64,000 bases of DNA from Rhodothermales bacterium (GTDB lineage Bacteria; Bacteroidota; Rhodothermia; Rhodothermales; JANQRZ01): NCBI GenBank assembly GCA_028284265.1, contig JANQRZ010000015.1:1-64000 (forward strand). Reading direction: 5' to 3'. The notes beneath the pieces are model-generated. The model made no database searches. It saw nothing but the letters and a program-made list of their open reading frames with translations, and had not been told where the DNA came from. Below are positions 1-64,000 of this stretch, piece after piece (positions within the stretch are counted from its first letter, which is position 1; each line of letters opens with the position of its first letter). The translations under genes were made by a program, and so were the position numbers.

Positions 1-1389
1 CGTGCCTGCGAAGAGCGTCTCGACCTCGCGCCCGAGCGCATCGTAGACCGTGGCCGAGACGTGCTGGGCGTCGCGGAGTTGGAGGGTGAGCGTGGTACGA
101 CCGGAGGTGGGGTTGGGGTAGGCCGCGAGCAGGCGGTTTTCGGAGGCCGTCGTCTCGTCCTCGTTCGCCACCGAACCGGGGAGTCGCGGCTCTACGATAA
201 AGAGACCACTTCGCGTGTCATTGACGATCACGATGCCGCTCTCGAAGAACGGGTAGTTGCTCCACGTTCCGCTGAACTCTGTTCCCTGGCTGACCGGGTT
301 GGTGTCAAAGAAGGCCACCTCTTCAAGTACCTGGGCGGCACCGCCTCTGATCACCGACGTGTCGAGGATGCGAAGCCCCGCGCTATAGTTGGAGGCGTAG
401 GCGTAGTTGCCCTTGACATAGAGGTTGTGGTCGATTGCTTGGTTCGGGTAGGTGTAGGCGTCCAAGAACTCGGGTTCGTCAAGGTCGCTCACGTCAGAGA
501 CAAACGTGCGCGTGTTGCCGCCAAATCGGTTTTCGTCAGCCTCGTCGTCATGGATGATGTAGCGCTGATCTTCGGTCAGCCAGCCTTGGTGGACGTAGGC
601 AGAGTTGGGATACGTGACCTGCGAGATTTGCACCGGGTTCGACTTGTTCGTCACGTCCACGATCGTGACGGTGTCTTCGTTGTAAGCGAAGCAGATTTCG
701 CTGCCGGTGTAGTCGGTATCGGGGCCATCGTAGATGACGCACTGGGCATCGTGCGTGTAGCCGTCGCCACTAAAGCAACCCGCGAACGTGGGTTCGGTCG
801 GATTCTGGATGTTGACCATGTGGAGGCCGCCGGAGCACGCCGACTGCGTCCCGCTGTCGGCCCCAACAACGTAGGCAAAGCCGGTGTCCTCGTTGATGGC
901 GATGTTATGCGCCGAGCCGACGCCGTTGTAGTGTGCGGTCTCCGCGTGGGGGCTCGGACGGGTCATGCCTCGGAGCTGCGTCAGGTCGTAGACCTGAACG
1001 CCGTGTCCACCTGCTTCGCTGACGATGAAAGCGTGGTTGGCGTAGGTCTTGATGTCGCGCCAGATGGTAGCGTCCGTGTGGGTGTTGAGTTTGCCGAGAT
1101 AGACCGGTGCTTCGGGCGTCGAAATGTCCACGAAGGCCGTGGCTTCGGCCAAGCCTACGAGCGCGTATTCCTTGCCGGTGTCGGGATCGGTCCAGCCCCA
1201 GATGTCATTGGCGTAGCCAGAGTTCATCCGGCTGAGGGTTACCGTGCCGAGGACATCAACGCTACTGCAAGCATGCGAGGTGCCAGAGACCGATACGACG
1301 CCATTTGCACACGAGGCGCGTTGGGCTTCGGCGTCGGGGGCAAAAGAAAAGAGCAGCAGGAAGGCGAGGAGCGAAGCAAGTCGGCGCAT
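1..1389 (-). CDS. Secreted choice-of-anchor B family protein (3' end off window)
   Basis: The reading frame is open from the ATG at 1389 to the left edge, giving 463 visible residues with no stop, so the gene is partial at its 3' end. It begins with a signal peptide (MRR, a hydrophobic core, then AEAQ). The body has repeated beta-propeller-like phrases such as VDISTPEAPVYLGKL, VQVYDLTQL, VNIQNPTEPTFAG and VDVTNKSNPVQIS, plus GSAHNIAINEDTG and HQGWLTEDQRYIIHDDE, characteristic of the choice-of-anchor B family. The last visible part (NRLLAAYPNPTSGRTTLTL, YDALGREVETLFAG) is the start of a C-terminal sorting-type Ig-like domain found on exported Bacteroidota proteins. The substrate is unknown. 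Confidence 0.85.
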   Translation of the reverse strand, partial: MRRLASLLAFLLLFSFAPDAEAQRASCANGVVSVSGTSHACSSVDVLGTVTLSRMNSGYANDIWGWTDPDTGKEYALVGLAEATAFVDISTPEAPVYLGKLNTHTDATIWRDIKTYANHAFIVSEAGGHGVQVYDLTQLRGMTRPSPHAETAHYNGVGSAHNIAINEDTGFAYVVGADSGTQSACSGGLHMVNIQNPTEPTFAGCFSGDGYTHDAQCVIYDGPDTDYTGSEICFAYNEDTVTIVDVTNKSNPVQISQVTYPNSAYVHQGWLTEDQRYIIHDDEADENRFGGNTRTFVSDVSDLDEPEFLDAYTYPNQAIDHNLYVKGNYAYASNYSAGLRILDTSVIRGGAAQVLEEVAFFDTNPVSQGTEFSGTWSNYPFFESGIVIVNDTRSGLFIVEPRLPGSVANEDETTASENRLLAAYPNPTSGRTTLTLQLRDAQHVSATVYDALGREVETLFAGT

Positions 1390-1546
1390 AGGATCAAGGG
1401 ACTAGAGGAAAAGGAGGCAGCTAGGTCTCTGAGCAGGCTGTAGATACAACGTGAGCACGCCGGTGCGGGTTGCTTTGCATCCTTTCGTGCATACTTCACA
1501 CAGAGGACGTTGCGGCCTCGCCTTTTGGCTCTAGGTTGTTGGTATC

Positions 1547-2053
1547 TCACATGGAGACAGGCGCTTGATACGTCTCGCCCTCGAAGCGGTTCGCGGGGCG
1601 ATTTTTTCTGACCCCCTCGGCGGGGAACACGAGACCGTTCATCGCAACGTAGACGCCCTCGGGAAGCGTCTGGACCGCAGCCAGTGCGAAGCCGATGTTG
1701 AACTCTGCATCCGAGCCTTTGAACCGGGCCGGACTGAGGGAGCCGACGAGGACGATGGTCTTACCGTTCACATCGCCTAAGGCGCGTGCCGTTGCCGCCA
1801 TCGTGTCGGTGCCGTGTGTGATGAGGATGCGTGGACAAGCATCGGCGTGAACATGCTCGGCGATAAGCGTCCGGTCATCATCGGTCAGGTCGAGGCTGTC
1901 CTTGCGCATCAGCGTCTCCACCTCGACCTCGGCTTGGACGCCGACATCGCGGAGAATGTCGACGATCTGAGGGTCGCCGATCTCATAGTCGCTGCGGGCA
2001 TCGAAGTAGACCTTGTCGATGGTGCCGCCAGTGGTGAAGACTTTAATATGCAC
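1547..2053 (-). CDS. Short asparaginase-domain protein
   Basis: The product is 168 residues from a GTG start; a TTG eight codons upstream is an alternative. It carries the N-terminal half of the L-asparaginase fold only: the first catalytic threonine motif KVFTTGGTIDK near the start and the second motif ILITHGTDTMAATA near residue 85, followed by KTIVLVGSLSPA. The roughly 150-residue C-terminal lobe of classical asparaginases (about 330 residues) is absent, and the frame ends cleanly in TGA, so it looks like a natural short family member and not a truncation. Substrate unproven; it could act on asparagine, a related amide or an isoaspartyl compound. It is divergent from the TetR gene. Confidence 0.75.
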   Translation of the reverse strand: MHIKVFTTGGTIDKVYFDARSDYEIGDPQIVDILRDVGVQAEVEVETLMRKDSLDLTDDDRTLIAEHVHADACPRILITHGTDTMAATARALGDVNGKTIVLVGSLSPARFKGSDAEFNIGFALAAVQTLPEGVYVAMNGLVFPAEGVRKNRPANRFEGETYQAPVSM

Positions 2054-2148
2054 GCGGGAAGGGGGTAGGGGGAGCAATTCCGAAGTCGAAGAGCAACAAA
2101 GCTACGGTAGAATGCGCCAAAGGTAGCACCGATCTGCGGCGATGGATC

Positions 2149-2179
2149 TTGACAATCCAGTGGGAATTGGAGTACCTAG
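2149..2179 (+). promoter_or_regulatory. Predicted promoter of the TetR-fadD unit
   Basis: TTGACA at 2149-2154 and TACCTAG at 2173-2179 form a Bacteroidota-like -33/-7 pair with 21 bases between TTG and TA. The -7 element abuts the operator-like 17-mer at 2178-2194, which fits autorepression. Prediction from pattern only. Confidence 0.4.
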
Positions 2180-2194
2180 CGTACAGCGTTAACC
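2178..2194. promoter_or_regulatory. Candidate TetR operator, site 1 (autoregulation)
   Basis: AGCGTACAGCGTTAACC ends nine bases before the tetR ATG. Its right half (CGTTAACC) matches the arms of three better 17-mers in this locus at 4841, 10092 and 10184; the left half is degenerate. It overlaps the end of the predicted -7 element. This is the weakest of the four sites. Confidence 0.45.
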
Positions 2195-2203
2195 GACCTG
2201 TCT

Positions 2204-2815
2204 ATGGCTGACCCCCGTTCCAACGGCTCCGACCTTCGCCGCGCCATCCTCGACCGAACGCGGCGGATGCTCGTCGAGGTCGGCTATAACAATCTCTCGA
2301 TGCGCAAGATCGCCCGCTCCGTTGGGTGCAGCGCCACGAGCATCTACCTCCACTTCGAGAACAAGGACGCGCTGCTCCACGCGCTCATTGACGAGGGGAT
2401 GGAGCAACTCAACGCTTCGTTGCAGGAAGTAGCAGCCTCGCACACCGATCCGGCGGAGCGGCTCGAAGCGCTGAGTCGGAGTTATGTCGATTTCGGGTTA
2501 GAGAACCCGGAGTATTATGAGGTGATGTTCATGCTCCACCCGGAGCGCATGGCACGCTACCCGGCAGAGAAGTACCGCCGTGCCCGCCGCAACCTCGAAC
2601 TCTTCGCTGAAGCCCTCGGTGCCGGTGCCGACGCCGAGCAGTTCGACGTGGCTGACCCAGCAGTGGCAGCAAGCGTACTGTGGGCGGCGCTTCATGGGGC
2701 GGTTGCGCTGTTACTCGCGCAGCGCGTGGACGTGCGCTTCGAGCGTGACGCCTTCGCCGAGACCGTCGTCCGCCACGCGATTGCCGGATTCTGCTTCCAA
2801 GCGGACCCGGTGTAG
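2204..2815 (+). CDS. TetR/AcrR family regulator of the fatty-acid degradation locus
   Basis: A 203-residue protein with a TetR N-terminal helix-turn-helix at about residues 10-55 (RRMLVEVGYNNLSMRKIARSVGCSATSIYLHFENKDALLHAL) and a C-terminal all-helical ligand domain containing the WAALHGAVALLLAQR helix typical of TetR_C regulators. The fadD ligase starts about 80 bases downstream on the same strand. Four copies of a 17-bp pseudo-palindrome lie upstream of this gene and of the two dehydrogenase units. By analogy with TetR-type FadR proteins it probably represses beta-oxidation genes until an acyl-CoA binds; that function is inferred. Confidence 0.85.
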   Translation: MADPRSNGSDLRRAILDRTRRMLVEVGYNNLSMRKIARSVGCSATSIYLHFENKDALLHALIDEGMEQLNASLQEVAASHTDPAERLEALSRSYVDFGLENPEYYEVMFMLHPERMARYPAEKYRRARRNLELFAEALGAGADAEQFDVADPAVAASVLWAALHGAVALLLAQRVDVRFERDAFAETVVRHAIAGFCFQADPV

Positions 2816-2896
2816 AACCAGAATGCATGGGCGTTCGTATTCTTCCCCTGCATGCTTCTAAAACCGCTTCTGCTCTCACGCCTAGCCCCGACTCCC

Positions 2897-4780
2897 ATGC
2901 CGCTTCAAATCCACACTGCTCCCCCGAGTTTAGGCGAGGCCGTTCTCGGCCGGACGCTACCCGAGATCCTCGACGAAGCCGTCGCACGCTACCCCAATCC
3001 GAAGGCGTTTAACCAGCCGCAGGGCAGCGGATGGTTTACGATGTCGAACGCCGAGTTCCGCGAGGCCGCCGATGAAGTCGCACTCGGACTGCTGGACGCT
3101 GGACTGGAACGCGGCGATGCGGTCTCATTCTTCATGAACAGCGACATGTACTTTGCTCTCGCCGACTTCGGGTGCATCATCGCTGGGATCGTCAGTGCGC
3201 CGCTCTACTCGACCTTTACCAACGAGAACCTCATCTACGTCACCGAGCACGCCGAGGCGAAGGCGTTGTTCGTATCGGACCAAGAGATGCTGGCAAAGGC
3301 TGCGGCGTGGCTACCCAATGTGCCTGCTGTCCAAACGGTCATCTTAGCTGAGGGCGAACTCGGCGATGTAACGTTGCCGGAGGGCGTTCGCTTCGTCACA
3401 CTCGATGAACTGCGCGGTCTCGGTCGCCGCCGCCTCGGGGAGAACCCCGATGAGCCGAAGCAACTCCGCGACCAGATTCAGCCGGGTGACCTGTTCACGC
3501 TCGTCTACACGAGCGGCACTACGGGTATGCCGAAAGGGGTGATGCTTTCGCACGAGAACGTCACCTCCAACATGCTTGGTGCGCTCTCGTCGCTCGGTGT
3601 GCTGGAGAAGGGAGACGGCGAACAGGTCGTGTCGTTCCTCCCGATGACGCACATCTTCGCGCGGATGCTCACGCACGCCCACACCGCGTGGGGGCACAGC
3701 ATCTACTTTTCTACGCCCGACCTCCTCGTCGGGCATCTCGCCGAGGTCAGGCCGACGTTCTTTGCCACTGTCCCGCGCGTACTCGAAAAGGTCTACGACA
3801 AGGTCCACCTCGGCGTGCAGGAAGGGGAGGGCCTGAAGAAGAAAATCGGCTCGTGGGCGCTCGACCTCGCTACGCAATACGACCTCAGCAAGCCGAAGGG
3901 TGGTCTCAGCCCGCTCAAGTACGCCCTTGCCGATAAGCTAGTCTACTCGAAGCTCCGCGAGAAACTCGGCCTGACGCGCGTCAAGACAGTTGCTGTCGGC
4001 GCTGCGGCGCTGCGCTCGGACCTCGCCTCGTCGTTCAATGCCTTCGGCATCCCTGCCGTGCAGGGCTATGGGCTGACCGAGACCAGCCCCGTCATCACGA
4101 TGAACCGCATCGGAGCCAACCGCGCCGGAGCCGTCGGCCAGCCAATTCCCGGTATTGAGGTGGCGATTGCCGAGGACGGCGAGATCCTCTCTCGCGGGCC
4201 GCACATCATGCAGGGCTATTACAAGGCCCCCGACAAGACCAACGAGGTGATCAATTCCGACGGCTGGTTCCACACCGGCGACATCGGTGAGTTCACGCCC
4301 GAAGGGTATCTCAAGATTACCGACCGTAAGAAGGCGCTGTTCAAGCTCTCGACGGGCAAGTATGTCATTCCTACGCCGATCGAAAACGCGCTTCAGTCAG
4401 AGTCTCTGATCGAGCAGGCCGTTGTCGTCGGGTCAGGCTACAAGTTCTGCTCGGCGCTGATCTTCCCGAGCGAGGATGCTCTCGGTGTCTGGGTGCGCGA
4501 GCACGGCGTCTCCGGGTCCAGCCTGAGCGAGTGGGTCAAAGACCCCAAGGTCATCGAAGCCTACGAAGACCTCGTCGACAAGGCGAACGCGGGCATGGAC
4601 CACTGGAGCCAGGTCAAGCGCTTCAAGCTCGTCCCTGACCTGATGACCGTCGAGAACGAAATGCTGACGCCGACGATGAAAGTCAAACGCTCCGCTGTCA
4701 GCAAGGTGTTCGGCGGCGACATCGAGAAGATGTACAACGCCAACGTGAAAGACGGCCGCGAGAGCGTCGCAGTCGCCTAA
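2897..4780 (+). CDS. fadD: Long-chain acyl-CoA synthetase (AMP-forming)
   Basis: It activates fatty acids to acyl-CoA with ATP through an acyl-adenylate. The product is 627 residues from the ATG at 2897; an in-frame ATG 45 bases upstream would add a non-conserved leader. Signature motifs are the P-loop-like YTSGTTGMPKGVMLSH near residue 203, the adenylate-site GYGLTETSPVI, GWFHTGDIGEF, and the hinge DRKKALFKLSTGKYVIP. Length and the FxLSTGKYV motif fit the long-chain, plant/Bacteroidota-like class of synthetases more than short-chain acetyl-CoA synthetase. It is co-directional with the TetR gene, and the unit ends at a strong terminator. Confidence 0.92.
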   Translation: MPLQIHTAPPSLGEAVLGRTLPEILDEAVARYPNPKAFNQPQGSGWFTMSNAEFREAADEVALGLLDAGLERGDAVSFFMNSDMYFALADFGCIIAGIVSAPLYSTFTNENLIYVTEHAEAKALFVSDQEMLAKAAAWLPNVPAVQTVILAEGELGDVTLPEGVRFVTLDELRGLGRRRLGENPDEPKQLRDQIQPGDLFTLVYTSGTTGMPKGVMLSHENVTSNMLGALSSLGVLEKGDGEQVVSFLPMTHIFARMLTHAHTAWGHSIYFSTPDLLVGHLAEVRPTFFATVPRVLEKVYDKVHLGVQEGEGLKKKIGSWALDLATQYDLSKPKGGLSPLKYALADKLVYSKLREKLGLTRVKTVAVGAAALRSDLASSFNAFGIPAVQGYGLTETSPVITMNRIGANRAGAVGQPIPGIEVAIAEDGEILSRGPHIMQGYYKAPDKTNEVINSDGWFHTGDIGEFTPEGYLKITDRKKALFKLSTGKYVIPTPIENALQSESLIEQAVVVGSGYKFCSALIFPSEDALGVWVREHGVSGSSLSEWVKDPKVIEAYEDLVDKANAGMDHWSQVKRFKLVPDLMTVENEMLTPTMKVKRSAVSKVFGGDIEKMYNANVKDGRESVAVA

Positions 4781-4787
4781 GACTAGA

Positions 4788-4833
4788 AAGAGCGGAGGGG
4801 AGACAGCCTGCTCCCCCCTCCGCTCTTATTTTG
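4788..4833 (+). terminator. Rho-independent terminator after fadD
   Basis: A perfect 13-bp stem pairs 4788-4800 (AAGAGCGGAGGGG) with 4815-4827, followed by ATTTTG. It separates the tetR-fadD unit from the dehydrogenase unit; the next promoter starts in the tail of this hairpin. Confidence 0.85.
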
Positions 4834-4860
4834 ATTCGGCACTTAACGCTGTTAAGTTTG
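4831..4860 (+). promoter_or_regulatory. Predicted promoter of the fadE1-fadN-fadA operon
   Basis: TTG at 4831-4833 and TAAGTTTG at 4853-4860, with 19 bases between, match the Bacteroidota -33 TTG / -7 TAnnTTTG pattern exactly. The operator-like palindrome 4841-4857 lies between and over these elements, a position where a repressor would block initiation. Confidence 0.6.
4841..4857. promoter_or_regulatory. Candidate TetR operator, site 2
   Basis: ACTTAACGCTGTTAAGT is a near-perfect palindrome (eight-base arms, one mismatch, central C) overlapping the predicted -7 element of the downstream operon. It shares the core TTWAC.CTGTWAA with the sites at 10092 and 10184. Confidence 0.6.
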
Positions 4861-4943
4861 TGGGGCAAACCCGGCGCGGACCCATCTCGGCTGAGCCGGA
4901 TATAACCGCGCCTCCCTCGATTCGCTTCGCCGGCCCCGCACGC

Positions 4944-6329
4944 ATGACGGACAACGCCTCACTCGACTTTGCCCAGCTCGGGCCGCTGATGAAACTCGCT
5001 CAGAGTCTCGATCTCGCCGCCGTGGCAGAGCTTGCCGAGCGCGTGGACCTAGGCGAGCTGATTGGCTTGGTGTCCCGGATGGATGAGGGGACGCTCGCGG
5101 CGATGAAGAAGATGATGGACTCGGCCTCCAACGGCAAGGCTGAGGTGCCGCCCATCGAGAGTGACTTCTACGACATCCGCGACATTCTCACCGACGAGGA
5201 GCGCCGCGTGATGCAGCAGCTTTACGACTTCATGGCGGGGGAAGTCGCGCCCATCATCAATGACTACTGGATGCGCGATGAGACGCCGGTTGAGGTCTTG
5301 CGCGAGGGGATGCGGCGTCTTGATGTGCCGACACTGATCTACGGCGAGGACATCCACGCCCGCGCTCCGCATGCTGCCGTTTTGGAGGGCATCGCCACGA
5401 TGGAGATAGCGCGTGTCGATCCGTCCAGCGCGACCTTTTTCGGCGTCCACGGGGGGCTCGTGATGCAGTCGTTTATGCAGTGCGCGAGCGACGAGCAGAA
5501 GGCCGAGTGGTTTCCCCGCTTGCGCCACTTCGACGTGATCGGAGCCTTCGCTCTCGCCGAGCCGAAGGTGGGCAGCGGCGTGGCCGGTGGCTTGACGACG
5601 ACGTGCCGCCGCGACGGCGACGACTGGGTGCTCAATGGCCAGAAGAAGTGGAGCGGTAACGCCACCTTCGCCGACCTCGTCATCGTGTGGGCGCGGGACG
5701 AAGACGACGCGAGCGTCCGGGGTTTCATCGTTCGGGCTAAAGAGAACCCCGGCTATGCCGTCGAGAAGATCACGGGTAAGACGGCGCTGCGCGTCGTGGA
5801 GAACGGACTCATTACGCTCACCGACTGCCGGGTGCCGGAGTCGGACCGATTGCCGGGATGCACCGCGTTCCGTGACGTAGCAAACGTGCTTCGGGTGACG
5901 CGGGCGGGGGTCGCGTGGATCGCCGTCGGGTGTGCGATGGGAGCCTATGAGCATGCGCTCGCGTATGCCCAAACTCGGCGTCAGTTCGGTCGTTCGATTG
6001 GGTCGTTCCAACTCGTCCAGGATAAGCTCGTCCAGATGCTCGGCAACATCACGGCGATGCAGACCATGTGTCTCAAGCTCTCACGCCTCCAAGACGAGGG
6101 GCGGCTAACTGATGAGCAGGCCTCGCTCGCCAAAGTGTTCACCGCCTCACGCTGCCGCGAAACTGTCGCCTTGGCCCGCGAACTCCTCGGCGGCAACGGC
6201 ATCCTCCTCGATCACCACGTCGCCCGCTTCTTCGCCGACGCTGAGGCGATCTATTCCTATGAGGGCACGCACGAGATCAACACCCTCATCGTAGGTCGCG
6301 CCATCACGGGCACCGGCGCATTCGTATAA
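4944..6329 (+). CDS. Acyl-CoA dehydrogenase (glutaryl/short-chain-like subgroup)
   Basis: A FAD enzyme introducing the alpha-beta double bond in acyl-CoA; 461 residues from the ATG at 4944. The GTG at 4860 lies within the promoter and is rejected as a start. The first 70 residues are an extra helical segment before the dehydrogenase fold. Visible signatures are GAFALAEPKVGSG, WVLNGQKKWSGNATFAD, the FAD-contact ITGKTALRVVENG, TRRQFGRSIGSFQLVQ, and the catalytic glutamate motif YEGTHEINTLIVGRAI near the C-terminus. The motif spelling resembles glutaryl-CoA dehydrogenase and plant ACX4-type enzymes, but its place before fadN and fadA argues for beta-oxidation. Exact chain length is unknown. Confidence 0.88.
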   Translation: MTDNASLDFAQLGPLMKLAQSLDLAAVAELAERVDLGELIGLVSRMDEGTLAAMKKMMDSASNGKAEVPPIESDFYDIRDILTDEERRVMQQLYDFMAGEVAPIINDYWMRDETPVEVLREGMRRLDVPTLIYGEDIHARAPHAAVLEGIATMEIARVDPSSATFFGVHGGLVMQSFMQCASDEQKAEWFPRLRHFDVIGAFALAEPKVGSGVAGGLTTTCRRDGDDWVLNGQKKWSGNATFADLVIVWARDEDDASVRGFIVRAKENPGYAVEKITGKTALRVVENGLITLTDCRVPESDRLPGCTAFRDVANVLRVTRAGVAWIAVGCAMGAYEHALAYAQTRRQFGRSIGSFQLVQDKLVQMLGNITAMQTMCLKLSRLQDEGRLTDEQASLAKVFTASRCRETVALARELLGGNGILLDHHVARFFADAEAIYSYEGTHEINTLIVGRAITGTGAFV

Positions 6330-6353
6330 CTGCTTTCTCCAACATCTGAACGT

Positions 6354-8765
6354 ATGGAAACCTTAACCCAGACCACCACCAACGGGCAGCATACGCCTGT
6401 CGCCGGGCCTCGACCTTTCCGCACTGCCGCCGTGCTTGGTGCAGGCGTGATGGGATCGCAGATCGCCGCGCACCTCGCCAATGCCGGGCTGCAAGTGCTG
6501 CTACTCGATGTCGCCCCCGAGTCCATCGGCAAAGAGGGCAAGCCGAACTCGATTGTCGAGAGCGCCTTCAAGGCAGCGACCAAGATGAACCCTGCGCCGT
6601 TTTTCACCCCAGCCGCCCAGAAGCGCGTCACGCTCGGCAACTTCGACGATGACTTCGAAAAGATCGGCAGCGTCGATTGGGTGATCGAGGTGGTCGTCGA
6701 GCGGATGGACATCAAGCAGTCGGTGATGGCGCGGATTGAGGAGCACGCGAGCGACACTGCCGTGATCTCGACCAACACCTCGGGGCTGCCGATCAACGAG
6801 ATCGCCGAAGGACGGAGCGATGACTTCAAGCGCCGGTTCCTCGGGACGCACTTCTTCAACCCGCCGCGCTATCTCAAGCTGTTCGAGATGATCCCGACGC
6901 CGGATACCGACGAGGCGGTCGTCGAGCGCGTGGCACACTTCGCCCGCGTTCATCTCGGCAAGGGCGTCGTCGTGGCGAAGGACACGCCCAACTTCATCGG
7001 CAACCGGATTGGTGTCTACGCGATGATGCAGGCGCTCCGACAGGCCACCGAAGGCACCTACTCCATCGAGGAGATCGACCAACTCACCGGCACCCTCATC
7101 GGCCACCCCAAGAGCGCGACGTTTCGCACCGCCGATGTGGTTGGGCTCGACACGCTCCGGCATGTCGCCCAGAACCTCTATGACGCCGTTCCCGACGATG
7201 AGAGCCGCGAAGCGTTCCAAGTGCCGGATGTGCTGAATAAGCTTGTTGATGCCGGTGCTCTCGGCGCGAAGACGAAGGCCGGGTTCTACAAGAAAGAGGG
7301 CAAGGTGATCAAGTCTGTCAACATGCAGACGATGGCCTACGAGGACCCCGCCGAGTCCGACCTCGACATCAGTTCGTTCAAGGGCGGAAAGCTGGGAGAT
7401 CGTTTGCCTAAGCTCTACGCTGACGGAGGCCGCGTCGGGCAGTTCTTCCGCGAGACCACGCTCGACCTCTTCGGCTACAGCGCGCGCCGCGTTCCCGAAA
7501 TCACCGACAGTCCGGCTGACCTTGATCGTGCCGTTGCGTGGGGCTTCGGCTGGGAGATGGGGCCGTTCCAGATGTGGGACGTGCTCGGCGTCGACCAAGT
7601 CCGCGACGACCTCAAAGCCGCAGGCGTCGAGGTGCCCGACTGGGTAGCCGATGTGCCATCGACCGGCTTCTACAAAGAGGAGGGCGGCACGCAACACGTC
7701 TGGATTCCGGGCAAGGGCGAGTACGTTGCAGACCCGCGCCCAGCGGATGAGTTTGGCCTCGCCATCATCAAGCAGGACGAAAAGAAGACCCTCTGGAAAA
7801 ACAGCGAGGCCGCGCTTCTCGACCTCGGTGATGGTGTCGCCCTCTTCGAGTTCCGCTCGAAAGCTAACTCGCTCGGGCAGGAGGTCATGCAGGGCCTGAG
7901 CGACGCTATCGACCTCGTCGAGAACGACCGCAACCTGCGCGGCATGGTGATCGGCAACGAGGGGACCAACTTCTCCGTCGGCGCGAACCTCGGCGAGGTA
8001 GCGATGGCGGTGATGATGGGCCAGCTCGATCAGGTCGGCGGTTTCCTCGAAGGCTTTCAGAACACGGTGATGAAGGTGCGCTACAGCACCAAGCCGGTCG
8101 TCGTCGCGACGCACCAGCGTGTGCTCGGTGGGGGTTGTGAGATCACGATGGCGTGTCCGCATCCGGTGACCGCTGCCGAGACGTACATCGGCCTCGTCGA
8201 ACTCGGCGTCGGGCTGATACCCGGTGGTGGCGGGACGATGATGATGGCAGCGAAAGCGGGTGAACTCGCGGCCAATCAAGACCGCCCGAGCGAGATCCAG
8301 CCGTTCCTCCGCCAGCACTTCGAGCAGATCGCCATGGCGAAGGTGGCAACCTCGGCGCACATGGCGAAGGAGATGCACTTCCTCCCGCCGGAGGCCGTGA
8401 TCGTGATGAACGATGCGCGGCGGTTCCATGTCGCCAAAGCCGAGGTGGTCCGGCTCTCGGAGCAAGGCTATTTGCCGCCGCCTGTGCGGACTCACATTCC
8501 CGTTCTCGGCAAGCCGGGGCGCGGGCAGTTCGAGGTGGCGCTCCACCAGTTCGAAGAAGGCAACTACATCAGTGAGTACGACCACTTCCTTGCCTCGAAG
8601 CTCGCTTACGTTCTCACCGGCGGCGACCTCCCCGGTCTCACCGAGGTTCATGAGGACTACCTACTCGCGCTCGAACGCGAGGTCTTCCTCTCGCTCCTCG
8701 GCGAAGAGAAAACCCAAGCCCGTATCCAGAGCATTCTGACGACTAACAAGCCGCTCCGCAACTAG
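6354..8765 (+). CDS. fadN: 3-hydroxyacyl-CoA dehydrogenase / enoyl-CoA hydratase fusion
   Basis: A fused enzyme of 803 residues carrying out hydration and NAD-dependent oxidation in beta-oxidation. The domain order is hydroxyacyl-CoA dehydrogenase first: NAD-binding GAGVMGSQIAAHLANAG at about 29-45, FLGTHFFNPPRYLKLFE, KDTPNFIGNRIGVY, then the dehydrogenase C-terminal repeats and finally a crotonase domain (RGMVIGNEGTNFSVGANL, oxyanion region VELGVGLIPGGGGT). This order and length match Bacillus FadN and not E. coli FadB, where the hydratase comes first. It lies 24 bases after the dehydrogenase and before the thiolase, giving an E-N-A gene set. Confidence 0.92.
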   Translation: METLTQTTTNGQHTPVAGPRPFRTAAVLGAGVMGSQIAAHLANAGLQVLLLDVAPESIGKEGKPNSIVESAFKAATKMNPAPFFTPAAQKRVTLGNFDDDFEKIGSVDWVIEVVVERMDIKQSVMARIEEHASDTAVISTNTSGLPINEIAEGRSDDFKRRFLGTHFFNPPRYLKLFEMIPTPDTDEAVVERVAHFARVHLGKGVVVAKDTPNFIGNRIGVYAMMQALRQATEGTYSIEEIDQLTGTLIGHPKSATFRTADVVGLDTLRHVAQNLYDAVPDDESREAFQVPDVLNKLVDAGALGAKTKAGFYKKEGKVIKSVNMQTMAYEDPAESDLDISSFKGGKLGDRLPKLYADGGRVGQFFRETTLDLFGYSARRVPEITDSPADLDRAVAWGFGWEMGPFQMWDVLGVDQVRDDLKAAGVEVPDWVADVPSTGFYKEEGGTQHVWIPGKGEYVADPRPADEFGLAIIKQDEKKTLWKNSEAALLDLGDGVALFEFRSKANSLGQEVMQGLSDAIDLVENDRNLRGMVIGNEGTNFSVGANLGEVAMAVMMGQLDQVGGFLEGFQNTVMKVRYSTKPVVVATHQRVLGGGCEITMACPHPVTAAETYIGLVELGVGLIPGGGGTMMMAAKAGELAANQDRPSEIQPFLRQHFEQIAMAKVATSAHMAKEMHFLPPEAVIVMNDARRFHVAKAEVVRLSEQGYLPPPVRTHIPVLGKPGRGQFEVALHQFEEGNYISEYDHFLASKLAYVLTGGDLPGLTEVHEDYLLALEREVFLSLLGEEKTQARIQSILTTNKPLRN

Positions 8766-8838
8766 CTGTTGGCTCTTAGCTCTTGGCCTACGGGTTCAAC
8801 ACTGAGAGCTAGAAGCTAATAGCCAAAAGCCAACAGCT
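8764..8838. repeat. Heptad-iterated inverted repeat between fadN and fadA
   Basis: The gap between the two genes is mostly iterated 7-mers. The right side reads AGCTAGA, AGCTAAT, AGCCAAA, AGCCAAC, AGCTAAC, and the left side is the inverse (GCTGTTG, GCTCTTA, GCTCTTG). AGCTGTTGGCT at 8764-8774 pairs perfectly with AGCCAACAGCT near 8828-8838, so the mRNA can fold into a long hairpin. There is no U-run, so it is not an obvious terminator. Confidence 0.75.
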
Positions 8839-8845
8839 AACTACT

Positions 8846-10036
8846 ATGCAAATCAACGAAGCCTTTATCGTATCCAGCGTCCGGACGCCAGTCGGCAAGG
8901 CGAACCGGGGTGCGCTCAAAGATGTCCGCCCCGAACACCTCGGCGCGACGGCCGTGCGTGGAGCCGTTGAGCGTGCGGGCAACCTCAATGGGGCGCTCGT
9001 CGAAGACCTGATCATAGGGTGCGCCTTTCCTGAGGGGCCGCAGGGCATGAACATGGCCCGCGTCATCTCGCAGAAGGCGGGTCTCCCGAACGATGCTGCT
9101 GCCGTCACCGTCAACCGGTTCTGTTCGTCGGGTCTCCAGACTATCGCGCAGGCCAACAACGCCATCGTGCTCGGTCAGAGCGAATGCATCGTGGCAGGTG
9201 GCACCGAGTCGATGTCGTCCGTTCCGATGGGCGGATTCTTCTTCAGCCCCGACCTCGCGCTCACTGAGGCCAAGCCCGAAGCGTACTCGGCGATGGGGAT
9301 TACGGCGGAGAATGTCGCGGACCAGTACAACATCAGCCGCGAGGATCAGGACGCCTTTGCGCTCCGCAGCCACCAGCGTGCGATGGATGCCATCGAGAGT
9401 GGGCGGTTTGAGGCTGAACTCGTCCCAGTCGAAGTCGAGGAACTGGTCTACGCGGGTGGCACCGAGACCGAAGAGCGCTCGTTCGTTCACACCACCGACG
9501 AAGGGCCGCGCGCCGATACGTCGCTCGAAGCACTCGCTAAGCTCCGCCCCGCGTTCAAGCAGGGTGGGAGCGTGACGGCAGGCAACTCGTCGCAGATGAA
9601 CGATGGAGCCGCCGCGGCGGTCGTGATGAGCAAGCGCATGGTCGAGGAGACCGGAGCCGAGCCTCTCGCTCGGCTCGTCGGCTTTGCCGTCCACGGTGCG
9701 CCGCCGGAGATCATGGGCATCGGGCCGATCAACGCCGTCCACAAAGTGCTCAAGCAGACGGGTCTCCGTCTTGGCGACATCGGATTGGTCGAGTTGAATG
9801 AGGCGTTTGCCTCGCAGGCGCTGGCTGTCATCCGTGAACTCGGTCTCGACGAGGACAAGGTCAACGTCAACGGCGGGGCTATCGCGCTTGGCCATCCGCT
9901 CGGCTGCACCGGAGCCAAGCTGACCGCCACACTGCTACACGAGATGGAGCGTCGCGGCGAGCGCTACGGCATCGTCACGATGTGCGTCGGTGGCGGGATG
10001 GGGGCAGCGGGTGTTTTCGAGAACCTGAGACGCTAA
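8846..10036 (+). CDS. fadA: Acetyl-CoA C-acyltransferase (3-ketoacyl-CoA thiolase)
   Basis: It cleaves 3-ketoacyl-CoA with CoA to acetyl-CoA and a shortened acyl-CoA, the last step of the cycle. At 396 residues it has standard thiolase length. Visible motifs: the nucleophile region AVTVNRFCSSGLQTIAQA (Cys near residue 93), VAGGTESMSSVPMGG, NEAFASQALA, GGAIALGHPLGCTGA, and the C-terminal catalytic MCVGGGMGAAGVFE. It is the third gene of the operon after the dehydrogenase and the FadN-like fusion. Confidence 0.93.
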   Translation: MQINEAFIVSSVRTPVGKANRGALKDVRPEHLGATAVRGAVERAGNLNGALVEDLIIGCAFPEGPQGMNMARVISQKAGLPNDAAAVTVNRFCSSGLQTIAQANNAIVLGQSECIVAGGTESMSSVPMGGFFFSPDLALTEAKPEAYSAMGITAENVADQYNISREDQDAFALRSHQRAMDAIESGRFEAELVPVEVEELVYAGGTETEERSFVHTTDEGPRADTSLEALAKLRPAFKQGGSVTAGNSSQMNDGAAAAVVMSKRMVEETGAEPLARLVGFAVHGAPPEIMGIGPINAVHKVLKQTGLRLGDIGLVELNEAFASQALAVIRELGLDEDKVNVNGGAIALGHPLGCTGAKLTATLLHEMERRGERYGIVTMCVGGGMGAAGVFENLRR

Positions 10037-10072
10037 AGCTGGTCTCTGAGACGGGCGATTATCGATTTACAC

Positions 10073-10108
10073 TTGCGCGAGCCACAAATTTGGTTTACAC
10101 TGTTAACC
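10073..10108 (+). promoter_or_regulatory. Predicted promoter and TetR operator site 3 before fadE
   Basis: TTG at 10073-10075 and TACACTG at 10096-10102 have the 20-base spacing seen at the blaI, cmk and pnt promoters. The palindrome GGTTTACACTGTTAACC at 10092-10108 (one arm mismatch) covers the -7 element. Confidence 0.55.
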
Positions 10109-10183
10109 AAACGTGACAGACCGCGCGACAGAAACGCTTCGTGAGCCTCGTTCAGGGCATGAGGCGTTTCATTTGCCCCGAGC

Positions 10184-10200
10184 GGTTAACACTGTAAACC
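10184..10200. promoter_or_regulatory. Candidate TetR operator, site 4
   Basis: GGTTAACACTGTAAACC is a 17-bp pseudo-palindrome with one arm mismatch, 13 bases before the fadE ATG. It is close to the reverse complement of site 3; centres are 92 bp apart, so cooperative or looped binding is possible. Confidence 0.6.
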
Positions 10201-10213
10201 TGAGCATACCGAC

Positions 10214-12775
10214 ATGGAAGCGCTACCATTCTTCGCAGACGCACCGTGGGGTTGGGCCTCGCTTGGCATCCTCGCTGTTCTCTTCGTCCTCGGTTTCACC
10301 GGGGCACCGCTCTGGCTGTGGGCTGTCGCCGGACTCGCCGCCCTAGTAGGCTTCGGCGCGCCGGTATGGCTGACGGCGATCTTCGTCGTGCTCGCCATTG
10401 TTTTCAACGTTCCGACGATTCGGCGGACGGTCCTCACGCGCCCGGTGATGGGGCTGATGGACGCGCTCGGCTTCCTGCCGACCATCTCGCCGACCGAGCA
10501 GACGGCCATCGAGGCAGGCACCGTCTGGGTTGAGGGCGAACTCTTCAGCGGTAAGCCCGACTTCGACCGGATTATGGCCGAGTCCTATCCCGAACTCACG
10601 CCCGAGGAGCAGGCATTCCTCGATGGACCGGTGGAGGAGTTGTGCCAGATGGCCGACGAGTGGACGACGATGCAGGAGCGCGGCCTCTCGCAAGAGATCT
10701 GGGACTTCCTCAAGCGTGAGCGCTTTCTCGGCATGATCGTCCCGAAAGAGTATGGTGGTCTCGGTTTCTCGGCTATTGGCGCGTCGTCGGTGTTGCAGAA
10801 GATCGACACCCGCAACGCAGTGGCAGCGGTCACCGTGGGTGTGCCGAACTCGCTGGGGCCTGCCGAACTGCTGATCCACTACGGCACCGAGGAGCAGCGC
10901 GACTACTACCTTCCGCGCCTCGCCGATGGAACCGACATTCCCGCCTTCGCCCTGACGGAGCCGAACGCCGGGTCCGACGCCGGGGCGATCTCGTCGCGCG
11001 GCACCGTCTTTCGGGGAGAAGATGGCGAACTCTACGTCCGCCTCAACTGGCGCAAGCGCTATATCACCCTCGCCGCCGTCTCGACGGTCCTCGGCCTTGC
11101 ATTCAAGCTCGACGACCCGGACAACCTCCTCGGCAAGGGCACCGACCTCGGCATTTCCTGCGCGCTCGTCCCGACCGACAGCGAAGGCGTCGTGCTCGGT
11201 CGGCGGCACGACCCGCTCGGCATTCCGTTCTACAACTGCCCAACCGAGGGGCACGACGTGGTACTCCCGCTGGAGTTCACCATCATCGGTGGAGCCGAGG
11301 GCGCAGGGCAGGGCTGGAAGATGCTGATGGAGAGCCTCGCGGCCGGGCGCGGCATCACGCTGCCCGCCGGGGCCGTCGGCAAGATCAAGCTCGCGGCCCG
11401 CGTGGCCGGGGCGCACGCCCGTGTGCGTCAGCAGTTTGGGTTGCCTATCGGCAAGTTTGAGGGGATCGAGGAGCCGCTGGCCCGAATCGGTGGAGCGGCC
11501 TACATGCTCGATGCGGCGCGGCGCTACACCTGCACCGGGATCATGCACGGGGCCAAGCCTGCCGTTGTGACGGCGATGCTGAAGTACCACGCGACGGAGC
11601 TGTGTCGCGCCCGACTAAGTGATGCGATGGATATTGTGGGCGGGAACGGCATCAGCCGCGGCCCACGCAACTTGCTGGCTACCCAAATGGCAAGCTCGTT
11701 CATCGGCATCACGGTCGAGGGCGCGAACATCCTGACGCGGACGCTGATGATCTTCGGGCAGGGCGCGATTCGCTGCCACCCCTACGCCTATCGCGAGATC
11801 GAAGCGCTGATGGCGAAGGACGTAAAGGGATTCGACGCTGCGTTCTGGCCGCACATCGGACACGTCGTCCGCAACGCCTTCCGCGCCCTCAGCCTGAGCG
11901 CGACGCGCGGCATCTTCGCTGGAGCACCCGTCGGCGGCCCGACGCGGCGCTACTGGCAGAAGCTGGCGTGGACGAGCGCCTCGTTTGCTTTCCTAGCCGA
12001 CCTCGCAATGGGCACCCTCGGTGGCGACCTCAAGCGGAAGGAAAAACTGACGGGCCGCTTCGCCGACATCTTCTCGTGGATGTACCTCGGCGCGACGGTG
12101 CTGCACCGCTTCGAGACTGAAGGCCGCCGGAAGGAAGACGAGGCGTTCATGCGCTGGGCGATGGACCACGCCTTCGAGCAGATGCAGGAAGCGTTCGATG
12201 GTCTCTATGCGAACATCGAAGTTCCGGGTGCGACGTGGCTCTTCCGTGGCCCCATCGCGGCATGGAGCCGGTTCAACCGCCTCGGATCGGCCCCGTCCGA
12301 CGCCATCGGGCACAAGGTCGCGCAGGCGATTCAGGTCCCCGGCGAGCACCGCGAGCGACTCCTCGCCGAGATGTTCGTCCCGTCCGATAAGGAGGAAGCG
12401 CTCGGTCGGTTGGAACACGCGCTCGCGTTGGCCTATGAGTCCGACGGCGTGATGCAGAAAGTCAAGCAGGCGATCCGCCGGAAGGCGTTGCCGCGCAAGG
12501 TGGCCCCGAAAGTGCTCGTCGAGCAGGCCGTCGAGAAAGGCATCATCACGCCTGCTGAGGCGCAGCTTCTGCAGGACGCCAACGCAGCCCGGCAGGACGC
12601 CATCCAAGTCGACAGCTTCACGCTCGATGAGTACAAGCAGAGCGCCGTCTCGATGACGCCGGTACCTCCGCCATCGGGCGACGGGGCAACGGGCGCAACG
12701 TCTCTCGAAAGCTCCGGCGGCACGGCCTACGGTGCGGCAACGGCACCGACTGAACCGTCCGTCAAAGACGTGTAG
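10214..12775 (+). CDS. fadE: Acyl-CoA dehydrogenase, FadE type with membrane N-terminus
   Basis: An 853-residue protein built like E. coli FadE (about 814 residues). Three hydrophobic segments lie in residues 10-75 (WASLGILAVLFVLGFTG and two more), then the dehydrogenase fold: FLKRERFLGMIVPKEYGGLGFSA, FALTEPNAGSDAG, RLNWRKRYITLAAVSTVLGLAFKLDD, RQQFGLPIGKFEGIEEPLARIGG, DIVGGNGISRGPRNLLA, TVEGANILTRTL, and a long C-terminal FadE-specific helical domain. It likely performs the first oxidation of long-chain acyl-CoA at the membrane. Two operator-like palindromes precede it. The last 35 residues are a low-complexity Gly/Thr/Pro tail. Confidence 0.92.
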   Translation: MEALPFFADAPWGWASLGILAVLFVLGFTGAPLWLWAVAGLAALVGFGAPVWLTAIFVVLAIVFNVPTIRRTVLTRPVMGLMDALGFLPTISPTEQTAIEAGTVWVEGELFSGKPDFDRIMAESYPELTPEEQAFLDGPVEELCQMADEWTTMQERGLSQEIWDFLKRERFLGMIVPKEYGGLGFSAIGASSVLQKIDTRNAVAAVTVGVPNSLGPAELLIHYGTEEQRDYYLPRLADGTDIPAFALTEPNAGSDAGAISSRGTVFRGEDGELYVRLNWRKRYITLAAVSTVLGLAFKLDDPDNLLGKGTDLGISCALVPTDSEGVVLGRRHDPLGIPFYNCPTEGHDVVLPLEFTIIGGAEGAGQGWKMLMESLAAGRGITLPAGAVGKIKLAARVAGAHARVRQQFGLPIGKFEGIEEPLARIGGAAYMLDAARRYTCTGIMHGAKPAVVTAMLKYHATELCRARLSDAMDIVGGNGISRGPRNLLATQMASSFIGITVEGANILTRTLMIFGQGAIRCHPYAYREIEALMAKDVKGFDAAFWPHIGHVVRNAFRALSLSATRGIFAGAPVGGPTRRYWQKLAWTSASFAFLADLAMGTLGGDLKRKEKLTGRFADIFSWMYLGATVLHRFETEGRRKEDEAFMRWAMDHAFEQMQEAFDGLYANIEVPGATWLFRGPIAAWSRFNRLGSAPSDAIGHKVAQAIQVPGEHRERLLAEMFVPSDKEEALGRLEHALALAYESDGVMQKVKQAIRRKALPRKVAPKVLVEQAVEKGIITPAEAQLLQDANAARQDAIQVDSFTLDEYKQSAVSMTPVPPPSGDGATGATSLESSGGTAYGAATAPTEPSVKDV

Positions 12776-12848
12776 CGCCGTACCTTTCCTACGACCGATC
12801 ACCCGCGAGGGCGTACTGCCGGTGCGCCCTCGCTCATTTCACCCCGCC

Positions 12849-13700
12849 ATGCCAGAGATTTACAGAGACGACCTCCTGAAAGACGAACACGTTGTAGTAA
12901 CCGGGGGAGGCACAGGCCTCGGGCGCGTGATGGCGATGCGGGCCGCGTCGCTCGGAGCCGCTGTCACGATCTGTGGTCGGCGGGAGGAGCCGCTGGAGAA
13001 AACGGTCGGCGATATCCGCGAAGCGGGTGGCAAGGCTGAGGGTCTCTCGTGCAATGTTCGCGAGGCCGAGAGCGTCGCGGCCTTCTTCGACGAGGCCGAG
13101 GCGCGACAGGGGCCGGTGACGGGCCTCGTCAACAACGCGGCGGCCAACTTCCTCTCAGCCTCGGCGGAACTGAGTCCGAATGGATTTGATGCCATCGTCA
13201 AGACGAACCTCTACGGTTCGTTCTACTGCACGCAGCAGTGCGGCAAGCGGTGGATCGAACGGGGCACGCCCGGCGTCGTCCTCTCGATTGCAACGACCTA
13301 TGCCGAGACCGGCAGCGCCTTCGTTCTCCCGAGCGCCGTCTCGAAGGCGGGCATCGTGGCGATGACGAAGTCGCTCGCGGCGGAGTGGGGGACCTACGGC
13401 ATCCGACTCAACTGCATCGCCCCCGGTCCCTTCCCGACCGAAGGCGCGTGGAGCCGGCTTGTCCCCGACGAGGAGATGGCCGAGAACATGAAACGGCGCG
13501 TCCCTCTCGCCCGCTTCGGCGAGCCGCATGAGTTGGGTGATCTCGCCATCTTCCTGCTGTCTGATGGCTCGTCCTACCTCAGCGGCGAGTGTATCGCACT
13601 CGATGGCGGCGAAGTGCTCGCAGCGGGCGGGCAGTTCAACGACTTCATCAAGATGCCGCGCGAGGGCGTCCTTCAGGTTCTTGCGATGATGCGCGGCTGA
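12849..13700 (+). CDS. SDR oxidoreductase, 2,4-dienoyl-CoA reductase-like
   Basis: A 283-residue short-chain dehydrogenase; the ATG at 12849 starts MPEIYRDDLLKDEHVVVTGGGTGLGR. Visible are the NAD(P)-binding TGGGTGLGRVMA, NNAAANFLS, and the active-site stretch where the usual YxxxK reads SAVSK: the lysine is kept but serine replaces tyrosine, as in the mammalian dienoyl-CoA reductase family (PSASAKAGV). LNCIAPGPFPTEGAWSRL also matches that family. It would let unsaturated fatty acids enter beta-oxidation, fitting its place 70 bases after fadE. Specificity is inferred from motif and context. Confidence 0.82.
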   Translation: MPEIYRDDLLKDEHVVVTGGGTGLGRVMAMRAASLGAAVTICGRREEPLEKTVGDIREAGGKAEGLSCNVREAESVAAFFDEAEARQGPVTGLVNNAAANFLSASAELSPNGFDAIVKTNLYGSFYCTQQCGKRWIERGTPGVVLSIATTYAETGSAFVLPSAVSKAGIVAMTKSLAAEWGTYGIRLNCIAPGPFPTEGAWSRLVPDEEMAENMKRRVPLARFGEPHELGDLAIFLLSDGSSYLSGECIALDGGEVLAAGGQFNDFIKMPREGVLQVLAMMRG

Positions 13701-13833
13701 TGAGGGACATTTTACTGTCCTGAGAGAAGCCTGTCGAGCAAAGGAAGCGGCCCGGTGATGGCACGGGTGTGCCGGTTTGCTGCATCGGGCTGGTAGGGAA
13801 TACAAAGCCGAAATAGCTTGTGGTGGGAAGGTG

Positions 13834-13853
13834 TATGCTAATTTTTTAGCATA
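13834..13853. promoter_or_regulatory. Palindromic operator upstream of the blaI promoter
   Basis: TATGCTAA, four bases, TTAGCATA: perfect 8-bp arms just upstream of the -35 box. With the related site at 13891-13910 it brackets the promoter, a typical layout for a dimeric BlaI/MecI repressor. Confidence 0.55.
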
Positions 13854-13858
13854 AGTCC

Positions 13859-13888
13859 TTGACACGGTGAATTCAGCCCTCTACTTTG
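13859..13888 (+). promoter_or_regulatory. Predicted promoter of the blaI-M56 operon
   Basis: TTGACA at 13859-13864 and TACTTTG at 13882-13888, with 20 bases after TTG. Geometry is identical to the cmk and pnt promoters in this window. Confidence 0.55.
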
Positions 13889-13890
13889 GT

Positions 13891-13910
13891 CGTGTTAAAA
13901 ATTTAGCACA
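13891..13910. promoter_or_regulatory. Second BlaI-like operator
   Basis: CGTGTTAA, four bases, TTAGCACA: same spacing and right arm as the perfect palindrome at 13834, with two mismatches between arms. It lies just past the -7 element, about where transcription would begin. Confidence 0.5.
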
Positions 13911-13965
13911 GGGTGTAACTCTGCGTTTCGTGCGCCCGTAGCGCCTCCCAACCCATCAGAGCACT

Positions 13966-14346
13966 ATGTCTGCTTCTACTCTCAGCCGCCGCGAGCGGCA
14001 AATCATGGACGTCGTCTACCAACACGGCGAAGCGACTGCCGCCGAGGTGATGGACGGTCTCGCCGACCCGCCGAGCTACTCCGCCGTCCGCGCCCTGCTC
14101 CGCATCCTCGAAGAAAAAGGGCACCTCGCACACACGCAAGACGGGCCGCGCTACGTCTATCACCCAACGGTCGCGCCGGAGAAAGCGCGTCGCTCGGCGC
14201 TGCGCCACGTCGTCCGCACCTTCTTCGACGACTCGGCTGGTCGGGCCGTCGCTGCACTGCTCACCGCAGAGGGCAAGAACCTGTCGGGCGATGAACTGGA
14301 TCGTCTCGCATCACTCATTGAGAAAGCCAGAAAGGAGGGCCGGTAG
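13966..14346 (+). CDS. BlaI/MecI/CopY family transcriptional repressor
   Basis: A 126-residue winged-helix protein: LSRRERQIMDVVYQHGEATAAEVMDGLADPPSYSAVRALLRILEEKGHLAHTQDGPRYVYHPTVAPEKAR is the BlaI/MecI DNA-binding domain, followed by a short C-terminal dimerisation helix. Family members bind operators as dimers and are cleaved or released when the partner M56 membrane protease senses a signal. The M56 gene begins one base after this stop codon, so the two are translationally linked. No beta-lactamase gene is adjacent, so the signal need not be an antibiotic. Confidence 0.9.
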   Translation: MSASTLSRRERQIMDVVYQHGEATAAEVMDGLADPPSYSAVRALLRILEEKGHLAHTQDGPRYVYHPTVAPEKARRSALRHVVRTFFDDSAGRAVAALLTAEGKNLSGDELDRLASLIEKARKEGR

Positions 14347-14347
14347 T

Positions 14348-17047
14348 ATGAACCTCGTTACACACCTCGGCCCCTCAGACTGGGCTGCTTTGCTTCTCGC
14401 CGTTGCCCTCAAAGGCACACTCATTTTCCTCGCGGCCTTCTTCATTGTTGGACTCTTGCGCCGTGCGTCGGCGGCGACGCGGCACGCGGTCTGGACGCTT
14501 GCTCTCGCGGCGGCTCTCATTCTGCCTGTGCTCTTTCTCGTGCTGCCGGGCTGGCAGGTGCCGGTCCTGCCTGCTCCGCCGGTGGTGACTTTCCATGAAC
14601 CGACACCGCCTTCGCCGCCTGTCGCTCCGGCTGCGCCCCGTGCGCCGTTGGCGCGCATGGCTCCATTGGCTTCGCCGCCCACGCCACCATCGCCGCCGAG
14701 TGCGCCACGGGTTCTGGTTAGCCCGAAGCCGGAGCGCCCAATCCAGAGAGACGCCGACGTGGAGGTGCGTTCGGACGTACAGGTTCATGTGCTCCGTGAC
14801 CACGTCCACTCTCGTTCCGTGATCATCGAGCGCCGCGAGGCCGTGGTACCCGGTGGAGCAGTGGCCGGACTGCCGACGCTGCTCAGTTCCTCGTCGCCGA
14901 TGCCGGTCAACGACTGGCGCTCGTGGTTGCTGCTGGTCTGGATCGCTGGGACCGTGATCGTCGCTGCGCGGTGGTTCTTTGCGATGCTGGGTGCGTGGCG
15001 GCTCGTGCAGCGTGCCGAGCCGGTCTACGATTTAGAATGGCTCGAACTGAAAGAGCGAATCGCGTTCGGCCTAGACTTGAATCGCCCGGTTCGCCTGCTT
15101 CGCAGCGACCGCATCACCGTGCCTGTTGCATGTGGAATCAGCACGCCCGTCGTGCTTCTGCCTGCCGATGCCGACGAGTGGTCCGAGGATCGTCGTGAGG
15201 TCGTCCTGACACACGAGATGGCGCACATCCTGCGGCGCGATTGCCTCACGCAACTCATTGCCCAAGCTGCGCTCGTGGTCCACTGGTTTAATCCGCTCGC
15301 CTGGGCGGCTCATCGCCGGTTCCTGCTCGAGCGCGAGCACGCCTGCGACGACTATGTCATCAACAACGGCGCTCGCGCCTCTGACTACGCCGATCACCTT
15401 ATGAACATCGCCCGCCGCTTCCGCCGCGACTCGCTCTCTCTTTCTGCGACCGCTCCGATGGCTCGTCGTTCCAACCTCGAAGGCCGCATCCTCTCGATTC
15501 TGGACACCGAGCAGAACCGGAGTGCCACAAGCCGAGGGCGACTCGTTGGTTTCAGTGTGCTCGCGCTCGCGCTCGTGCTTCCCCTAGCAGCGTTCCATCC
15601 GGTCGAAGCCGAGCCGGACGAGCACATCGTTCGCCTCGCGCCTGTCGTAGTCAAGGCCGAGCCATTGCCCGTATCGCAGCCCGAGTTGCTGATGATTACC
15701 AGTTTGAACGGTGACGATACGTTCACTTGGGAAGGCCGCGTTTCCTCGGGGGACTTCGTCGAGGTTCACGGGATCAACGGCTCGATCCGCGCCCGCACGG
15801 GTTCGGGCGACCGGGTTCGCGTCGAGGCTGAGAAGAAGTCCGACCGGGGCCGCGAGGACGATGTGGAGATCGTCGTTAATGAGTTCGCCAACGGCGTCGT
15901 CATCTGCACGGTGTATCCGGGGCAAAGTCGGGAGTGCGAGCCGGGGCAGGGGGCCGAGGGCAACATCCGCGATAACGACGTGAACGTACAGTTCGACATC
16001 GAGCTACCGGAAAACGTCCGGTTCGTGGGCCGCACGGTCAATGGGAGCATCAAGACCGAAACGCTCGGGTCCGATGTGGACATCCGCACCGTCAACGGCA
16101 GCGTCGAGACCGCTTCGCGCCGGGGCGACGTGACGGCGAAAACGGTCAACGGCAGCGTCAAGGCCGAGGCTGCCGGGATCGTCCGCGCCGGGACCGTCAA
16201 TGGCAGCATCAAGGCCCGGATGGGCCGCGCCAACTGGGACGGCACGCTCGACTTTTCGACCACCAACGGCAGCATCACCCTCGAACTCCCCGGCGATCTA
16301 AGCACCGAAGTTCACGCCGAGGCTGGGACCGGCAGCATCAAGTCGGACTTCCCGCTAGATGTACGCCGCGATGGCTACACGGGCGCTTCGGCCAAGGGGC
16401 GGATTGGTTCTGGCGGTCGGGACCTGACGCTCGAAGTGCTCAATGGCAGCATCAAGCTTCGCCGCGCCGGAGCCTTCGGGACGAGCATCGGCATGAACCG
16501 CACGGAACGCGATGAGCGTCGGGCCGAGGAGCGGGAACGTTGGGCCGAGGAACGCCAGCGCCGAGCGGAAGCGCAGCATCGCCGGGTCGAAGAACGCTAC
16601 CACCACCTCGCCACGCAGGCGCTCGCCGACATCGGCCCCGAGATGGAGCGAGCGATGGAGGAAGCAGCGCGAGCGCTGGAAGCCGTTGATTTTGAGGGCG
16701 AGATCGCATCGGCTCTCGCCAGCGTGGACTGGAGCGATATGCAGCGCGATATCGAACGCGCGCTGGAGGATGTAGAAGTGAACATCGACTGGAACTCGGA
16801 GGCAGAGTGGGACGAGGCATGGGAAGATGCCGAGGAAGACCTAGTCGATGCGCTCGACGACATCCGCGATGAACTCGCTGACCTCGAAGAAGAGCTTGCT
16901 GAGGGGGACCTCCAGGGCGTGACCGAGCGCCAGTTGCGCGAGGCCAAGGCCGCTCTGCGCCAAGCCGAGCGCGACTTGGAGCGAGGCCTTCGTGACGCGC
17001 GCCACCATCGTCATGCTCTTGATGACGATTGCGAGGATGATCAATAG
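14348..17047 (+). CDS. M56 (BlaR1/MecR1-like) metalloprotease fused to NGS-repeat and coiled-coil domains
   Basis: 899 residues from the ATG at 14348. N-terminal transmembrane helices (ALKGTLIFLAAFFIVGLL, HAVWTLALAAALILPVLFLVLPGW) are followed by a Pro-rich loop, another helix (SWLLLVWIAGTVIVAARWFF), and the zinc-protease motif HEMAH at residues 289-293 with the downstream REHACDDYV. A last helix (LVGFSVLALALVLPLA) precedes a probably periplasmic beta-rich region with eight NGSI/NGSV/TGSI repeats (about residues 460-715), resembling DUF4097-type beta-helix domains, then a highly charged coiled coil of about 180 residues ending HHRHALDDDCEDDQ. Classical BlaR1 has a penicillin-binding domain there instead. 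It presumably senses envelope state and inactivates the BlaI partner. Confidence 0.85.
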   Translation: MNLVTHLGPSDWAALLLAVALKGTLIFLAAFFIVGLLRRASAATRHAVWTLALAAALILPVLFLVLPGWQVPVLPAPPVVTFHEPTPPSPPVAPAAPRAPLARMAPLASPPTPPSPPSAPRVLVSPKPERPIQRDADVEVRSDVQVHVLRDHVHSRSVIIERREAVVPGGAVAGLPTLLSSSSPMPVNDWRSWLLLVWIAGTVIVAARWFFAMLGAWRLVQRAEPVYDLEWLELKERIAFGLDLNRPVRLLRSDRITVPVACGISTPVVLLPADADEWSEDRREVVLTHEMAHILRRDCLTQLIAQAALVVHWFNPLAWAAHRRFLLEREHACDDYVINNGARASDYADHLMNIARRFRRDSLSLSATAPMARRSNLEGRILSILDTEQNRSATSRGRLVGFSVLALALVLPLAAFHPVEAEPDEHIVRLAPVVVKAEPLPVSQPELLMITSLNGDDTFTWEGRVSSGDFVEVHGINGSIRARTGSGDRVRVEAEKKSDRGREDDVEIVVNEFANGVVICTVYPGQSRECEPGQGAEGNIRDNDVNVQFDIELPENVRFVGRTVNGSIKTETLGSDVDIRTVNGSVETASRRGDVTAKTVNGSVKAEAAGIVRAGTVNGSIKARMGRANWDGTLDFSTTNGSITLELPGDLSTEVHAEAGTGSIKSDFPLDVRRDGYTGASAKGRIGSGGRDLTLEVLNGSIKLRRAGAFGTSIGMNRTERDERRAEERERWAEERQRRAEAQHRRVEERYHHLATQALADIGPEMERAMEEAARALEAVDFEGEIASALASVDWSDMQRDIERALEDVEVNIDWNSEAEWDEAWEDAEEDLVDALDDIRDELADLEEELAEGDLQGVTERQLREAKAALRQAERDLERGLRDARHHRHALDDDCEDDQ

Positions 17048-17150
17048 GATCGTGCCGAGCAACGCCGATAGCTCTCCTACGTCTTACGGGCAGACGTCCT
17101 CTCTGGGGCTTCCTGCAGTCTCGCCCTCCACCTGCACCCACATCTGACCG

Positions 17151-19796
17151 ATGACGTTGATTCTGACCTTCGCCGCTTTCTTTCTGACCGTCGGTACGGC
17201 GCTCCAAGATGACGATGCGCCGCCGAGCGTCCGCGCCGTCCGCGTGGAGGCGGCGGCCAAACCCACACTTGACGGTCGGCTTGACGAGGCGGCGTGGGCC
17301 GGGGCCGAAGTAGCGACTGGGTTCAAGCAGTTGCGACCGAACGCCGGGGAGCCTGCCACGCAGCGCACCGAGGCCTTCGTCCTCTACGACGAAGACGCAC
17401 TGTGGGTCGGCTTCCGATGTCACGATACCAACCCCGATGAGGTCATCGCGCAACTCGCCCGGCGGGACGACTGGAATATCAGCGACAAGGTCTTTGTCTC
17501 TCTCGATTCCTACGGCGATGGGCGGACGGCTTTCGGGTTCGGCGTCAACGCGGCGGGTGTGAAGTACGACATCCTCACCTACAACGACAACAACGAGGAC
17601 ATGAGTTGGGATGCCGTATGGGACGTGGCAGTCGCCCGCACCGATGACGGCTGGACCGCCGAGTTTCGCATCCCGTTCTCCCAGCTTCGCTATCAGACCG
17701 GTGCAGCCGCTAGGACGTGGGGTGTGCAGTTCCAGCGCGACATCGCTCGGACGGACGAAAAAACGTTCTGGGCACCCATCCTGCCAGAGGTCGATGGGTT
17801 CGTCTCGCGCTTTGGCACGCTCGAAGGACTCTCCGGCTTGTCTTCGCCGCGCCGCCTTGAAGTCCAGCCCTACCTCGCCAGCCGCCTCACGCGCGAGCCG
17901 GGTGATGCCGACAACCCGTTCTACAGCGAAAATGATTTCATCGGTTCGGTTGGGGCGGACGTCAAGTATGGCCTCACCAGCAACCTCACGCTGTCTGCCA
18001 CCATCAACCCGGACTTCGGACAGGTGGAGGCGGACCCGGCGGTGGTCAACTTGTCTCAGTTTGAGGTCTTCTTTCAGGAGCGTCGCCCGTTCTTTGTCGA
18101 GGGTGTGGATGTGTTCCAGTTTGGGCGCACGCGGGCCTTCAACGTGAACTTCCGTCCGACGTTTTTCTACTCGCGCCGGATCGGGCGACGCCCGCAGCGT
18201 GGCCTGAGCGGGGATGAATTTGTTTACACCGACTCGCCGGACCAGACAACGATTGCAACCGCTGCGAAGGTGAGTGGCAAAGTCGGCGACTGGTCCATCG
18301 GTGTGCTCGACGCGGTCACGATGGAAGAGCAGGCGCAGTATCTCGACCCAGACGGGCAGCGGCTCGAAACGCCCGTCGAGCCGCTGACGAACTATGCGGT
18401 CGGGCGTGTCAAGCGCGACTTTCGCGAGGGGCAAACCGTCATCGGCGGTCTGTTCACCGCGACCAACCGGAGTCAGAGCGAGCCGCTCTTCGCGGACATC
18501 ACGCCGGATAATGCCTACGTCGGTGGCCTCGACTTCGAGCACGCTTGGGGTAACCGCGCGTGGACCGTCAGTGGGGTTGTCGCTGGGAGTATCGTCAATG
18601 GTTCCGAAGGGGTGATTGATGATCTCCAGCGTGCGCCGCAACGCTACCTCCAGCGTCCCGATGCCAATCACCTCAGCATCGATGAGGGGGCGACGAACCT
18701 GAGCGGCGTCTATGGTGAGTTCTCCGTTGCCAAGACCAGCGGCAAACTCATCGGCTCGCTCACGGCGAACCACGTCAGTCCGGGCTTCGACGTGAACGAC
18801 CTTGGCTTCCAGTTCCGCTCCGATGTCTATTCGCACTCCGGCATCGTGATCTACAACGAGAACGACCCCGGCTCGGACTTGCTACGGCGCTGGGGCGGTA
18901 ACGTCAACTGGAACGTGGCCCTCAACGGTGACGGGCAGACGATCAACCGGCGACTCAACTTCAACTCGAACGTTCAGTTCGCGAACCTCTGGGGAGCCGG
19001 TCTCTACGTCGGCGGCAACATCGGCGAGACCTATAACGACCGCCTCACGCGCGGAGGCCCCGTTGCCACGAGGCCAGCCGACATCAGCACGAACCCGTGG
19101 TTTTATACCGACAGTCGGAAGGCCGTCTCTGCCGAGGCCTATTCGTTCCTGCGCACAGAGTTCGTTGACAACCCCGAGTATGACCTCAGCCTCGGTGTGG
19201 ACCTAAGCATTCGCCCCAGTTCCTCCCTTGAGTTCACCGTTAGTCCTGACTTCTCGACCGAGTTCGACACAGACCAGTACCTGACGGCGGTAGATGATGA
19301 GGCGGCCGAGGCGACATTCGGTACGCGCTACGTGTTCGGCGACATCGAGCAAACCTCATTCTCGCTCGGCCTCCGCGCTAACTGGACCTTCACGCCCGAT
19401 CTCACGCTCCAACTCTTTGCCCGGCCTTTCATTACAGCGGGACGCTACTCGGGCTTCAAGCAACTCAGCGAACCCGGCACCTACGACTTCGATGTCTATG
19501 GCCGCGATACGGGCACGCTCATTGAGCGCGAGGACGAGTTTGAGGTCATCCCCGGCGACGGAGGCGAGGTATTCTCGTTCGACAAGCCGGACTTCAACTT
19601 CCGGTCGCTGCGTGGCAGCGCCGTCGTGCGTTGGGAGTACCGCCCCGGCTCAGCGATCTTCTTCGTCTGGCAGCAGCAGCGCGATGGCTTTGAGCCATTC
19701 GGCGACTTTGATCTCGACCGCGACTTTGGGGCCATCTTCCGCGAGGATGTGCAGAACATCTTCCTGGTCAAGGCGACGTACTGGCTGGGTATCTAG
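17151..19796 (+). CDS. DUF5916 outer-membrane protein with N-terminal CBM9-like domain
   Basis: An 881-residue exported protein. After a short signal sequence comes a carbohydrate-binding-family-9-like domain (KPTLDGRLDEAAWAGAEVATGFKQ, EAFVLYDEDALWVGFRCHD) at about residues 30-210. The remainder is a DUF5916 region rich in alternating aromatic strands (FFQERRPFFVEGVDVFQFG, FFYSRRIGRRPQRG) and ends in an aromatic strand (FLVKATYWLGI), as for a beta-barrel outer-membrane protein. Function is unknown for the family; ligand binding at the cell surface is a guess. A terminator follows. Confidence 0.8.
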   Translation: MTLILTFAAFFLTVGTALQDDDAPPSVRAVRVEAAAKPTLDGRLDEAAWAGAEVATGFKQLRPNAGEPATQRTEAFVLYDEDALWVGFRCHDTNPDEVIAQLARRDDWNISDKVFVSLDSYGDGRTAFGFGVNAAGVKYDILTYNDNNEDMSWDAVWDVAVARTDDGWTAEFRIPFSQLRYQTGAAARTWGVQFQRDIARTDEKTFWAPILPEVDGFVSRFGTLEGLSGLSSPRRLEVQPYLASRLTREPGDADNPFYSENDFIGSVGADVKYGLTSNLTLSATINPDFGQVEADPAVVNLSQFEVFFQERRPFFVEGVDVFQFGRTRAFNVNFRPTFFYSRRIGRRPQRGLSGDEFVYTDSPDQTTIATAAKVSGKVGDWSIGVLDAVTMEEQAQYLDPDGQRLETPVEPLTNYAVGRVKRDFREGQTVIGGLFTATNRSQSEPLFADITPDNAYVGGLDFEHAWGNRAWTVSGVVAGSIVNGSEGVIDDLQRAPQRYLQRPDANHLSIDEGATNLSGVYGEFSVAKTSGKLIGSLTANHVSPGFDVNDLGFQFRSDVYSHSGIVIYNENDPGSDLLRRWGGNVNWNVALNGDGQTINRRLNFNSNVQFANLWGAGLYVGGNIGETYNDRLTRGGPVATRPADISTNPWFYTDSRKAVSAEAYSFLRTEFVDNPEYDLSLGVDLSIRPSSSLEFTVSPDFSTEFDTDQYLTAVDDEAAEATFGTRYVFGDIEQTSFSLGLRANWTFTPDLTLQLFARPFITAGRYSGFKQLSEPGTYDFDVYGRDTGTLIEREDEFEVIPGDGGEVFSFDKPDFNFRSLRGSAVVRWEYRPGSAIFFVWQQQRDGFEPFGDFDLDRDFGAIFREDVQNIFLVKATYWLGI

Positions 19797-19820
19797 CGAG
19801 TCAGTCGCTAGCTCATAAAC

Positions 19821-19858
19821 AAAGCCGGGGTGACCAACTGGTCGCCCCGGCTTTTAGT
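19821..19858. terminator. Bidirectional terminator between convergent genes
   Basis: AAAGCCGGGG at 19821-19830 pairs with CCCCGGCTTT ending near 19854, with an inner GACC/GGTC extension and T-rich flanks on both strands. It serves the DUF5916 gene on the plus strand and the receiver-phosphatase gene on the minus strand. Confidence 0.85.
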
Positions 19859-19890
19859 TTGTCATTCTGACTGGTCAGGCTGCTGTCCGG

Positions 19891-21054
19891 TCAGGCTGCC
19901 GTCGTAGCCGGTGTGGCAGGCGGTACATCCGCCGACTCCCCGACGGGCTGCCGCTCGAGCCAGAACACTAGAATGTCATCGGAAAAACGAGGCTCGGCGC
20001 TCCGGCGGAGCAGGGTCTTGAGCAAAGCCTGAACGGGCTGGTCGGTGCTGAGGGCCTCGGTTGCCGACGCGGCCACGCCCTTTTCTCCAAACTGCTCACC
20101 GTTCTCAGCTACCTGCTCGATCAGGCCGTCTGTGTAGGTGATGAGCGCACTGCCGGGCGGCAGCTGGAAGCTCCGGTCGGTGTACTCTTCTTGCTTGTCG
20201 AGTCCGAGGATGAGTTCCGAGTGCTCGACGATGCCAGAGCGGTCCGGAGTCACGAAGATGGGGCGGCAGTGTCCGGCGTTCGCGTAGGTAATCGTATTCG
20301 TCTCGGTGTCCCACCGCATGATGAGAAGCGAAGCGAACGTCTCTTCCAGCAACTCGTCGCGGACCAGCATCTCATTGACGCGGTGCATGAGCTTCGCTGG
20401 CGAATCGGTCTGCTCCAGCATCGCATGGATGGTGGAGCGGATATAGGATAGGAACGAGAAAGCGTAGAACTTGGCCTGGAGGCCCTTGCCCATGATGTCG
20501 CCGACCGTGAAGAGGTAGGAGCCGGGGCGCACCTCGGTCCAGTCAAACAAGTCGCCGCCGCCGTCGCCGAATGGCTTGTTGTAGAAGAAGGTGCGATACC
20601 CCGGCACTTGGGGCATCGACTTGGGCAACAGGCGATCCGAGAAGTCACGCCCGATCCGGGCGCTGAGTTGTTGTTGGTGAACTTCGATCCGTTCGAGGAT
20701 GCGCTCGATACGCGTCAGCAGAAACTCGATGTCGAACGGCTTGGTGATGTAATCGTCAACGCCTTCGCCGAGACCCTTGAACCGGCTCGTGTCGTCGGTT
20801 TTGGCGGTGAGGAAGATGAACGGGATCGTCCGCGTGCGCTCGCCCTGCCGGAGGAGGGAGAAGAGCGCAAACCCATCCATCTTGGGCATCATGATGTCTG
20901 AGACGATGAGGTCCGGGATGGACTCCTCGACAAGCACGAGCGCTTCCTCGCCATTCTGGGCGGAGCGCACCTCGTAGACTTTACCGAGGCGGTATTCGAG
21001 GAGACGCCGGAGCGTCTGGTTGTCCTCGACGATTAGGAGGGAGTGTCGAGACAT
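19891..21054 (-). CDS. Response regulator with PP2C-type (RsbU/SpoIIE) phosphatase output
   Basis: 387 residues from the ATG at 21054. Residues 1-120 form a receiver domain (LIVEDNQTLRRLL, phospho-acceptor in LIVSDIMMPKMDGFALF, FLTAKTDD, DDYITKPFD). A short coiled linker leads to a SpoIIE/PP2C phosphatase: GDGGGDLFDW, FTVGDIMGKGLQAKF, ITYANAGHCRPIF, LITYTDGLIEQ, FSDDILVF, with the metal-binding aspartates present. Phosphorylation is expected to switch on dephosphorylation of the STAS protein of the same operon. The start overlaps the end of the HATPase gene by about 20 bases. The C-terminal 20 residues are an Ala/Pro tail. Confidence 0.9.
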   Translation of the reverse strand: MSRHSLLIVEDNQTLRRLLEYRLGKVYEVRSAQNGEEALVLVEESIPDLIVSDIMMPKMDGFALFSLLRQGERTRTIPFIFLTAKTDDTSRFKGLGEGVDDYITKPFDIEFLLTRIERILERIEVHQQQLSARIGRDFSDRLLPKSMPQVPGYRTFFYNKPFGDGGGDLFDWTEVRPGSYLFTVGDIMGKGLQAKFYAFSFLSYIRSTIHAMLEQTDSPAKLMHRVNEMLVRDELLEETFASLLIMRWDTETNTITYANAGHCRPIFVTPDRSGIVEHSELILGLDKQEEYTDRSFQLPPGSALITYTDGLIEQVAENGEQFGEKGVAASATEALSTDQPVQALLKTLLRRSAEPRFSDDILVFWLERQPVGESADVPPATPATTAA

Positions 21055-21560
21055 GGCGTTGGGGTAGCGGAGATCCAAAATTCGAGTCGCTGCCGAGGCT
21101 CACTGGCGGCAGCGGGGAGGGGAAAGTAGCGCAGGTTGTCGGTGCCGTTGAGCATGATTAGCAAACCCCGGCCGCGCTCTGCCATCATCTCATCTGCGAG
21201 CTTGGCGCGTTGCGTGGTGAGCTGTTGCCCGAAGTCGAAACCGTTGGAGTTGTCCTCAATGATGCAGTGGACATCCTGCTCGTCAAGAGCGAGCGTGAGA
21301 TCAATGAGGGGCGTGCGATTCTCAAAGTCCGCATGCTGGACTAGGTTGGCGATCCACTCATGGATTACCAGCTTCATCCGGTGCAGACGGATATCCTCAG
21401 TTGCTAGGGGGAGCGCCGCGTCGTGGCTCCACGCTTCAAGCAGGGGATGTACCTCGGCAATGATGGTGTCGAGGTTACTGAACCGGGACTGCACGCACGT
21501 CATGATAGGGAGCGAGCCGGGTGGTGGACCGGGTAGTAGAGCTGAGGGCGTGTTGCTCAC
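21033..21560 (-). CDS. Anti-sigma-factor-type serine kinase (HATPase_c_2)
   Basis: A 175-residue GHKL ATPase of the RsbW/SpoIIAB group: LVIHEWIANLVQHADF is the N-box (EWIANLVQHA), IIEDNSNGFDF is the G1 box, and RGRGLLIMLNGTDNLRY is the G2/lid region. The GTG start overlaps the TGA of the upstream STAS gene (GTGA), implying translational coupling. Family role: bind a target (often a sigma factor) and phosphorylate the STAS antagonist. The target here is not identified; no sigma-factor gene lies next to it. Confidence 0.85.
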   Translation of the reverse strand: MSNTPSALLPGPPPGSLPIMTCVQSRFSNLDTIIAEVHPLLEAWSHDAALPLATEDIRLHRMKLVIHEWIANLVQHADFENRTPLIDLTLALDEQDVHCIIEDNSNGFDFGQQLTTQRAKLADEMMAERGRGLLIMLNGTDNLRYFPLPAAASEPRQRLEFWISATPTPCLDTPS

Positions 21561-21931
21561 GCGGCACCAGCTCGGCTGCCACTGGCTGTGCGTCCCTGAA
21601 GCTGTTCGTGCGCGGCCTCGACGGTTGGGTACTGGCGGAAGACTTTATACGTTCGTGTAAGTTGCACGACCACTTGCACCGGGCGGCTCACGGCGGCGAA
21701 CACGACCTGACCACCAAGCGGCGTCAACTGCCGGTAGAGCGAGAAAATGGCACCCAATCCGGTGGAGTCCAGAATACCCGTTCCGGAGAAATCGAGAACG
21801 AAATTCCGGGTGCCCTCTTGGATGTGGTCCTGACAGGCCGACTTGAATTCGGCCGCGTTGCGGAAATCGAGTGCCTTTCCGATGCGGACGACGGCGGTGT
21901 CGGGGGCGATGCTCTGGAAGGAAAAGCTCAT
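21557..21931 (-). CDS. STAS-domain anti-anti-sigma factor
   Basis: 124 residues from the ATG at 21931 (MSFSFQSIAPDTAVVRIGKALDFRNAAEF). The phosphorylatable serine sits in the conserved FVLDFSGTGILDSTGLGAIFSLYRQL motif (DSTGLG). It is the first gene of a three-gene partner-switching operon: STAS, HATPase kinase, receiver-PP2C phosphatase. An N-terminal extension of the frame beyond 21931 lacks family similarity and was not used. Confidence 0.88.
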   Translation of the reverse strand: MSFSFQSIAPDTAVVRIGKALDFRNAAEFKSACQDHIQEGTRNFVLDFSGTGILDSTGLGAIFSLYRQLTPLGGQVVFAAVSRPVQVVVQLTRTYKVFRQYPTVEAAHEQLQGRTASGSRAGAA

Positions 21932-22294
21932 GGGGGTTCTGGCAGGTGAAATCAAGGGTAGGGTTCGGACCGGGGGTACGGTGCGCCCGCGTTTGCCGTC
22001 TAATATCGTACCAGACAAGGCGATGGGGTTGGCGAGGCGTTGCGTGCGTGCGACAAAATACAGCGGCAAAGGCGAGGTGCCTGACGCCGTGTGAAGCCTC
22101 CTGTGGCTCCTATGCCTGAAAACGAAGGCATAGTTCCGATGAGGCCGCAGTGACACGAGGGTGCCCAATATGAGGCAACGCGAGGGTATCCTCGTAACAC
22201 GATTCGTTCCTTTTGAAACGTTCGGAAGAGGGCTGCTGGAGGGCTACAGCGTATTTTGTCTTCGCCGCCATTTCTGTGCTCGTGTCCCTTGCTC
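21932..22294. other. Divergent intergenic region with an 8-bp inverted repeat
   Basis: This 363-base stretch separates the STAS operon (minus) and the lpt operon (plus) and must hold both promoters. The only clear structure is CTATGCCT (22110-22117) and its exact complement AGGCATAG (22126-22133) around an 8-base loop, which could be an operator or a small hairpin. TATTTTG at 22252-22258 could be a -7 element for lptC, but no matching TTG is found at the right distance. No coding potential was recognised. Confidence 0.45.
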
Positions 22295-22864
22295 GTGTTC
22301 TCTTTCGTTCGCGCCTCGTTGATTATGCTGGTCGCTGTGTGTCTGCTTGCAGGCTGCGTCCGGCGAGCTGATACGATTCCATCCGATGCACTGCTCGAAG
22401 AGACGCCCACCCAAGAGACGTGGGACGTGACTCTCGCCCTTGGGATGGGGGACCGGCCGCGTGCACTCGTCCGCGCGCCCTACCTCGCCCGCTTTGAGCG
22501 CGCCGACAGCACCTTCGCACGGTTCGGCCCAGCGATGCCGGAGGACACAACGCGCGTCGAAGTAGGCGTCTTCGATGAGGACGGTACCCTCAGCGCAACC
22601 GTCGTCTCTGACCGGCTGCTCTACTTCGACAAAGAGCGGCGCTTCGTGGCTGAGGGGCGCGTGGTGGTTCAGACGGAGACAGGCAAGACGCTTCGCAGCG
22701 AGCAGCTTACATGGGATGAGGCCGGACGTAGCCTTCGCACCGATGGCTTCGTGCAGATCACAACGCCCGATGAGAACTTGCAGGGCTACCGGCTCGTCTC
22801 GGACGAGAACCTAGAGACCTACACTCTCGCCCAAATCACGGGGCAGGTGACGGTGGAGGAGTGA
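22295..22864 (+). CDS. lptC: LPS export protein LptC (lipoprotein type)
   Basis: About 189 residues from the GTG at 22295, which supplies an arginine before the hydrophobic core; ATG at 22325 and TTG at 22256 are alternatives. The signal ends in the lipobox LLAGC, unlike E. coli LptC, which is anchored by a transmembrane helix. The body has the LptC beta-jellyroll spelling: ARFERADSTFARFGP, VSDRLLYFDKERRFVAEGRVVVQTETGKTLRSEQLTWDEAGRSLRTDGFVQI. It would pass LPS from the LptB-driven inner-membrane complex to LptA. lptA follows almost without a gap, and lptB after that. Confidence 0.85.
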   Translation: MFSFVRASLIMLVAVCLLAGCVRRADTIPSDALLEETPTQETWDVTLALGMGDRPRALVRAPYLARFERADSTFARFGPAMPEDTTRVEVGVFDEDGTLSATVVSDRLLYFDKERRFVAEGRVVVQTETGKTLRSEQLTWDEAGRSLRTDGFVQITTPDENLQGYRLVSDENLETYTLAQITGQVTVEE

Positions 22865-22866
22865 GA

Positions 22867-24606
22867 ATGTCACTGAGCGATGGGGCGATGGGGCGATTGG
22901 GCGATTGGAGCGGAGAACTGGGGGGCTTGCTCCTCGGGTTGCTAGTTGCAATGCTGTGCAGCCCGGTCCTCGCGCAGGATACCGAGGCACGCATCGTTAC
23001 GATTGTCAACGCCGACTCTGTGTCGGGGTCCATGGTGGACGGGGAGCGGATTCGCACACTCATTGGGAATGTGCATCTTATTCAGGACTCGACTGACCTC
23101 CGGGCGAGGCAGGCAACGCAGTTCCTCGACCGTGAGGAAATTCTCTTCGAGGGCGAGGTCGAGATCGCGGACGGCGTGGACACACTCAATGCTCGGACCG
23201 TGACCTACGGCAGCCGGACCCGCATCGGTCGGGCCGAGGGCGACGTGCGGCTCGCCGACGATGAGGCTGAGTTGTTCTCGAACTCCGTCACCCATTACCG
23301 CTCCGAGGGACGCGCCGAGTTTGCCGAGCCAGTTCGCCTCGTGGAACGTGAAGGCACAGCGGTCCTGACGAGCGAGCGAGGTCGCTACCTCACGGACACC
23401 AAGGAGGCCTTCTTTCGGGACAATGTCCGGCTAGTGGACAGCCTCACGGTGCTCACGAGCGAGCAGGGGCGCTACGGCACTGAAGACAAGCGCGCTGACT
23501 TCTCTGGCAACGTCCGCCTTCAACACAAGCAAAGCACCCGCCTCGAAGCCGACTCGCTCACCCACTTCCGCGAGACCGAAGTCTCAACCGCTCGCGGCGA
23601 TGTACTCGTCGAGCGCTTCGGTGGACGCGACGGTGACGAGACCGAGCCGGATACGACACGCCGGACCCTGCTCTTCGGAGGGCATGCTTTTCATGATGAG
23701 CGCGCTCGCTTCAGCCGCGTCGAGATCGACCCGCTGCTCATTCGTTTTCAGAGCGACTCTACGGAAACCGACACGCTCCTCGTCCGCGCCGAGATTCTCG
23801 AAGCCTCGCAGCCTGATTCGGTGGGCGGACGACCACCGCCGCCGGGCGGGGCATTTCAGCGCCTCGTCGCCCGGCGCGACGTGCGACTCTACGGGAACCA
23901 ACTCGCTGCCATCGCTGACTCTGCTGTCTTCAACCGGGTCGAGTTTGAGGCCGACTCAACATTGGCGGACTCGCTGGCCCAACCGACGGAGGATGAGGTT
24001 TGGCTCTTCCGCGACCCTGTCGGGTGGATGAACGCGCGCGGCTCGGCGCTCATCACCGAAGTTTCTGGCGACTCGATCCGCGTCACGGCGCGAGGCGAAG
24101 CCGTGGATTCGATCCGCGTCGTCGGGCGGGCGTTTGCGGCGCGGCCCGACAGCCTGCTCGGGCGGATCAACCAGATGCGCGGTCGGCAGATGCTGGCGCT
24201 CTTCGACGCCGACAGCCTCCGCTGGATGAAGGTCTGGCCCAACGCCGAAGCTGCCTTCTTCCGTGCCGATAGCGTGGGCGTGCTTGAAGGAGCCGTCCAG
24301 CTTTCCGCCGACAGCCTCGCCTTCCGCTTCGACGGCGACACGCTCCGCCGGGTGCAGGGCGTGCGCGGCATCGAAGGAACCTACTACGACGTGGGCCTCG
24401 TACCGAACCCGCTTCGCCTCGACGGATTTCGCTACGCGCCGGAGCGTCGCCCCACCCGTGCCTCGCTCCTCGCCGATGATCCGCTGGAGCGCAACCGGGC
24501 GCGGCCCAATCCGCCGTCGGAACCCGCCGATGCACCGAAGCCTATCGTTATCCCAGCGGAGCCACTCCGCGACATCATTCAAGACGAGCAGGCACAGGAG
24601 CGCTAG
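22867..24606 (+). CDS. lptA: OstA-like LPS transport protein LptA (long form)
   Basis: 579 residues from the ATG at 22867; a GTG at 22861 overlapping the lptC stop is an alternative. It has a signal peptide ending SPVLAQ, then OstA/LptA beta-jellyroll repeats: RTLIGNVHLIQDSTDLRARQATQFLDREEILFEGEVEIADG, IGRAEGDVRLADDEAELFSNSVTHYRSEGRAEF, REGTAVLTSERGRYL. It is about three times the length of E. coli LptA, as is usual for Bacteroidota OstA-like proteins, and would form the periplasmic bridge to LptD. The first dozen residues (AMGRLGDW) are encoded by an iterated 8-bp repeat. Confidence 0.87.
   Translation: MSLSDGAMGRLGDWSGELGGLLLGLLVAMLCSPVLAQDTEARIVTIVNADSVSGSMVDGERIRTLIGNVHLIQDSTDLRARQATQFLDREEILFEGEVEIADGVDTLNARTVTYGSRTRIGRAEGDVRLADDEAELFSNSVTHYRSEGRAEFAEPVRLVEREGTAVLTSERGRYLTDTKEAFFRDNVRLVDSLTVLTSEQGRYGTEDKRADFSGNVRLQHKQSTRLEADSLTHFRETEVSTARGDVLVERFGGRDGDETEPDTTRRTLLFGGHAFHDERARFSRVEIDPLLIRFQSDSTETDTLLVRAEILEASQPDSVGGRPPPPGGAFQRLVARRDVRLYGNQLAAIADSAVFNRVEFEADSTLADSLAQPTEDEVWLFRDPVGWMNARGSALITEVSGDSIRVTARGEAVDSIRVVGRAFAARPDSLLGRINQMRGRQMLALFDADSLRWMKVWPNAEAAFFRADSVGVLEGAVQLSADSLAFRFDGDTLRRVQGVRGIEGTYYDVGLVPNPLRLDGFRYAPERRPTRASLLADDPLERNRARPNPPSEPADAPKPIVIPAEPLRDIIQDEQAQER
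22877..22908. repeat. Four tandem 8-bp units at the 5' end of lptA
   Basis: GCGATGGG twice followed by GCGATTGG twice, then a degenerate unit. The array lies just inside the predicted start of lptA and encodes part of the n-region of its signal peptide. The core GGGCGATT also occurs, on the other strand, in the 14-bp array at 45231. Confidence 0.8.
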
Positions 24607-24643
24607 CGAGGCGTAGACTCCGCTCGTCATCCAACCCGGCACC

Positions 24644-25411
24644 GTGGAATCACCCCAACCCGATACTCCACTCATTCTTCGCGCCGAGGGCCTCACCAAG
24701 CGCTACCGCAAACGCACCGTCGTGGACGGCGTGGGGCTGACCGTGAAACAGGGCGAAGTTGTCGGGCTGCTCGGGCCAAATGGGGCGGGGAAGACGACGA
24801 CGTTTTACATGGTGGTCGGGATGGTGCGGCCGGACGGCGGGCAGGTCTGGCTCGGCGAGGAGGACATCACGCGACTTCCGATGTACCGTCGTGCTCGGCG
24901 CGGCATCGGATACCTCGCCCAAGAGGAGAGCATCTTCCGCAACCTCACCGTCGAGGAAAACCTCCACGCCGTGCTCGAATTCCAGCCGATCCCGAAGGAA
25001 GAGCGCGAGGCCCGCGTCGAAGAACTGATCGGTGAATTCGGGCTAGGCCGGGTGCGCGACTCGAAGGGGTACGTCCTCTCCGGTGGCGAGCGGCGGCGTA
25101 CCGAGATCGCCCGTGCCCTCGCCACGCGCCCCAAGTTCATCCTCCTCGACGAACCCTTCGCCGGGATCGACCCGATTGCCGTCGAGGACATCCAGCACGT
25201 CGTCGCCGGGTTGCAGGGGCGGGGGATCGGCGTCCTCATCACGGATCACAATGTCCACGAGACCCTCGCTATTACGGACCGCGCCTACTTGCTCTACGAA
25301 GGGCACATCTTCCAGCAAGGCACCGCCGAAGAACTGGCTGAAGACGAAGAGGTGCGCCGCCGCTACTTGGGCGAGCAGTTCACACTGGAGCGGTACCAGC
25401 GCCGCGACTAG
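24644..25411 (+). CDS. lptB: LPS export ABC transporter ATPase LptB
   Basis: A 255-residue ABC ATPase powering LPS extraction from the inner membrane. Walker A is [19 protein letters not shown] near residue 44, the Q-loop region is [18 protein letters not shown], the signature is [18 protein letters not shown], and Walker B is [22 protein letters not shown] with the H-loop ITDHNV. Wording and length (E. coli 241) match LptB closely. The GTG start lies 37 bases after lptA. LptF and LptG are not in the window. Confidence 0.95.
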
Positions 25412-25419
25412 CCGCTGCG

Positions 25420-26028
25420 TCACCCGAACGCTGCTTGGAATCCGTTGACGAGCATCTGCACGGCGATCATGATGAGCAGCATCCCCATTAGTCGCTCCAA
25501 CGCCGAAAGGCCGCGCTGCTTGAGCAGTCGGTAGAGCAGCGGGGCCGCCGAGAGCACGGCTGCGGATGCCGCCCACGCGATGAGGAGTGCGAGCGTCCAC
25601 TTACCCATCGCGTCCGGCTCGCTGCGGACCATCAGGATGAGGGTGGCGAGCGCCGACGGTCCGGCAACGAGCGGAATTGCTAGCGGGACGATGAACGGCT
25701 CGCCATCGCCCGTGTCGCCCATCACGCCCTCGTGGGTCGGGAAGATCATCCGCAGCCCGATGATCATGAGCACGATGCCGCCTGCAATCGTGACCGATTC
25801 CTGCTCGAGCGCGAGGAGGTTCAGGAGGGCTTGGCCGCAGAACAGAAACGTCAGCAGGATCGCCAGTGCGATCAGAAGTTCGCGGACGATGATGAACCGC
25901 CGCCGCTTCGGGTCTAGGTCCTTGAGCAGCGAGAGGAACAGCGGGGCATTGCCCAGCGGGTCCATCACGAAGAAGAGGACGATGGCGGCAGAGAGGGCGG
26001 ACGTTCCTGGCTCGAACACGGGCGTCAC
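25420..26028 (-). CDS. MarC family integral membrane protein
   Basis: 202 residues from a GTG start, with six hydrophobic segments in the MarC pattern: AAIVLFFVMDPLGNAPLFLSLLK, LLIALAILLTFLFCGQALLNLL, TIAGGIVLMIIGLRMI, PFIVPLAIPLVAGPSALATLILMV, LALLIAWAASAAVLSAAPLLYRLL, LMGMLLIMIAVQMLVNGF. The signature MDPLGN and PLAIPLVAGP loops are intact. The transport substrate of MarC proteins is not established. It converges on lptB with only eight bases between stop codons. Confidence 0.9.
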   Translation of the reverse strand: MTPVFEPGTSALSAAIVLFFVMDPLGNAPLFLSLLKDLDPKRRRFIIVRELLIALAILLTFLFCGQALLNLLALEQESVTIAGGIVLMIIGLRMIFPTHEGVMGDTGDGEPFIVPLAIPLVAGPSALATLILMVRSEPDAMGKWTLALLIAWAASAAVLSAAPLLYRLLKQRGLSALERLMGMLLIMIAVQMLVNGFQAAFG

Positions 26029-26082
26029 AGGTAGGGAAAGAGAGCCGCAAGATAAACGCCCCGCGAACGCTATTTTGCGGGT

Positions 26083-26655
26083 ATGAACACCAACCCCGAT
26101 CCTTTCGACGAAGCGCTACCTACTCTCGATACCGAGCGCCTCCGTCTCCGGCATCCGCGCCCGACGGACGCTGATGCCGTGCTCGCGATCTTCGGCAATG
26201 CGGAGGCGACGCGCTACTGGAGCCATGAGCCACTGCCCACCCTCGATGGAGCACGGACCTACCTCGCTGGCATCGACACCGGCTTTGCCGAGCGCGACTT
26301 CTTCCAGTGGGCTATCACCGAGCAGGAGGAGGACGGGCTGATTGGGACGGTCACGCTCGCGGACTGGAGCAAGCAGAATCGCCGCGCCGAGATCGGGTTT
26401 ATGCTGCATCCGTTGCACTGGGGGAAAGGCTACGCGGGAGAGGCCGTCTGCGCCGTGCTCGCTTTTGCTTTCGGGCCGTTCGACCTTCACCGTATCGAGG
26501 CCGACGTGGACCCGCGCAACGCTGCGTCGGTGCGTCTGCTTGAGCGTCTCGGCTTCCAGTACGAGGGTAGGTTGCGTGACCGCTGGTTCACTTACGGCGA
26601 GTGGAGCGACAGCCTGCTCTACGGGCTGCTCCGCGCGGACTTCGATGCGGCGTAG
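26083..26655 (+). CDS. GNAT family N-acetyltransferase (RimJ/RimL-like)
   Basis: A 190-residue acetyltransferase. It begins with the RimJ-type [34 protein letters not shown], has a central [44 protein letters not shown] with the acetyl-CoA pyrophosphate-binding loop GKGYAGEA, and ends in [32 protein letters not shown]. Such enzymes acetylate protein N-termini or small amines; the substrate is unknown. TATTTTG at 26071-26077 ends five bases before the ATG, so the transcript may have almost no leader. Confidence 0.9.
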
Positions 26656-26690
26656 CTTGTGTTCCCTACTCACCGAGTGCTGTTATTGCA

Positions 26691-28274
26691 ATGAAAGAAA
26701 CCGACGCTGCCGAGCGCACCACCTCTAGCGGCATCCCCGTCCAGCCCGTCTACGACCGTGCTGATCTGCCCGACGACTTGGACGACCGCCTCGGCGCGCC
26801 GGGCGAGGCTCCATTTACGCGCGGCGTCTATCCCGAGATGTACCGCCAACGCCTCTGGACTATGCGCCAGTACGCGGGCTTCTCGACCGCCGAAGAGTCC
26901 AACGCCCGCTACCACTATCTCCTCAGCCAAGGCGCGCGCGGATTGAGCGTTGCCTTCGACCTTCCGACGCAGATCGGGTACGACTCCGACGACGCCATGG
27001 CCGAGGGCGAGGTGGGCAAAGTCGGCGTGGCGATTGACTCGCTCGAAGACATGCAGCGGCTCTTCGACGGGATCACGCTCGAAGGGGTCACGACGAGTAT
27101 GACGATCAACGCCACCGCGCCGGTGCTGCTCGCGCTCTACGTCGCGGTGGCGAAAGGACAGGGGGCCGACCTCAAGAAACTCGGCGGGACCATCCAGAAC
27201 GATATCCTCAAGGAGTACGCCGCACGCGGGACGTACATCTACCCGCCGCGCCCGTCGATGCGCTTCATCACCGACGTGTTCGCGTGGTGCGCGAACGAAG
27301 TGCCGCGCTGGAATACGATCTCGATCTCGGGCTACCACATCCGTGAGGCCGGGAGTACGGCGGCGCAGGAGTTAGCCTTCACGCTCGCCAATGGCATCGC
27401 CTACGTCGAGGCAGCGCAGGCGGCGGGGCTGGACGTGGACGTGTTTGGCAAGCGGCTCTCGTTCTTCTTCAACGCGCACAACAACTTCTTCGAAGAGGTC
27501 GCCAAGTTTCGGGCGGCGCGGCACCTCTGGGCGCGCATCATGAAGGACCGCTTCGGGGCGACTGAGCCGAAGGCGATGATGTGCCGCTTCCACACCCAGA
27601 CCGGTGGTTCGACGCTGACGGCGCAACAGCCGAAGAACAATATCCCCCGCGTCACGCTCCAAGCGCTCGCCGCCGTCCTCGGCGGGACGCAGAGCCTCCA
27701 CACCAACGGCTACGATGAAGCGCTGTCGCTCCCGACCGAAGAGGCCGCCGGGCTGGCCCTCCGCACCCAGCAGGTCATTGCCCACGAGTCCGGCGTCACC
27801 GACACCGTGGACCCGCTCGCAGGCTCGTTCTTCGTCGAAAGCCTCACCGCCGAGTTGGAGGCCGAGGCCGAGCGTCTGATCGAGAAGATCGACGAGATGG
27901 GCGGGGCAGTCGCCGCCATCGAGCAGGGGTTCTACCAAGACGAGATCGCGCAGGCAGCCTACGAGGCGCAGCTTGCCGTCGAGCGCGGCGAGCAGATCGT
28001 AGTCGGGGTCAACAAGTACGAGGAGGGCGATGTGGAAGTGCCGGAACTGCTGAAGATCGGCGACGAGATTCGAGACCGGCAGGCTGAACGTCTGGCCGCC
28101 CTCCGCACCCGTCGCGACGAGGCCGCGTGGTCCGACGCCCTCAACCGGATCGAACGAGCCGCCCGCGCCGACGAGAACCTGATGCCGCACGTCCTCCACG
28201 CCGTCGAGCAGTGGGCGACGGTCGGCGAGATCTCGCACCGGCTCCGCTCGGTCTGGGGCGAGTACGGCGGGTAG
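26691..28274 (+). CDS. Methylmalonyl-CoA mutase large subunit, catalytic domain only
   Basis: A 527-residue acyl-CoA mutase TIM barrel that needs adenosylcobalamin. Visible are [71 protein letters not shown] and [22 protein letters not shown]. The substrate-specificity pair of methylmalonyl-CoA mutase is retained: tyrosine in RQYAGF (residue 61) and arginine in [10 protein letters not shown] (residue 179), where isobutyryl-CoA mutases have Phe and Gln. The C-terminal B12-binding domain (DxHxxG) is absent and must come from a separate gene outside the window. It converts methylmalonyl-CoA to succinyl-CoA, fitting odd-chain fatty-acid or branched amino-acid catabolism. Confidence 0.9.
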
Positions 28275-28369
28275 CGTGAAGGCACGACGGTGGTCCGGCG
28301 AACTCTGCGTGAGCGCGACACCTACGCGGGCACGAGACGTAGCATGGTAGCCACCAATCCGCTGCCGCC

Positions 28370-28834
28370 ATGTCGCCTCTCGCCCGTCGCTTCGACACTA
28401 TTGACACCCGCATCGCTGCCTTCATGACGCGCCACGGAGTACGGGCGCTTCGGTGGGCCATCGGGATCGTATTCGTCTGGTTCGGGGCGCTGAAGCTTTT
28501 TCCGGGGATGAGTCCCGCCGAGGCACTGGTCAAGCAGACAGTCTATTTCTTCGATCCGGCGTGGTTCTTCCCGGTGCTCGGCGTGTGGGAGGTGCTGATC
28601 GGCCTGTTCCTCCTCATCCGCCCGCTGGTTCGGGTGGCGATTTTCCTGCTCGCGCTGCAGATGCCGGGGACGTTCTTGCCGCTCGTGCTGCTGCCCGAGG
28701 TCTGCTTCACGGCGTTCCCGTTCGGATTGACGCTGGAGGGGCAGTACATCATCAAGAACCTCGTCATCATCGCCGCTGCGCTCGTCGTCGGCGGGACGGT
28801 GCGGATGCGGCAGACGCCCGAGCAGCGAATCTAG
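28370..28834 (+). CDS. DoxX-like four-helix membrane protein
   Basis: 154 residues with four predicted transmembrane helices (WAIGIVFVWFGALKLFPG, WFFPVLGVWEVLIGLFLLI, LVRVAIFLLALQMPGTFLPLVLL, YIIKNLVIIAAALVVGG). The GxxFxWFGxLKLFPG pattern and the helix-4 IKNLVIIAAALVV are typical of the DoxX/DUF417-like group, whose function is poorly defined. The stop codon TAG shares the palindrome CTAG with the stop of the convergent methyltransferase gene. Confidence 0.75.
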   Translation: MSPLARRFDTIDTRIAAFMTRHGVRALRWAIGIVFVWFGALKLFPGMSPAEALVKQTVYFFDPAWFFPVLGVWEVLIGLFLLIRPLVRVAIFLLALQMPGTFLPLVLLPEVCFTAFPFGLTLEGQYIIKNLVIIAAALVVGGTVRMRQTPEQRI

Positions 28835-29364
28835 TCGGTTGTCTTGCACTGAGCGATGAGGCCGAACGCCGCAATGCCTGCCGCGACGGCGACGTTGAGC
28901 GAGTGCTTCGCGCCGTACTGCGGTATTTCGAGCGCGAGGTCGCAGCGGTCGAGGATATCCTGTTGCACCCCTTTGACCTCGTTGCCGAGGACGACCGCGA
29001 GGGGAAACTCTGCCGGGGTGATTGCTCCGATCTCAGTCGGTGTGTCGGTTTGTTCGAGGGCAGCAAGGGTGAAGCTGTCGGCGCGGAGTCGGTCGAGCAG
29101 CGCCAGCGGATCGGGGGCGTGTGACCATGGGACAGTATGTTCGGCTCCGAGGGCGGTTTTGGCAACCCGAATGTGATCGGGTGTCGGCGTGTAGCCCGTG
29201 ACGTAGACGTGCGCGAGGCGGGCCGCGTCGGCAGTGCGAAGGATCGAGCCGACGTTGTAAGCTGAGCGGATGTTGTCGAGCACAACCGCGACAGGGTGGC
29301 GGGGTAGCGCCAGGAGCGTTTCGGGCGAGGGGCGGTCGAGTTCGTCGGGGCGGAGTTTTCTCAC
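28831..29364 (-). CDS. SpoU/TrmH family RNA 2'-O-methyltransferase
   Basis: About 177 residues starting at the GTG at 29364 (MRKLRPDELDR); a GTG seven codons upstream is also possible. SPOUT-family motifs: motif 1 PVAVVLDNIRSAYNVGSILRTADAARL, motif 2 FPLAVVLGNEVKGVQQDILDRCD, motif 3 LEIPQYGAKHSLNVAVAAGIAAFGLI. These methylases use S-adenosylmethionine to modify tRNA or rRNA 2'-hydroxyls; the exact site cannot be read from the sequence. There is no N-terminal L30e-like substrate domain. Confidence 0.9.
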   Translation of the reverse strand: MRKLRPDELDRPSPETLLALPRHPVAVVLDNIRSAYNVGSILRTADAARLAHVYVTGYTPTPDHIRVAKTALGAEHTVPWSHAPDPLALLDRLRADSFTLAALEQTDTPTEIGAITPAEFPLAVVLGNEVKGVQQDILDRCDLALEIPQYGAKHSLNVAVAAGIAAFGLIAQCKTTD

Positions 29365-29459
29365 GATGAGGCGTAGCGTAGGCACGGCAGGGCGGTTGGA
29401 TGATACCTTACCGGCGTGTATCTCATCTCACCTCCTCCACAACCTCATCGATTCCTGCC

Positions 29460-30056
29460 ATGCACCGCATCCACCACGCCGCTTCGACCCTCGTCCTTAT
29501 TCTGCTACTCATCCCATTCCTCGCCTCATGTGCGGCGCTGCAGGAGATCGCCAACCTTCGCAATGTGGACTTCGCCATCGATGGCGTGACCGACACCAAC
29601 CTCGCCGGAGTGGACGTCCAGAGCCTACAGGGATATGACGACCTCAACGCTTTGGAGATCGGTCGTCTCGGTGTGGCGCTGGCGCGCGGCGAGATGCCGC
29701 TCTCGTTCACGCTCAACCTCGGTGCGAGCAACCCGGAGACGAACTCCGTCAATGCCCGCCTCGTGCAACTTGACTGGACGCTGCTCCTTGATGACACCGA
29801 GACCATCAACGGCATTTTCAACGACGAGCGCGTGATCCCGCCCGGTGCCGACGTGCTGATCCCGATCTCGATGGAGCTGGACCTAATCCAGTTCTTCGGG
29901 CGCAACCTCGAAGACATCGTAAACCTCGCCGCCGCGATTGCCGGGCAGGGCTCGTCCGAGATCGCCCTCCGCGCTCGCCCGACGGTCACGACGCCCATCG
30001 GCCCGATTACCTACCCATCGGAGATCACCATTGTGAGCCAGCAAGTCGGAAACTGA
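29460..30056 (+). CDS. LEA type 2 family lipoprotein
   Basis: 198 residues from the ATG at 29460. The lipoprotein signal peptide ends with the lipobox FLASCAAL. The mature part (LRNVDFAIDGVTDTNLAGVDVQ, GEMPLSFTLNLGASNPETNSVNARLVQLDWTLLLDD, INGIFNDERVIPPGADVLIPISMEL) matches the LEA14/WHy-like beta-sandwich family, associated in plants with desiccation tolerance. The role in bacteria is unclear; a periplasmic, membrane-anchored protein is predicted. Confidence 0.75.
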   Translation: MHRIHHAASTLVLILLLIPFLASCAALQEIANLRNVDFAIDGVTDTNLAGVDVQSLQGYDDLNALEIGRLGVALARGEMPLSFTLNLGASNPETNSVNARLVQLDWTLLLDDTETINGIFNDERVIPPGADVLIPISMELDLIQFFGRNLEDIVNLAAAIAGQGSSEIALRARPTVTTPIGPITYPSEITIVSQQVGN

Positions 30057-30187
30057 GTCGTGTGCGGGGAACGCCGTTCAAGCAAGGGATGGTAGCTCGC
30101 ATGGTGTAGCGGGTCAGGTCTCTTCGGAGGGCTGCCCCGTATTCGTTTCAGGCCAAGCGGGCTGTGCCGTGAATAGGCCGTTAACGC

Positions 30188-30217
30188 TTGGAGGGAACAA
30201 TAGGTGGACGTATTTTG
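30188..30217 (+). promoter_or_regulatory. Predicted promoter of cmk-rpsA
   Basis: TTG at 30188-30190, 20 bases, TATTTTG at 30211-30217: same geometry as the blaI and pnt promoters. It lies about 40 bases before the cmk GTG. Confidence 0.5.
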
Positions 30218-30255
30218 CCAATTCTGTCCTGTCCCCATCCATCCTCTAGCCTCGC

Positions 30256-30996
30256 GTGATCGTAGCCATCGACGGTCCAGCCGGTTCCGGCAAGAGCACT
30301 ACTGCGCGTCGCGTCGCCGACGCGGTGGGATGGCTGTATCTCGACACCGGGGCCATGTACCGCACCGTCGCCCTCGCGTTCCTCGATCGGGGGATCGCAT
30401 TCACGGACGAAGCCGCTGATGGCCTGCTGTCCTCGCTCAACCTCGATCTCCGGATGGGGTTGGACGGGCTGCAGGTCATGCTCGACGGTCAGGACGTCAC
30501 AGACCGCATCCGCACACCCGAGGCCACCGAAGCGGCCAGTCGGGTTAGCACCCTGCCGTCGGTTCGTCACCGCCTCGTTGAGGAGCAGCGCCGCATGGCG
30601 CGCCAGCAGACGGCGGACGGACTGGGCGTTGTGATGGAAGGCCGGGACATCGGCACGGTTGTCTTTCCCGACGCCGACGTAAAAGTGTACATGGTCGCCA
30701 ACCCGGAGGCGCGCGCCGAGCGCCGCCACCGCGAACTGACCGACCAAGGCAAAACGGTGTCGCTCGATGCCGTCGCCGAAGACATCGCTGAGCGCGACGC
30801 CCGCGACGCCACGCGCGCGGTCTCCCCGCTCCGGCAGGCCGAAGACGCCGTCGTTCTCGACACGACGGGCCTCGACATCAGCGATCAGGTCGAGCGCGTC
30901 GTCGAACTCATCCGCGCGCGGCTTCGCGAACGCGACGCTGCCACGCCTGTGAAATCAGACTCTGCCGCTCCGGCGGCCCATTCTCCATCTTCCTAA
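30256..30996 (+). CDS. cmk: Cytidylate kinase
   Basis: It phosphorylates CMP and dCMP to the diphosphates. 246 residues from a GTG start; the P-loop AIDGPAGSGKSTTARRVA is at residues 4-21, followed by YLDTGAMYRT, the NMP-binding insert DRIRTPEATEAASRVSTLPSVRHRLVEEQRRMA, GVVMEGRDIGTVVFPDADVKVYMVA, and the lid RDARDATRAVSPLRQAEDAVVLDTTGLDI. The C-terminal 25 residues are low-complexity. Its position before rpsA is conserved in many bacteria. Confidence 0.95.
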   Translation: MIVAIDGPAGSGKSTTARRVADAVGWLYLDTGAMYRTVALAFLDRGIAFTDEAADGLLSSLNLDLRMGLDGLQVMLDGQDVTDRIRTPEATEAASRVSTLPSVRHRLVEEQRRMARQQTADGLGVVMEGRDIGTVVFPDADVKVYMVANPEARAERRHRELTDQGKTVSLDAVAEDIAERDARDATRAVSPLRQAEDAVVLDTTGLDISDQVERVVELIRARLRERDAATPVKSDSAAPAAHSPSS

Positions 30997-31117
30997 AGAA
31001 GCCCGGATGATGAGCGTACGAGACGCTCGTCCCTCGGGGAATCCTCAACCAAAACCCACGCAATCGGCTACCTCTCGACCGCCTCCTGCGGAGTGGCCGT
31101 GCCCTATCACCAATCAC

Positions 31118-33487
31118 ATGGCCGAAGAGCTGGACACCAAGAACCCGAACGAAGAACAGGACGCGACTGCCGAGCAGGACGCCCCGATCACCGACGAGGC
31201 AACGCCCACCGAACCCGAGACAGTCGAAGAAACCGCTGCCGAGGAAGCCACCGAGGCTGTCGAAGCCGTCGCTGAGGAAGCAGAAGACGTCGCGGAGGAG
31301 GCCAAGAGCCTTCTCGATGAGGCTGTCGATACGGTCAAGGAGACCGCCTCGGACGCGGTCGAAGCCGTCGCCGACGCCTCCGAACCCGTCATTGAGCGCA
31401 TCACGGGCAGCACCGAAGCGGTCGATCCCGAGGCCCCCGTGGCCGTCGAGAGCGCCGACGACCTCTCGCCTGATGCCGGACGCTTCGGTTACACCGGCGA
31501 GATTCAAGGCAAGGTCATCTCGCTTGCTGACCTCGAAGAATACGAGAACCGCGTCGACCCCGACGAGCCGGAGGTCAAGGACGAGGCGCTCATGGAGCTC
31601 TACGAGAAGTCGATGACCTCCGTCACCGAGGGCGAGATCGTCCACGGGCGCGTCGCGTCCATCGGCGAGAAGGAGATCGTGATCGACATTGGGTTCAAGA
31701 GCGATGGCATCGTCTCGCGCAACGAGTTCGACGACACGCTCGAAGTCGGCGAGGAAGTGGATGTCTTCCTTGAGCGGCTCGAAGACCGCCACGGCCAGCT
31801 TATCCTTTCCAAGCTCAAGGCCGACGACCTCCGCCGCTGGCAGACCATCGAAGAGGCCCACGAGAACGAGGGCATCATCGAGGGCACGATTATCCGCCGC
31901 ATCAAGGGCGGTATGATCGTGGACCTGCTCGGGGCCGAAGCCTTCCTGCCGGGGTCGCAGATCGATGTCCGCCCGGTGCGCGACTTCGACGCCTACCTCG
32001 AGAAGACGATGGAGTTCAAGGTCGTCAAGCTCAACCCGGCCAACGGCAACGTCGTCGTCAGTCACAAGGCGCTCATCGAGAAGGACCTCGAAGCGCAGCG
32101 CGACAAGATCCTCGACACGATGGAGGTTGGTCAGGTGCTGCAGGGTCAGGTCAAGAACATCGTCGACTTCGGTGTCTTCATCGACCTCGGCGGCGTGGAC
32201 GGCCTGCTCCACATCACCGACCTCTCGTGGGGCCGCGTCGGCCACCCGAGCGAAGTCGTCGAACTCGACCAGGAGCTTAACGTGGTCGTGCTCAACTACG
32301 AGAAGGAGCGCCAGCGCATCTCGCTCGGCCTCAAGCAGCTTCAACCGCACCCGTGGGAGAACATCGAGGAGCGCTTCGGCGAGGGCAAGACCGTCCAAGG
32401 CCGCGTCGTCTCGATCACCGATTACGGTGCGTTCGTCGAGCTTGAGAAGGGGATCGAGGGCCTCGTCCACATCTCCGAGATGAGCTACACCGAGCACATC
32501 AAGCATCCCACCCAGAAGGTGCAACTCGGCCAGATGGTCGATGTCAAGATTCTCAACATCGACCAAGACGATAAGAAGATCTCGCTCGGTATGAAGCAGC
32601 TCGAAGCCGACCCGTGGGAAGGCATCCTCGAGCGCGTCTCGGTGGGCCAGACGGCGATGGGCATCGTGCGCAACATCACGAGCTTCGGAGCCTTCGTCGA
32701 GATCGAGCCGGGCATCGACGGGCTGGTGCACGTCTCGGACCTCTCGTGGACGAAGCGCATCAAGCACCCGTCGGAGGTGGTCAAGAAGGGGCAGGAACTG
32801 GAAGTGCAGGTGCTCGACATCGACGTGGCGCAGCGCCGCCTCTCGCTCGGGCACAAGCAGGTCCAGACCGATCCGTGGCAGCAGTACGCCACGGCCTACG
32901 CCGAGGACACGGACACGACAGCGACCGTCACCGAGGTGATGAGCGACGGCCTGCAGATCGAGCTTCCGCTCGAAGCTTCGGGCTTCGTCCCGGCCAGCCA
33001 TCTTGAGCGCACCGGCTCTCCTGAGGAGGCCTATGCGGTCGGCGACACGCTGGAGCTTCGCGTGATCCGGCTCGACCGGAACAGCCGCGATATCATCCTC
33101 TCGGAGACCGCCCGGCGCATGGCCGCCGAGCGCGCTGAGAAAAACCAAGAGCGTGCTGAGAAGGCCGCCGAGCGCCGCGAAGAGCAGCGCGCCGTGCGCG
33201 ACTTCCAGTCGCAGTCGCGCGGCCCGGCCACCATCGGTGAGCTGAGCGGCCTCGAAGCCCTCAAGGCCAAGATGGAGGCGCAGGAAGAAGAAGCGGAGGC
33301 GGCAGAAGCCGAAGCAGAAGTCGAGGTCACGCCCGAGAACGCCAGCGCGGACACCGACGCGGCGATGGTCGAGGGTGAGGCGGGTGAGACGCCTGAGATG
33401 ATGGAGCAGCCTGCTGATGAAGCGGTTGCCGATCAAGCAGAGGAAGAGGCGGAAGAAGAACCTGCCGAAGAGGAGAAGGAAGGCTAG
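31118..33487 (+). CDS. rpsA: 30S ribosomal protein S1 with extended acidic N-terminus
   Basis: 789 residues from the ATG at 31118, against 557 in E. coli. Six S1 (OB-fold) domains are visible between about residues 165 and 680; domains 3-5 carry the best RNA-binding spelling (GQVKNIVDFGVFIDLGGVDGLLHITDLSWG, GRVVSITDYGAFVELEKGIEGLVHISEMSY, GIVRNITSFGAFVEIEPGIDGLVHVSDLSW). An unusual N-terminal extension of about 120 residues is rich in Glu, Ala, Asp and Val, with another acidic tail after the last domain. S1 helps leader-bearing mRNAs dock on the 30S subunit. The gene lies 121 bases after cmk and ends at a strong terminator. Confidence 0.95.
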   Translation: MAEELDTKNPNEEQDATAEQDAPITDEATPTEPETVEETAAEEATEAVEAVAEEAEDVAEEAKSLLDEAVDTVKETASDAVEAVADASEPVIERITGSTEAVDPEAPVAVESADDLSPDAGRFGYTGEIQGKVISLADLEEYENRVDPDEPEVKDEALMELYEKSMTSVTEGEIVHGRVASIGEKEIVIDIGFKSDGIVSRNEFDDTLEVGEEVDVFLERLEDRHGQLILSKLKADDLRRWQTIEEAHENEGIIEGTIIRRIKGGMIVDLLGAEAFLPGSQIDVRPVRDFDAYLEKTMEFKVVKLNPANGNVVVSHKALIEKDLEAQRDKILDTMEVGQVLQGQVKNIVDFGVFIDLGGVDGLLHITDLSWGRVGHPSEVVELDQELNVVVLNYEKERQRISLGLKQLQPHPWENIEERFGEGKTVQGRVVSITDYGAFVELEKGIEGLVHISEMSYTEHIKHPTQKVQLGQMVDVKILNIDQDDKKISLGMKQLEADPWEGILERVSVGQTAMGIVRNITSFGAFVEIEPGIDGLVHVSDLSWTKRIKHPSEVVKKGQELEVQVLDIDVAQRRLSLGHKQVQTDPWQQYATAYAEDTDTTATVTEVMSDGLQIELPLEASGFVPASHLERTGSPEEAYAVGDTLELRVIRLDRNSRDIILSETARRMAAERAEKNQERAEKAAERREEQRAVRDFQSQSRGPATIGELSGLEALKAKMEAQEEEAEAAEAEAEVEVTPENASADTDAAMVEGEAGETPEMMEQPADEAVADQAEEEAEEEPAEEEKEG

Positions 33488-33514
33488 ACCTCTTCTCGGT
33501 CAGTAGCACACACG

Positions 33515-33553
33515 GGGCGGCGATCCAAAGCGGATCGCCGCCCTTTTTGTTTT
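33515..33553 (+). terminator. Rho-independent terminator after rpsA
   Basis: Twelve-base perfect arms, GGGCGGCGATCC at 33515-33526 and its complement at 33532-33543, are followed by TTTTTGTTTTT. It is the clearest intrinsic terminator in the window. Confidence 0.95.
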
Positions 33554-33672
33554 TCTCGTTGGCTGGTTTGGGAGTGGCCGCCTCTTTCGCGTCTCGTCAG
33601 ATGAAGGCCCCACGCGGCCTCCCCAAACCAACACTGCATCTACCTACCAACGAAACACTACTCTACTCCGTC

Positions 33673-34419
33673 ATGACACACACACACACACGAAAGCAGC
33701 GACCGCTTCAGGTCTTCCTCGTCTTTGGCCTCCTGCTGATGCTCGGCCTGAGCACTAACCGCGCCGACGCTCAGGACCTAAGTCTCGACCTCGCGTTTAT
33801 GACCCACCTCGATATGGAACTGCCCGAGCAGGACGTCTACATCGAGCGCGAGCCGGGTAGCGGCACCGTCTACCGCGTCACACCCGGCGATCATAACATG
33901 AACGCCCCGCTCTATGCCACTGCCGAAGGCGTACCGCACGACCCGTTCAATCCCGATGCCATCGGACCCTACGCGAAGGGCCAGCCGCTCGGTATGACCC
34001 TCGGCGAGTGGCTTCGTCACAGCGGGACCGGCACATATAGCTGCCAGAATAGGACCGGCACGCTCGATCTCAGCTTCTCGGGCCTTGTCCCGAACGGGGT
34101 CTACACGATGTGGCACGCTTTCATGGCAATCCCGCCGCCCGTCCCGTTCACCGGCACGCTGGACTTGCCGCTCGGCGCGCGCGATGGCTCGGAGAGCGTC
34201 TTCACGGCCAGCGCGGACGGCACAGCGCAGTTTGAGCACACGTTCCAGCCCTGCCTCCAGATGTCGGATACGTGGACGACCTCCATGCTGGCGATCAACT
34301 ACCACAGCGACGGCCTGACCTACGGCGGGCACCCCGGCTCGTTCGGCGATGTCGCCCACATCCCGCTGTTCGTGATGTTGCCGCTGCGCGACGGCGTGGA
34401 CCAGACCGCGAGCAACTAA
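33673..34419 (+). CDS. Secreted protein of unknown function
   Basis: 248 residues from the ATG at 33673; the first codons are a CA-dinucleotide run encoding THTHT. A signal peptide (RKQRPLQVFLVFGLLLMLGLSTNRADAQ) leads to a mature domain with no recognised family. Visible features: VYRVTPGDHNMNAPLYATAEGVPHDPFNPDAIGPYAKGQPLGMTLGEWLRHSGTGTYSCQNRTGTLDLSFSGLVPNGVYTMWHAF and a second cysteine in FQPCLQM, so one disulfide is possible. The GLVPNGVYTMW and HIPLFVMLPLRDG phrases suggest a beta-sandwich. It precedes a di-haem peroxidase on the same strand by 76 bases and may be co-expressed. Confidence 0.7.
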   Translation: MTHTHTRKQRPLQVFLVFGLLLMLGLSTNRADAQDLSLDLAFMTHLDMELPEQDVYIEREPGSGTVYRVTPGDHNMNAPLYATAEGVPHDPFNPDAIGPYAKGQPLGMTLGEWLRHSGTGTYSCQNRTGTLDLSFSGLVPNGVYTMWHAFMAIPPPVPFTGTLDLPLGARDGSESVFTASADGTAQFEHTFQPCLQMSDTWTTSMLAINYHSDGLTYGGHPGSFGDVAHIPLFVMLPLRDGVDQTASN

Positions 34420-34495
34420 AGCATCGGCGGGGGAGGTCGCCTGCACGGCGGCCTCCCTGTCTGCTCTGCCTCTTCTCTTGAGTACCTCTGTCGCC

Positions 34496-35956
34496 ATGAA
34501 AACGCTCCTCGCTCTCTTCGCTCTGCTCATTGTCCTAGCAATGCGGCCTGATCCGTTCTGGAACGCCCTCCCGGCTCCCGTGACCGACGCTGACTACTAC
34601 GATGACGGCACTCCGTTGCCGGACAAAGTGGAGCTTGGCCGGATGTTGTTCTTCGACAAGGTGCTCAGCGGCAACCAGAATATCTCGTGTGCAACGTGCC
34701 ACCACCCTGACTTTGCCGGAGGCGATGGCGTAGCGCTCGGCTTTGGCGAGGGGCCACGCGGACTCGGCCCGAACCGTCGCGCTGGCGTGTCGTCCTATGA
34801 GGCTGTCCATGAGCGGGTGCCGCGCAACGCTCCGGCACTCTTTAACCTCGGTGCCCGTGAGTTCACGCGATTGTTCCACGACGGGCGCGTTGAGGTAGAT
34901 ACCGCCGGGTACTACGAGGGCGGCTTCATCACGCCTGCCCGCTGGAAATTCCCGACGGGTCTTGACAATGCCCTCGCCGCGCAGTCGCTCTTCCCCGGCA
35001 CCTCGCCGACTGAGATGACCGGGCAGCGTGGGGAGAATCCGCTCGCCGAGGCGCGGGCGCTCAACAACGTAGCCGGGCCGGGTGGTGTCTGGGACCAACT
35101 CGCTGGGCGATTGCGGGCTATTCCTGCCTACGTCGAACTGTTCGAGGCCGCCTTTCCCGAGGAAGTCGCTGGGGCCGACGATATCACGATGGTCCTTGCC
35201 GCCAACGCCATCGCCGCCTTTGAGGCGACAGCCTTCCGCGCCGACAATAGCCCGTTCGACCAGTACCTCCGCACGGGCGAGGGGCTGAACACTGAGGCCG
35301 AGCGGGGCGCGCGCCTGTTCTACGGCTCGGCAGAGTGCAACACCTGCCACAGCGGGCCTTTCCAGACCGACCATGAGTTCCACGCCATCGCCATGCCGCA
35401 GATTGGTCCCGGCAAGTCAGATGGCTCGGACGACTCCTACTGGCGGGCGACGGGCCTCAGGGCGTTCCCTGAAGACTTCGGACGAGGCCGCGTGACGCGG
35501 CGCGACGAAGACCTCTACACCTTCCGCACGCCCTCGCTCCGCAACGTGGCGCTGACCGCGCCCTATGGGCACAGCGGGGCTTATGCCTCACTCGAAGCGG
35601 TCGTCCGCCACCACCTCGACCCCGTCGCCTCGCTCGATGTCTACGAGGTGCCCGAGGGGCTGCTCGCTCCGGTGGGGGAAGTGCTGGAGACGACCGCCCA
35701 AGGGCCGAAGCTCGAAACACGCGCCCTTAGCCCGGAGCGCCGCGAGGCCTTCCTCGAGCGCGACACATGGGTACAGCGGCAGCCCGAACTGCGTGCCCGC
35801 ATCGCCGCCGCCAACGAGCTAGAACCGAATGCTCTCTCCGACGCCCAAGTAGACGACCTGCTGGCCTTCCTCGAAAGCCTCACCGACCCGGCCTCGAAAG
35901 ACCTGAGCGGTCTCATCCCTGAGACCGTGCCAAGTGGCCTGCCGGTCGTGGACTGA
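34496..35956 (+). CDS. Di-haem cytochrome c peroxidase / MauG family protein
   Basis: 486 residues from the ATG at 34496. A hydrophobic export segment is followed by two c-type haem-binding motifs, CATCH (in ISCATCHHPDFAGGDG) near residue 66 and CNTCH (in ECNTCHSGPFQTD) near residue 282. NAPALFNLGAREFTRLFHDGRVEVD matches the Asn-Pro-x-Leu-x-Asn ... DGR region of the family, and FRTPSLRNVALTAPYGHSGAYASLEAVVRHH supplies the distal His/Met region. Family members reduce peroxide in the periplasm or carry out long-range protein oxidation. The immediate upstream gene encodes an unknown secreted protein. Confidence 0.9.
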   Translation: MKTLLALFALLIVLAMRPDPFWNALPAPVTDADYYDDGTPLPDKVELGRMLFFDKVLSGNQNISCATCHHPDFAGGDGVALGFGEGPRGLGPNRRAGVSSYEAVHERVPRNAPALFNLGAREFTRLFHDGRVEVDTAGYYEGGFITPARWKFPTGLDNALAAQSLFPGTSPTEMTGQRGENPLAEARALNNVAGPGGVWDQLAGRLRAIPAYVELFEAAFPEEVAGADDITMVLAANAIAAFEATAFRADNSPFDQYLRTGEGLNTEAERGARLFYGSAECNTCHSGPFQTDHEFHAIAMPQIGPGKSDGSDDSYWRATGLRAFPEDFGRGRVTRRDEDLYTFRTPSLRNVALTAPYGHSGAYASLEAVVRHHLDPVASLDVYEVPEGLLAPVGEVLETTAQGPKLETRALSPERREAFLERDTWVQRQPELRARIAAANELEPNALSDAQVDDLLAFLESLTDPASKDLSGLIPETVPSGLPVVD

Positions 35957-35963
35957 CAGCGAC

Positions 35964-38144
35964 TCAGCGCTGATCGATATCGGCAATGAGGACGTCCATC
36001 TCAGGAAGCCCCATCTGGGCTACGAGGAGAACTGAGCCATCGGTCGATGCCGCGAAGGCCGGTGCCCATAAATCAAGATGAAGGCCGGTACCAAGCGTAG
36101 AGTCCGGGTGCCCATCCGTCCATCGGACTAGGGTGGCTCCGCCGTCGGTTTGACGAAGGTAGAGTAGCCCATCGCGTGTCAGAGACCATGCGGTGGTATG
36201 CTCAGGATGCAGGTCTGGCAGTGCGAGCGATGGAGGATTCTCGGGCACTGGCTGTCCGTCGCTACCGAGCGGGAGCGACCAGAGGCCCGAAGCGTCGGCG
36301 CGGGTATACCACAGAGTCCGCCCATCGGGCGAGGGCGCGAGGACGACTGCATCGGGTACGACAACCACTTCTCTGCTTCCGTCAGCGGCGAGGTGTACGC
36401 CTTCCCAGTGGTTTACATGGCGTCGCCCGACGAACAGCGAGCGACTGTCAGGTGCCCAGCGCGGGTGAGTTTCGTCGGCGTCGGTGTTCGTGAGGCGACG
36501 AGGGGTGCCGCCTTCCGCCGGGATCGTGTAGAGATCGTCCTGTCCCTCGCCCCGCATCACGAAGGCGATGGTATGGCCGTCGGGCGACCACTGCGGGGTG
36601 CGTACCGCAGGCCCGGCGAACGAGGTCAGCGGGCGCGGGGGAGTGCCGTCGAGGTTGGCTGTCCAGAGTTCGGTGTACCCGCTTCGGGTGGAAACGAAGA
36701 CGGCCCGCCGCGCATCAGGCGACAGGGCAGGCATCCGGTCCAGCCTGGTTGACGGAGCCAAGGCCACGCCCTCCGTCTCGGTGTCAGAGAGATCGTATAG
36801 CCGGAGTTGGATCGGCAAGTCCCACGACTCGACCACGGCACGGCTTCCGTCTGCGCTGAGTGCCGGACCGATGGGCATCGTGACTTCGAGCGGCAGTGGC
36901 ATGGGCGAGGCGCCTGTCGTCGAGAACTGCCAGAGCCGGAACGTGCCGTCCCGGTCTGAGGAAGCCAAGAGGCGTTGGCTGTCGGGGAACCAGCTAAACC
37001 GGGCTACTTGGCTCCGGTCTGTCGATACAGCCACCGGGTCGCCTCCGCCGATCGATATAACATGGAGGTCACCGGCCATGTCGTCCAGGCGCCGGACGAA
37101 CGCGAGGCGCTCTCCGTCGGGAGAGAAGGTGGGGAAGATGTCGCCTGCGGTAGCGGTGGGCGGTGTCGTGAGGCGTCGCTGCTCGCCGGTGTCGAGATCG
37201 AGTAAGGCGAGATGAAACGGGTTCGTCTCTGTAGCCTGTCTGACGGTCGCCAGCGTTCGCCCGCCGGGCGACCATGCCAGCCCGGCGGGCTGCACGATGA
37301 GATCGGCGAGCAGGCGCTCGTCCGTGCCAAGCGCTGACACTCGGTAGGGCCGACAGCCCGTGGCCTCGCAGCGTAGGAACGCGATCTCCTGACCATCCGG
37401 GGAGAAGGTGGGGTAGGTGTCGGCAGGGCCTTCGGTGAGCCGAAGCGGCGTGCCACCTTCCGTCCCGACGATCTCGATGCGGCCCATTCGGCCGCCTTCC
37501 TCGAACCGAACATAGGCCACCCGGTCGCCGGTTGGGGAGAGCGCTGCCAACCCCTCGCTTCCGGTCTGCGCGGTCACCGGGCGTGGCGTACTCATCGTGA
37601 GAGCAGGTGGGGAAGGCGATGTCCAAGGTTGCCACAGTGCGATGCCGAGGGCCACCACGACAAACACCGCGAGGATACCCCAGCCGACCATAGGAGACCG
37701 GCGAGCAGCGGGCACGGTCTCGGCGGCGGGATGTGGCCCAGTGATCTCGGCCCATGCAGGCACGGCGTCGCCCGTCGAAAGCAGCGCTGGAGCCTCAACC
37801 GGCTCGGGGGGGACCAGCATTCGGTAGCCCGTCTTCGGGATTGTCTCGATCAGCGTCGGGGTGCGCGGGTCATCGCCGAGGGCGCGGCGGAGGTCGGAGA
37901 CGCAGCGGCTCAGGGCATTCTCGGTCACAACCACGTCCGGCCACACAGCATCGAGCAGTTCATCGCGGGAGACCACGTTGCCCGCACGGGCAGCGAGGTG
38001 TGTCAGCACGCCCATAACCTTCGGTTCGAGCCGCACGGTCTCGTCGCCCCGTTGGAGTTGCCCGGCCCGAGGGTCAACGGTCCAGTCGCCCAGCCGGAAG
38101 TGGCGAGGCAGGGGGAGGGGTTCTGTGGCGTGCGGGACAGGCAT
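35964..38144 (-). CDS. Membrane-anchored winged-helix regulator with TolB-like beta-propeller
   Basis: 726 residues. The N-terminus is an OmpR-type winged helix (FRLGDWTVDPRAGQLQRGDETVRLEPKVMGVLTHLAARAGNVVSRDELLDAVWPDVVVTENALSRCVSDLRRALGDDPRTPTLIETIPKTGYRML, about residues 15-110). One transmembrane helix follows (MVGWGILAVFVVVALGIALW, near 150-170), then a periplasmic PD40/TolB propeller with repeats such as YPTFSPDGQEIAFLR, FPTFSPDGERLAFVRR, TPQWSPDGHTIAFVMRG and HPRWAPDSRSLFVGRR. It is a CadC/ToxR-like one-component design in which an extracytoplasmic sensor controls a cytoplasmic DNA-binding domain. Targets are unknown; the NHL-repeat gene is divergent and 200 bases away. Confidence 0.87.
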   Translation of the reverse strand: MPVPHATEPLPLPRHFRLGDWTVDPRAGQLQRGDETVRLEPKVMGVLTHLAARAGNVVSRDELLDAVWPDVVVTENALSRCVSDLRRALGDDPRTPTLIETIPKTGYRMLVPPEPVEAPALLSTGDAVPAWAEITGPHPAAETVPAARRSPMVGWGILAVFVVVALGIALWQPWTSPSPPALTMSTPRPVTAQTGSEGLAALSPTGDRVAYVRFEEGGRMGRIEIVGTEGGTPLRLTEGPADTYPTFSPDGQEIAFLRCEATGCRPYRVSALGTDERLLADLIVQPAGLAWSPGGRTLATVRQATETNPFHLALLDLDTGEQRRLTTPPTATAGDIFPTFSPDGERLAFVRRLDDMAGDLHVISIGGGDPVAVSTDRSQVARFSWFPDSQRLLASSDRDGTFRLWQFSTTGASPMPLPLEVTMPIGPALSADGSRAVVESWDLPIQLRLYDLSDTETEGVALAPSTRLDRMPALSPDARRAVFVSTRSGYTELWTANLDGTPPRPLTSFAGPAVRTPQWSPDGHTIAFVMRGEGQDDLYTIPAEGGTPRRLTNTDADETHPRWAPDSRSLFVGRRHVNHWEGVHLAADGSREVVVVPDAVVLAPSPDGRTLWYTRADASGLWSLPLGSDGQPVPENPPSLALPDLHPEHTTAWSLTRDGLLYLRQTDGGATLVRWTDGHPDSTLGTGLHLDLWAPAFAASTDGSVLLVAQMGLPEMDVLIADIDQR

Positions 38145-38344
38145 GGAAGGGAGATGCGGTTGTGCTCAGGCTACGCTGCGTCATCGACAGATGCAAGGCT
38201 ATTCCTGCTCCACAGTCACCATTTCGCTGCATAATCGCCATCGTGGAGAATCCTCACGAGGTCCGAAGAAGACCCTCAGGCGAGCGGTAGGGCGGTCGGG
38301 CTAGGCTTGGAGCGTCACCATTCACTCGACCTCTTCGCGTTGCT

Positions 38345-39577
38345 ATGGCTCCTCAACGACCCGTGTTCCACCATGCTCTTCTCCTGTGCCTCCTGTCCGG
38401 TATTGCGATAGCGAGCGCCGCCCAACCCGTCGTCACCACACTCACCGAGCCGTTCTCCGGTAGTGGTGGCATGACGCTTCACCCGACGATCGGTGCACTC
38501 TACGTCGCCGATTTTGGTGACGCGCTCGGATCGTCTGACCCGTCGGACTGGGGGCCGGATGTGAAAGAAGTCTCGACCGACGACGGCTCGTTCAGCGTCT
38601 TCGCCAATGGGTTCTTCATCGCCACTGGCAACGACTTCGCTTCGGACGGCACAACACTACTCCAAGTCGAACTCGGGCGCGGCTTGGTGTTTCAGGTCTC
38701 GCCGAGTGGGAATCCGGTGCAGTGGGCTAGTGGGCTAGTCTCGCCTGTCGGTATTGCGGCGGCACCCGATGGCGGTGCCTTCGTGGCCGAGTGCGGAGGG
38801 AATACTATCCAGCGGATCGCCCCCAGAGGGACCAAGGTGCTCTATGCCAGCGACCCTGAATTCAACTGCCCCAACGGCCTCACCATCGGGCCGGACGGTG
38901 TGCTCTACACGGTCAACTTCAACGACGGGAAGATCTTCCGCATCGACACCGACGGGACCGTGTCGCTGCTTGCCACGGGACCGGGCGGAGGGAATGGGCA
39001 CGTCGCTTACGCAGCGGGTCGTCTTATCGTCGCTGACCGGGCCGGGCACCAGATTCTCGGTGTGGGTTTAGACGGGACGGTCGAGGTGATTGCTGGATCG
39101 GGCGAGGCGGGGAACGCCGACGGCCCGGCGTCCGAGGCCACGTTCCGTTTCCCCAACGGCATCGCCGTGACGCCGGACGGCTCGACGATCTACGTCAACA
39201 GCAAGTTCTCCGACGTGGAGGGCGAGTTGAATCCGACGCTCGTGCGCGTCATCAGCGGCGTGCCCGTCGCCGGAGAGGAGGAGACGCCGGAGCGTGATCA
39301 GCAAGGGTTGTTGCCGGTCGCGCCCAACCCGAGCCGGGGCACGGCGACGATCCGCTACACGCTGGCATCGCCCGCCTCGGTCGAACTGGCGGTGTATTCG
39401 GTCACAGGGAAGCGCGTGGCGGTGCTGGAAGACGCGCTGCGTGGGGCCGGGGAGCACGCCGTCGTGTGGGATGGAACCGATGCCTCCGGCCAGTTGGTGG
39501 CGGCGGGCACGTACCTCTGTCGCCTTCGCACGGACGCGGGGCAGGTTGAGTCGCGGCTGCTGACGCTCGTGCATTGA
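38345..39577 (+). CDS. Secreted NHL/SMP-30-type propeller protein with C-terminal sorting domain
   Basis: 410 residues with an N-terminal signal peptide (ALLLCLLSGIAIASAAQ). The body is a six-bladed NHL/SMP-30-like propeller (LVSPVGIAAAPDGGAFVAECGGNTIQRI, CPNGLTIGPDGVLYTVNFNDGKIFRID, FRFPNGIAVTPDGSTIYVNS). A linker leads to a C-terminal FlgD-Ig/type-A sorting-like module (LLPVAPNPSRGTATIRYTLASPASVELAVYSVTGKRVAVL ... GTYLCRLRTDAGQVESRLLTLVH), used in Bacteroidota for type IX export or surface attachment. The substrate or ligand is unknown. It is divergent from the membrane regulator gene. Confidence 0.85.
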   Translation: MAPQRPVFHHALLLCLLSGIAIASAAQPVVTTLTEPFSGSGGMTLHPTIGALYVADFGDALGSSDPSDWGPDVKEVSTDDGSFSVFANGFFIATGNDFASDGTTLLQVELGRGLVFQVSPSGNPVQWASGLVSPVGIAAAPDGGAFVAECGGNTIQRIAPRGTKVLYASDPEFNCPNGLTIGPDGVLYTVNFNDGKIFRIDTDGTVSLLATGPGGGNGHVAYAAGRLIVADRAGHQILGVGLDGTVEVIAGSGEAGNADGPASEATFRFPNGIAVTPDGSTIYVNSKFSDVEGELNPTLVRVISGVPVAGEEETPERDQQGLLPVAPNPSRGTATIRYTLASPASVELAVYSVTGKRVAVLEDALRGAGEHAVVWDGTDASGQLVAAGTYLCRLRTDAGQVESRLLTLVH

Positions 39578-39657
39578 GGTAGGCGTGAGGAATCCTGTTC
39601 ATTTCGCGGCACTATTGCACGGAGGCCCTCGCGGAAGATGTATACTCCGGACGTCCC

Positions 39658-40788
39658 GTGGCCGATATTCCGGCCATCGCCCGTTCGCTTCTGTTCGCCG
39701 ACGTGCCCTCCGTCTCCGACCCCCGGTCCAACAAGCACGATATCCTGCAGGCTGTCTACGAGGACAACCTGCACGCGACGACCCGCGCTCCGCAGCCACG
39801 GCGCACCCATCGCCCGGTGCGTCAGGCCCCGAAGTCGGCGTTGCCCTCGCCGTGGCGGATGGCCCCGGTCGTATTGCTCGCTGTGGTCGGTGTCCTTCTC
39901 ATAGGTCTCATCACGCTGAACCTCCAGCCGGAGCCGCCTGCCCCGCGCAGCCAAGCGTCGCTGCGCCTCGCCGATTCGCCGCGCCTCACGCCAGTCGCCG
40001 AACCCAGCGCTCGCTTCGATGTGCCGGACCTCGACCGGCTGCCGATTGCGGAGCTGTTTAATCTTCAGGTCAACACCATCGTGATCGACCCCGGCCACGG
40101 CGGGCGCGACCCCGGCGCGCTCGGACCGGCGGGGGGGCAGGAGAAAGACATCACGCTCGATGTGGCGCTGCGGCTCCGCGACCGGCTCGCCCGTCGCCAC
40201 GGGGCGCGCGTGCTGATGACGCGAGAGACGGATGTCGAGGTGGCACTCGGTGAGCGTGTTGCCTTTGCGAACGAGAACGATGCGGACCTCTTCGTCTCGC
40301 TCCACGTCAACTCTATCCCCGATGCCTCGGTCGCGCCGCTCGAAACCTACTACTTCGGCTTGCGGGCCGACGATCAGACGCTTCGCCTCGCGCACGGCGA
40401 AAACGGGGCGGCCAATTATTCCGTGGCTGAGTTCAACACGATGCTGCAACGGGCCGGAAATACGGTTAAATTCCAAGAGTCGAGGCACCTTGCGATGTCG
40501 GTCCAGCAGTCGCTCGTCGAGACGGTCCGCCAGACGAACGCCGAGGCGAGCGACTGGGGCGTCAAGGCTGGGCCGTTCGTCGTGCTTCTCGGCGTGGAGG
40601 CCCCCGCGATCCTCGCCGAGATGGCGGCGATCAGCAACCCCGACGAAGAGGCGCGCCTCGACACCGACGCCCACCGCGAAAGCCTCGCCCGTTCGCTTGA
40701 AGAAGGCATTGCGGCGTACCTTCAGCACCGGCCGCTCACCAACGCACCTACCCTGATCCCCACCCACGATGGCGAAGAAGACCACTAA
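39658..40788 (+). CDS. N-acetylmuramoyl-L-alanine amidase (Amidase_3)
   Basis: It cleaves the amide between muramic acid and the stem peptide. 376 residues from a GTG start. A cytoplasmic basic segment of about 70 residues is followed by one membrane anchor (MAPVVLLAVVGVLLIGLITLNL) and a C-terminal zinc amidase of the AmiC/CwlV type: IDPGHGGRDPGALGPAGGQEKDITLDVALRLRDRL (zinc His and Glu), VLMTRETDVEVALGERVAFANENDADLFVSLHVNS (second His), and the catalytic Glu region VEAPAILAEMAAISNPDEE. Amidases of this class split septal wall during division. Its last 20 bases overlap the start of the MamK-like actin gene. Confidence 0.92.
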   Translation: MADIPAIARSLLFADVPSVSDPRSNKHDILQAVYEDNLHATTRAPQPRRTHRPVRQAPKSALPSPWRMAPVVLLAVVGVLLIGLITLNLQPEPPAPRSQASLRLADSPRLTPVAEPSARFDVPDLDRLPIAELFNLQVNTIVIDPGHGGRDPGALGPAGGQEKDITLDVALRLRDRLARRHGARVLMTRETDVEVALGERVAFANENDADLFVSLHVNSIPDASVAPLETYYFGLRADDQTLRLAHGENGAANYSVAEFNTMLQRAGNTVKFQESRHLAMSVQQSLVETVRQTNAEASDWGVKAGPFVVLLGVEAPAILAEMAAISNPDEEARLDTDAHRESLARSLEEGIAAYLQHRPLTNAPTLIPTHDGEEDH

Positions 40789-41806
40789 GTCCACCACGAA
40801 ATCCACCGCCCCACTCCACATCGGTATCGACCTCGGCACGTCCCGCAGCGCGGTCGTCGCCTCGAACGGCAAGCGAACCTGGGTCGAGAGCTACGTCGCG
40901 TGGCCCAAGGACTTCGTCGCCAAGAAGATGCTCGGCGAGGCGATCCTTTTCGGTGAGCACGCGGTCGAGAACCGGATGTCGGTCGAGTTGGTGCGCCCGC
41001 TCGAAAACGGCGTCATCCGCGACGGCACCGAGCGCGACGAAGAGGCCGTGCGCGAGTTGATCCACCACCTCATCGAGCAGGTGGAACCTAAAGAAGGACA
41101 GCGCATCCAGGCTGCTGTCGGTGTGCCTGCCGAGGCGCTCAAGGTCAACAAGCTCGCCATCCGCGATGCGGTGCAGGAATACGCTGACGCGCTGATGGTC
41201 GTCTCCGAGCCGTTCGCCGTCGCCTACGGCCTCGATGCGCTCTCGAACGCGATGGTGATCGACATCGGTGCGGGCACGGTGGACTTCTGCGTGATGCACG
41301 GCACGATGCCGACCGAGGAGGACCAACGCACCCTCACGATGGCGGGCGACTTCGTGGACCGACAGCTTCAGGGCCTCCTCGCCGAGCGTCACCCCGAGGC
41401 CAAGTTCTCCGAGGTCGCTGTCCGTCACTTCAAGGAGCAGCACGGCTACGTCGGTTCCGCCAACGGCAAGCTAGAGATGAAGACGGCGGTCGGCGGCAAA
41501 GCCCTCAATGTGGACGTATCGAAGGAACTCAAAGAAGCCTGCGAGGCCATCATCCCGGCCATCGCTGAGACCGCCATCGAACTCATCGCCCGCTACGAGC
41601 CGGACTTCCAGGAGGTGCTCCGCAAGAACATCTACCTCGCGGGCGGCGGCAGCCAGATCAAAGGCATCGCCGAGGCCATCGAGGACGCACTCAAGGAGTA
41701 CGGCCCGTGCCGCGTCCATACCGTCGACGACCCGCTCTTCGCCGGAGCCGAAGGCGCGCTCGCGCTAGCGCAGGACATGCCCGAGGAGTTCTGGGAGGAC
41801 ATGTAA
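40769..41806 (+). CDS. MamK-like bacterial actin
   Basis: 345 residues, about the length of magnetosome MamK. Actin-fold motifs: phosphate-1 HIGIDLGTSRSAVV (Asp21), connect-1 IQAAVGVPAEALKVNK, the catalytic-Glu stretch MVVSEPFAVAYGLDAL, phosphate-2 VIDIGAGTVDFCVMHGTMPTEEDQRTLTMAGDFVDRQL (about 165-200), and adenosine motif IYLAGGGSQIKGIAEAIEDAL. From memory of MamK (GIDLGTSHTAV, PKDVIG.KLLG, VSEPFMVGYGLD, GTVPGPEDQVTLTKAGNYVDERL) the match is collinear and much closer than to MreB or DnaK. No other mam genes are present. It overlaps a cell-wall amidase gene, so a role in envelope or division organisation is the simplest inference. An N-terminal Lys/Thr-rich extension of 15 residues is extra. 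Confidence 0.85.
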   Translation: MAKKTTKSTTKSTAPLHIGIDLGTSRSAVVASNGKRTWVESYVAWPKDFVAKKMLGEAILFGEHAVENRMSVELVRPLENGVIRDGTERDEEAVRELIHHLIEQVEPKEGQRIQAAVGVPAEALKVNKLAIRDAVQEYADALMVVSEPFAVAYGLDALSNAMVIDIGAGTVDFCVMHGTMPTEEDQRTLTMAGDFVDRQLQGLLAERHPEAKFSEVAVRHFKEQHGYVGSANGKLEMKTAVGGKALNVDVSKELKEACEAIIPAIAETAIELIARYEPDFQEVLRKNIYLAGGGSQIKGIAEAIEDALKEYGPCRVHTVDDPLFAGAEGALALAQDMPEEFWEDM

Positions 41807-41827
41807 GCGAAGGTCATTGGTGCTTGC

Positions 41828-42286
41828 CTAGCGCCTAGGTTGTGCCACCAGCGTTCTCAGGGCTGCGTCGCCCGGTAGAATCTTGCGTACCTCCGACGAC
41901 GGGTGTGCCATCGGCTCATGGGTGTACTCGGGAGAGTCGAAGATGGAGGCGAAGATGTCCTCTCGCTGTGCCCAAGCGGTCGAGTCGGCGTACTCCGTCA
42001 TCAGCATCACGTCCCAGCCTTGCATGGAGTCTGGCGAAGCCACAAGCGCCCGGTAGGAGAGAACCGCGCGGCGCTCCAGCGCAAGGTTGCGTGCCTGCGC
42101 CCAGTTCGCTTCGATGCTTCGAAGGTATTCGGCTTGCTGACCGGGTAGGGTGCGGACGAGGTCCACGGTCCATACGGACTGCGCAGTATCTGGGTCGATG
42201 GTAGCGGTCTGTTCAGTCGGCGCTTCGAGGCAGCCTGTCATGAGAAAGAGCAGGGTGATGACAAGCAGGAGAGCAGGATCGTGCAT
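41828..42286 (-). CDS. Small lipoprotein, possibly a dimeric alpha/beta-barrel domain
   Basis: 152 residues. The signal peptide ends in lipobox LMTGC, giving a membrane-anchored periplasmic protein. The mature part (SVWTVDLVRTLPGQQAEYLRSIEANWAQARNLALERRAVLSYRALVASPDSMQGWDVMLMTEYADSTAWAQREDIFASIF) has the rhythm of the ferredoxin-like monooxygenase/DUF1330 alpha/beta-barrel fold seen in Bacteroidota and Acidobacteria proteins, but I do not recognise a named family. Function unknown. Confidence 0.7.
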   Translation of the reverse strand: MHDPALLLVITLLFLMTGCLEAPTEQTATIDPDTAQSVWTVDLVRTLPGQQAEYLRSIEANWAQARNLALERRAVLSYRALVASPDSMQGWDVMLMTEYADSTAWAQREDIFASIFDSPEYTHEPMAHPSSEVRKILPGDAALRTLVAQPRR

Positions 42287-42324
42287 AGCAGACTGCGGGT
42301 GAGCAGGTGGGATAAAAGGACGAA

Positions 42325-42358
42325 TCGGGGCACTTCACACGCTGGCGGAGTGCCCCGA
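42325..42358 (-). terminator. Intrinsic terminator of the DUF2911 gene
   Basis: TCGGGGCACT (42325-42334) and AGTGCCCCGA (42349-42358) form a perfect 10-bp stem. On the minus strand it is followed by TTCGTCCTTTT. It separates the DUF2911 gene from the downstream lipoprotein gene. Confidence 0.7.
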
Positions 42359-42381
42359 CTCCAAGCCCTCTAACTCTAGGT

Positions 42382-43428
42382 TCAGTTCTGGCCGCGGAGC
42401 TGGGCGAGGACGCCGTCAATGCGGGCATACTGCGCCTGCGGAGCCATCGAGCGGGCCTTCTCGTAGTGCTCGATGGCCTCGGCGGTGTTGTCCTGTGCGG
42501 CCAAGCCCTCGCCGTAGCTGTCCCAGACGTTCCACGACTCGGGGTGGTCCTCGGTGTTCTTGCGGAAGATGGCGACGGCGTCGGCGGTGCGCCCCTGGCC
42601 GAGAAGCTGGTAGCCGTAGGCGTTCATCTCGTTCTCCGTGGCGAGGCCCATCGCCTCGGCGCGCATCGTCTCGGCTTCCTGCGGCTGGCCGAGCTTGTCT
42701 TTGATGCTGGCGACCGTCATCACATTGGTGAAGTTGCGGTTCATCGAAACCGACTGCTCGGCCCAGCCGAGGGCGTCGTTGAGCCGGAGGTCGTTCTGCA
42801 TAGCGAGGGTGGCGATCTGGTTCCAGCCCTGCCACGAGAAGCGCGGCAGGCTACGCATCTCGCGCTCCATGTTGGCGAGCACGACTTCCGGTGTGTTGAC
42901 CGAGATCGGGATGGGCACTTCCACCCGCTCCCAGTGCATCACGGCGGTGACGGAGGTGTTGGTCGGGTCGTCGAAGCGGTAGAGAAGGCGCTCGTTCATC
43001 GAGGCCGTGCGCGGCGTGACGGAGACGCGAGCGGCGTCCTCAGACTCGTCGTAGCTGAAGCTGCCCCACGCCGAGTTGATCTCGCTGAAGATGGCGGTCC
43101 ACGCACCGTTCTGGTTCGGGATCAGGTGGAAGCCGTAAGTCCCGGCGTCGAGTGGCTGCCCACCGACGGTAATCTCTGAGGTGGTCGTGAATGTCGTGTT
43201 CTCGTTGGCTCCGGCGCGCCAGACCTGGCCCCACGGCACAAGCGCGCCCCAGACTTCGCGGTCGTTGACGGCAGGCCGGTGGTAGTCGAACGTGAGATCG
43301 GTCAGCCCGACGCGCTGGGTGACGCTGGCATGTTGGCTGGCGCGGGGCACGGTGAGGTTTTGCTGGGCAACGGCGGTCCCGGCGAACAGCACGACGAGGC
43401 CGAGAAAAAGCGGGAAGCGAGAGCGCAT
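42382..43428 (-). CDS. DUF2911 domain protein with C-terminal TPR-like repeats
   Basis: 348 residues with a signal peptide ending AVAQ. Residues 25-190 match DUF2911 (VTQRVGLTDLTFDYHRPAVNDREVWGALVPWGQVWRAGANENTTFTTTSEITVGGQPLDAGTYGFHLIPNQNGAWTAIFS), a periplasmic Bacteroidota domain of unknown role. The C-terminal 150 residues form tetratricopeptide-like helix pairs (LNDALGWAEQSVSMNRNF, TADAVAIFRKNTEDHPESWNVWDSYGEGLAAQDNTAEAIEHYEKARSMAP). Function unknown; the repeats suggest protein binding. Confidence 0.88.
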   Translation of the reverse strand: MRSRFPLFLGLVVLFAGTAVAQQNLTVPRASQHASVTQRVGLTDLTFDYHRPAVNDREVWGALVPWGQVWRAGANENTTFTTTSEITVGGQPLDAGTYGFHLIPNQNGAWTAIFSEINSAWGSFSYDESEDAARVSVTPRTASMNERLLYRFDDPTNTSVTAVMHWERVEVPIPISVNTPEVVLANMEREMRSLPRFSWQGWNQIATLAMQNDLRLNDALGWAEQSVSMNRNFTNVMTVASIKDKLGQPQEAETMRAEAMGLATENEMNAYGYQLLGQGRTADAVAIFRKNTEDHPESWNVWDSYGEGLAAQDNTAEAIEHYEKARSMAPQAQYARIDGVLAQLRGQN

Positions 43429-43601
43429 GGCGACGGAGATTTAGGCGGAGAAAGACGCAGAACGTAGGTTAGATACACAATACGGCACGAAGGAGCAGTG
43501 GGTACGCCGCGCAGCGCCGTCTTGCCGCGTAGCGGAGCCGCTTCGCGTCAGAACCGTAGGGGCCGCACGATGCCCTTTCCGCAGTTGATGTCGATTTATC
43601 G

Positions 43602-43631
43602 TTGCAGGAGTCATGGCTGCATCGTATCTAG
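43602..43631 (+). promoter_or_regulatory. Predicted promoter of the pnt operon
   Basis: TTG at 43602-43604, 20 bases, TATCTAG at 43625-43631, 24 bases before the pntAA ATG. Spacing equals that at blaI, cmk and fadE. Confidence 0.45.
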
Positions 43632-43654
43632 TAGCGTCATAAACCCGTTGAGCT

Positions 43655-44794
43655 ATGGCTGTTACGATTGGCGTCCCCCGCGAAACCGCACCGGGCGAGC
43701 ACCGCGTGGCCCTCACACCCGATGTGGCCGACCGGTTGGCGAAGATCGGTTACGAGATCATCGTCGAACGCGGGGCCGGTGCGTCGGCCTATTTCCCGGA
43801 CGCCGACTACGAGGCCGTCGGTGCCCGCCTCGCCGAGCGGAGCGATGCGCTTGGGGCTGATCTCGTCGCCACCATCACGCCACCGGAAGATGAGTTGGGT
43901 GCGCTTCAGTCGGGGGCGACGCTGGTCGGGTTCTTGCAACCGCTCGACCGGCCCGACCTTAGCGCGAGCCTTGCCGCGCAGGGCGTGACAGCGTTCTCGA
44001 TGGAGATGGTGCCGCGCATCACACGAGCGCAGAAGATGGACGCGCTCTCGGCGATGAGCACGGTGGCAGGGTACAAGGCCGTCCTCCTCGCCGCCGATAC
44101 GCTGCCCAAATTTTTCCCGCTCCTCACCACCGCTGCCGGGACGATTCGTCCGGCCCAAGTCCTTATCCTCGGTGCAGGCGTGGCTGGACTTCAGGCCCTC
44201 GCCACGGCGCGACGGCTCGGGGCCGTGACGAGCGCCTACGACATCCGGCCCGCCGCCCGCGAACAGGTCGAGTCGGTCGGTGCAAAGTTCGTCGAACTCG
44301 ACCTCGACACAGCGGATGCTGAAGACAAAGGCGGGTACGCGAAAGCCCTCGCCAAAGACCAGCAGGCGCGGCAGGTTGAGTTGCTGGCTCGGCACATCGC
44401 CAAAGCCGATGTCGTCATTTCGACAGCGCTGATCCCCGGTCGCGCTGCGCCGGTGCTCATCACCGAGAGCGGGGTGGAGGGGATGTCCTCCGGCTCCGTC
44501 GTCATCGACCTTGCGGCGGCCAACGGCGGTAACTGCGCGGTCACGAAGCCCGACGAGCGCATCGTCCACAACGGGGTCCAAATCCTCGGTCCGACCAACC
44601 TCCCGGCGTCGATGCCGCTGCACGCGAGCCAGATGTACGCCCGCACCCTCGCTGCGCTCGTCACCGAGTTCACCGATGAGGGTGCGTTTACCCCGAACTT
44701 CGACGACGAGATCGTGCAGGGGGCGTGCGTCGCGCACGGCGGCGAGGTCGTCCACGAGCGCGTGAAGTCATTGACTGATTCGCTGAATGGGTGA
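43655..44794 (+). CDS. pntAA: NAD(P) transhydrogenase subunit alpha part 1
   Basis: The cytoplasmic NAD(H)-binding domain I of proton-translocating transhydrogenase, which moves hydride between NADH and NADP driven by the proton gradient. 379 residues: IGVPRETAPGEHRVALTPDVADRLAKIGYEIIVERGAG, FSMEMVPRITRAQKMDALSAMSTVAGYKAVLLAA, VLILGAGVAGLQALATARRLGAVTSAYDIRPAAREQVESVGAKFVELDL, and VVISTALIPGRAAPVLIT. The three-subunit split (AA, AB, B) is common outside enterobacteria. The last residues (DSLNG) are encoded within an iterated 8-bp repeat. Confidence 0.95.
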   Translation: MAVTIGVPRETAPGEHRVALTPDVADRLAKIGYEIIVERGAGASAYFPDADYEAVGARLAERSDALGADLVATITPPEDELGALQSGATLVGFLQPLDRPDLSASLAAQGVTAFSMEMVPRITRAQKMDALSAMSTVAGYKAVLLAADTLPKFFPLLTTAAGTIRPAQVLILGAGVAGLQALATARRLGAVTSAYDIRPAAREQVESVGAKFVELDLDTADAEDKGGYAKALAKDQQARQVELLARHIAKADVVISTALIPGRAAPVLITESGVEGMSSGSVVIDLAAANGGNCAVTKPDERIVHNGVQILGPTNLPASMPLHASQMYARTLAALVTEFTDEGAFTPNFDDEIVQGACVAHGGEVVHERVKSLTDSLNG

Positions 44795-44884
44795 TTTGCT
44801 GATTAGTCTCAACCCTTCATCCTGTGTCGCCTTCACCTATCGAAGCGTCCCAATCACTCAATCACCAAATCACTCAATCCTCCA
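44776..44884. repeat. Inverted 8-bp-iterated repeat at the pntAA-pntAB junction
   Basis: The left arm is GATTCGCT, GAATGGGT, GATTTGCT, GATTAGTC, beginning inside the last codons of pntAA. The right arm is the inverse: CAATCACT, CAATCACC, AAATCACT, CAATCCTC, ending at the pntAB start. The arms can pair into an imperfect hairpin across the whole gap. Confidence 0.75.
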
Positions 44885-45229
44885 ATGGATATTGCTCTGA
44901 TCGTCGTCTTCGTGCTCGCCGCGTTCGTCGGGATGGAGGTCATCTCGAAGGTGCCCGCGACGCTGCACACCCCACTCATGTCCGGTTCGAACGCCATCAG
45001 CGGCATCACCATCGTCGGGGCCCTCGTGGTCGCTGGAATGGTCGGGACGCCGTGGGCGAAGTGGCTCGGCTTCGCCGCCCTCGTGATGGCGACGGTGAAC
45101 GTCGTCGGCGGCTTCCTCGTCACCGACCGGATGCTCCAGATGTTCAAGAAGAAAGACCGCAAGCTGCCCGCCGCGAAACCCGATGTGGTCTCGACCGATG
45201 GGGCGACTCGCGAAGCCGTGAAGGTCTGA
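44885..45229 (+). CDS. pntAB: NAD(P) transhydrogenase subunit alpha part 2
   Basis: A 114-residue membrane piece of domain II with three helices: DIALIVVFVLAAFVGMEVIS, SGITIVGALVVAGMVGTPWAKWLGFAALVMATVNVVGGFLVTDRMLQMF. The VPATLHTPLMSGSNAISGI loop is the family signature. A charged cytoplasmic tail of about 30 residues follows. It sits between pntAA and pntB with repeat arrays on both sides. Confidence 0.93.
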   Translation: MDIALIVVFVLAAFVGMEVISKVPATLHTPLMSGSNAISGITIVGALVVAGMVGTPWAKWLGFAALVMATVNVVGGFLVTDRMLQMFKKKDRKLPAAKPDVVSTDGATREAVKV

Positions 45230-45230
45230 T

Positions 45231-45306
45231 CGTGAATCGCCCATCGTGAATCGCCCATCGTGAATCGCCCATCGTGAATCGCCCATCGTGAATCGCCCAT
45301 CGTGAA
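45231..45306. repeat. Tandem array of a 14-bp unit between pntAB and pntB
   Basis: Five exact copies of CGTGAATCGCCCAT (45231-45300) plus a 6-base partial start one base after the pntAB stop. The complement of the unit contains GGGCGATT, the same core as the 8-bp array at the lptA start. No spacers are present, so this is not a CRISPR. Confidence 0.95.
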
Positions 45307-45343
45307 CGTTCCTGCCGTCTCTCCCTGACCTTCTGATCCGACG

Positions 45344-46843
45344 ATGAAAGAGACCCTCATCACGCTCGCCTACCTCGTCGCAGCCTCGCTGTTCATCATC
45401 GGGCTGAAGCGGCTCTCCTCGCCCATGACCGCGCGCGGCGGGAATCAGCTTGCCGCCGGGGGCATGCTCTTGGCCGTCATCGCGACGCTGTTCATGCAGC
45501 AGATTCTAAGCCCCATCGAGATGGTCGCGGGCCTTGTGGTCGGGGGGGCGATTGGGACGTGGCTGGCAAGAACGGTCGAGATGACGAAGATGCCGGAGTT
45601 GGTGGCGGCCTTCAACGGCTTTGGCGGCGGGGCGAGTGCGTTGGTGGCGGCAGCAGAGGTGGCGCGCTACGCCGAGTGGAACATCGACCCCGTCGCCTCA
45701 ATGCAGGCGATGGCGTCGCTTCAACCCCTCCCGACGGACGCCGCTGTCGTGCTGGAGCCGTTCACGGGCCTCACGGCGTTCACGGTGGCGCTCTCGGTGC
45801 TGATCGGTGCAGTCACCTTCTCGGGCAGCTTCGTCGCCTTCGGTAAGCTGAGTGGCAAAATCAGCGGCAACCCCGTCTCATTCCCCGGCCTCCGCCTGCT
45901 CTCCATCGTGATCGGCCTCGGCGTGATCGCCGCGACGGTGTGGGTGGTGATGGGGGCGGCGGACTTTGCCGTCATCAAGGACCCGGTGGTATGGGGGCTG
46001 ACGGCGCTTGCGGCGCTCGCACTCGTACTCGGCATCTTACTCGTCGTCCCGATTGGCGGGGCAGATATGCCGGTGGTCGTTGCGCTCCTCAACTCCTACT
46101 CGGGCCTTGCAGCGAGCGCGGCAGGGTTCGTGCTGGGTAACTACGCACTCATCATCAGCGGGGCGCTCGTGGGGGCGAGTGGGCTGATCCTGACCCGGAT
46201 CATGTGCGACGCGATGAACCGCTCCCTCGCCAACGTGCTCCTCGGCGGTTTCGGTGGAAGCAGCAGCACAGGCGATGGCGGTCCGGCGGTGTCCACCGAG
46301 GGCCTGACCGTCCGTGAGACGACGCCCGACGACGCGGCAATCCTGATGAGCTATGCGCAGAAAGTCATCATCGTCCCCGGCTACGGCCTCGCGGTGGCGC
46401 AGGCGCAGCACCAGGTCCGCGAGATGGCCGACCTGCTCCAGAGCGAGGGCGTTGAGGTGAAGTACGCGATCCATCCCGTCGCCGGGCGGATGCCGGGCCA
46501 CATGAATGTGCTCCTCGCCGAGGCCAATGTGCCCTACGACCAGCTCTTTGATATGGACGATGTCAACGCCGACTTCGAGACGACCGACGTGGCGCTCGTC
46601 GTCGGGGCAAACGACGTGGTCAACCCAGCGGCCCGCACCGATCCAAGTTCGCCGATCCACGGGATGCCAATTCTGAACGTGGACAAATCGCAGAACGTGA
46701 TCGTCCTCAAGCGCTCGATGCGCCCCGGCTACGCGGGCGTCGACAACATGCTCTTCTACGCCGACAACACGCAGATGCTCTTCGGCGATGCGAAGGATTC
46801 CATCTCCGAAGTCATCTCCGAGTTGAAGGCCCTGCAATCGTAA
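45344..46843 (+). CDS. pntB: NAD(P) transhydrogenase subunit beta
   Basis: 499 residues: the remaining membrane helices of domain II (ITLAYLVAASLFIIGLKRLSSPMTARGGNQLAAGGMLLAVIATL through IISGALVGASGLILTRIMCDAMNRSLANVLLGGFG) and the NADP(H)-binding domain III (KVIIVPGYGLAVAQAQHQVREMADLLQSEGVEVKYAIHPVAGRMPGHMNVLLAEANVPYDQLFDMDDVNADFETTDVALVVGANDVVNPAARTDPSSPIHGMPILNVDKSQNVIVLKRSM). Together with pntAA and pntAB it forms a complete enzyme supplying NADPH. Confidence 0.96.
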   Translation: MKETLITLAYLVAASLFIIGLKRLSSPMTARGGNQLAAGGMLLAVIATLFMQQILSPIEMVAGLVVGGAIGTWLARTVEMTKMPELVAAFNGFGGGASALVAAAEVARYAEWNIDPVASMQAMASLQPLPTDAAVVLEPFTGLTAFTVALSVLIGAVTFSGSFVAFGKLSGKISGNPVSFPGLRLLSIVIGLGVIAATVWVVMGAADFAVIKDPVVWGLTALAALALVLGILLVVPIGGADMPVVVALLNSYSGLAASAAGFVLGNYALIISGALVGASGLILTRIMCDAMNRSLANVLLGGFGGSSSTGDGGPAVSTEGLTVRETTPDDAAILMSYAQKVIIVPGYGLAVAQAQHQVREMADLLQSEGVEVKYAIHPVAGRMPGHMNVLLAEANVPYDQLFDMDDVNADFETTDVALVVGANDVVNPAARTDPSSPIHGMPILNVDKSQNVIVLKRSMRPGYAGVDNMLFYADNTQMLFGDAKDSISEVISELKALQS

Positions 46844-46869
46844 ACGTCTAAACAGAAACGACCTGAATC

Positions 46870-47124
46870 ATGGCTACGAACCCGACTCCTCCGACACGCC
46901 CTGGATCGCAGCACCCGCTCCTAGCACCGGGCGTGTTTGCTGGCGTCGCTCTGCTCCTTCTGATCCTAGGCCAGAATGCCTATGCGTTTGCCTCGCTTCT
47001 GCTCGCGCTCGGGCTGTTGCTCTACCTGATGGGTAAGACGCGACGCTGGAAAGGTGCCCCGCAGGCCGGGATGGTCGTGATGGGCGCGGCGGTCATCATT
47101 GCCCTGACCGTTCTCCTCGGCTGA
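46870..47124 (+). CDS. Small membrane protein of unknown function
   Basis: 84 residues starting 26 bases after pntB on the same strand. A proline-rich start is followed by three hydrophobic segments (GVFAGVALLLLILGQ, AYAFASLLLALGLLLYLMG, GMVVMGAAVIIALTVLLG) with a short basic loop KTRRWKGAPQ. No family recognised. The position suggests it is the last gene of the pnt transcript. Confidence 0.65.
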   Translation: MATNPTPPTRPGSQHPLLAPGVFAGVALLLLILGQNAYAFASLLLALGLLLYLMGKTRRWKGAPQAGMVVMGAAVIIALTVLLG

Positions 47125-47213
47125 GGCGTCAGCTTGCATGGCTCTAACCCTCCAAGGTTGTCGTTGCAATGAATCCTGGAAGGGAGCGGCAATTTCGTGG
47201 GCACCATATGCTC

Positions 47214-47260
47214 TTGCCATCCTGCGAGATGGCCACGTCGCTGCGCTCCTCGCAATGACA
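47214..47260. repeat. Left 47-bp inverted repeat flanking the GIY-YIG gene
   Basis: Its reverse complement matches 47595-47641 at 41 of 47 positions, with core GCGAGGAGCG.AGCGACGTGGC. It belongs to the widely dispersed TCATTGCGAGGAGC-type repeats. It ends 11 bases before the nuclease ATG. Upstream, to about 47155, further sequence resembles a second, degenerate half of the same repeat. Confidence 0.8.
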
Positions 47261-47271
47261 GGGAGTAGAGG

Positions 47272-47577
47272 ATGCGAAAGCGCTACTACGTCTACATCCT
47301 CACGAACCAGAGGTGTACGGTGCTCTACACCGGCGTCACGAACAATTTGAAGCGACGGCTCGGGGAGCATCAGCAAGGTGATGGCAACGGGTTTGCGACG
47401 CGCTACAAGGCAAACCGGCTCGTCTACTACGAGACCTTCGAAGACGTTCATTCCGCCATCGGACGCGAGAAGCAGATCAAGAGTTGGCCGCGCCTCAGGA
47501 AGATAGAGCTGGTGGACACTGTGAACCCTGAGTGGCGCAACCTTGCTGCTTCCTTCGATGCACTCGGCAGGGTTTGA
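47272..47577 (+). CDS. Small GIY-YIG nuclease
   Basis: 101 residues, essentially one GIY-YIG domain: YYVYILTNQRCTVLYTGVTNNLKRRLGEHQQGDGNGFATRYKANRLVYYETFEDVHSAIGREKQIKSWPRLRKIELVDTVNPEWRNLA. The two strands of the name motif read YVY and YTG. The arginine in NLKRRLGEH and the glutamate in IGREKQIKSW are the expected catalytic residues. It belongs to the small UPF0213/YhbQ-like group with a WP..K..L..NP.W tail. No additional DNA-binding domain is present. The gene is bracketed by 47-bp inverted repeats, hinting at mobility. Confidence 0.9.
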   Translation: MRKRYYVYILTNQRCTVLYTGVTNNLKRRLGEHQQGDGNGFATRYKANRLVYYETFEDVHSAIGREKQIKSWPRLRKIELVDTVNPEWRNLAASFDALGRV

Positions 47578-47594
47578 CAGAAGCCCTTTCTTCT

Positions 47595-47641
47595 TGTCAT
47601 CGCGAGGAGCGTAGCGACGTGGCGATCTCGCAGATTGCCAA
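47595..47641. repeat. Right 47-bp inverted repeat flanking the GIY-YIG gene
   Basis: It begins 18 bases after the nuclease stop codon and is the inverted partner of 47214-47260 (six mismatches). A small hairpin, GGCAAC/GTTGCC, follows at about 47657-47675. Confidence 0.8.
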
Positions 47642-47692
47642 TCCTTTTGACCGGACGGCAACGCTCAGGGTTGCCACAAGGAAGACGTGGCC

Positions 47693-48049
47693 CTAGCTTG
47701 CCTCGAACGCGACCGGGCGGATCGTGAACGCGCGCTGCGGGCGGCGGTCCTTAACGCGGATATGGTCCGAGACGCGGCGGACGCCGGGCAGCGAGCCGAG
47801 GTCGCCGAGGACGGCGTCGTGCTGCTCGTGCGTGAGGACGGTGCCGTATACGGAGACGGTGCCCTCGAAGACGTAGAAGTGCAGGCCCGAGACATCGCTG
47901 CGCCGTAGCCGCTCGAAGGCGACGAAGACACGGGTGGCGATGCGGCGGTCGTGCTCGGTTTGCTTTTGCCGCGTGCGAAGCGTCGTAAGCAGCGTCCGCA
48001 CATCGGCGATGCGGGAGCCGCCCGGACGGGGGAGTGTGGGAAGGGGCAT
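47693..48049 (-). CDS. BON-domain protein
   Basis: 118 residues from the ATG at 48049. One BON domain (DRRIATRVFVAFERLRRSDVSGLHFYVFEGTVSVYGTVLTHEQHDAVLGDLGSLPGVRRVSDHIRVKDRR) fills residues 35-110. BON domains are associated with membrane or phospholipid binding in OsmY-like proteins. No clear signal peptide is seen, so a cytoplasmic location is possible. Its specific role is unknown. Confidence 0.8.
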   Translation of the reverse strand: MPLPTLPRPGGSRIADVRTLLTTLRTRQKQTEHDRRIATRVFVAFERLRRSDVSGLHFYVFEGTVSVYGTVLTHEQHDAVLGDLGSLPGVRRVSDHIRVKDRRPQRAFTIRPVAFEAS

Positions 48050-48228
48050 GGCAGGGGTTGGGCAAAGGGTATGCCGGGCAGCGGGGGAGACCACCCGGCG
48101 GGCGCAGAAGATAGCGATACGGACCCAATCCGCAAACAGGAGATGCAAAAACGCTTGCCGCCTTCGCTCGGTCGCGGCCCGTGGGTTTACATCTCTACTC
48201 TGTCGCGTTACCGAAACACCTCACGGCC

Positions 48229-51021
48229 TCAAAGCCCGCCTGCGAGGTCGAACGTCCCGCGCACGTCGCTCTTCGGCACGTCGAACCGGAGCAAGTCGGC
48301 GAGCTGGCCGCTCTTGACGTAGATCGAGAAGCCGAACGACTTGAAGTCGCCGAACGGAATCCAGTTGAAGCTCATCTCCCAGCAGTGGAGGTCGCGCAGG
48401 ATCGAGAGGTTGGTCGTGGTGATTTCATTCGCCTCGAAGTCATAGCCGGACTGTCCCGCGATCTTCCAGTTGTTCGTCAGGCTGAGATCGAACTGTGTTC
48501 CGAGCGTGGCGACTACCCGATTCTCTTGGTTCGGGACCGCCGTGTCGCGGTAGTTGAAGTTGAACGAGAGCGACCACGGAATGGCGAAGTCCACGTAGGC
48601 GAGGTCGCGCCGCCGGTAGTCATAGGGGAGTAGGCCGTAGGGATCGTCGGGGCTGGGGATGAGGTCGGGGTAGACCGGGACCGTGCGGCGTGGCGTGCGC
48701 GGTGTCGCGCCTCGGCGGGGTTGGCCGCGGAAGCGGGTCCTCGCAGAAAAGTCGAGTGAGAGAAACCGGAGCAAGCCGCCGGTCTCCTGATACTGAAATC
48801 GATTGATTTCGCGTCCCTGCGCGTTGATCGCGTACGGTGAATAGCGGGCGGAGAGGTTGAGAGTGACGAGGCTTCCGATCTGCGAGCTGCCTCGAAGTGT
48901 GACGTCATCGAACCGAAGCGAGTCGGCGGCGAAATTATAGTTCGACCTGAAGCTGAGGGTAAAGAGTTGGAGCGCGCGGCGTTGCACCTCGCCGGTCGAG
49001 TCGGTTCGGGCAATGCGGGTCTGGAAGGTGTTGTTGAGCGTGAAGGATAGCGACTGGGTCTCGCGGTCGCTGATCCCGCTGGCAATGGGGTACTCGACGA
49101 CCTGCCCGGTCGAGTCGGTGTAGCTGCGGAAGTAGTTGAAGGGGGCCTTCGAGTAGTCCGGCGAAAAGGTATATCCAACGCTCGGCTCGACGATGTGTCG
49201 GAATCCATCGAGCGGTCCGATGCGGACGGGGAAGGTGCCGTAGAACTTGCTGTTGGCGTTCAGTCCCCCGCTGATCTGCCGGATCGCCGTGAAGCCGTCC
49301 TCCTGCACACGCTGAATCCGCCCGAGGCTGTCGAGAACGGCCACGCCGCTGTCGTCCGTGAGCACGCGCTCGGAGCGGAGGAACCAGTCCTCTTCATACC
49401 GGGCGTTCGGTGTGAGGTTGAGGTTGAACGGGATGGTCGTAAAGGGAACCCGCGTCAGGGCGAAGGTGGCGTTGATGGGGACGGAGTGGTTCGCCGTGGC
49501 GTCGAAGCGTTCCGTCTCGCCAGTTGCCGCTACGAATTCGTCGTAGCTCACGATGCCGTCGAGCCACGAGACGCCGTTGCTCCCGGCGAGCGAGGTGTCG
49601 GGAACGAAGCGGTAGGTGTTCTGAAGCCTGCCGCTATACGAATAGCCGATGCGTTCGTACCACCGCTGGTTCTGGGCGCTCGTCCCGGCGCGGCGGAGCG
49701 GGAAACGCTGGCTCTGGGTGAATGAGAGGTTGGGGAAGGTCAGGTCTGCCTGCCCCGTCGTGAGGTTCTGACTCTGGCGGAGAGTGACCGAAAGTGCGCG
49801 TCCACTGCGCCGCCAGTTCTTACTGAACTGGATCGAGGACTGGGTATTCTGTGTGACGCGGTCGTCGAAGTTTTCAGCGGTGGCGCGTGTACCGCTCGAC
49901 CGGAGGTTGACGCTTCCGTTGAGCCTACCCGTGTTGTTGAAGAGTTGCTGCTGGTGCTGCCAGTCGATGCGGAAATTTTCCTGCACCTGAAAGCCGGGGT
50001 CTTGGCTCTCGCCTCGGCGGAGTCGCGAATAGGTCACGCCAAGGTTGCCGGAGAAGGCGTAGCGCTTGGCATAGCGGTAGGACGGGTTGATCTCGTAGCT
50101 GCCTTTCGTGTAGATCGCCCCGCGCACTTGGGCATCCATGTAGTCGGAGATCGCCCAGTACCAGCCTAGACCACGCAGGTAGAAGCCGAGTTGCGGGTCC
50201 TCGCCGTAGGTCGGCGGAAGCGGGCCGCTCCGTCGTCCCTCGGCGGCGGGGAAGAACCCGAACGGCAGCCACAGCGGGGTCGGGACGCCGAGGATGTAGA
50301 GTCGGGCCGGGCCGGTGTAGACCCACTCGCCATCGACGACTTTCATCTTACCCGCTCGCAGGCCGTAGTGCGGATGGTCGAGTTCGCAGGTGGTGTAGGT
50401 CGCATCTTGGGCGAAGGTGACGTGCGGCCCAACCTGCTTGACGATGCCGCCGAGCAAGTAACCATCCTCAATCGCCGTCCGTGCCCCGACGATTCGCCCG
50501 CGCTGGGTCGAGAGGTTGTAGGCTACCTCGCGCCCGGACAGCGTCTCGCTCCCGCGCTCGAAATACGGCGTCCCGATGGCTTGCCCGAGTGAGTCGGTGG
50601 CGGCATCGGCGGACGTGGGACCGCGTGCGCGCATTTCCTCGCGCCCGAACAAGAGGTCGATCTCGGCAGCGGTGAGGCTGGCGTCATCGTATCCCACTGT
50701 TGCGTCACCGAACAGCGTGCCAAGGTCGCCGTCGCCGGACGCATCGTCCTCCTCGGCGAAGACGATGACGAGCGAGTCAGTCGCGGTAAAGTTGATCGGT
50801 TCCTCCAGCCCCTCGCCGTCCGGTTGAGGTTGGGGCGGAGCGGTGCGCTGAAACCCAACCTGTGCCGTTGTGATGAGGGGAAGCGAGTCCGATAGCACCA
50901 GCGAGTCCGCATCCACGAGCAGCTTCAGCACGTCGAGCGTATCGGTCTCTTGCGCGAGCGCCGTGCTTGCGCCGAGGAGTGCAGCAACAAGGCCTATTGC
51001 AAGAGTTGCCCGTGAGGTCAC
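48229..51021 (-). CDS. lptD: LPS-assembly outer-membrane protein LptD (Bacteroidota type)
   Basis: About 930 residues from the GTG at 51021; a TTG seven codons upstream also fits a signal peptide (SRATLAIGLVAALLGASTALAQ). After a 150-residue acidic periplasmic region come VAYNLSTQRGRIVGARTAIEDGYLLGG and ATYTTCELDHPHYGLRAGKMKVVDGEWVYTGPARLYILGVPTPLWLPFGFFP, the conserved plug/neck of Bacteroidota LptD, then a large aromatic-rich beta-barrel and a C-terminal DLHCWEMSFNWIPFGDFKSFGFSIYVKSG. The two conserved cysteines are present. It inserts LPS into the outer leaflet and works with the Lpt proteins encoded at 22-25 kb. Confidence 0.88.
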   Translation of the reverse strand: MTSRATLAIGLVAALLGASTALAQETDTLDVLKLLVDADSLVLSDSLPLITTAQVGFQRTAPPQPQPDGEGLEEPINFTATDSLVIVFAEEDDASGDGDLGTLFGDATVGYDDASLTAAEIDLLFGREEMRARGPTSADAATDSLGQAIGTPYFERGSETLSGREVAYNLSTQRGRIVGARTAIEDGYLLGGIVKQVGPHVTFAQDATYTTCELDHPHYGLRAGKMKVVDGEWVYTGPARLYILGVPTPLWLPFGFFPAAEGRRSGPLPPTYGEDPQLGFYLRGLGWYWAISDYMDAQVRGAIYTKGSYEINPSYRYAKRYAFSGNLGVTYSRLRRGESQDPGFQVQENFRIDWQHQQQLFNNTGRLNGSVNLRSSGTRATAENFDDRVTQNTQSSIQFSKNWRRSGRALSVTLRQSQNLTTGQADLTFPNLSFTQSQRFPLRRAGTSAQNQRWYERIGYSYSGRLQNTYRFVPDTSLAGSNGVSWLDGIVSYDEFVAATGETERFDATANHSVPINATFALTRVPFTTIPFNLNLTPNARYEEDWFLRSERVLTDDSGVAVLDSLGRIQRVQEDGFTAIRQISGGLNANSKFYGTFPVRIGPLDGFRHIVEPSVGYTFSPDYSKAPFNYFRSYTDSTGQVVEYPIASGISDRETQSLSFTLNNTFQTRIARTDSTGEVQRRALQLFTLSFRSNYNFAADSLRFDDVTLRGSSQIGSLVTLNLSARYSPYAINAQGREINRFQYQETGGLLRFLSLDFSARTRFRGQPRRGATPRTPRRTVPVYPDLIPSPDDPYGLLPYDYRRRDLAYVDFAIPWSLSFNFNYRDTAVPNQENRVVATLGTQFDLSLTNNWKIAGQSGYDFEANEITTTNLSILRDLHCWEMSFNWIPFGDFKSFGFSIYVKSGQLADLLRFDVPKSDVRGTFDLAGGL

Positions 51022-51051
51022 AGTTCTGGCTGATGTTTCCAACCCAGAGGA

Positions 51052-51122
51052 GTCATCCCGGCTTCCGAGCCGGGACCCATCGGCCAGTAAGTCGTGTGGG
51101 TCCCCGCCTGCGCGGGGATGAC
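51052..51122. repeat. Dispersed GTCATCCC-type palindrome, copy 1
   Basis: GTCATCCC at 51052 and GGGATGAC ending at 51122 bracket two internal hairpins (CCCGGCT/AGCCGGG and CCCCGC/GCGGGG). It lies just upstream of lptD and is related to the copy at 55091. This class of repeat is scattered in many bacterial genomes. Confidence 0.8.
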
Positions 51123-51214
51123 GAGTGTAGAGGTGAGAGGCTTGGAACCGCACACCGGTATATCGACCGCTCTTTTTCACAACGCACTCGCCGTCACACT
51201 TCGTGCCGCTGCTC

Positions 51215-52192
51215 CTACGCGCCAATCTTCGACTCGGCGTCCTCGAACGCCAGCCGTGCCGCGCCAAGCACGCCGACCTCATTGCCCCGCGTCTCACGCA
51301 CGAGTTCGAGGCCCTCGGAAAGACTCGGCATGACGGCCCCGTGCAAGGCCATGCGCGCCGGGTCGAGTAGGTAGTGGCCCGCCGCTGATACGCCGCCGCC
51401 GACGACGAGCTTACGAATATCGAGGAGGTTGACGACAGAGGCGAGGGCGACGCCGAGCTTGTGTCCAGCCCACGCGAGGACTTCGCGGGCGGGTTCGTCG
51501 CCTTGCTCGGCGGCTTGGTGGAGCATCTTCGGCGAGAGGCGGGCGAGGTCGCGTCCGGCCCACTCGTGGAGGATGCTCGGGCGGGTGTGCAGTTGGTAGC
51601 GGGCGTGGTGCGAGAGGTAGTGCAGGCCGAGGTACGCTTCGGTGGCTCCGGCCACGCCGCTCCGGGCATAAGGCCCCTCGTAGTCGATGGACATGTGGCC
51701 GAGTTCGCCTGCCCCGCCGGTCACGCCCCGGAACAACTTCTTTTCATGGATGATGGCTCCGCCGACACCCGTGCCGAGCGTGACCATGATGAAGGAGTCG
51801 AAGTCCCGTCCGGCACCCCACGTCGCCGACCCCAATCCCGCGCAGTTCGCATCGTTCTCGACGACCACACAGCCGGGTACGAGGTGCGCCAGCGATTTAG
51901 AGAGGTTGACCTCGTCCCAATCCGAAAAGTTGGGAGGTTTGATGACTGTCGTTCGGTCCATCGAAACCTTGCCCGGTGCGCCGATCCCGACGCCGCAGAC
52001 CTCGGCTCCATCAGGGCGCTGCCGGAGCACCTGCCCGATAGCTTCGGCGATGCGACCGAGGACGTGGTCCGGTCCCCGATTGGCTTGGGTGCGAACGTGG
52101 GCGTCGCATAGGATCGCACCGTCGGAGTCGACGAGGCCCGCCTTAATGTTCGTCCCGCCGAGGTCTATGCCGACAGCGACCTGCTTTGCCAT
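51215..52192 (-). CDS. ROK family sugar kinase lacking the zinc cysteines
   Basis: 325 residues, glucokinase-like: ATP site GIDLGGTNIKAGLVDSDG, GIGAPGKV, VVENDANCAGLGSATWGAGRDFDSFIMVTLGTGVGGAIIHEKKLFRG, catalytic Asp in NDAN, and GGGVSAAGHYLLDPAR. The usual zinc motif GHxxx...CxCGxxGCxE is changed to GHMSIDYEGPYARSGVAGATEAYLG: the histidine and glutamate stay, all three cysteines are replaced by Ala, Ser and Ala. Glucose phosphorylation is the likeliest reaction, supported by nearby eno, but N-acetylsugars are possible. Confidence 0.87.
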   Translation of the reverse strand: MAKQVAVGIDLGGTNIKAGLVDSDGAILCDAHVRTQANRGPDHVLGRIAEAIGQVLRQRPDGAEVCGVGIGAPGKVSMDRTTVIKPPNFSDWDEVNLSKSLAHLVPGCVVVENDANCAGLGSATWGAGRDFDSFIMVTLGTGVGGAIIHEKKLFRGVTGGAGELGHMSIDYEGPYARSGVAGATEAYLGLHYLSHHARYQLHTRPSILHEWAGRDLARLSPKMLHQAAEQGDEPAREVLAWAGHKLGVALASVVNLLDIRKLVVGGGVSAAGHYLLDPARMALHGAVMPSLSEGLELVRETRGNEVGVLGAARLAFEDAESKIGA

Positions 52193-52255
52193 GAAAGGGG
52201 GAGAAAGAGGGTGAGGAGGAGAGGGCGTAAGATAGCGGAGGGCGGGGGCGCTGCG

Positions 52256-52573
52256 CTACTCGTCCTCGTTCCCATCGCTCACTGGATAGACCGTCTCTCC
52301 GGGGCGACGCATCCCGTACTGCTCCCGCGCTACTTTCTCGACCACCTCATCCGACAATCCGGCATTGAGGTCGCGGTGCAGCACCGCGTTCTCGGCTTGG
52401 AGCCGGGTGTTTTCCGCCGAAAGGGCCTGGGCGTCAGCATAGTATTGGACGCGCTGCAAGAGGCTGTGGCTGTCGAAGAACGCGAACCACACCGCCGCTA
52501 CGACGAGGCCTGCGAGCATCAGCCGCCGTCGGAGGCGCGGGCTGGCGATAGCCTGTTGGATTCGACTCAGCAT
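52256..52573 (-). CDS. Septum-formation initiator family protein (FtsB/DivIC-like)
   Basis: 105 residues from the ATG at 52573. A short cytoplasmic basic segment, one transmembrane helix (RLMLAGLVVAAVWFAFF) and a periplasmic coiled coil (LLQRVQYYADAQALSAENTRLQAENAVLHRDL) are followed by the conserved EVVEKVAREQYGMRRPGETVYPV. FtsB/DivIC proteins pair with FtsL at the division site. It lies directly downstream of eno, the same neighbourhood as eno-ftsB in many bacteria. Confidence 0.88.
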   Translation of the reverse strand: MLSRIQQAIASPRLRRRLMLAGLVVAAVWFAFFDSHSLLQRVQYYADAQALSAENTRLQAENAVLHRDLNAGLSDEVVEKVAREQYGMRRPGETVYPVSDGNEDE

Positions 52574-52618
52574 GGGGCAGGAAGGACAGCGGAGTGGCAA
52601 AATAAGGTGCTTTCGCCC

Positions 52619-53926
<1,308 letters not shown>

Positions 53927-54104
53927 TTAGCGTAGGGCGATTCCTTGTGGTCGCCTTGTTTCGGGCATAGCACAGAACCGAAAGCTACGACATACGCCGG
54001 GTGTGCTGCTTAATCCGAGCTTGCGATATCGTTTGGCGGACCCGTTGCGGTCGGCGTGCGTAGCTTCCCCTCATCCGCCTTTTGCATCAACACTATCAAC
54101 GCTC

Positions 54105-55058
54105 GTGGGTACGATTCTCGTTACGGGAGCCAGAGGCCAGATCGGGAGCGACCTCGTGGCGGAACTCCGCCGTCGGCACGGTCACGACGCCGTTCTCGAA
54201 ACCGACCTTCACCCGCTGCCCAACGGTGGCCGTGCGCTTTATGAACCGCTCGATGTGCAGGACCGTGACCGGCTCGATGCGCTCGTCCGCACGCACCAGG
54301 TCGATACGGTCTACCACCTCGCCAGCCTCCTCTCAGCGACGGGAGAGCAGAAGCCCGACATCGCGTGGGCCGTCAACGTCGAGGGCCTGCGAAACGTGCT
54401 GGAGGTCGCCCGAAGCCACGGCCTCCGGCTCTTCTGGCCGTCGTCGATTGCTGCCTTCGGTCCAGCGACGCCGCGCGAGGACACGCCGCAGGAAGGCCCG
54501 CTCGATCCAATCACGATGTACGGGACGACGAAGGTCACGGGGGAGTACCTCTGTCGTTACGCCTTCCTGAAAGACGCCGTCGATGTGCGGAGCCTCCGCT
54601 ATCCCGGCCTCATCAGCCACGCCACCAAGCCCGGCGGCGGGACGACCGACTACGCGGTCGAGATTTTCTATGCTGCCTTGGAGGGTGATTCGTACACCTG
54701 TTTCCTCCGCCCAGACACACGGCTCCCGATGATGTACATGCCCGACGCCGTTCGTGCTACCATCGATCTGATGGAAGCCGACGCGGAAGACATCTCGGTT
54801 CGGACCTCGTACAACATCACGGCTCTCAGCTTCTCCGCCGAAGAAATTGCGGCGGCGCTTCGGAAGCGCTTCCCGGCCTTCGAGGTGCGCTACGAACCTG
54901 ACTTCCGCCAAGCCATCGCCGACTCGTGGCCCGCCAGCGTCGATGACAACCAAGCCCGTACCGATTGGGGCTGGCAGCCCGCCTTCGACCTCGACCGGAT
55001 GGTGGACGACATGATCGACCACCTCGCAGCGAAGCTCAAGGTCGCGGAGCCTTCCTGA
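54105..55058 (+). CDS. L-threonine 3-dehydrogenase, short-chain (epimerase-type)
   Basis: 317 residues from the GTG at 54105, which places [25 protein letters not shown] at the N-terminus; an upstream extension lacks conservation. It has an extended-SDR Rossmann fold with the active-site YxxxK in [23 protein letters not shown] and family-specific [31 protein letters not shown] and [20 protein letters not shown]. It oxidises threonine to 2-amino-3-ketobutyrate with NAD. The next gene, kbl, consumes the product, which supports this call over a sugar epimerase. Confidence 0.9.
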
Positions 55059-55090
55059 GGGGGTATGTCATTTACTCCTCTGTTTCCTCA

Positions 55091-55182
55091 GTCATCCCCG
55101 CGAACCGAAGGACGGCGAAGCCAACGCGGGGACCCACCGGGCTTGCAATACCTGTGGATTCCCGATCAGGGTCGGGAATGAC
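55091..55182. repeat. Dispersed GTCATCCC-type palindrome, copy 2
   Basis: GTCATCCCCGCG at 55091 to GGGAATGAC ending at 55182, with internal complementary arms (CCCCGCG/CGCGGGG and ATTCCCGA/TCGGGAAT). It lies between tdh and kbl. Same class as the copy at 51052. Confidence 0.8.
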
Positions 55183-55245
55183 TGGATTCTTTGCTTCGTA
55201 GGAAGACCCAAACACCCTACTTCATTCTATCTTACTGCCTCAGCC

Positions 55246-56442
55246 ATGTCTACCACCGCCACCGCTCTCTACCGCGACATTCTCGACGACATCCGCGAAG
55301 CGGGTCTCTACAAAGAGGAGCGTGTCATTACCTCGCAGCAGGCTGCTGACATCGAGGTCGGTGAAAACGGGCAGGCCGCCGAGGTCATAAACTTCTGCGC
55401 CAACAACTACCTCGGTCTCGCCAATGACCCCGACCTGATGCGGGCCGCGCAGGAGGGGATAGAGAAATACGGCTTCGGCCTCGCGTCCGTGCGGTTTATA
55501 TGCGGGACGCAAGACATCCACAAAGAGCTGGAACACCGCCTCGCCGCCTTCCATGGCAAGGACGATGCGATCCTCTATGCCGCCTGCTTCGACGCGAACG
55601 CGGGCCTGTTCGAGACGCTCCTCGACGCAGAGTGCGCGGTGATCTCCGACGCGCTCAACCACGCGAGCATCATCGATGGGGTGCGGCTGTGCAAGGCGCG
55701 GCGCTACCGCTTCGCCCACGCCGATATGGGCGAACTGGAAGACGCGCTCAAGGACAGCCAAGACGCAAAGATCCGCCTCATCACCACCGATGGCGTGTTC
55801 TCGATGGACGGCGACGTAGCGAAGCTCGACGAAATCTGCGCCCTCGCCGAGCAGTACGACGCGCTCGTCCACGTCGATGAGTGTCACTCGACGGGCTTCT
55901 TCGGGCCAACCGGTAAGGGCGCGGCGGAGTACCGGGGCGTACTCGACAAGGTGGACATCATCACGAGCACGCTCGGCAAGGCACTCGGCGGGGCATCGGG
56001 CGGGTTCACGGTGGCGAGCCAAGAGATTGTAGACCTGCTCCGGCAGCGCTCGCGGCCCTACCTATTCTCCAACTCCGTCGCCCCGTGCATCGTCTACACC
56101 TCGATCCGCGTCCTCGACCGGCTGGAGGAGACCGCCGACCTCCGGCAAACGCTCGAAGACAACACGCGCTACTTCCGCGAGCAGATGACCGCTGCCGGGT
56201 TCGATATCAAGCCCGGCGAACACCCCATCGTCCCGATCATGCTCTACGACGCTAAGCTCGCGCAGGGCGTCGCGGCGGACTTGCTCGATGAGGGCATCTA
56301 CGTGATCGGGTTCTCATTCCCTGTCGTGCCGAAGGGCGAGGCGCGCATCCGCGTGCAGGTCTCTGCCGCCCACACGCGCGAGCACCTCGATCGCTGCGTC
56401 GCTGCCTTCACCGCTGTCGGCAAGCGGCACGGCGTGGTTTAA
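55246..56442 (+). CDS. kbl: Glycine C-acetyltransferase (2-amino-3-ketobutyrate CoA ligase)
   Basis: A PLP enzyme cleaving 2-amino-3-ketobutyrate with CoA to glycine and acetyl-CoA. 398 residues. Visible: [96 protein letters not shown] (PLP-binding Asp and His), and the Schiff-base lysine in [17 protein letters not shown]. It forms the two-step threonine catabolic route with the dehydrogenase upstream. Its TAA stop overlaps the stop of the convergent Nif3-like gene in the palindrome TTAA. Confidence 0.95.
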
Positions 56443-57557
56443 CGCTGCGTAAATGTCTGCATCGGACTCGTGCGGTGCTTGGTGGCGCGCACGGTGAGGT
56501 CGGGGAAGCGCTCAGCCAGCCAGCCGACGAGGAGGCGCTCGGTGATCCACTCGGTTTCGTAGTGCCCGGCGTCGATGAGCGCCATGCGTGGCGTGCCGTC
56601 CGGGGCGAGGGGCTGGAAGAACGTGTGGTAGGTGATGTCCGCCGTCACGAACGCATCGGCCCCCGCCGCCATTGCCGTCGAGACGAGCGAGGACCCTGCG
56701 CCGCCGCACACGGCGACGGTCGAAACCATCGCTTCGGGATCGCCGACGTAGCGTAGCGATCCGGCCTCTAGCTTCTCCAATATCACTTCGAGCCATGCTT
56801 TAAGTGGCATCGGCTCATCTACTGTGCCGATAGCCCCAAGTCCGGCTTGCGTGGATGGTTGCTCGACGGGGTAGAGGTCGTAGGCGACCTCCTCATAGGG
56901 ATGCGCCTGCTTGAGCGCAGTGACGATGCGCCCCACGTCCCATCGCGCCACTTCCATCTCAATCCGTACTTCGTCCGCCGACTCCAACGTACCGGGTGTG
57001 CCGGTGTGGGGATCGGTATCATCGCCCGGTCGGAAGTGGCCGGTGCCGGTTGTCGTGAAGGCGCACTCCGAATAGTCGCCGATCCGCCCGGCCCCGGCCT
57101 CAGCGAGCGCAGCACGAACGGCCTCGGTGTGGTCCGGCGGGACGAAGGTGACGAGCTTCATGAGCGACTCGGTCATCCCGTCGAGGAAGCGCACGTTGTT
57201 CAGACCGAGGTGCTCGGCGAGGGCGAAGGAGACGCCGCCGGGGGCCGCGTCGAGGTTGGTGTGGATCGCGTAGTAGGCAATCCCCGACTGCGCGAGCCGG
57301 TACGCCAACCCACTCACGAAGTCGGTTGGGACGAGTCGCTTGATGGGTTTGAACAGGAGTGGGTGGTGGGTGACGACGAGGTCGGTTCCCATCGCCTCGG
57401 CCTCATCCACAACGGCAGGGGTCAGGTCGAGCGCGACGAGCACGGAGGCCACGTCCTTCGCCGGGTCGCCGACTTGGAGGCCGACGTTGTCGTAGGAGAG
57501 CTTCGAGCCGGGCGGTGCCCAGCGTTCGAGGGCGGCGGCGATGTCGCGGACGGTCAT
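56439..57557 (-). CDS. Nif3-like dinuclear metal centre hexameric protein
   Basis: 372 residues, the long form with a central insert. N-terminal half: [75 protein letters not shown] with the metal-binding HH. A PII/CutA-like insert occupies about 140-245, then the C-terminal half [34 protein letters not shown] and [12 protein letters not shown] carries further metal ligands. The family is widespread but its reaction is not settled (GTP cyclohydrolase-like activity has been proposed for some members). Confidence 0.9.
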
Positions 57558-57569
57558 GAGCGTACCGAG

Positions 57570-58904
57570 TTATGCGTTGCGTCCCGCGAGCCGGATGCCC
57601 TCAGCTTCGTTCACGCGGGTCAGGACCAGCGCGCCGATGGCGAAGAGCACGAGGACAATCGAGACGCCTGCGCGCTGCGTGCCGAACACGTCGGTCAGGA
57701 TGCCGAGCATGAGCGGGCCGATGAACGCGGTGGCCTTGCCGGAGAACGCGAAGAAGCCGAAGAACTCCGTCTCCTTGTCGTCCGGCACAAACCGCCCGAG
57801 GAGCGACCGGCTCGACGCTTGGTTCGGCCCGATGGCGATGCCGACGAGGATGCCCGAGGCCCAGAAGACCGCCTTGCTCGTCGTGAGAATGGCGAGGAGC
57901 GAGGCGACGGTGAGGAGGGCGAGCGAGATGAAGATGACGGTCCGCCCGCCAAGCTTGTCATCGAGAAACCCGAACCCGAACGCCCCGAGGCCCGCCATCA
58001 CGTTGAGCACGATGCCGAAGAGCAGTACCTCTTCGATGGTGAAGCCGAGCGTGCCCTGCGCGTAGATGCCGCCGAAGGCGATGAGGGTCACGAGGCCGTC
58101 GTTGTAGAACAGGCGGGCGACGAGGAGGCGGACGATCTCGCGATAGCGCTTGAGTTCACGCGCCGTCTCCATCAGTTCGCCGAAGCTCGCCTTGAGGAGC
58201 GCGCCGGGTCGAGGCTTGTCCTCGGCAGGCACCTCGCGCAGAATCAGAAAGGTCGGGATGCTGAACAGCGCGAACCACGCGGCGACGAGGAGGTTGGTCG
58301 CCCGGACGTGCTCGCCTGTTGCCTTGTCAAGTCCGAATGGCGGCACATCGATCTGCACGAACACGACGAGGGCAATCGCCATGCAGAGTAGCCCGCCCAC
58401 GTAGCCCAGCGCCCACCCGTAGCCCGAGACGCGCCCGATCGCGTCCGGCGGAGCGATCTCGGGGAGGTAGGCGTTGTAGAACACCGCGCCCATCTCGAAG
58501 GCGATGTTGGCGAGGATGAACCAGAACAGCGCATGGACCACCTCGCCCGGCTCGGCAAAAAACAGCATCGCCGTCCCAGCGACGCAGATCGCGGTTGTGG
58601 CGACGAGAAACCGCTTGCGGCTTCCGCTCCGGTCGGCGAGGGCACCGAGGAAGGGCGAGAGGAGGGCGACGCAGATCGCCGTGATCGCCACGCCGCGCGA
58701 CCAGAGGACCGTGCCGAGTTCGGGGTCGGGCACACGCGCCCCCGTCACATCGGAGGTGAGCGCCATGTAGCCGGTGAAGTACGTCCCGTAGATGAATGTG
58801 ACGACGAGCGTGGTGAACGACGAGTTGGCGAAGTCGTAGAGTGACCACGCCCAGACAGTGCGGCGGTCGAGTCGGCGAGTCGCGGGCTGGCGAGCGGGTT
58901 CCAT
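57570..58904 (-). CDS. MFS transporter, UMF1/Atg22-like
   Basis: 444 residues from the ATG at 58904 with about twelve transmembrane helices. The N-terminal VWAWSLYDFANSSFTTLVVTFIYGTYF is the signature of the UMF1 (Atg22-like) group. LSPFLGALADRSGSRKRFL is the MFS loop-2-3 motif, and IGRVSGYGWALGYVGGLLCM and AIGPNQASSRSLLGRFVPDDKETEFFGFFAFSGK are also typical. Substrate unknown; vacuolar Atg22 exports amino acids, which may or may not apply. It is 12 bases upstream of the Nif3-like gene on the same strand. Confidence 0.9.
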   Translation of the reverse strand: MEPARQPATRRLDRRTVWAWSLYDFANSSFTTLVVTFIYGTYFTGYMALTSDVTGARVPDPELGTVLWSRGVAITAICVALLSPFLGALADRSGSRKRFLVATTAICVAGTAMLFFAEPGEVVHALFWFILANIAFEMGAVFYNAYLPEIAPPDAIGRVSGYGWALGYVGGLLCMAIALVVFVQIDVPPFGLDKATGEHVRATNLLVAAWFALFSIPTFLILREVPAEDKPRPGALLKASFGELMETARELKRYREIVRLLVARLFYNDGLVTLIAFGGIYAQGTLGFTIEEVLLFGIVLNVMAGLGAFGFGFLDDKLGGRTVIFISLALLTVASLLAILTTSKAVFWASGILVGIAIGPNQASSRSLLGRFVPDDKETEFFGFFAFSGKATAFIGPLMLGILTDVFGTQRAGVSIVLVLFAIGALVLTRVNEAEGIRLAGRNA

Positions 58905-58975
58905 GTGCGAGGAGTGGAGAGGCGACGGTGAGCGCAAGCTAGCGCCTGGCGTGTTGCCATGTGCCTGCGCCCGTG

Positions 58976-60253
58976 TTATTTCCGCAAGTAGGGGCGGAGC
59001 GCCTCCAGCGTCGGGGCGATGGGGGCAACGAAGGTTGGTCGATTGGTAAGGGCAGCCAGCGCGGGCGGCGTCTCGGGCGCGAAGCCGAGGGCACGCTCGA
59101 CAGCCTCGGGAAACTTGGTCGGGTGGGCGGTGGACAGGACGATGGCAGGTGTGGTGTCACCCGTGGCTTGGCGGTAGCGTCGGACGCCTTCGAGGCCGAC
59201 CGCGGTGTGCGGGTCGGCGAGGTAGCCCGTCGCCTCGTACACGGCACGCATCGAGGCCAGTGTCTCGTCATCGGTGACACTGGTACCCCAAAGACGGTCG
59301 CGTAGCGTCTCACCGGGTAAGAGCGCCTGCAGCCGCTCGAAGTTGCTCGGCGCGCCGACGTCCATCGCGTTGGAGAGCGTGCGGACGGAGGCGGGGAAGT
59401 CGTCTGCCCCATAGTCGAGGTAGCGGGGGAAGAAGTCGTTGGCGTTGTGCGCGGCGATGAAGCGGCGAATGGGCAGCCCCGCTCGCGCTGCCATCACCCC
59501 GGCGGTGAGGTTGCCGAGGTTGCCGCTCGGCACGCATACCACCGCTTCGTCTAGATCGCTCTGTGCGAGCGCCCATGTGTAGTAGAGCATCTGTGGCAGC
59601 AGCCGCCCCACGTTGATCGAGTTGGCCGACGAGCGCCGCTCGCCCTCCGGCACCGGCTCGCCAAAGGCGGCCTTCACGAGCCGCTGGCAGTCGTCGAAGG
59701 TGCCTTCCACAGCGAGCGTCTGCACACCGGGACGCTCGACGATCAACTGCCGCTCCTGTACCGGGCTGACCTGTCCCTTCGGATAGAGCAGGACGACGCG
59801 CACGCCCGGCTGTCCGGCGAACCCGTCGGCCACCGCGCTGCCCGTGTCACCGGAGGTAGCGACGAGAATGGTCAGCCGCTCACCGTGCAAGGCCTCGGCG
59901 GTGAGGCGCGCCATCGTGCGGGCACCGACATCTTTGAACGAGAGCGTCGGGCCGTGAAAGAGTTCGAGGACGTATAGATCGTCGCCCAAGGGGACCAGCG
60001 GGATCGGGAAATCGAGCGCGTCGGCGAGGAGCGGACGCAGCCTGTCTGGGGCGAAGTCGTCCGCGAGCCACGGATGGAGCACCTCGAAGGCGAGGTCCGG
60101 TAGAGACGCCGCGTCGCGCCAGTCGGAGGGAAGAGGAGGAATGCGGTCGGGGAGATACAGGCCGCCGTCGGGTGCGAGGCCGTTGAGGAGGGCCTCGGCG
60201 AAACCGACAGCGGGGCTGCTGTCGCGGGTGCTGATGTACTGGGGAGTCGTCAT
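58976..60253 (-). CDS. thrC: Threonine synthase
   Basis: It converts O-phosphohomoserine to threonine with PLP. 425 residues from the ATG at 60253, whose ATGA overlaps the thrB stop. Visible: YISTRDSSPAVGFAEALLNGLAPDGGLYLPDRIP, the PLP lysine in LFHGPTLSFKDVGARTMARL, VATSGDTGSAVADGF, SINVGRLLPQMLYYTWAL, and the phosphate-binding VPSGNLGNLTAGVMA. It is the last gene of thrA-thrB-thrC. Confidence 0.95.
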   Translation of the reverse strand: MTTPQYISTRDSSPAVGFAEALLNGLAPDGGLYLPDRIPPLPSDWRDAASLPDLAFEVLHPWLADDFAPDRLRPLLADALDFPIPLVPLGDDLYVLELFHGPTLSFKDVGARTMARLTAEALHGERLTILVATSGDTGSAVADGFAGQPGVRVVLLYPKGQVSPVQERQLIVERPGVQTLAVEGTFDDCQRLVKAAFGEPVPEGERRSSANSINVGRLLPQMLYYTWALAQSDLDEAVVCVPSGNLGNLTAGVMAARAGLPIRRFIAAHNANDFFPRYLDYGADDFPASVRTLSNAMDVGAPSNFERLQALLPGETLRDRLWGTSVTDDETLASMRAVYEATGYLADPHTAVGLEGVRRYRQATGDTTPAIVLSTAHPTKFPEAVERALGFAPETPPALAALTNRPTFVAPIAPTLEALRPYLRK

Positions 60254-61203
60254 GCAGAGTCGAGGAGGCAAACGCCTTCGAGGTCGAGGTCGAGGAGCCA
60301 ATCGTCAGCTTCGATGCCGGACGCGAGGCAGGCCGTCTGCATCGCATCGAGAACAGGTTGAGCGTCGCCGGTGTCGGAGAGGAAAGCAAACATCGCGGGG
60401 CCGGAGCCAGTCAGCGCGCACCCGACTGCGCCCGCGTCGAGGGCAGCCGTTCGGATGGCTTCGTAGGGTGGGACGAGTCGGGCGCGGAACGGCTCGGCGA
60501 GACGGTCGCGCATCAGGTAGCGCCCAACCGTTTTCCAGTCGCCTGCTCCCAAGGCGTGGAGTAGAAACGCGAGGTTGGCGGCTTGCGCACTCGCGTCACG
60601 CAGTGGGACCGTCTCTGGCAGAATCGCCCGCGCCTCGCGAGTGAGAACGGTGACGTGCGGAAGGACGAGCGGGATCGGTGGGAGCGTGGGGAGGTCGAGG
60701 CGGCGGTAGTCCGTTGGATCAGAAGGCGAGACGAGCACAAGGCCGCCGAGGAGCGAAGGCAGCACGTTGTCGCCGTGCTTAGCTCCTGCCGCGACGGACT
60801 CGCCTTCTAGGACCGCCGGAATCAGCGCTTCTTTGTCGAAGGGAGCGTCGAGCAGCGCGTTTGTGGCCCATGCTCCGGCTACGGCGCTCGCCGCTGACCC
60901 TCCGATGCCAGAGCCGAGTGGAATGCCTTTGTGGATAAGGAGATGCACACCGAAGTCGGCACTCGCCTGTTCGAGGACGACCTCGGCGGCACGTCCTGCT
61001 GTGTTCTTGCCGGGTGCTGTCGGGATCGAGGCATTGCCACCTACCATCTCTACGGTGACACCAGACCGGTTCGTTCTCCATGCCTCGACACGGTCCCCGA
61101 TGCCCTGCACGGCGAGACCGAGAGCGTCGAAGCCGGGGCCGAGGTTCGAGAGCGAGGCGGGGGCAAACGCGACGGCGTCGGGTGTACGGTCGGGCGCGCT
61201 CAT
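60250..61203 (-). CDS. thrB: Homoserine kinase
   Basis: A GHMP kinase of 317 residues: FAPASLSNLGPGFDALGLAVQGIGD at the start, the ATP-binding loop KGIPLGSGIGGSAASAVAGAWA near residue 90, and the C-terminal GAVGCALTGSGPAMFAF. It phosphorylates homoserine for threonine synthase. Both ends overlap neighbours by ATGA: the start with the thrA stop and the stop with the thrC start, so translation of the three genes is coupled. Confidence 0.95.
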   Translation of the reverse strand: MSAPDRTPDAVAFAPASLSNLGPGFDALGLAVQGIGDRVEAWRTNRSGVTVEMVGGNASIPTAPGKNTAGRAAEVVLEQASADFGVHLLIHKGIPLGSGIGGSAASAVAGAWATNALLDAPFDKEALIPAVLEGESVAAGAKHGDNVLPSLLGGLVLVSPSDPTDYRRLDLPTLPPIPLVLPHVTVLTREARAILPETVPLRDASAQAANLAFLLHALGAGDWKTVGRYLMRDRLAEPFRARLVPPYEAIRTAALDAGAVGCALTGSGPAMFAFLSDTGDAQPVLDAMQTACLASGIEADDWLLDLDLEGVCLLDSA

Positions 61204-63677
61204 GGCATCAACTCGGCGGCTTTCACGAGGTCAGCGAGAAGACCAGCCGCCGTGACCTCTGGCCCGGCCCCCGGTCCCTGCACCACGAGCGGCGTCTCGC
61301 AGTATCTGTCTGACTGGATGAGGATGACGTTGTCTGTCCCGCGCTGGCCGCCAAACGGCGGTCCCGGTGGTGCGGCGTGGACGCCGACGCGCAGGCCGTT
61401 CTCGTCGATGCGCCCGACGTAATAGAGCCGGTGGCCTACGGCCTTCGCTTCTGCGATGCGTGCGGCCCAAGCCTCGTCCTGCTCGTTGAGCCGGGCCATG
61501 TATTCTTCCCGCGACACATCGCGCAGGGAATTCGGAACGAGGCTCTCGACCGTCACGTCCGCACGTTCAACGTTGCGACCGGTTTCCCGTGCTAGGATGA
61601 GCAGTTTGCGGGCTACGTCTTCCCCCGCGAGGTCGTCGCGCGGGTCGGGTTCGGTGTAGCCCTTTGCCTTCGCCTCGCGCACGGCCTCTGAGAAAGGTGC
61701 GCCTTCGGCGAGGCGGTTGAAGAGGAAGGCGAGCGTGCCGGAGAAGACTCCCTCGATGCTGGCAATCTGGTCGCCGGAGCGGAGCAGATCGCGGATGGTG
61801 AACACGACGGGGAGGCCCGCCATCACGGTTGTTTCGTAGTGGTACGACACCTCGCGCCGCCGGGCCGCCGCGCGCAGCCGCTGGTAGTAGTCAAGGTCCA
61901 GCGTGTTTGCCTGTTTGTTGGGCGTGACGACGCCGACGCCGCTTTCCAATAGCTCGACGTAGCAGCGGGCGACGTCGGGTGAGGCCGTGGCGTCTACGAA
62001 TAGGCGACGCTCCAGTCCACGTCCCGACAAGCGTTCGATGAATGCGTCGAGGTCAGCGGTGTCGCCGCTAGCTTCAAGGTCGTCGAGTGCCGTGTCGAGC
62101 GATAGCCCATCGGGGTTCCATTGCATCCGGCGTGAGTTCGAGAGGCCAACGAGGCGGAGGAGGATGCCGTGCTCGTTGAGCAGCCTTGGTGCGTACTCGG
62201 CGAGAATGTCGAGCAATGTTTTGCCGACCGTTCCTGTCCCGACCACGGCGACATGGACGCGCGTGCGGCGGAGGGGAAAGGCTTCGTGCAACGCGCTGAG
62301 GGCTTGCTTCACCTGCTCGCCGAGGACGACGGCAGAGATGTTGGTTTCGGCGGCACCCTGTGCGATGGCGAGCACATTCACCCCGGCCCGTCCAAGTGTC
62401 GCAAAGAGGCGACCTGCCAGCCCCGGCTGGTGGCGCATCCCGTCGCCGACCGCCGAGACGATGGCGCAGTCCGGGAGCGCGTAGACATCGCGCACGTCTC
62501 CTCGCTCCATCGCTACGCTGAAGGCGGCACGGAGTGCCACGACCGCCGCGTCCGCGTCCGCGGCATCCACGACGAGGCAGATGCTCTGCTCGCTCGACGC
62601 TTGGGCCACCATCCTGACGTTGACGCCGGAGGCCGCCAGCGCATCGAAGGCGCGCGCTGCCGTGCCCGGCACGGCTAGCATTCCTGCTCCCTCCACCATG
62701 ACGACCGCCACGTTTGGAATCGAGGAGATCGCTTTGACGCGGAGGTCCACCGCGTCCGTCTCAGCCGAGATGAGCGTGCCTTCGGCTTCCGGCTCCATCG
62801 TGCTCTTGATGACGAGCGGGATATCACGACGTTCGACGGGTCGCATCGTGCGCGGGTGAAGCACATGCGCACCAAAGTAGGCGAGTTCGGCGGCTTCGCG
62901 ATACGAGAGACGGGAGAGTGGCACGGCTTCGGGGACGAGGCGCGGGTCGGCGGAGTAAACACCTGCTACATCGGTCCAGATGGTGCAGCGCTTGGCACCG
63001 AGAGCGCCAGCGAGAATCGTTGCCGTGTAGTCAGAGCCTGAGCGTCCGAGCGTCGTCGACACGCCGTTGGCCGTCGCACCGATGAAGCCGGTGACGATGG
63101 CGACGTGATCGGCGGGCAAGGCCTCGAAAGCCTCGCGGATGCGTTGATCGGTTACTGCGAAGTCGACCCGCGCATTGCCGAACGTGTCGTCGGTGCGGAT
63201 AAAGGCGTCTGCTTCGAGAGCTACGGCGGCGTGCCCAGCAGCGCGGAAGGCTGCAGCAATGAGCGGGGCCGAGAGCCGCTCACCCATGCCGAGTACGGCG
63301 TCGCGCGTGCGCGGCGTGCACTCACGGAGGAGGTAGACGCCGTCGAGCAGTTCACCGAGAGCCTCGAAGTGTCCAGCCAGCCGGGTGCGAACCGTATCGT
63401 GCTCGTGCGATGCGACGATTTCGGACAGCACGCCCTCATGGCGGTCTCGGAGAGCGGCCAGTACGTCACGATGCGTGCTTCTCCGCTCCAGTGCGTCGTC
63501 CAAGGCACGGATCAGGTCGTTGGTTACTCCGCCCAGAGCCGAGACGACGACGATGTGTCGGCCCACGGCTCCATCGGAGTAGACAAGGGGCGGAAGGGAT
63601 CGGATGCGATCAACTGTAGCAACGGATGTGCCTCCAAACTTGGAGACGTAGACGGGCAGGATGGAGGGCGAAGTCAA
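61200..63677 (-). CDS. thrA: Bifunctional aspartokinase / homoserine dehydrogenase
   Basis: 825 residues from a TTG start; no ATG lies near the conserved N-terminus. The aspartokinase half begins VYVSKFGGTSVA, with GFIGATANGVSTTLGRSGSDYTATILAGAL and IWTDVAGVYSADPRLVPEA. Two ACT-type regulatory stretches (about 315-460) include VVMVEGAGMLAVPGTAARAFDALAASGVNVRMVAQASSEQSICLVV. The homoserine dehydrogenase half has VAVVGTGTVGKTLLDILAEY, VVTPNKQANTLDLDYY, the catalytic region YHYETTVMAGLPVVFTIRDLLRSGDQIASIEGVFSGTLAFLFNRL, and GYTEPDPRDDLAGEDVARKLLILARE. It starts the threonine pathway and is probably feedback-inhibited by threonine, as known for the family. Confidence 0.95.
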   Translation of the reverse strand: MTSPSILPVYVSKFGGTSVATVDRIRSLPPLVYSDGAVGRHIVVVSALGGVTNDLIRALDDALERRSTHRDVLAALRDRHEGVLSEIVASHEHDTVRTRLAGHFEALGELLDGVYLLRECTPRTRDAVLGMGERLSAPLIAAAFRAAGHAAVALEADAFIRTDDTFGNARVDFAVTDQRIREAFEALPADHVAIVTGFIGATANGVSTTLGRSGSDYTATILAGALGAKRCTIWTDVAGVYSADPRLVPEAVPLSRLSYREAAELAYFGAHVLHPRTMRPVERRDIPLVIKSTMEPEAEGTLISAETDAVDLRVKAISSIPNVAVVMVEGAGMLAVPGTAARAFDALAASGVNVRMVAQASSEQSICLVVDAADADAAVVALRAAFSVAMERGDVRDVYALPDCAIVSAVGDGMRHQPGLAGRLFATLGRAGVNVLAIAQGAAETNISAVVLGEQVKQALSALHEAFPLRRTRVHVAVVGTGTVGKTLLDILAEYAPRLLNEHGILLRLVGLSNSRRMQWNPDGLSLDTALDDLEASGDTADLDAFIERLSGRGLERRLFVDATASPDVARCYVELLESGVGVVTPNKQANTLDLDYYQRLRAAARRREVSYHYETTVMAGLPVVFTIRDLLRSGDQIASIEGVFSGTLAFLFNRLAEGAPFSEAVREAKAKGYTEPDPRDDLAGEDVARKLLILARETGRNVERADVTVESLVPNSLRDVSREEYMARLNEQDEAWAARIAEAKAVGHRLYYVGRIDENGLRVGVHAAPPGPPFGGQRGTDNVILIQSDRYCETPLVVQGPGAGPEVTAAGLLADLVKAAELMP

Positions 63678-63792
63678 GGCTGTTCGCGTGATAGGGTGAA
63701 AAGAGAAGGGAAGCTAGTACAAATAGAGCACCGCCATGCAGCCCGTCGGCGCTATCCATGTCGCTCGGTGAAACGGCCTATCTTGCTATTCC

Positions 63793-63865
63793 GCCCTCGT
63801 AGCTCAGGGGATAGAGCGTCGGTTTCCTAAACCGCAGGTCGCAGGTTCGATTCCTGCCGAGGGCA
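63793..63865 (+). tRNA. tRNA-Arg (anticodon CCU)
   Basis: A complete 73-base cloverleaf: acceptor GCCCTCG pairs with CGAGGGC, D-stem GCTC/GAGC, anticodon loop TTCCTAA with CCT at 63826-63828, T-arm GCAGG-TTCGATT-CCTGC, discriminator A. CCA is not encoded. The anticodon stem has a T-C mismatch at its top pair (27-43). It reads AGG codons, which are uncommon in this high-GC genome. Confidence 0.93.
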
Positions 63866-64000
63866 CGTTGTGGAGATGTATTAAGTTGATTCCGTCTTTA
63901 GATACGTTAGTTTGACGGGAATAGGCTTTGGCCTCGTAACGCTAGGCAGCCAATAATTCGAGGGAACGTGCTTGCCCCCCTCCACGCGGTAAAGGGGCGA
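63866..64000. other. No gene recognised to the right edge
   Basis: These 135 bases after the tRNA are richer in A and T than the rest of the window. I see no second tRNA, no convincing open frame and no terminator hairpin. Confidence 0.4.

Follow-up and report, generated by a model that had tools for sequence, protein, structure and literature searches.

The blaI–M56–DUF5916 Locus

We analyzed a 64,000-nucleotide stretch of DNA from a Rhodothermales bacterium (contig JANQRZ010000015.1, positions 1 to 64,000), referred to here as the window. It contains a gene for an M56 sensor protease, preceded by a BlaI-type repressor gene with two putative operators at its promoter and followed by a gene for a probable outer-membrane protein:

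13836–13851, no strand: upstream BlaI-type putative operator, TGCTAATTTTTTAGCA (palindrome; same position in relatives)
13859–13887, +: sigma70-type promoter between both operators, TTGACA (13859–13864), 17 nt, TACTTT (13882–13887) (sequence; TTGAC in most relatives)
13893–13908, no strand: downstream putative operator, TGTTAAAAATTTAGCA, over the expected transcription start, 57 bp from the first (palindrome; relatives)
13914–13941, +: possible, speculative ECF-sigma-like second promoter, TGTAAC-N17-CGTAG, between operator 2 and blaI (leader pattern)
13966–14346, +: blaI, repressor of the BlaI/MecI family, 126 aa (Penicillinase_R, 6.2e-27; sole copy found in the genome)
14348–17047, +: M56 sensor protease, whole gene, 899 aa (ORF, Pfam, BlaR1 alignment, orthologues)
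14393–14545, +: TM1 (residues 16–34) and TM2 (residues 48–66) (hydropathy)
14558–14911, +: proline-rich, fast-diverging TM2–TM3 loop, residues 71–188, expected outside (hydropathy, dN/dS comparison)
14894–15496, +: M56/BlaR1 metallopeptidase domain, residues 183–383, containing TM3 (194–212) (Pfam)
15212–15226, +: zinc motif HEMAH of the M56 domain (alignment with BlaR1 8exs)
15335–15337, +: codon of E330 (alignment with BlaR1 8exs)
15542–15598, +: TM4, residues 399–417, positively charged on the inner side and acidic on the outer, end motif LPLAAFHP (hydropathy, charge bias)
15719–16471, +: predicted Toastrack (DUF4097) beta-helix domain, residues 458–708, eight NGSI-like turns (Pfam, model, Foldseek)
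16472–17044, +: charged helical tail, residues 709–899 (model, block pLDDT ≈45–80; conserved in orthologues)
17151–19796, +: CBM9 + DUF5916 protein, probable outer-membrane beta-barrel, likely third operon gene and output (Pfam, gene order, low-confidence model)
19821–19854, +: strong intrinsic terminator with a 15-pair stem, after DUF5916, end of the putative operon (terminator scan)

The M56 gene is a single open frame of 899 codons. Its start at 14348, 1 nt past the blaI stop, is the one kept in relatives; an upstream in-frame ATG at 14291 also leaves the frame open. The original prediction had raised the possibility of a frameshift or misassembly joining two genes near positions 15,600–15,700. 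This is contradicted by two full-length, collinear orthologues (72% and 63% identity) from other genomes within the genus or family, both of which carry the same repeats and tail and cross this region unbroken. M56, TM4 and Toastrack follow one another in this order in G008, G021 and G011 as well. A frameshift or misassembly in the M56 gene can be considered ruled out in practice from these comparisons.

The Protease Domain and Its Membrane Topology

Pfam places the protein in the M56 family, with a Peptidase_M56 match over residues 183–383 of 120.1 bits against a cut-off of 31 (E = 1.4e-34). In a comparison with solved structures, BlaR1 (8exs; 2e-8) aligned with the protease part, and H201, E202, H205 and E242 of BlaR1 correspond in this alignment to H289, E290, H293 and E330. 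The NCBIfam model blaR1_generic matched over the protease part with 95.4 bits, far below its cut-off of 400. Hydropathy analysis gave transmembrane helices at residues 16–34, 48–66, 194–212 and 399–417, while a borderline fifth peak (256–274) falls within the protease domain. A whole-genome search found only this M56 protein, adjoining the sole BlaI at a distance of 1 nt. These observations support its description as a candidate sensor protease with a dedicated BlaI, the proteolysis of which is predicted. Synonymous change exceeded non-synonymous change in every part of the protein; dN/dS was about 0.2 for the Toastrack domain and 0.33–0.39 for the tail, and both are thus under purifying selection.

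Charge around TM4 was compared in 106 M56 proteins: the mean was +3.1 over the 20 residues preceding the helix and −0.8 over those following it, and 97 of the 106 showed the bias in the expected direction. Given a cytoplasmic protease, this bias places the C-terminal part outside; from homology and charge bias, we predict that the Toastrack domain and tail lie outside and the zinc protease in the cytoplasm. Lipobox-like TM4 ends were seen in four of the 106 proteins (L011 and L013, LPLAACQ, as well as L125 and L129), the C-terminal parts of which might be freed as lipoproteins.

The Predicted Extracytoplasmic Part

The eight repeats read, in order, NGSI, NGSI, NGSV, NGSV, NGSI, NGSI, TGSI and NGSI, and seven of them were also recovered as a DNA repeat family. 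They are followed by a tail of about 190 residues, highly charged and helical by prediction, so that the protein has all the parts originally described. The repeats did not turn out to be a novel stack, however. Pfam matched Toastrack (DUF4097) at residues 585–704, marginally, with 24.1 bits against a cut-off of 22.9 (E = 2.7e-5), and the orthologue in G002 scored 33.2 bits. A model of residues 421–899, built with four aligned relatives, had a mean pLDDT of 73 and showed an all-beta domain at 458–708, where pLDDT was mostly 80–94, followed by helices. Its best Foldseek matches in the PDB were 4qrk (E = 5.6e-10, probability 1.00), 3lyc, 3pet, 3ljy, 4opw and 3jx8, most of them entered there as “putative adhesins”; Ravi et al. 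2024 (PMC11237479) cite 4QRK and 4OPW as entries with the Toastrack fold. The TM-scores were modest (0.3–0.5, target-normalised), and the Toastrack call therefore stands on the fold match and the Pfam match jointly. By model and profile, the NGS repeat stack is the known Toastrack/DUF4097 fold, a beta-helix. A profile of the C-terminal alignment gave no match to PDB sequences, and the scores for the LiaX and LiaG equivalogs of NCBIfam were 33.0 (cut-off 350) and 34.9 (cut-off 285).

The claim that this part is not penicillin-binding held up. Neither a penicillin-binding protein (PBP) nor a beta-lactamase fold occurs among the 50 PDB matches listed by Foldseek for the model, and Pfam found no transpeptidase or beta-lactamase domain in the M56 protein. 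The penicillin-binding, class-D beta-lactamase-like C-terminus that marks the beta-lactam sensors BlaR1 and MecR1 is absent.

Repressor, Operators and Promoter

BlaI belongs to the BlaI/MecI family by its Penicillinase_R match (94.7 bits, Pfam cut-off 22.6). A 20-row profile of the BlaI family matched MecI (1sd6) at 5.1e-11; phmmer of BlaI alone gave no match among PDB sequences. The MecI cleavage pair N101–F102 aligns with Ala-Leu in BlaI and in most of its 20 relatives, and BlaI thus lacks the Asn-Phe cleavage site of Staphylococcus.

The upstream operator is embedded in a perfect palindrome, TATGCTAATTTTTTAGCATA, spanning 13834–13853. Two palindromes of the TGCTA-N6-TAGCA type were found in the window, against 0.01 expected. 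The exact box occurs in only two places in the 3.7-Mb genome, both at the blaI promoter, and two further places differ from it by one base; one single-mismatch operator lies at C19:137730. The intervening TTGACA-17-TACTTT promoter was not listed by an automatic scan, which applies a stricter rule. When two mismatches were allowed, 12 of 16 blaI loci within the order carried two boxes 53–62 bp apart (ten of the 12 with TTGAC between them) and three carried a single box, whereas the region upstream of blaI in the Toastrack-bearing G011 yielded none. We also examined 75 contigs from named genomes (Gemmatimonadota, Acidobacteriota, Planctomycetota, KSB1, Truepera and others). Here, 31 of 37 boxes lay 20–600 nt upstream of an M56 gene and 24 of the 75 loci had at least one, while the reversed control pattern had zero matches in 872 kb. 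The box thus precedes blaI–M56 pairs in several phyla. For BlaI, MecI and CopY, the literature gives TACA/TGTA as the operator (PMC7253601), whereas the palindromes at this blaI promoter are of the TGCTA-N6-TAGCA type and not TACA/TGTA; this branch of BlaI therefore appears to have a code of its own.

The ECF-like pattern GTAAC-N14..18-CGTA was present in 6 of 16 blaI leaders, compared to 0.07 expected by shuffling, and its carriers include five of the six clear M56–Toastrack genomes. This suggests, speculatively, a second, stress-sigma input to blaI. The other matches of the pattern in the genome look like chance and were set aside.

DUF5916 and the Extent of the Probable Operon

The DUF5916 gene starts 103 nt after the M56 gene, and the scan recognised no terminator between the two. 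The gene order in the sequence is consistent with a blaI–M56–DUF5916 operon, and we infer co-transcription, although the 103-nt gap could hold an unrecognised promoter. The model of the DUF5916 protein matches outer-membrane barrels and CBM9; since its confidence is low (mean pLDDT 55), the barrel is only probable. The M56–DUF5916 order also occurs in both close relatives, five genomes of the sister family f12, G011 and five Gemmatimonadota loci. Boxes also stand upstream of DUF5916 in G046 (at 73 nt) and, for a gene on an unlinked contig, in G003 (at 59 nt). The mutually related L056 and L068 have a box over the first DUF5916 codons (M-x-A-K-K-I-A), which could also be a coding coincidence. 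We found no relevant paper on DUF5916 in the library searched.

Some neighboring and related arrangements may be mentioned here. A gene for a MacB/FtsX-like permease in this genome has a one-mismatch box 24 nt upstream (L140:1501-1516), and an exact box lies upstream of such a gene in G030 (L157:1501-1516), making the permease a possible second target of BlaI. At a Gemmatimonadota locus (L104:1-7277), genes for DUF5916, an ECF-sigma-like protein and an anti-sigma-like protein stand in a row with two for exported Toastrack proteins, which gives the Toastrack–DUF5916 pairing beside a sigma factor in place of BlaI–M56. Convergent to the operon, at 19891–22168 on the reverse strand, lie a receiver-SpoIIE phosphatase and then two small proteins identified by eye, one kinase-like and one STAS-like. 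Together they look like a partner-switching module. In G001, too, the phosphatase adjoins the operon.

Exchange of C-Terminal Modules

Relatives within the order differ in what follows TM4: Toastrack and HEAT (G008, G021), Toastrack (G011), HEAT (G030, G022), charged coiled-coil-like stretches (f12) or a KYGVD-type repeat (G010, G031). Among 64 M56 C-termini from named genomes, a sample biased toward the query, HEAT was found in ten, transpeptidase, carboxypeptidase-regulatory and TonB_C domains in five each, and TPR in four. The C-termini appear to be exchangeable among relatives, with the penicillin-binding domain in the minority. The original prediction of an envelope signal unlike penicillin stands insofar as the input domain differs and a different signal is likely; its premise of an exceptional architecture does not, since the transpeptidase is itself found in only 5 of the 64 and the other modules are about as common or more so.

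In a tree of the protease part, the clade of this genome is sister to f12, and, given the strongly supported branches, the Toastrack label must have been gained or lost at least four times; a single origin of the M56–Toastrack fusion is thus unsupported. Three f12 genomes have a separate exported Toastrack gene between M56 and DUF5916. A simple fission (fused here, split in f12) was rejected, as the separate f12 Toastrack has a likely counterpart, L002, elsewhere in this genome. The presence of both fused and separate Toastrack near M56 and DUF5916 indicates that Toastrack and DUF5916 are tied to the switch in more than one way.

A helical repeat of the KYGVD/YIKSLRQAG type, with no Pfam family above cut-off, makes up the C-terminal end in some M56 proteins and, behind a BlaI-type box, occurs as a separate exported-looking protein too (L144:303-1484, L053:4256-6718, L055:2034-4490). 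At two Acidobacteriota loci (L061:7960-9515, L082:7833-9240), a BlaI-type box precedes a HEAT-repeat protein directly 3′ of the M56 gene. The library searched held nothing relevant on Toastrack with M56 or on HEAT with M56 and BlaI; an earlier description elsewhere is possible.

Comparison with Known Systems

The locus shares with the staphylococcal BlaR1/MecR1–BlaI/MecI systems (MEROPS M56) the gene pair, a multi-TM zinc protease with aligned HExxH and glutamate, a BlaI-family repressor and two operators at its own promoter. It differs in having Toastrack and a charged tail in place of the class-D beta-lactamase-like sensor, TGCTA-N6-TAGCA in place of the TACA/TGTA operator, a probable outer-membrane DUF5916 protein rather than a beta-lactamase or PBP as the next gene, and other residues at the BlaI cleavage site. 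LiaF, LiaG, LiaX and the DUF4097 adhesin-like proteins (PMC11237479) have the same domain with the 4qrk/4opw fold behind TM segments, and the family is linked to envelope stress. There, the domain is fused to PspC/LiaI-LiaF-TM or coupled to a two-component system, whereas here it is fused to an M56 protease and predicted to be outside the cytoplasm. Other M56 proteins, from this order and from Gemmatimonadota, Acidobacteriota and Planctomycetota, end in a different module (HEAT, TPR, TonB_C or coiled coil). They likewise occur as BlaI–M56 pairs, many with the TM4 end motif and about a third with the operator box; no papers treating them were present in the library searched. The CopY/CopR copper repressors are of a BlaI-like family with two operators around the promoter (PMC7253601). 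However, CopY is metal-controlled via Cys-X-Cys and binds TACANNTGTA, while BlaI here contains no cysteine and has a protease as its partner.

Proposed Mechanism and Alternatives

We consider the locus to be a BlaR1-like, autoregulated proteolytic switch with a non-penicillin envelope sensor consisting of Toastrack and tail (probability roughly 0.7). At rest, a BlaI dimer would bind both TGCTA-N6-TAGCA-type operators flanking the −35/−10 elements and repress blaI–M56–DUF5916. The M56 protein is predicted to cross the inner membrane four times, with the protease inside and the Toastrack and tail outside. An envelope change, most likely the Toastrack or tail binding or losing contact at the outer membrane or cell wall, would be the signal, relayed via TM4 to the zinc protease. 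Envelope damage is the best guess because Toastrack is tied to LiaX/LiaF systems (PMC10269926, PMC11779154). The protease would then cleave BlaI near the dimerisation helix, at the A-L position near residue 97, the counterpart of the Asn101–Phe102 site of staphylococcal MecI/BlaI. Cleavage would release the operon, producing more sensor and DUF5916 outer-membrane protein until the envelope recovers. The model for the steps from TM4 signal to BlaI cleavage and operon release is BlaR1/MecR1 (PMC7593790). Several points weigh against this picture: Ala-Leu replaces the staphylococcal Asn-Phe pair in BlaI, G011 yielded no box before blaI, the gap ahead of DUF5916 might conceal a promoter, and Toastrack domains have been argued to be intracellular (PMC11237479).

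What the C-terminal part does could be read differently. That it is an artefact, two genes fused near 15,600–15,700, has virtually no chance of being correct in view of the collinear full-length orthologues and the recurring domain order noted above. We give scarcely more credence to a diverged penicillin-binding domain, i.e., a beta-lactam sensor in disguise: the BlaI–M56 pair and the sub-threshold blaR1_generic match to the protease part speak in its favor, but the model matches Toastrack structures (4qrk, 3pet, 4opw) rather than any PBP or beta-lactamase among the listed matches, and Pfam finds no transpeptidase. It is possible, though somewhat doubtful, that Toastrack and tail serve as a scaffold or tether, and not as a ligand sensor. 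They would hold the protease to partners, which might be the cell wall, DUF5916 or a separate Toastrack protein, the signal being lost contact or arriving via the proline-rich TM2–TM3 loop. Toastrack domains have been suggested to act as platforms for protein interactions (PMC11237479). In enterococcal LiaX, the drug is bound by the N-terminal part, and the beta-rich C-terminal part inhibits the signalling system (PMC10269926). Relatives swap Toastrack for HEAT, TPR or coiled-coil repeats, typical protein-binding modules. Such a scaffold would refine the proposed switch instead of contradicting it.

Two other readings concern where this part acts. Ravi et al. 2024 (PMC11237479) argued that Toastrack domains are intracellular, and by that general proposal the domain could act directly on BlaI or other cytoplasmic partners. 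This would require a reversed M56 topology, opposite to the TM4 charge bias in 97 of 106 proteins, and the nearest free-standing Toastrack relatives (L104, L046, L047 and L002 of this genome) begin with signal-peptide-like sequences. A cytoplasmic Toastrack is thus very unlikely here, and the predicted topology of the fusion speaks against an intracellular location as a general rule. Alternatively, TM4 could be cleaved like a signal anchor, freeing the Toastrack and tail as a separate exported protein that acts apart from the protease. The signal-peptide-like end motif LPLAAFHPVEA, the lipobox-like motif in 4 of the 106 proteins and the separate exported Toastrack gene of the sister family are consistent with cleavage. 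Nevertheless, we find it unlikely, as the lipobox is rare, most proteins keep the motif without a cysteine, and BlaR1 signals via an uncut, TM4-linked sensor, with self-cleavage on the protease side (PMC7593790).

Conclusions

To our knowledge, BlaR1 and MecR1 are known almost only as beta-lactam sensors. The locus and its relatives suggest that the BlaI–M56 switch is a general device that takes different plugged-in sensors. The switch itself was already known; what is new is the variant, with its apparent Toastrack sensor, operator code and DUF5916 link. The operator sequence could be used for computational regulon finding, DUF5916 is a candidate output of the switch, and the fusion provides a test case for whether Toastrack domains can function outside the cytoplasmic membrane, against the recent proposal (PMC11237479). 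More broadly, and tentatively, at a little under even odds, BlaI–M56 pairs may make up a broad class of proteolytic switches that sense the envelope, largely uncharacterised and spread over several phyla, with a shared operator code (TGCTA-N6-TAGCA) and protease core and a freely exchanged extracytoplasmic sensor. The penicillin sensing of BlaR1 and MecR1 would then be a special case, and in this branch Toastrack would monitor the state of the outer membrane and control the DUF5916 barrel.
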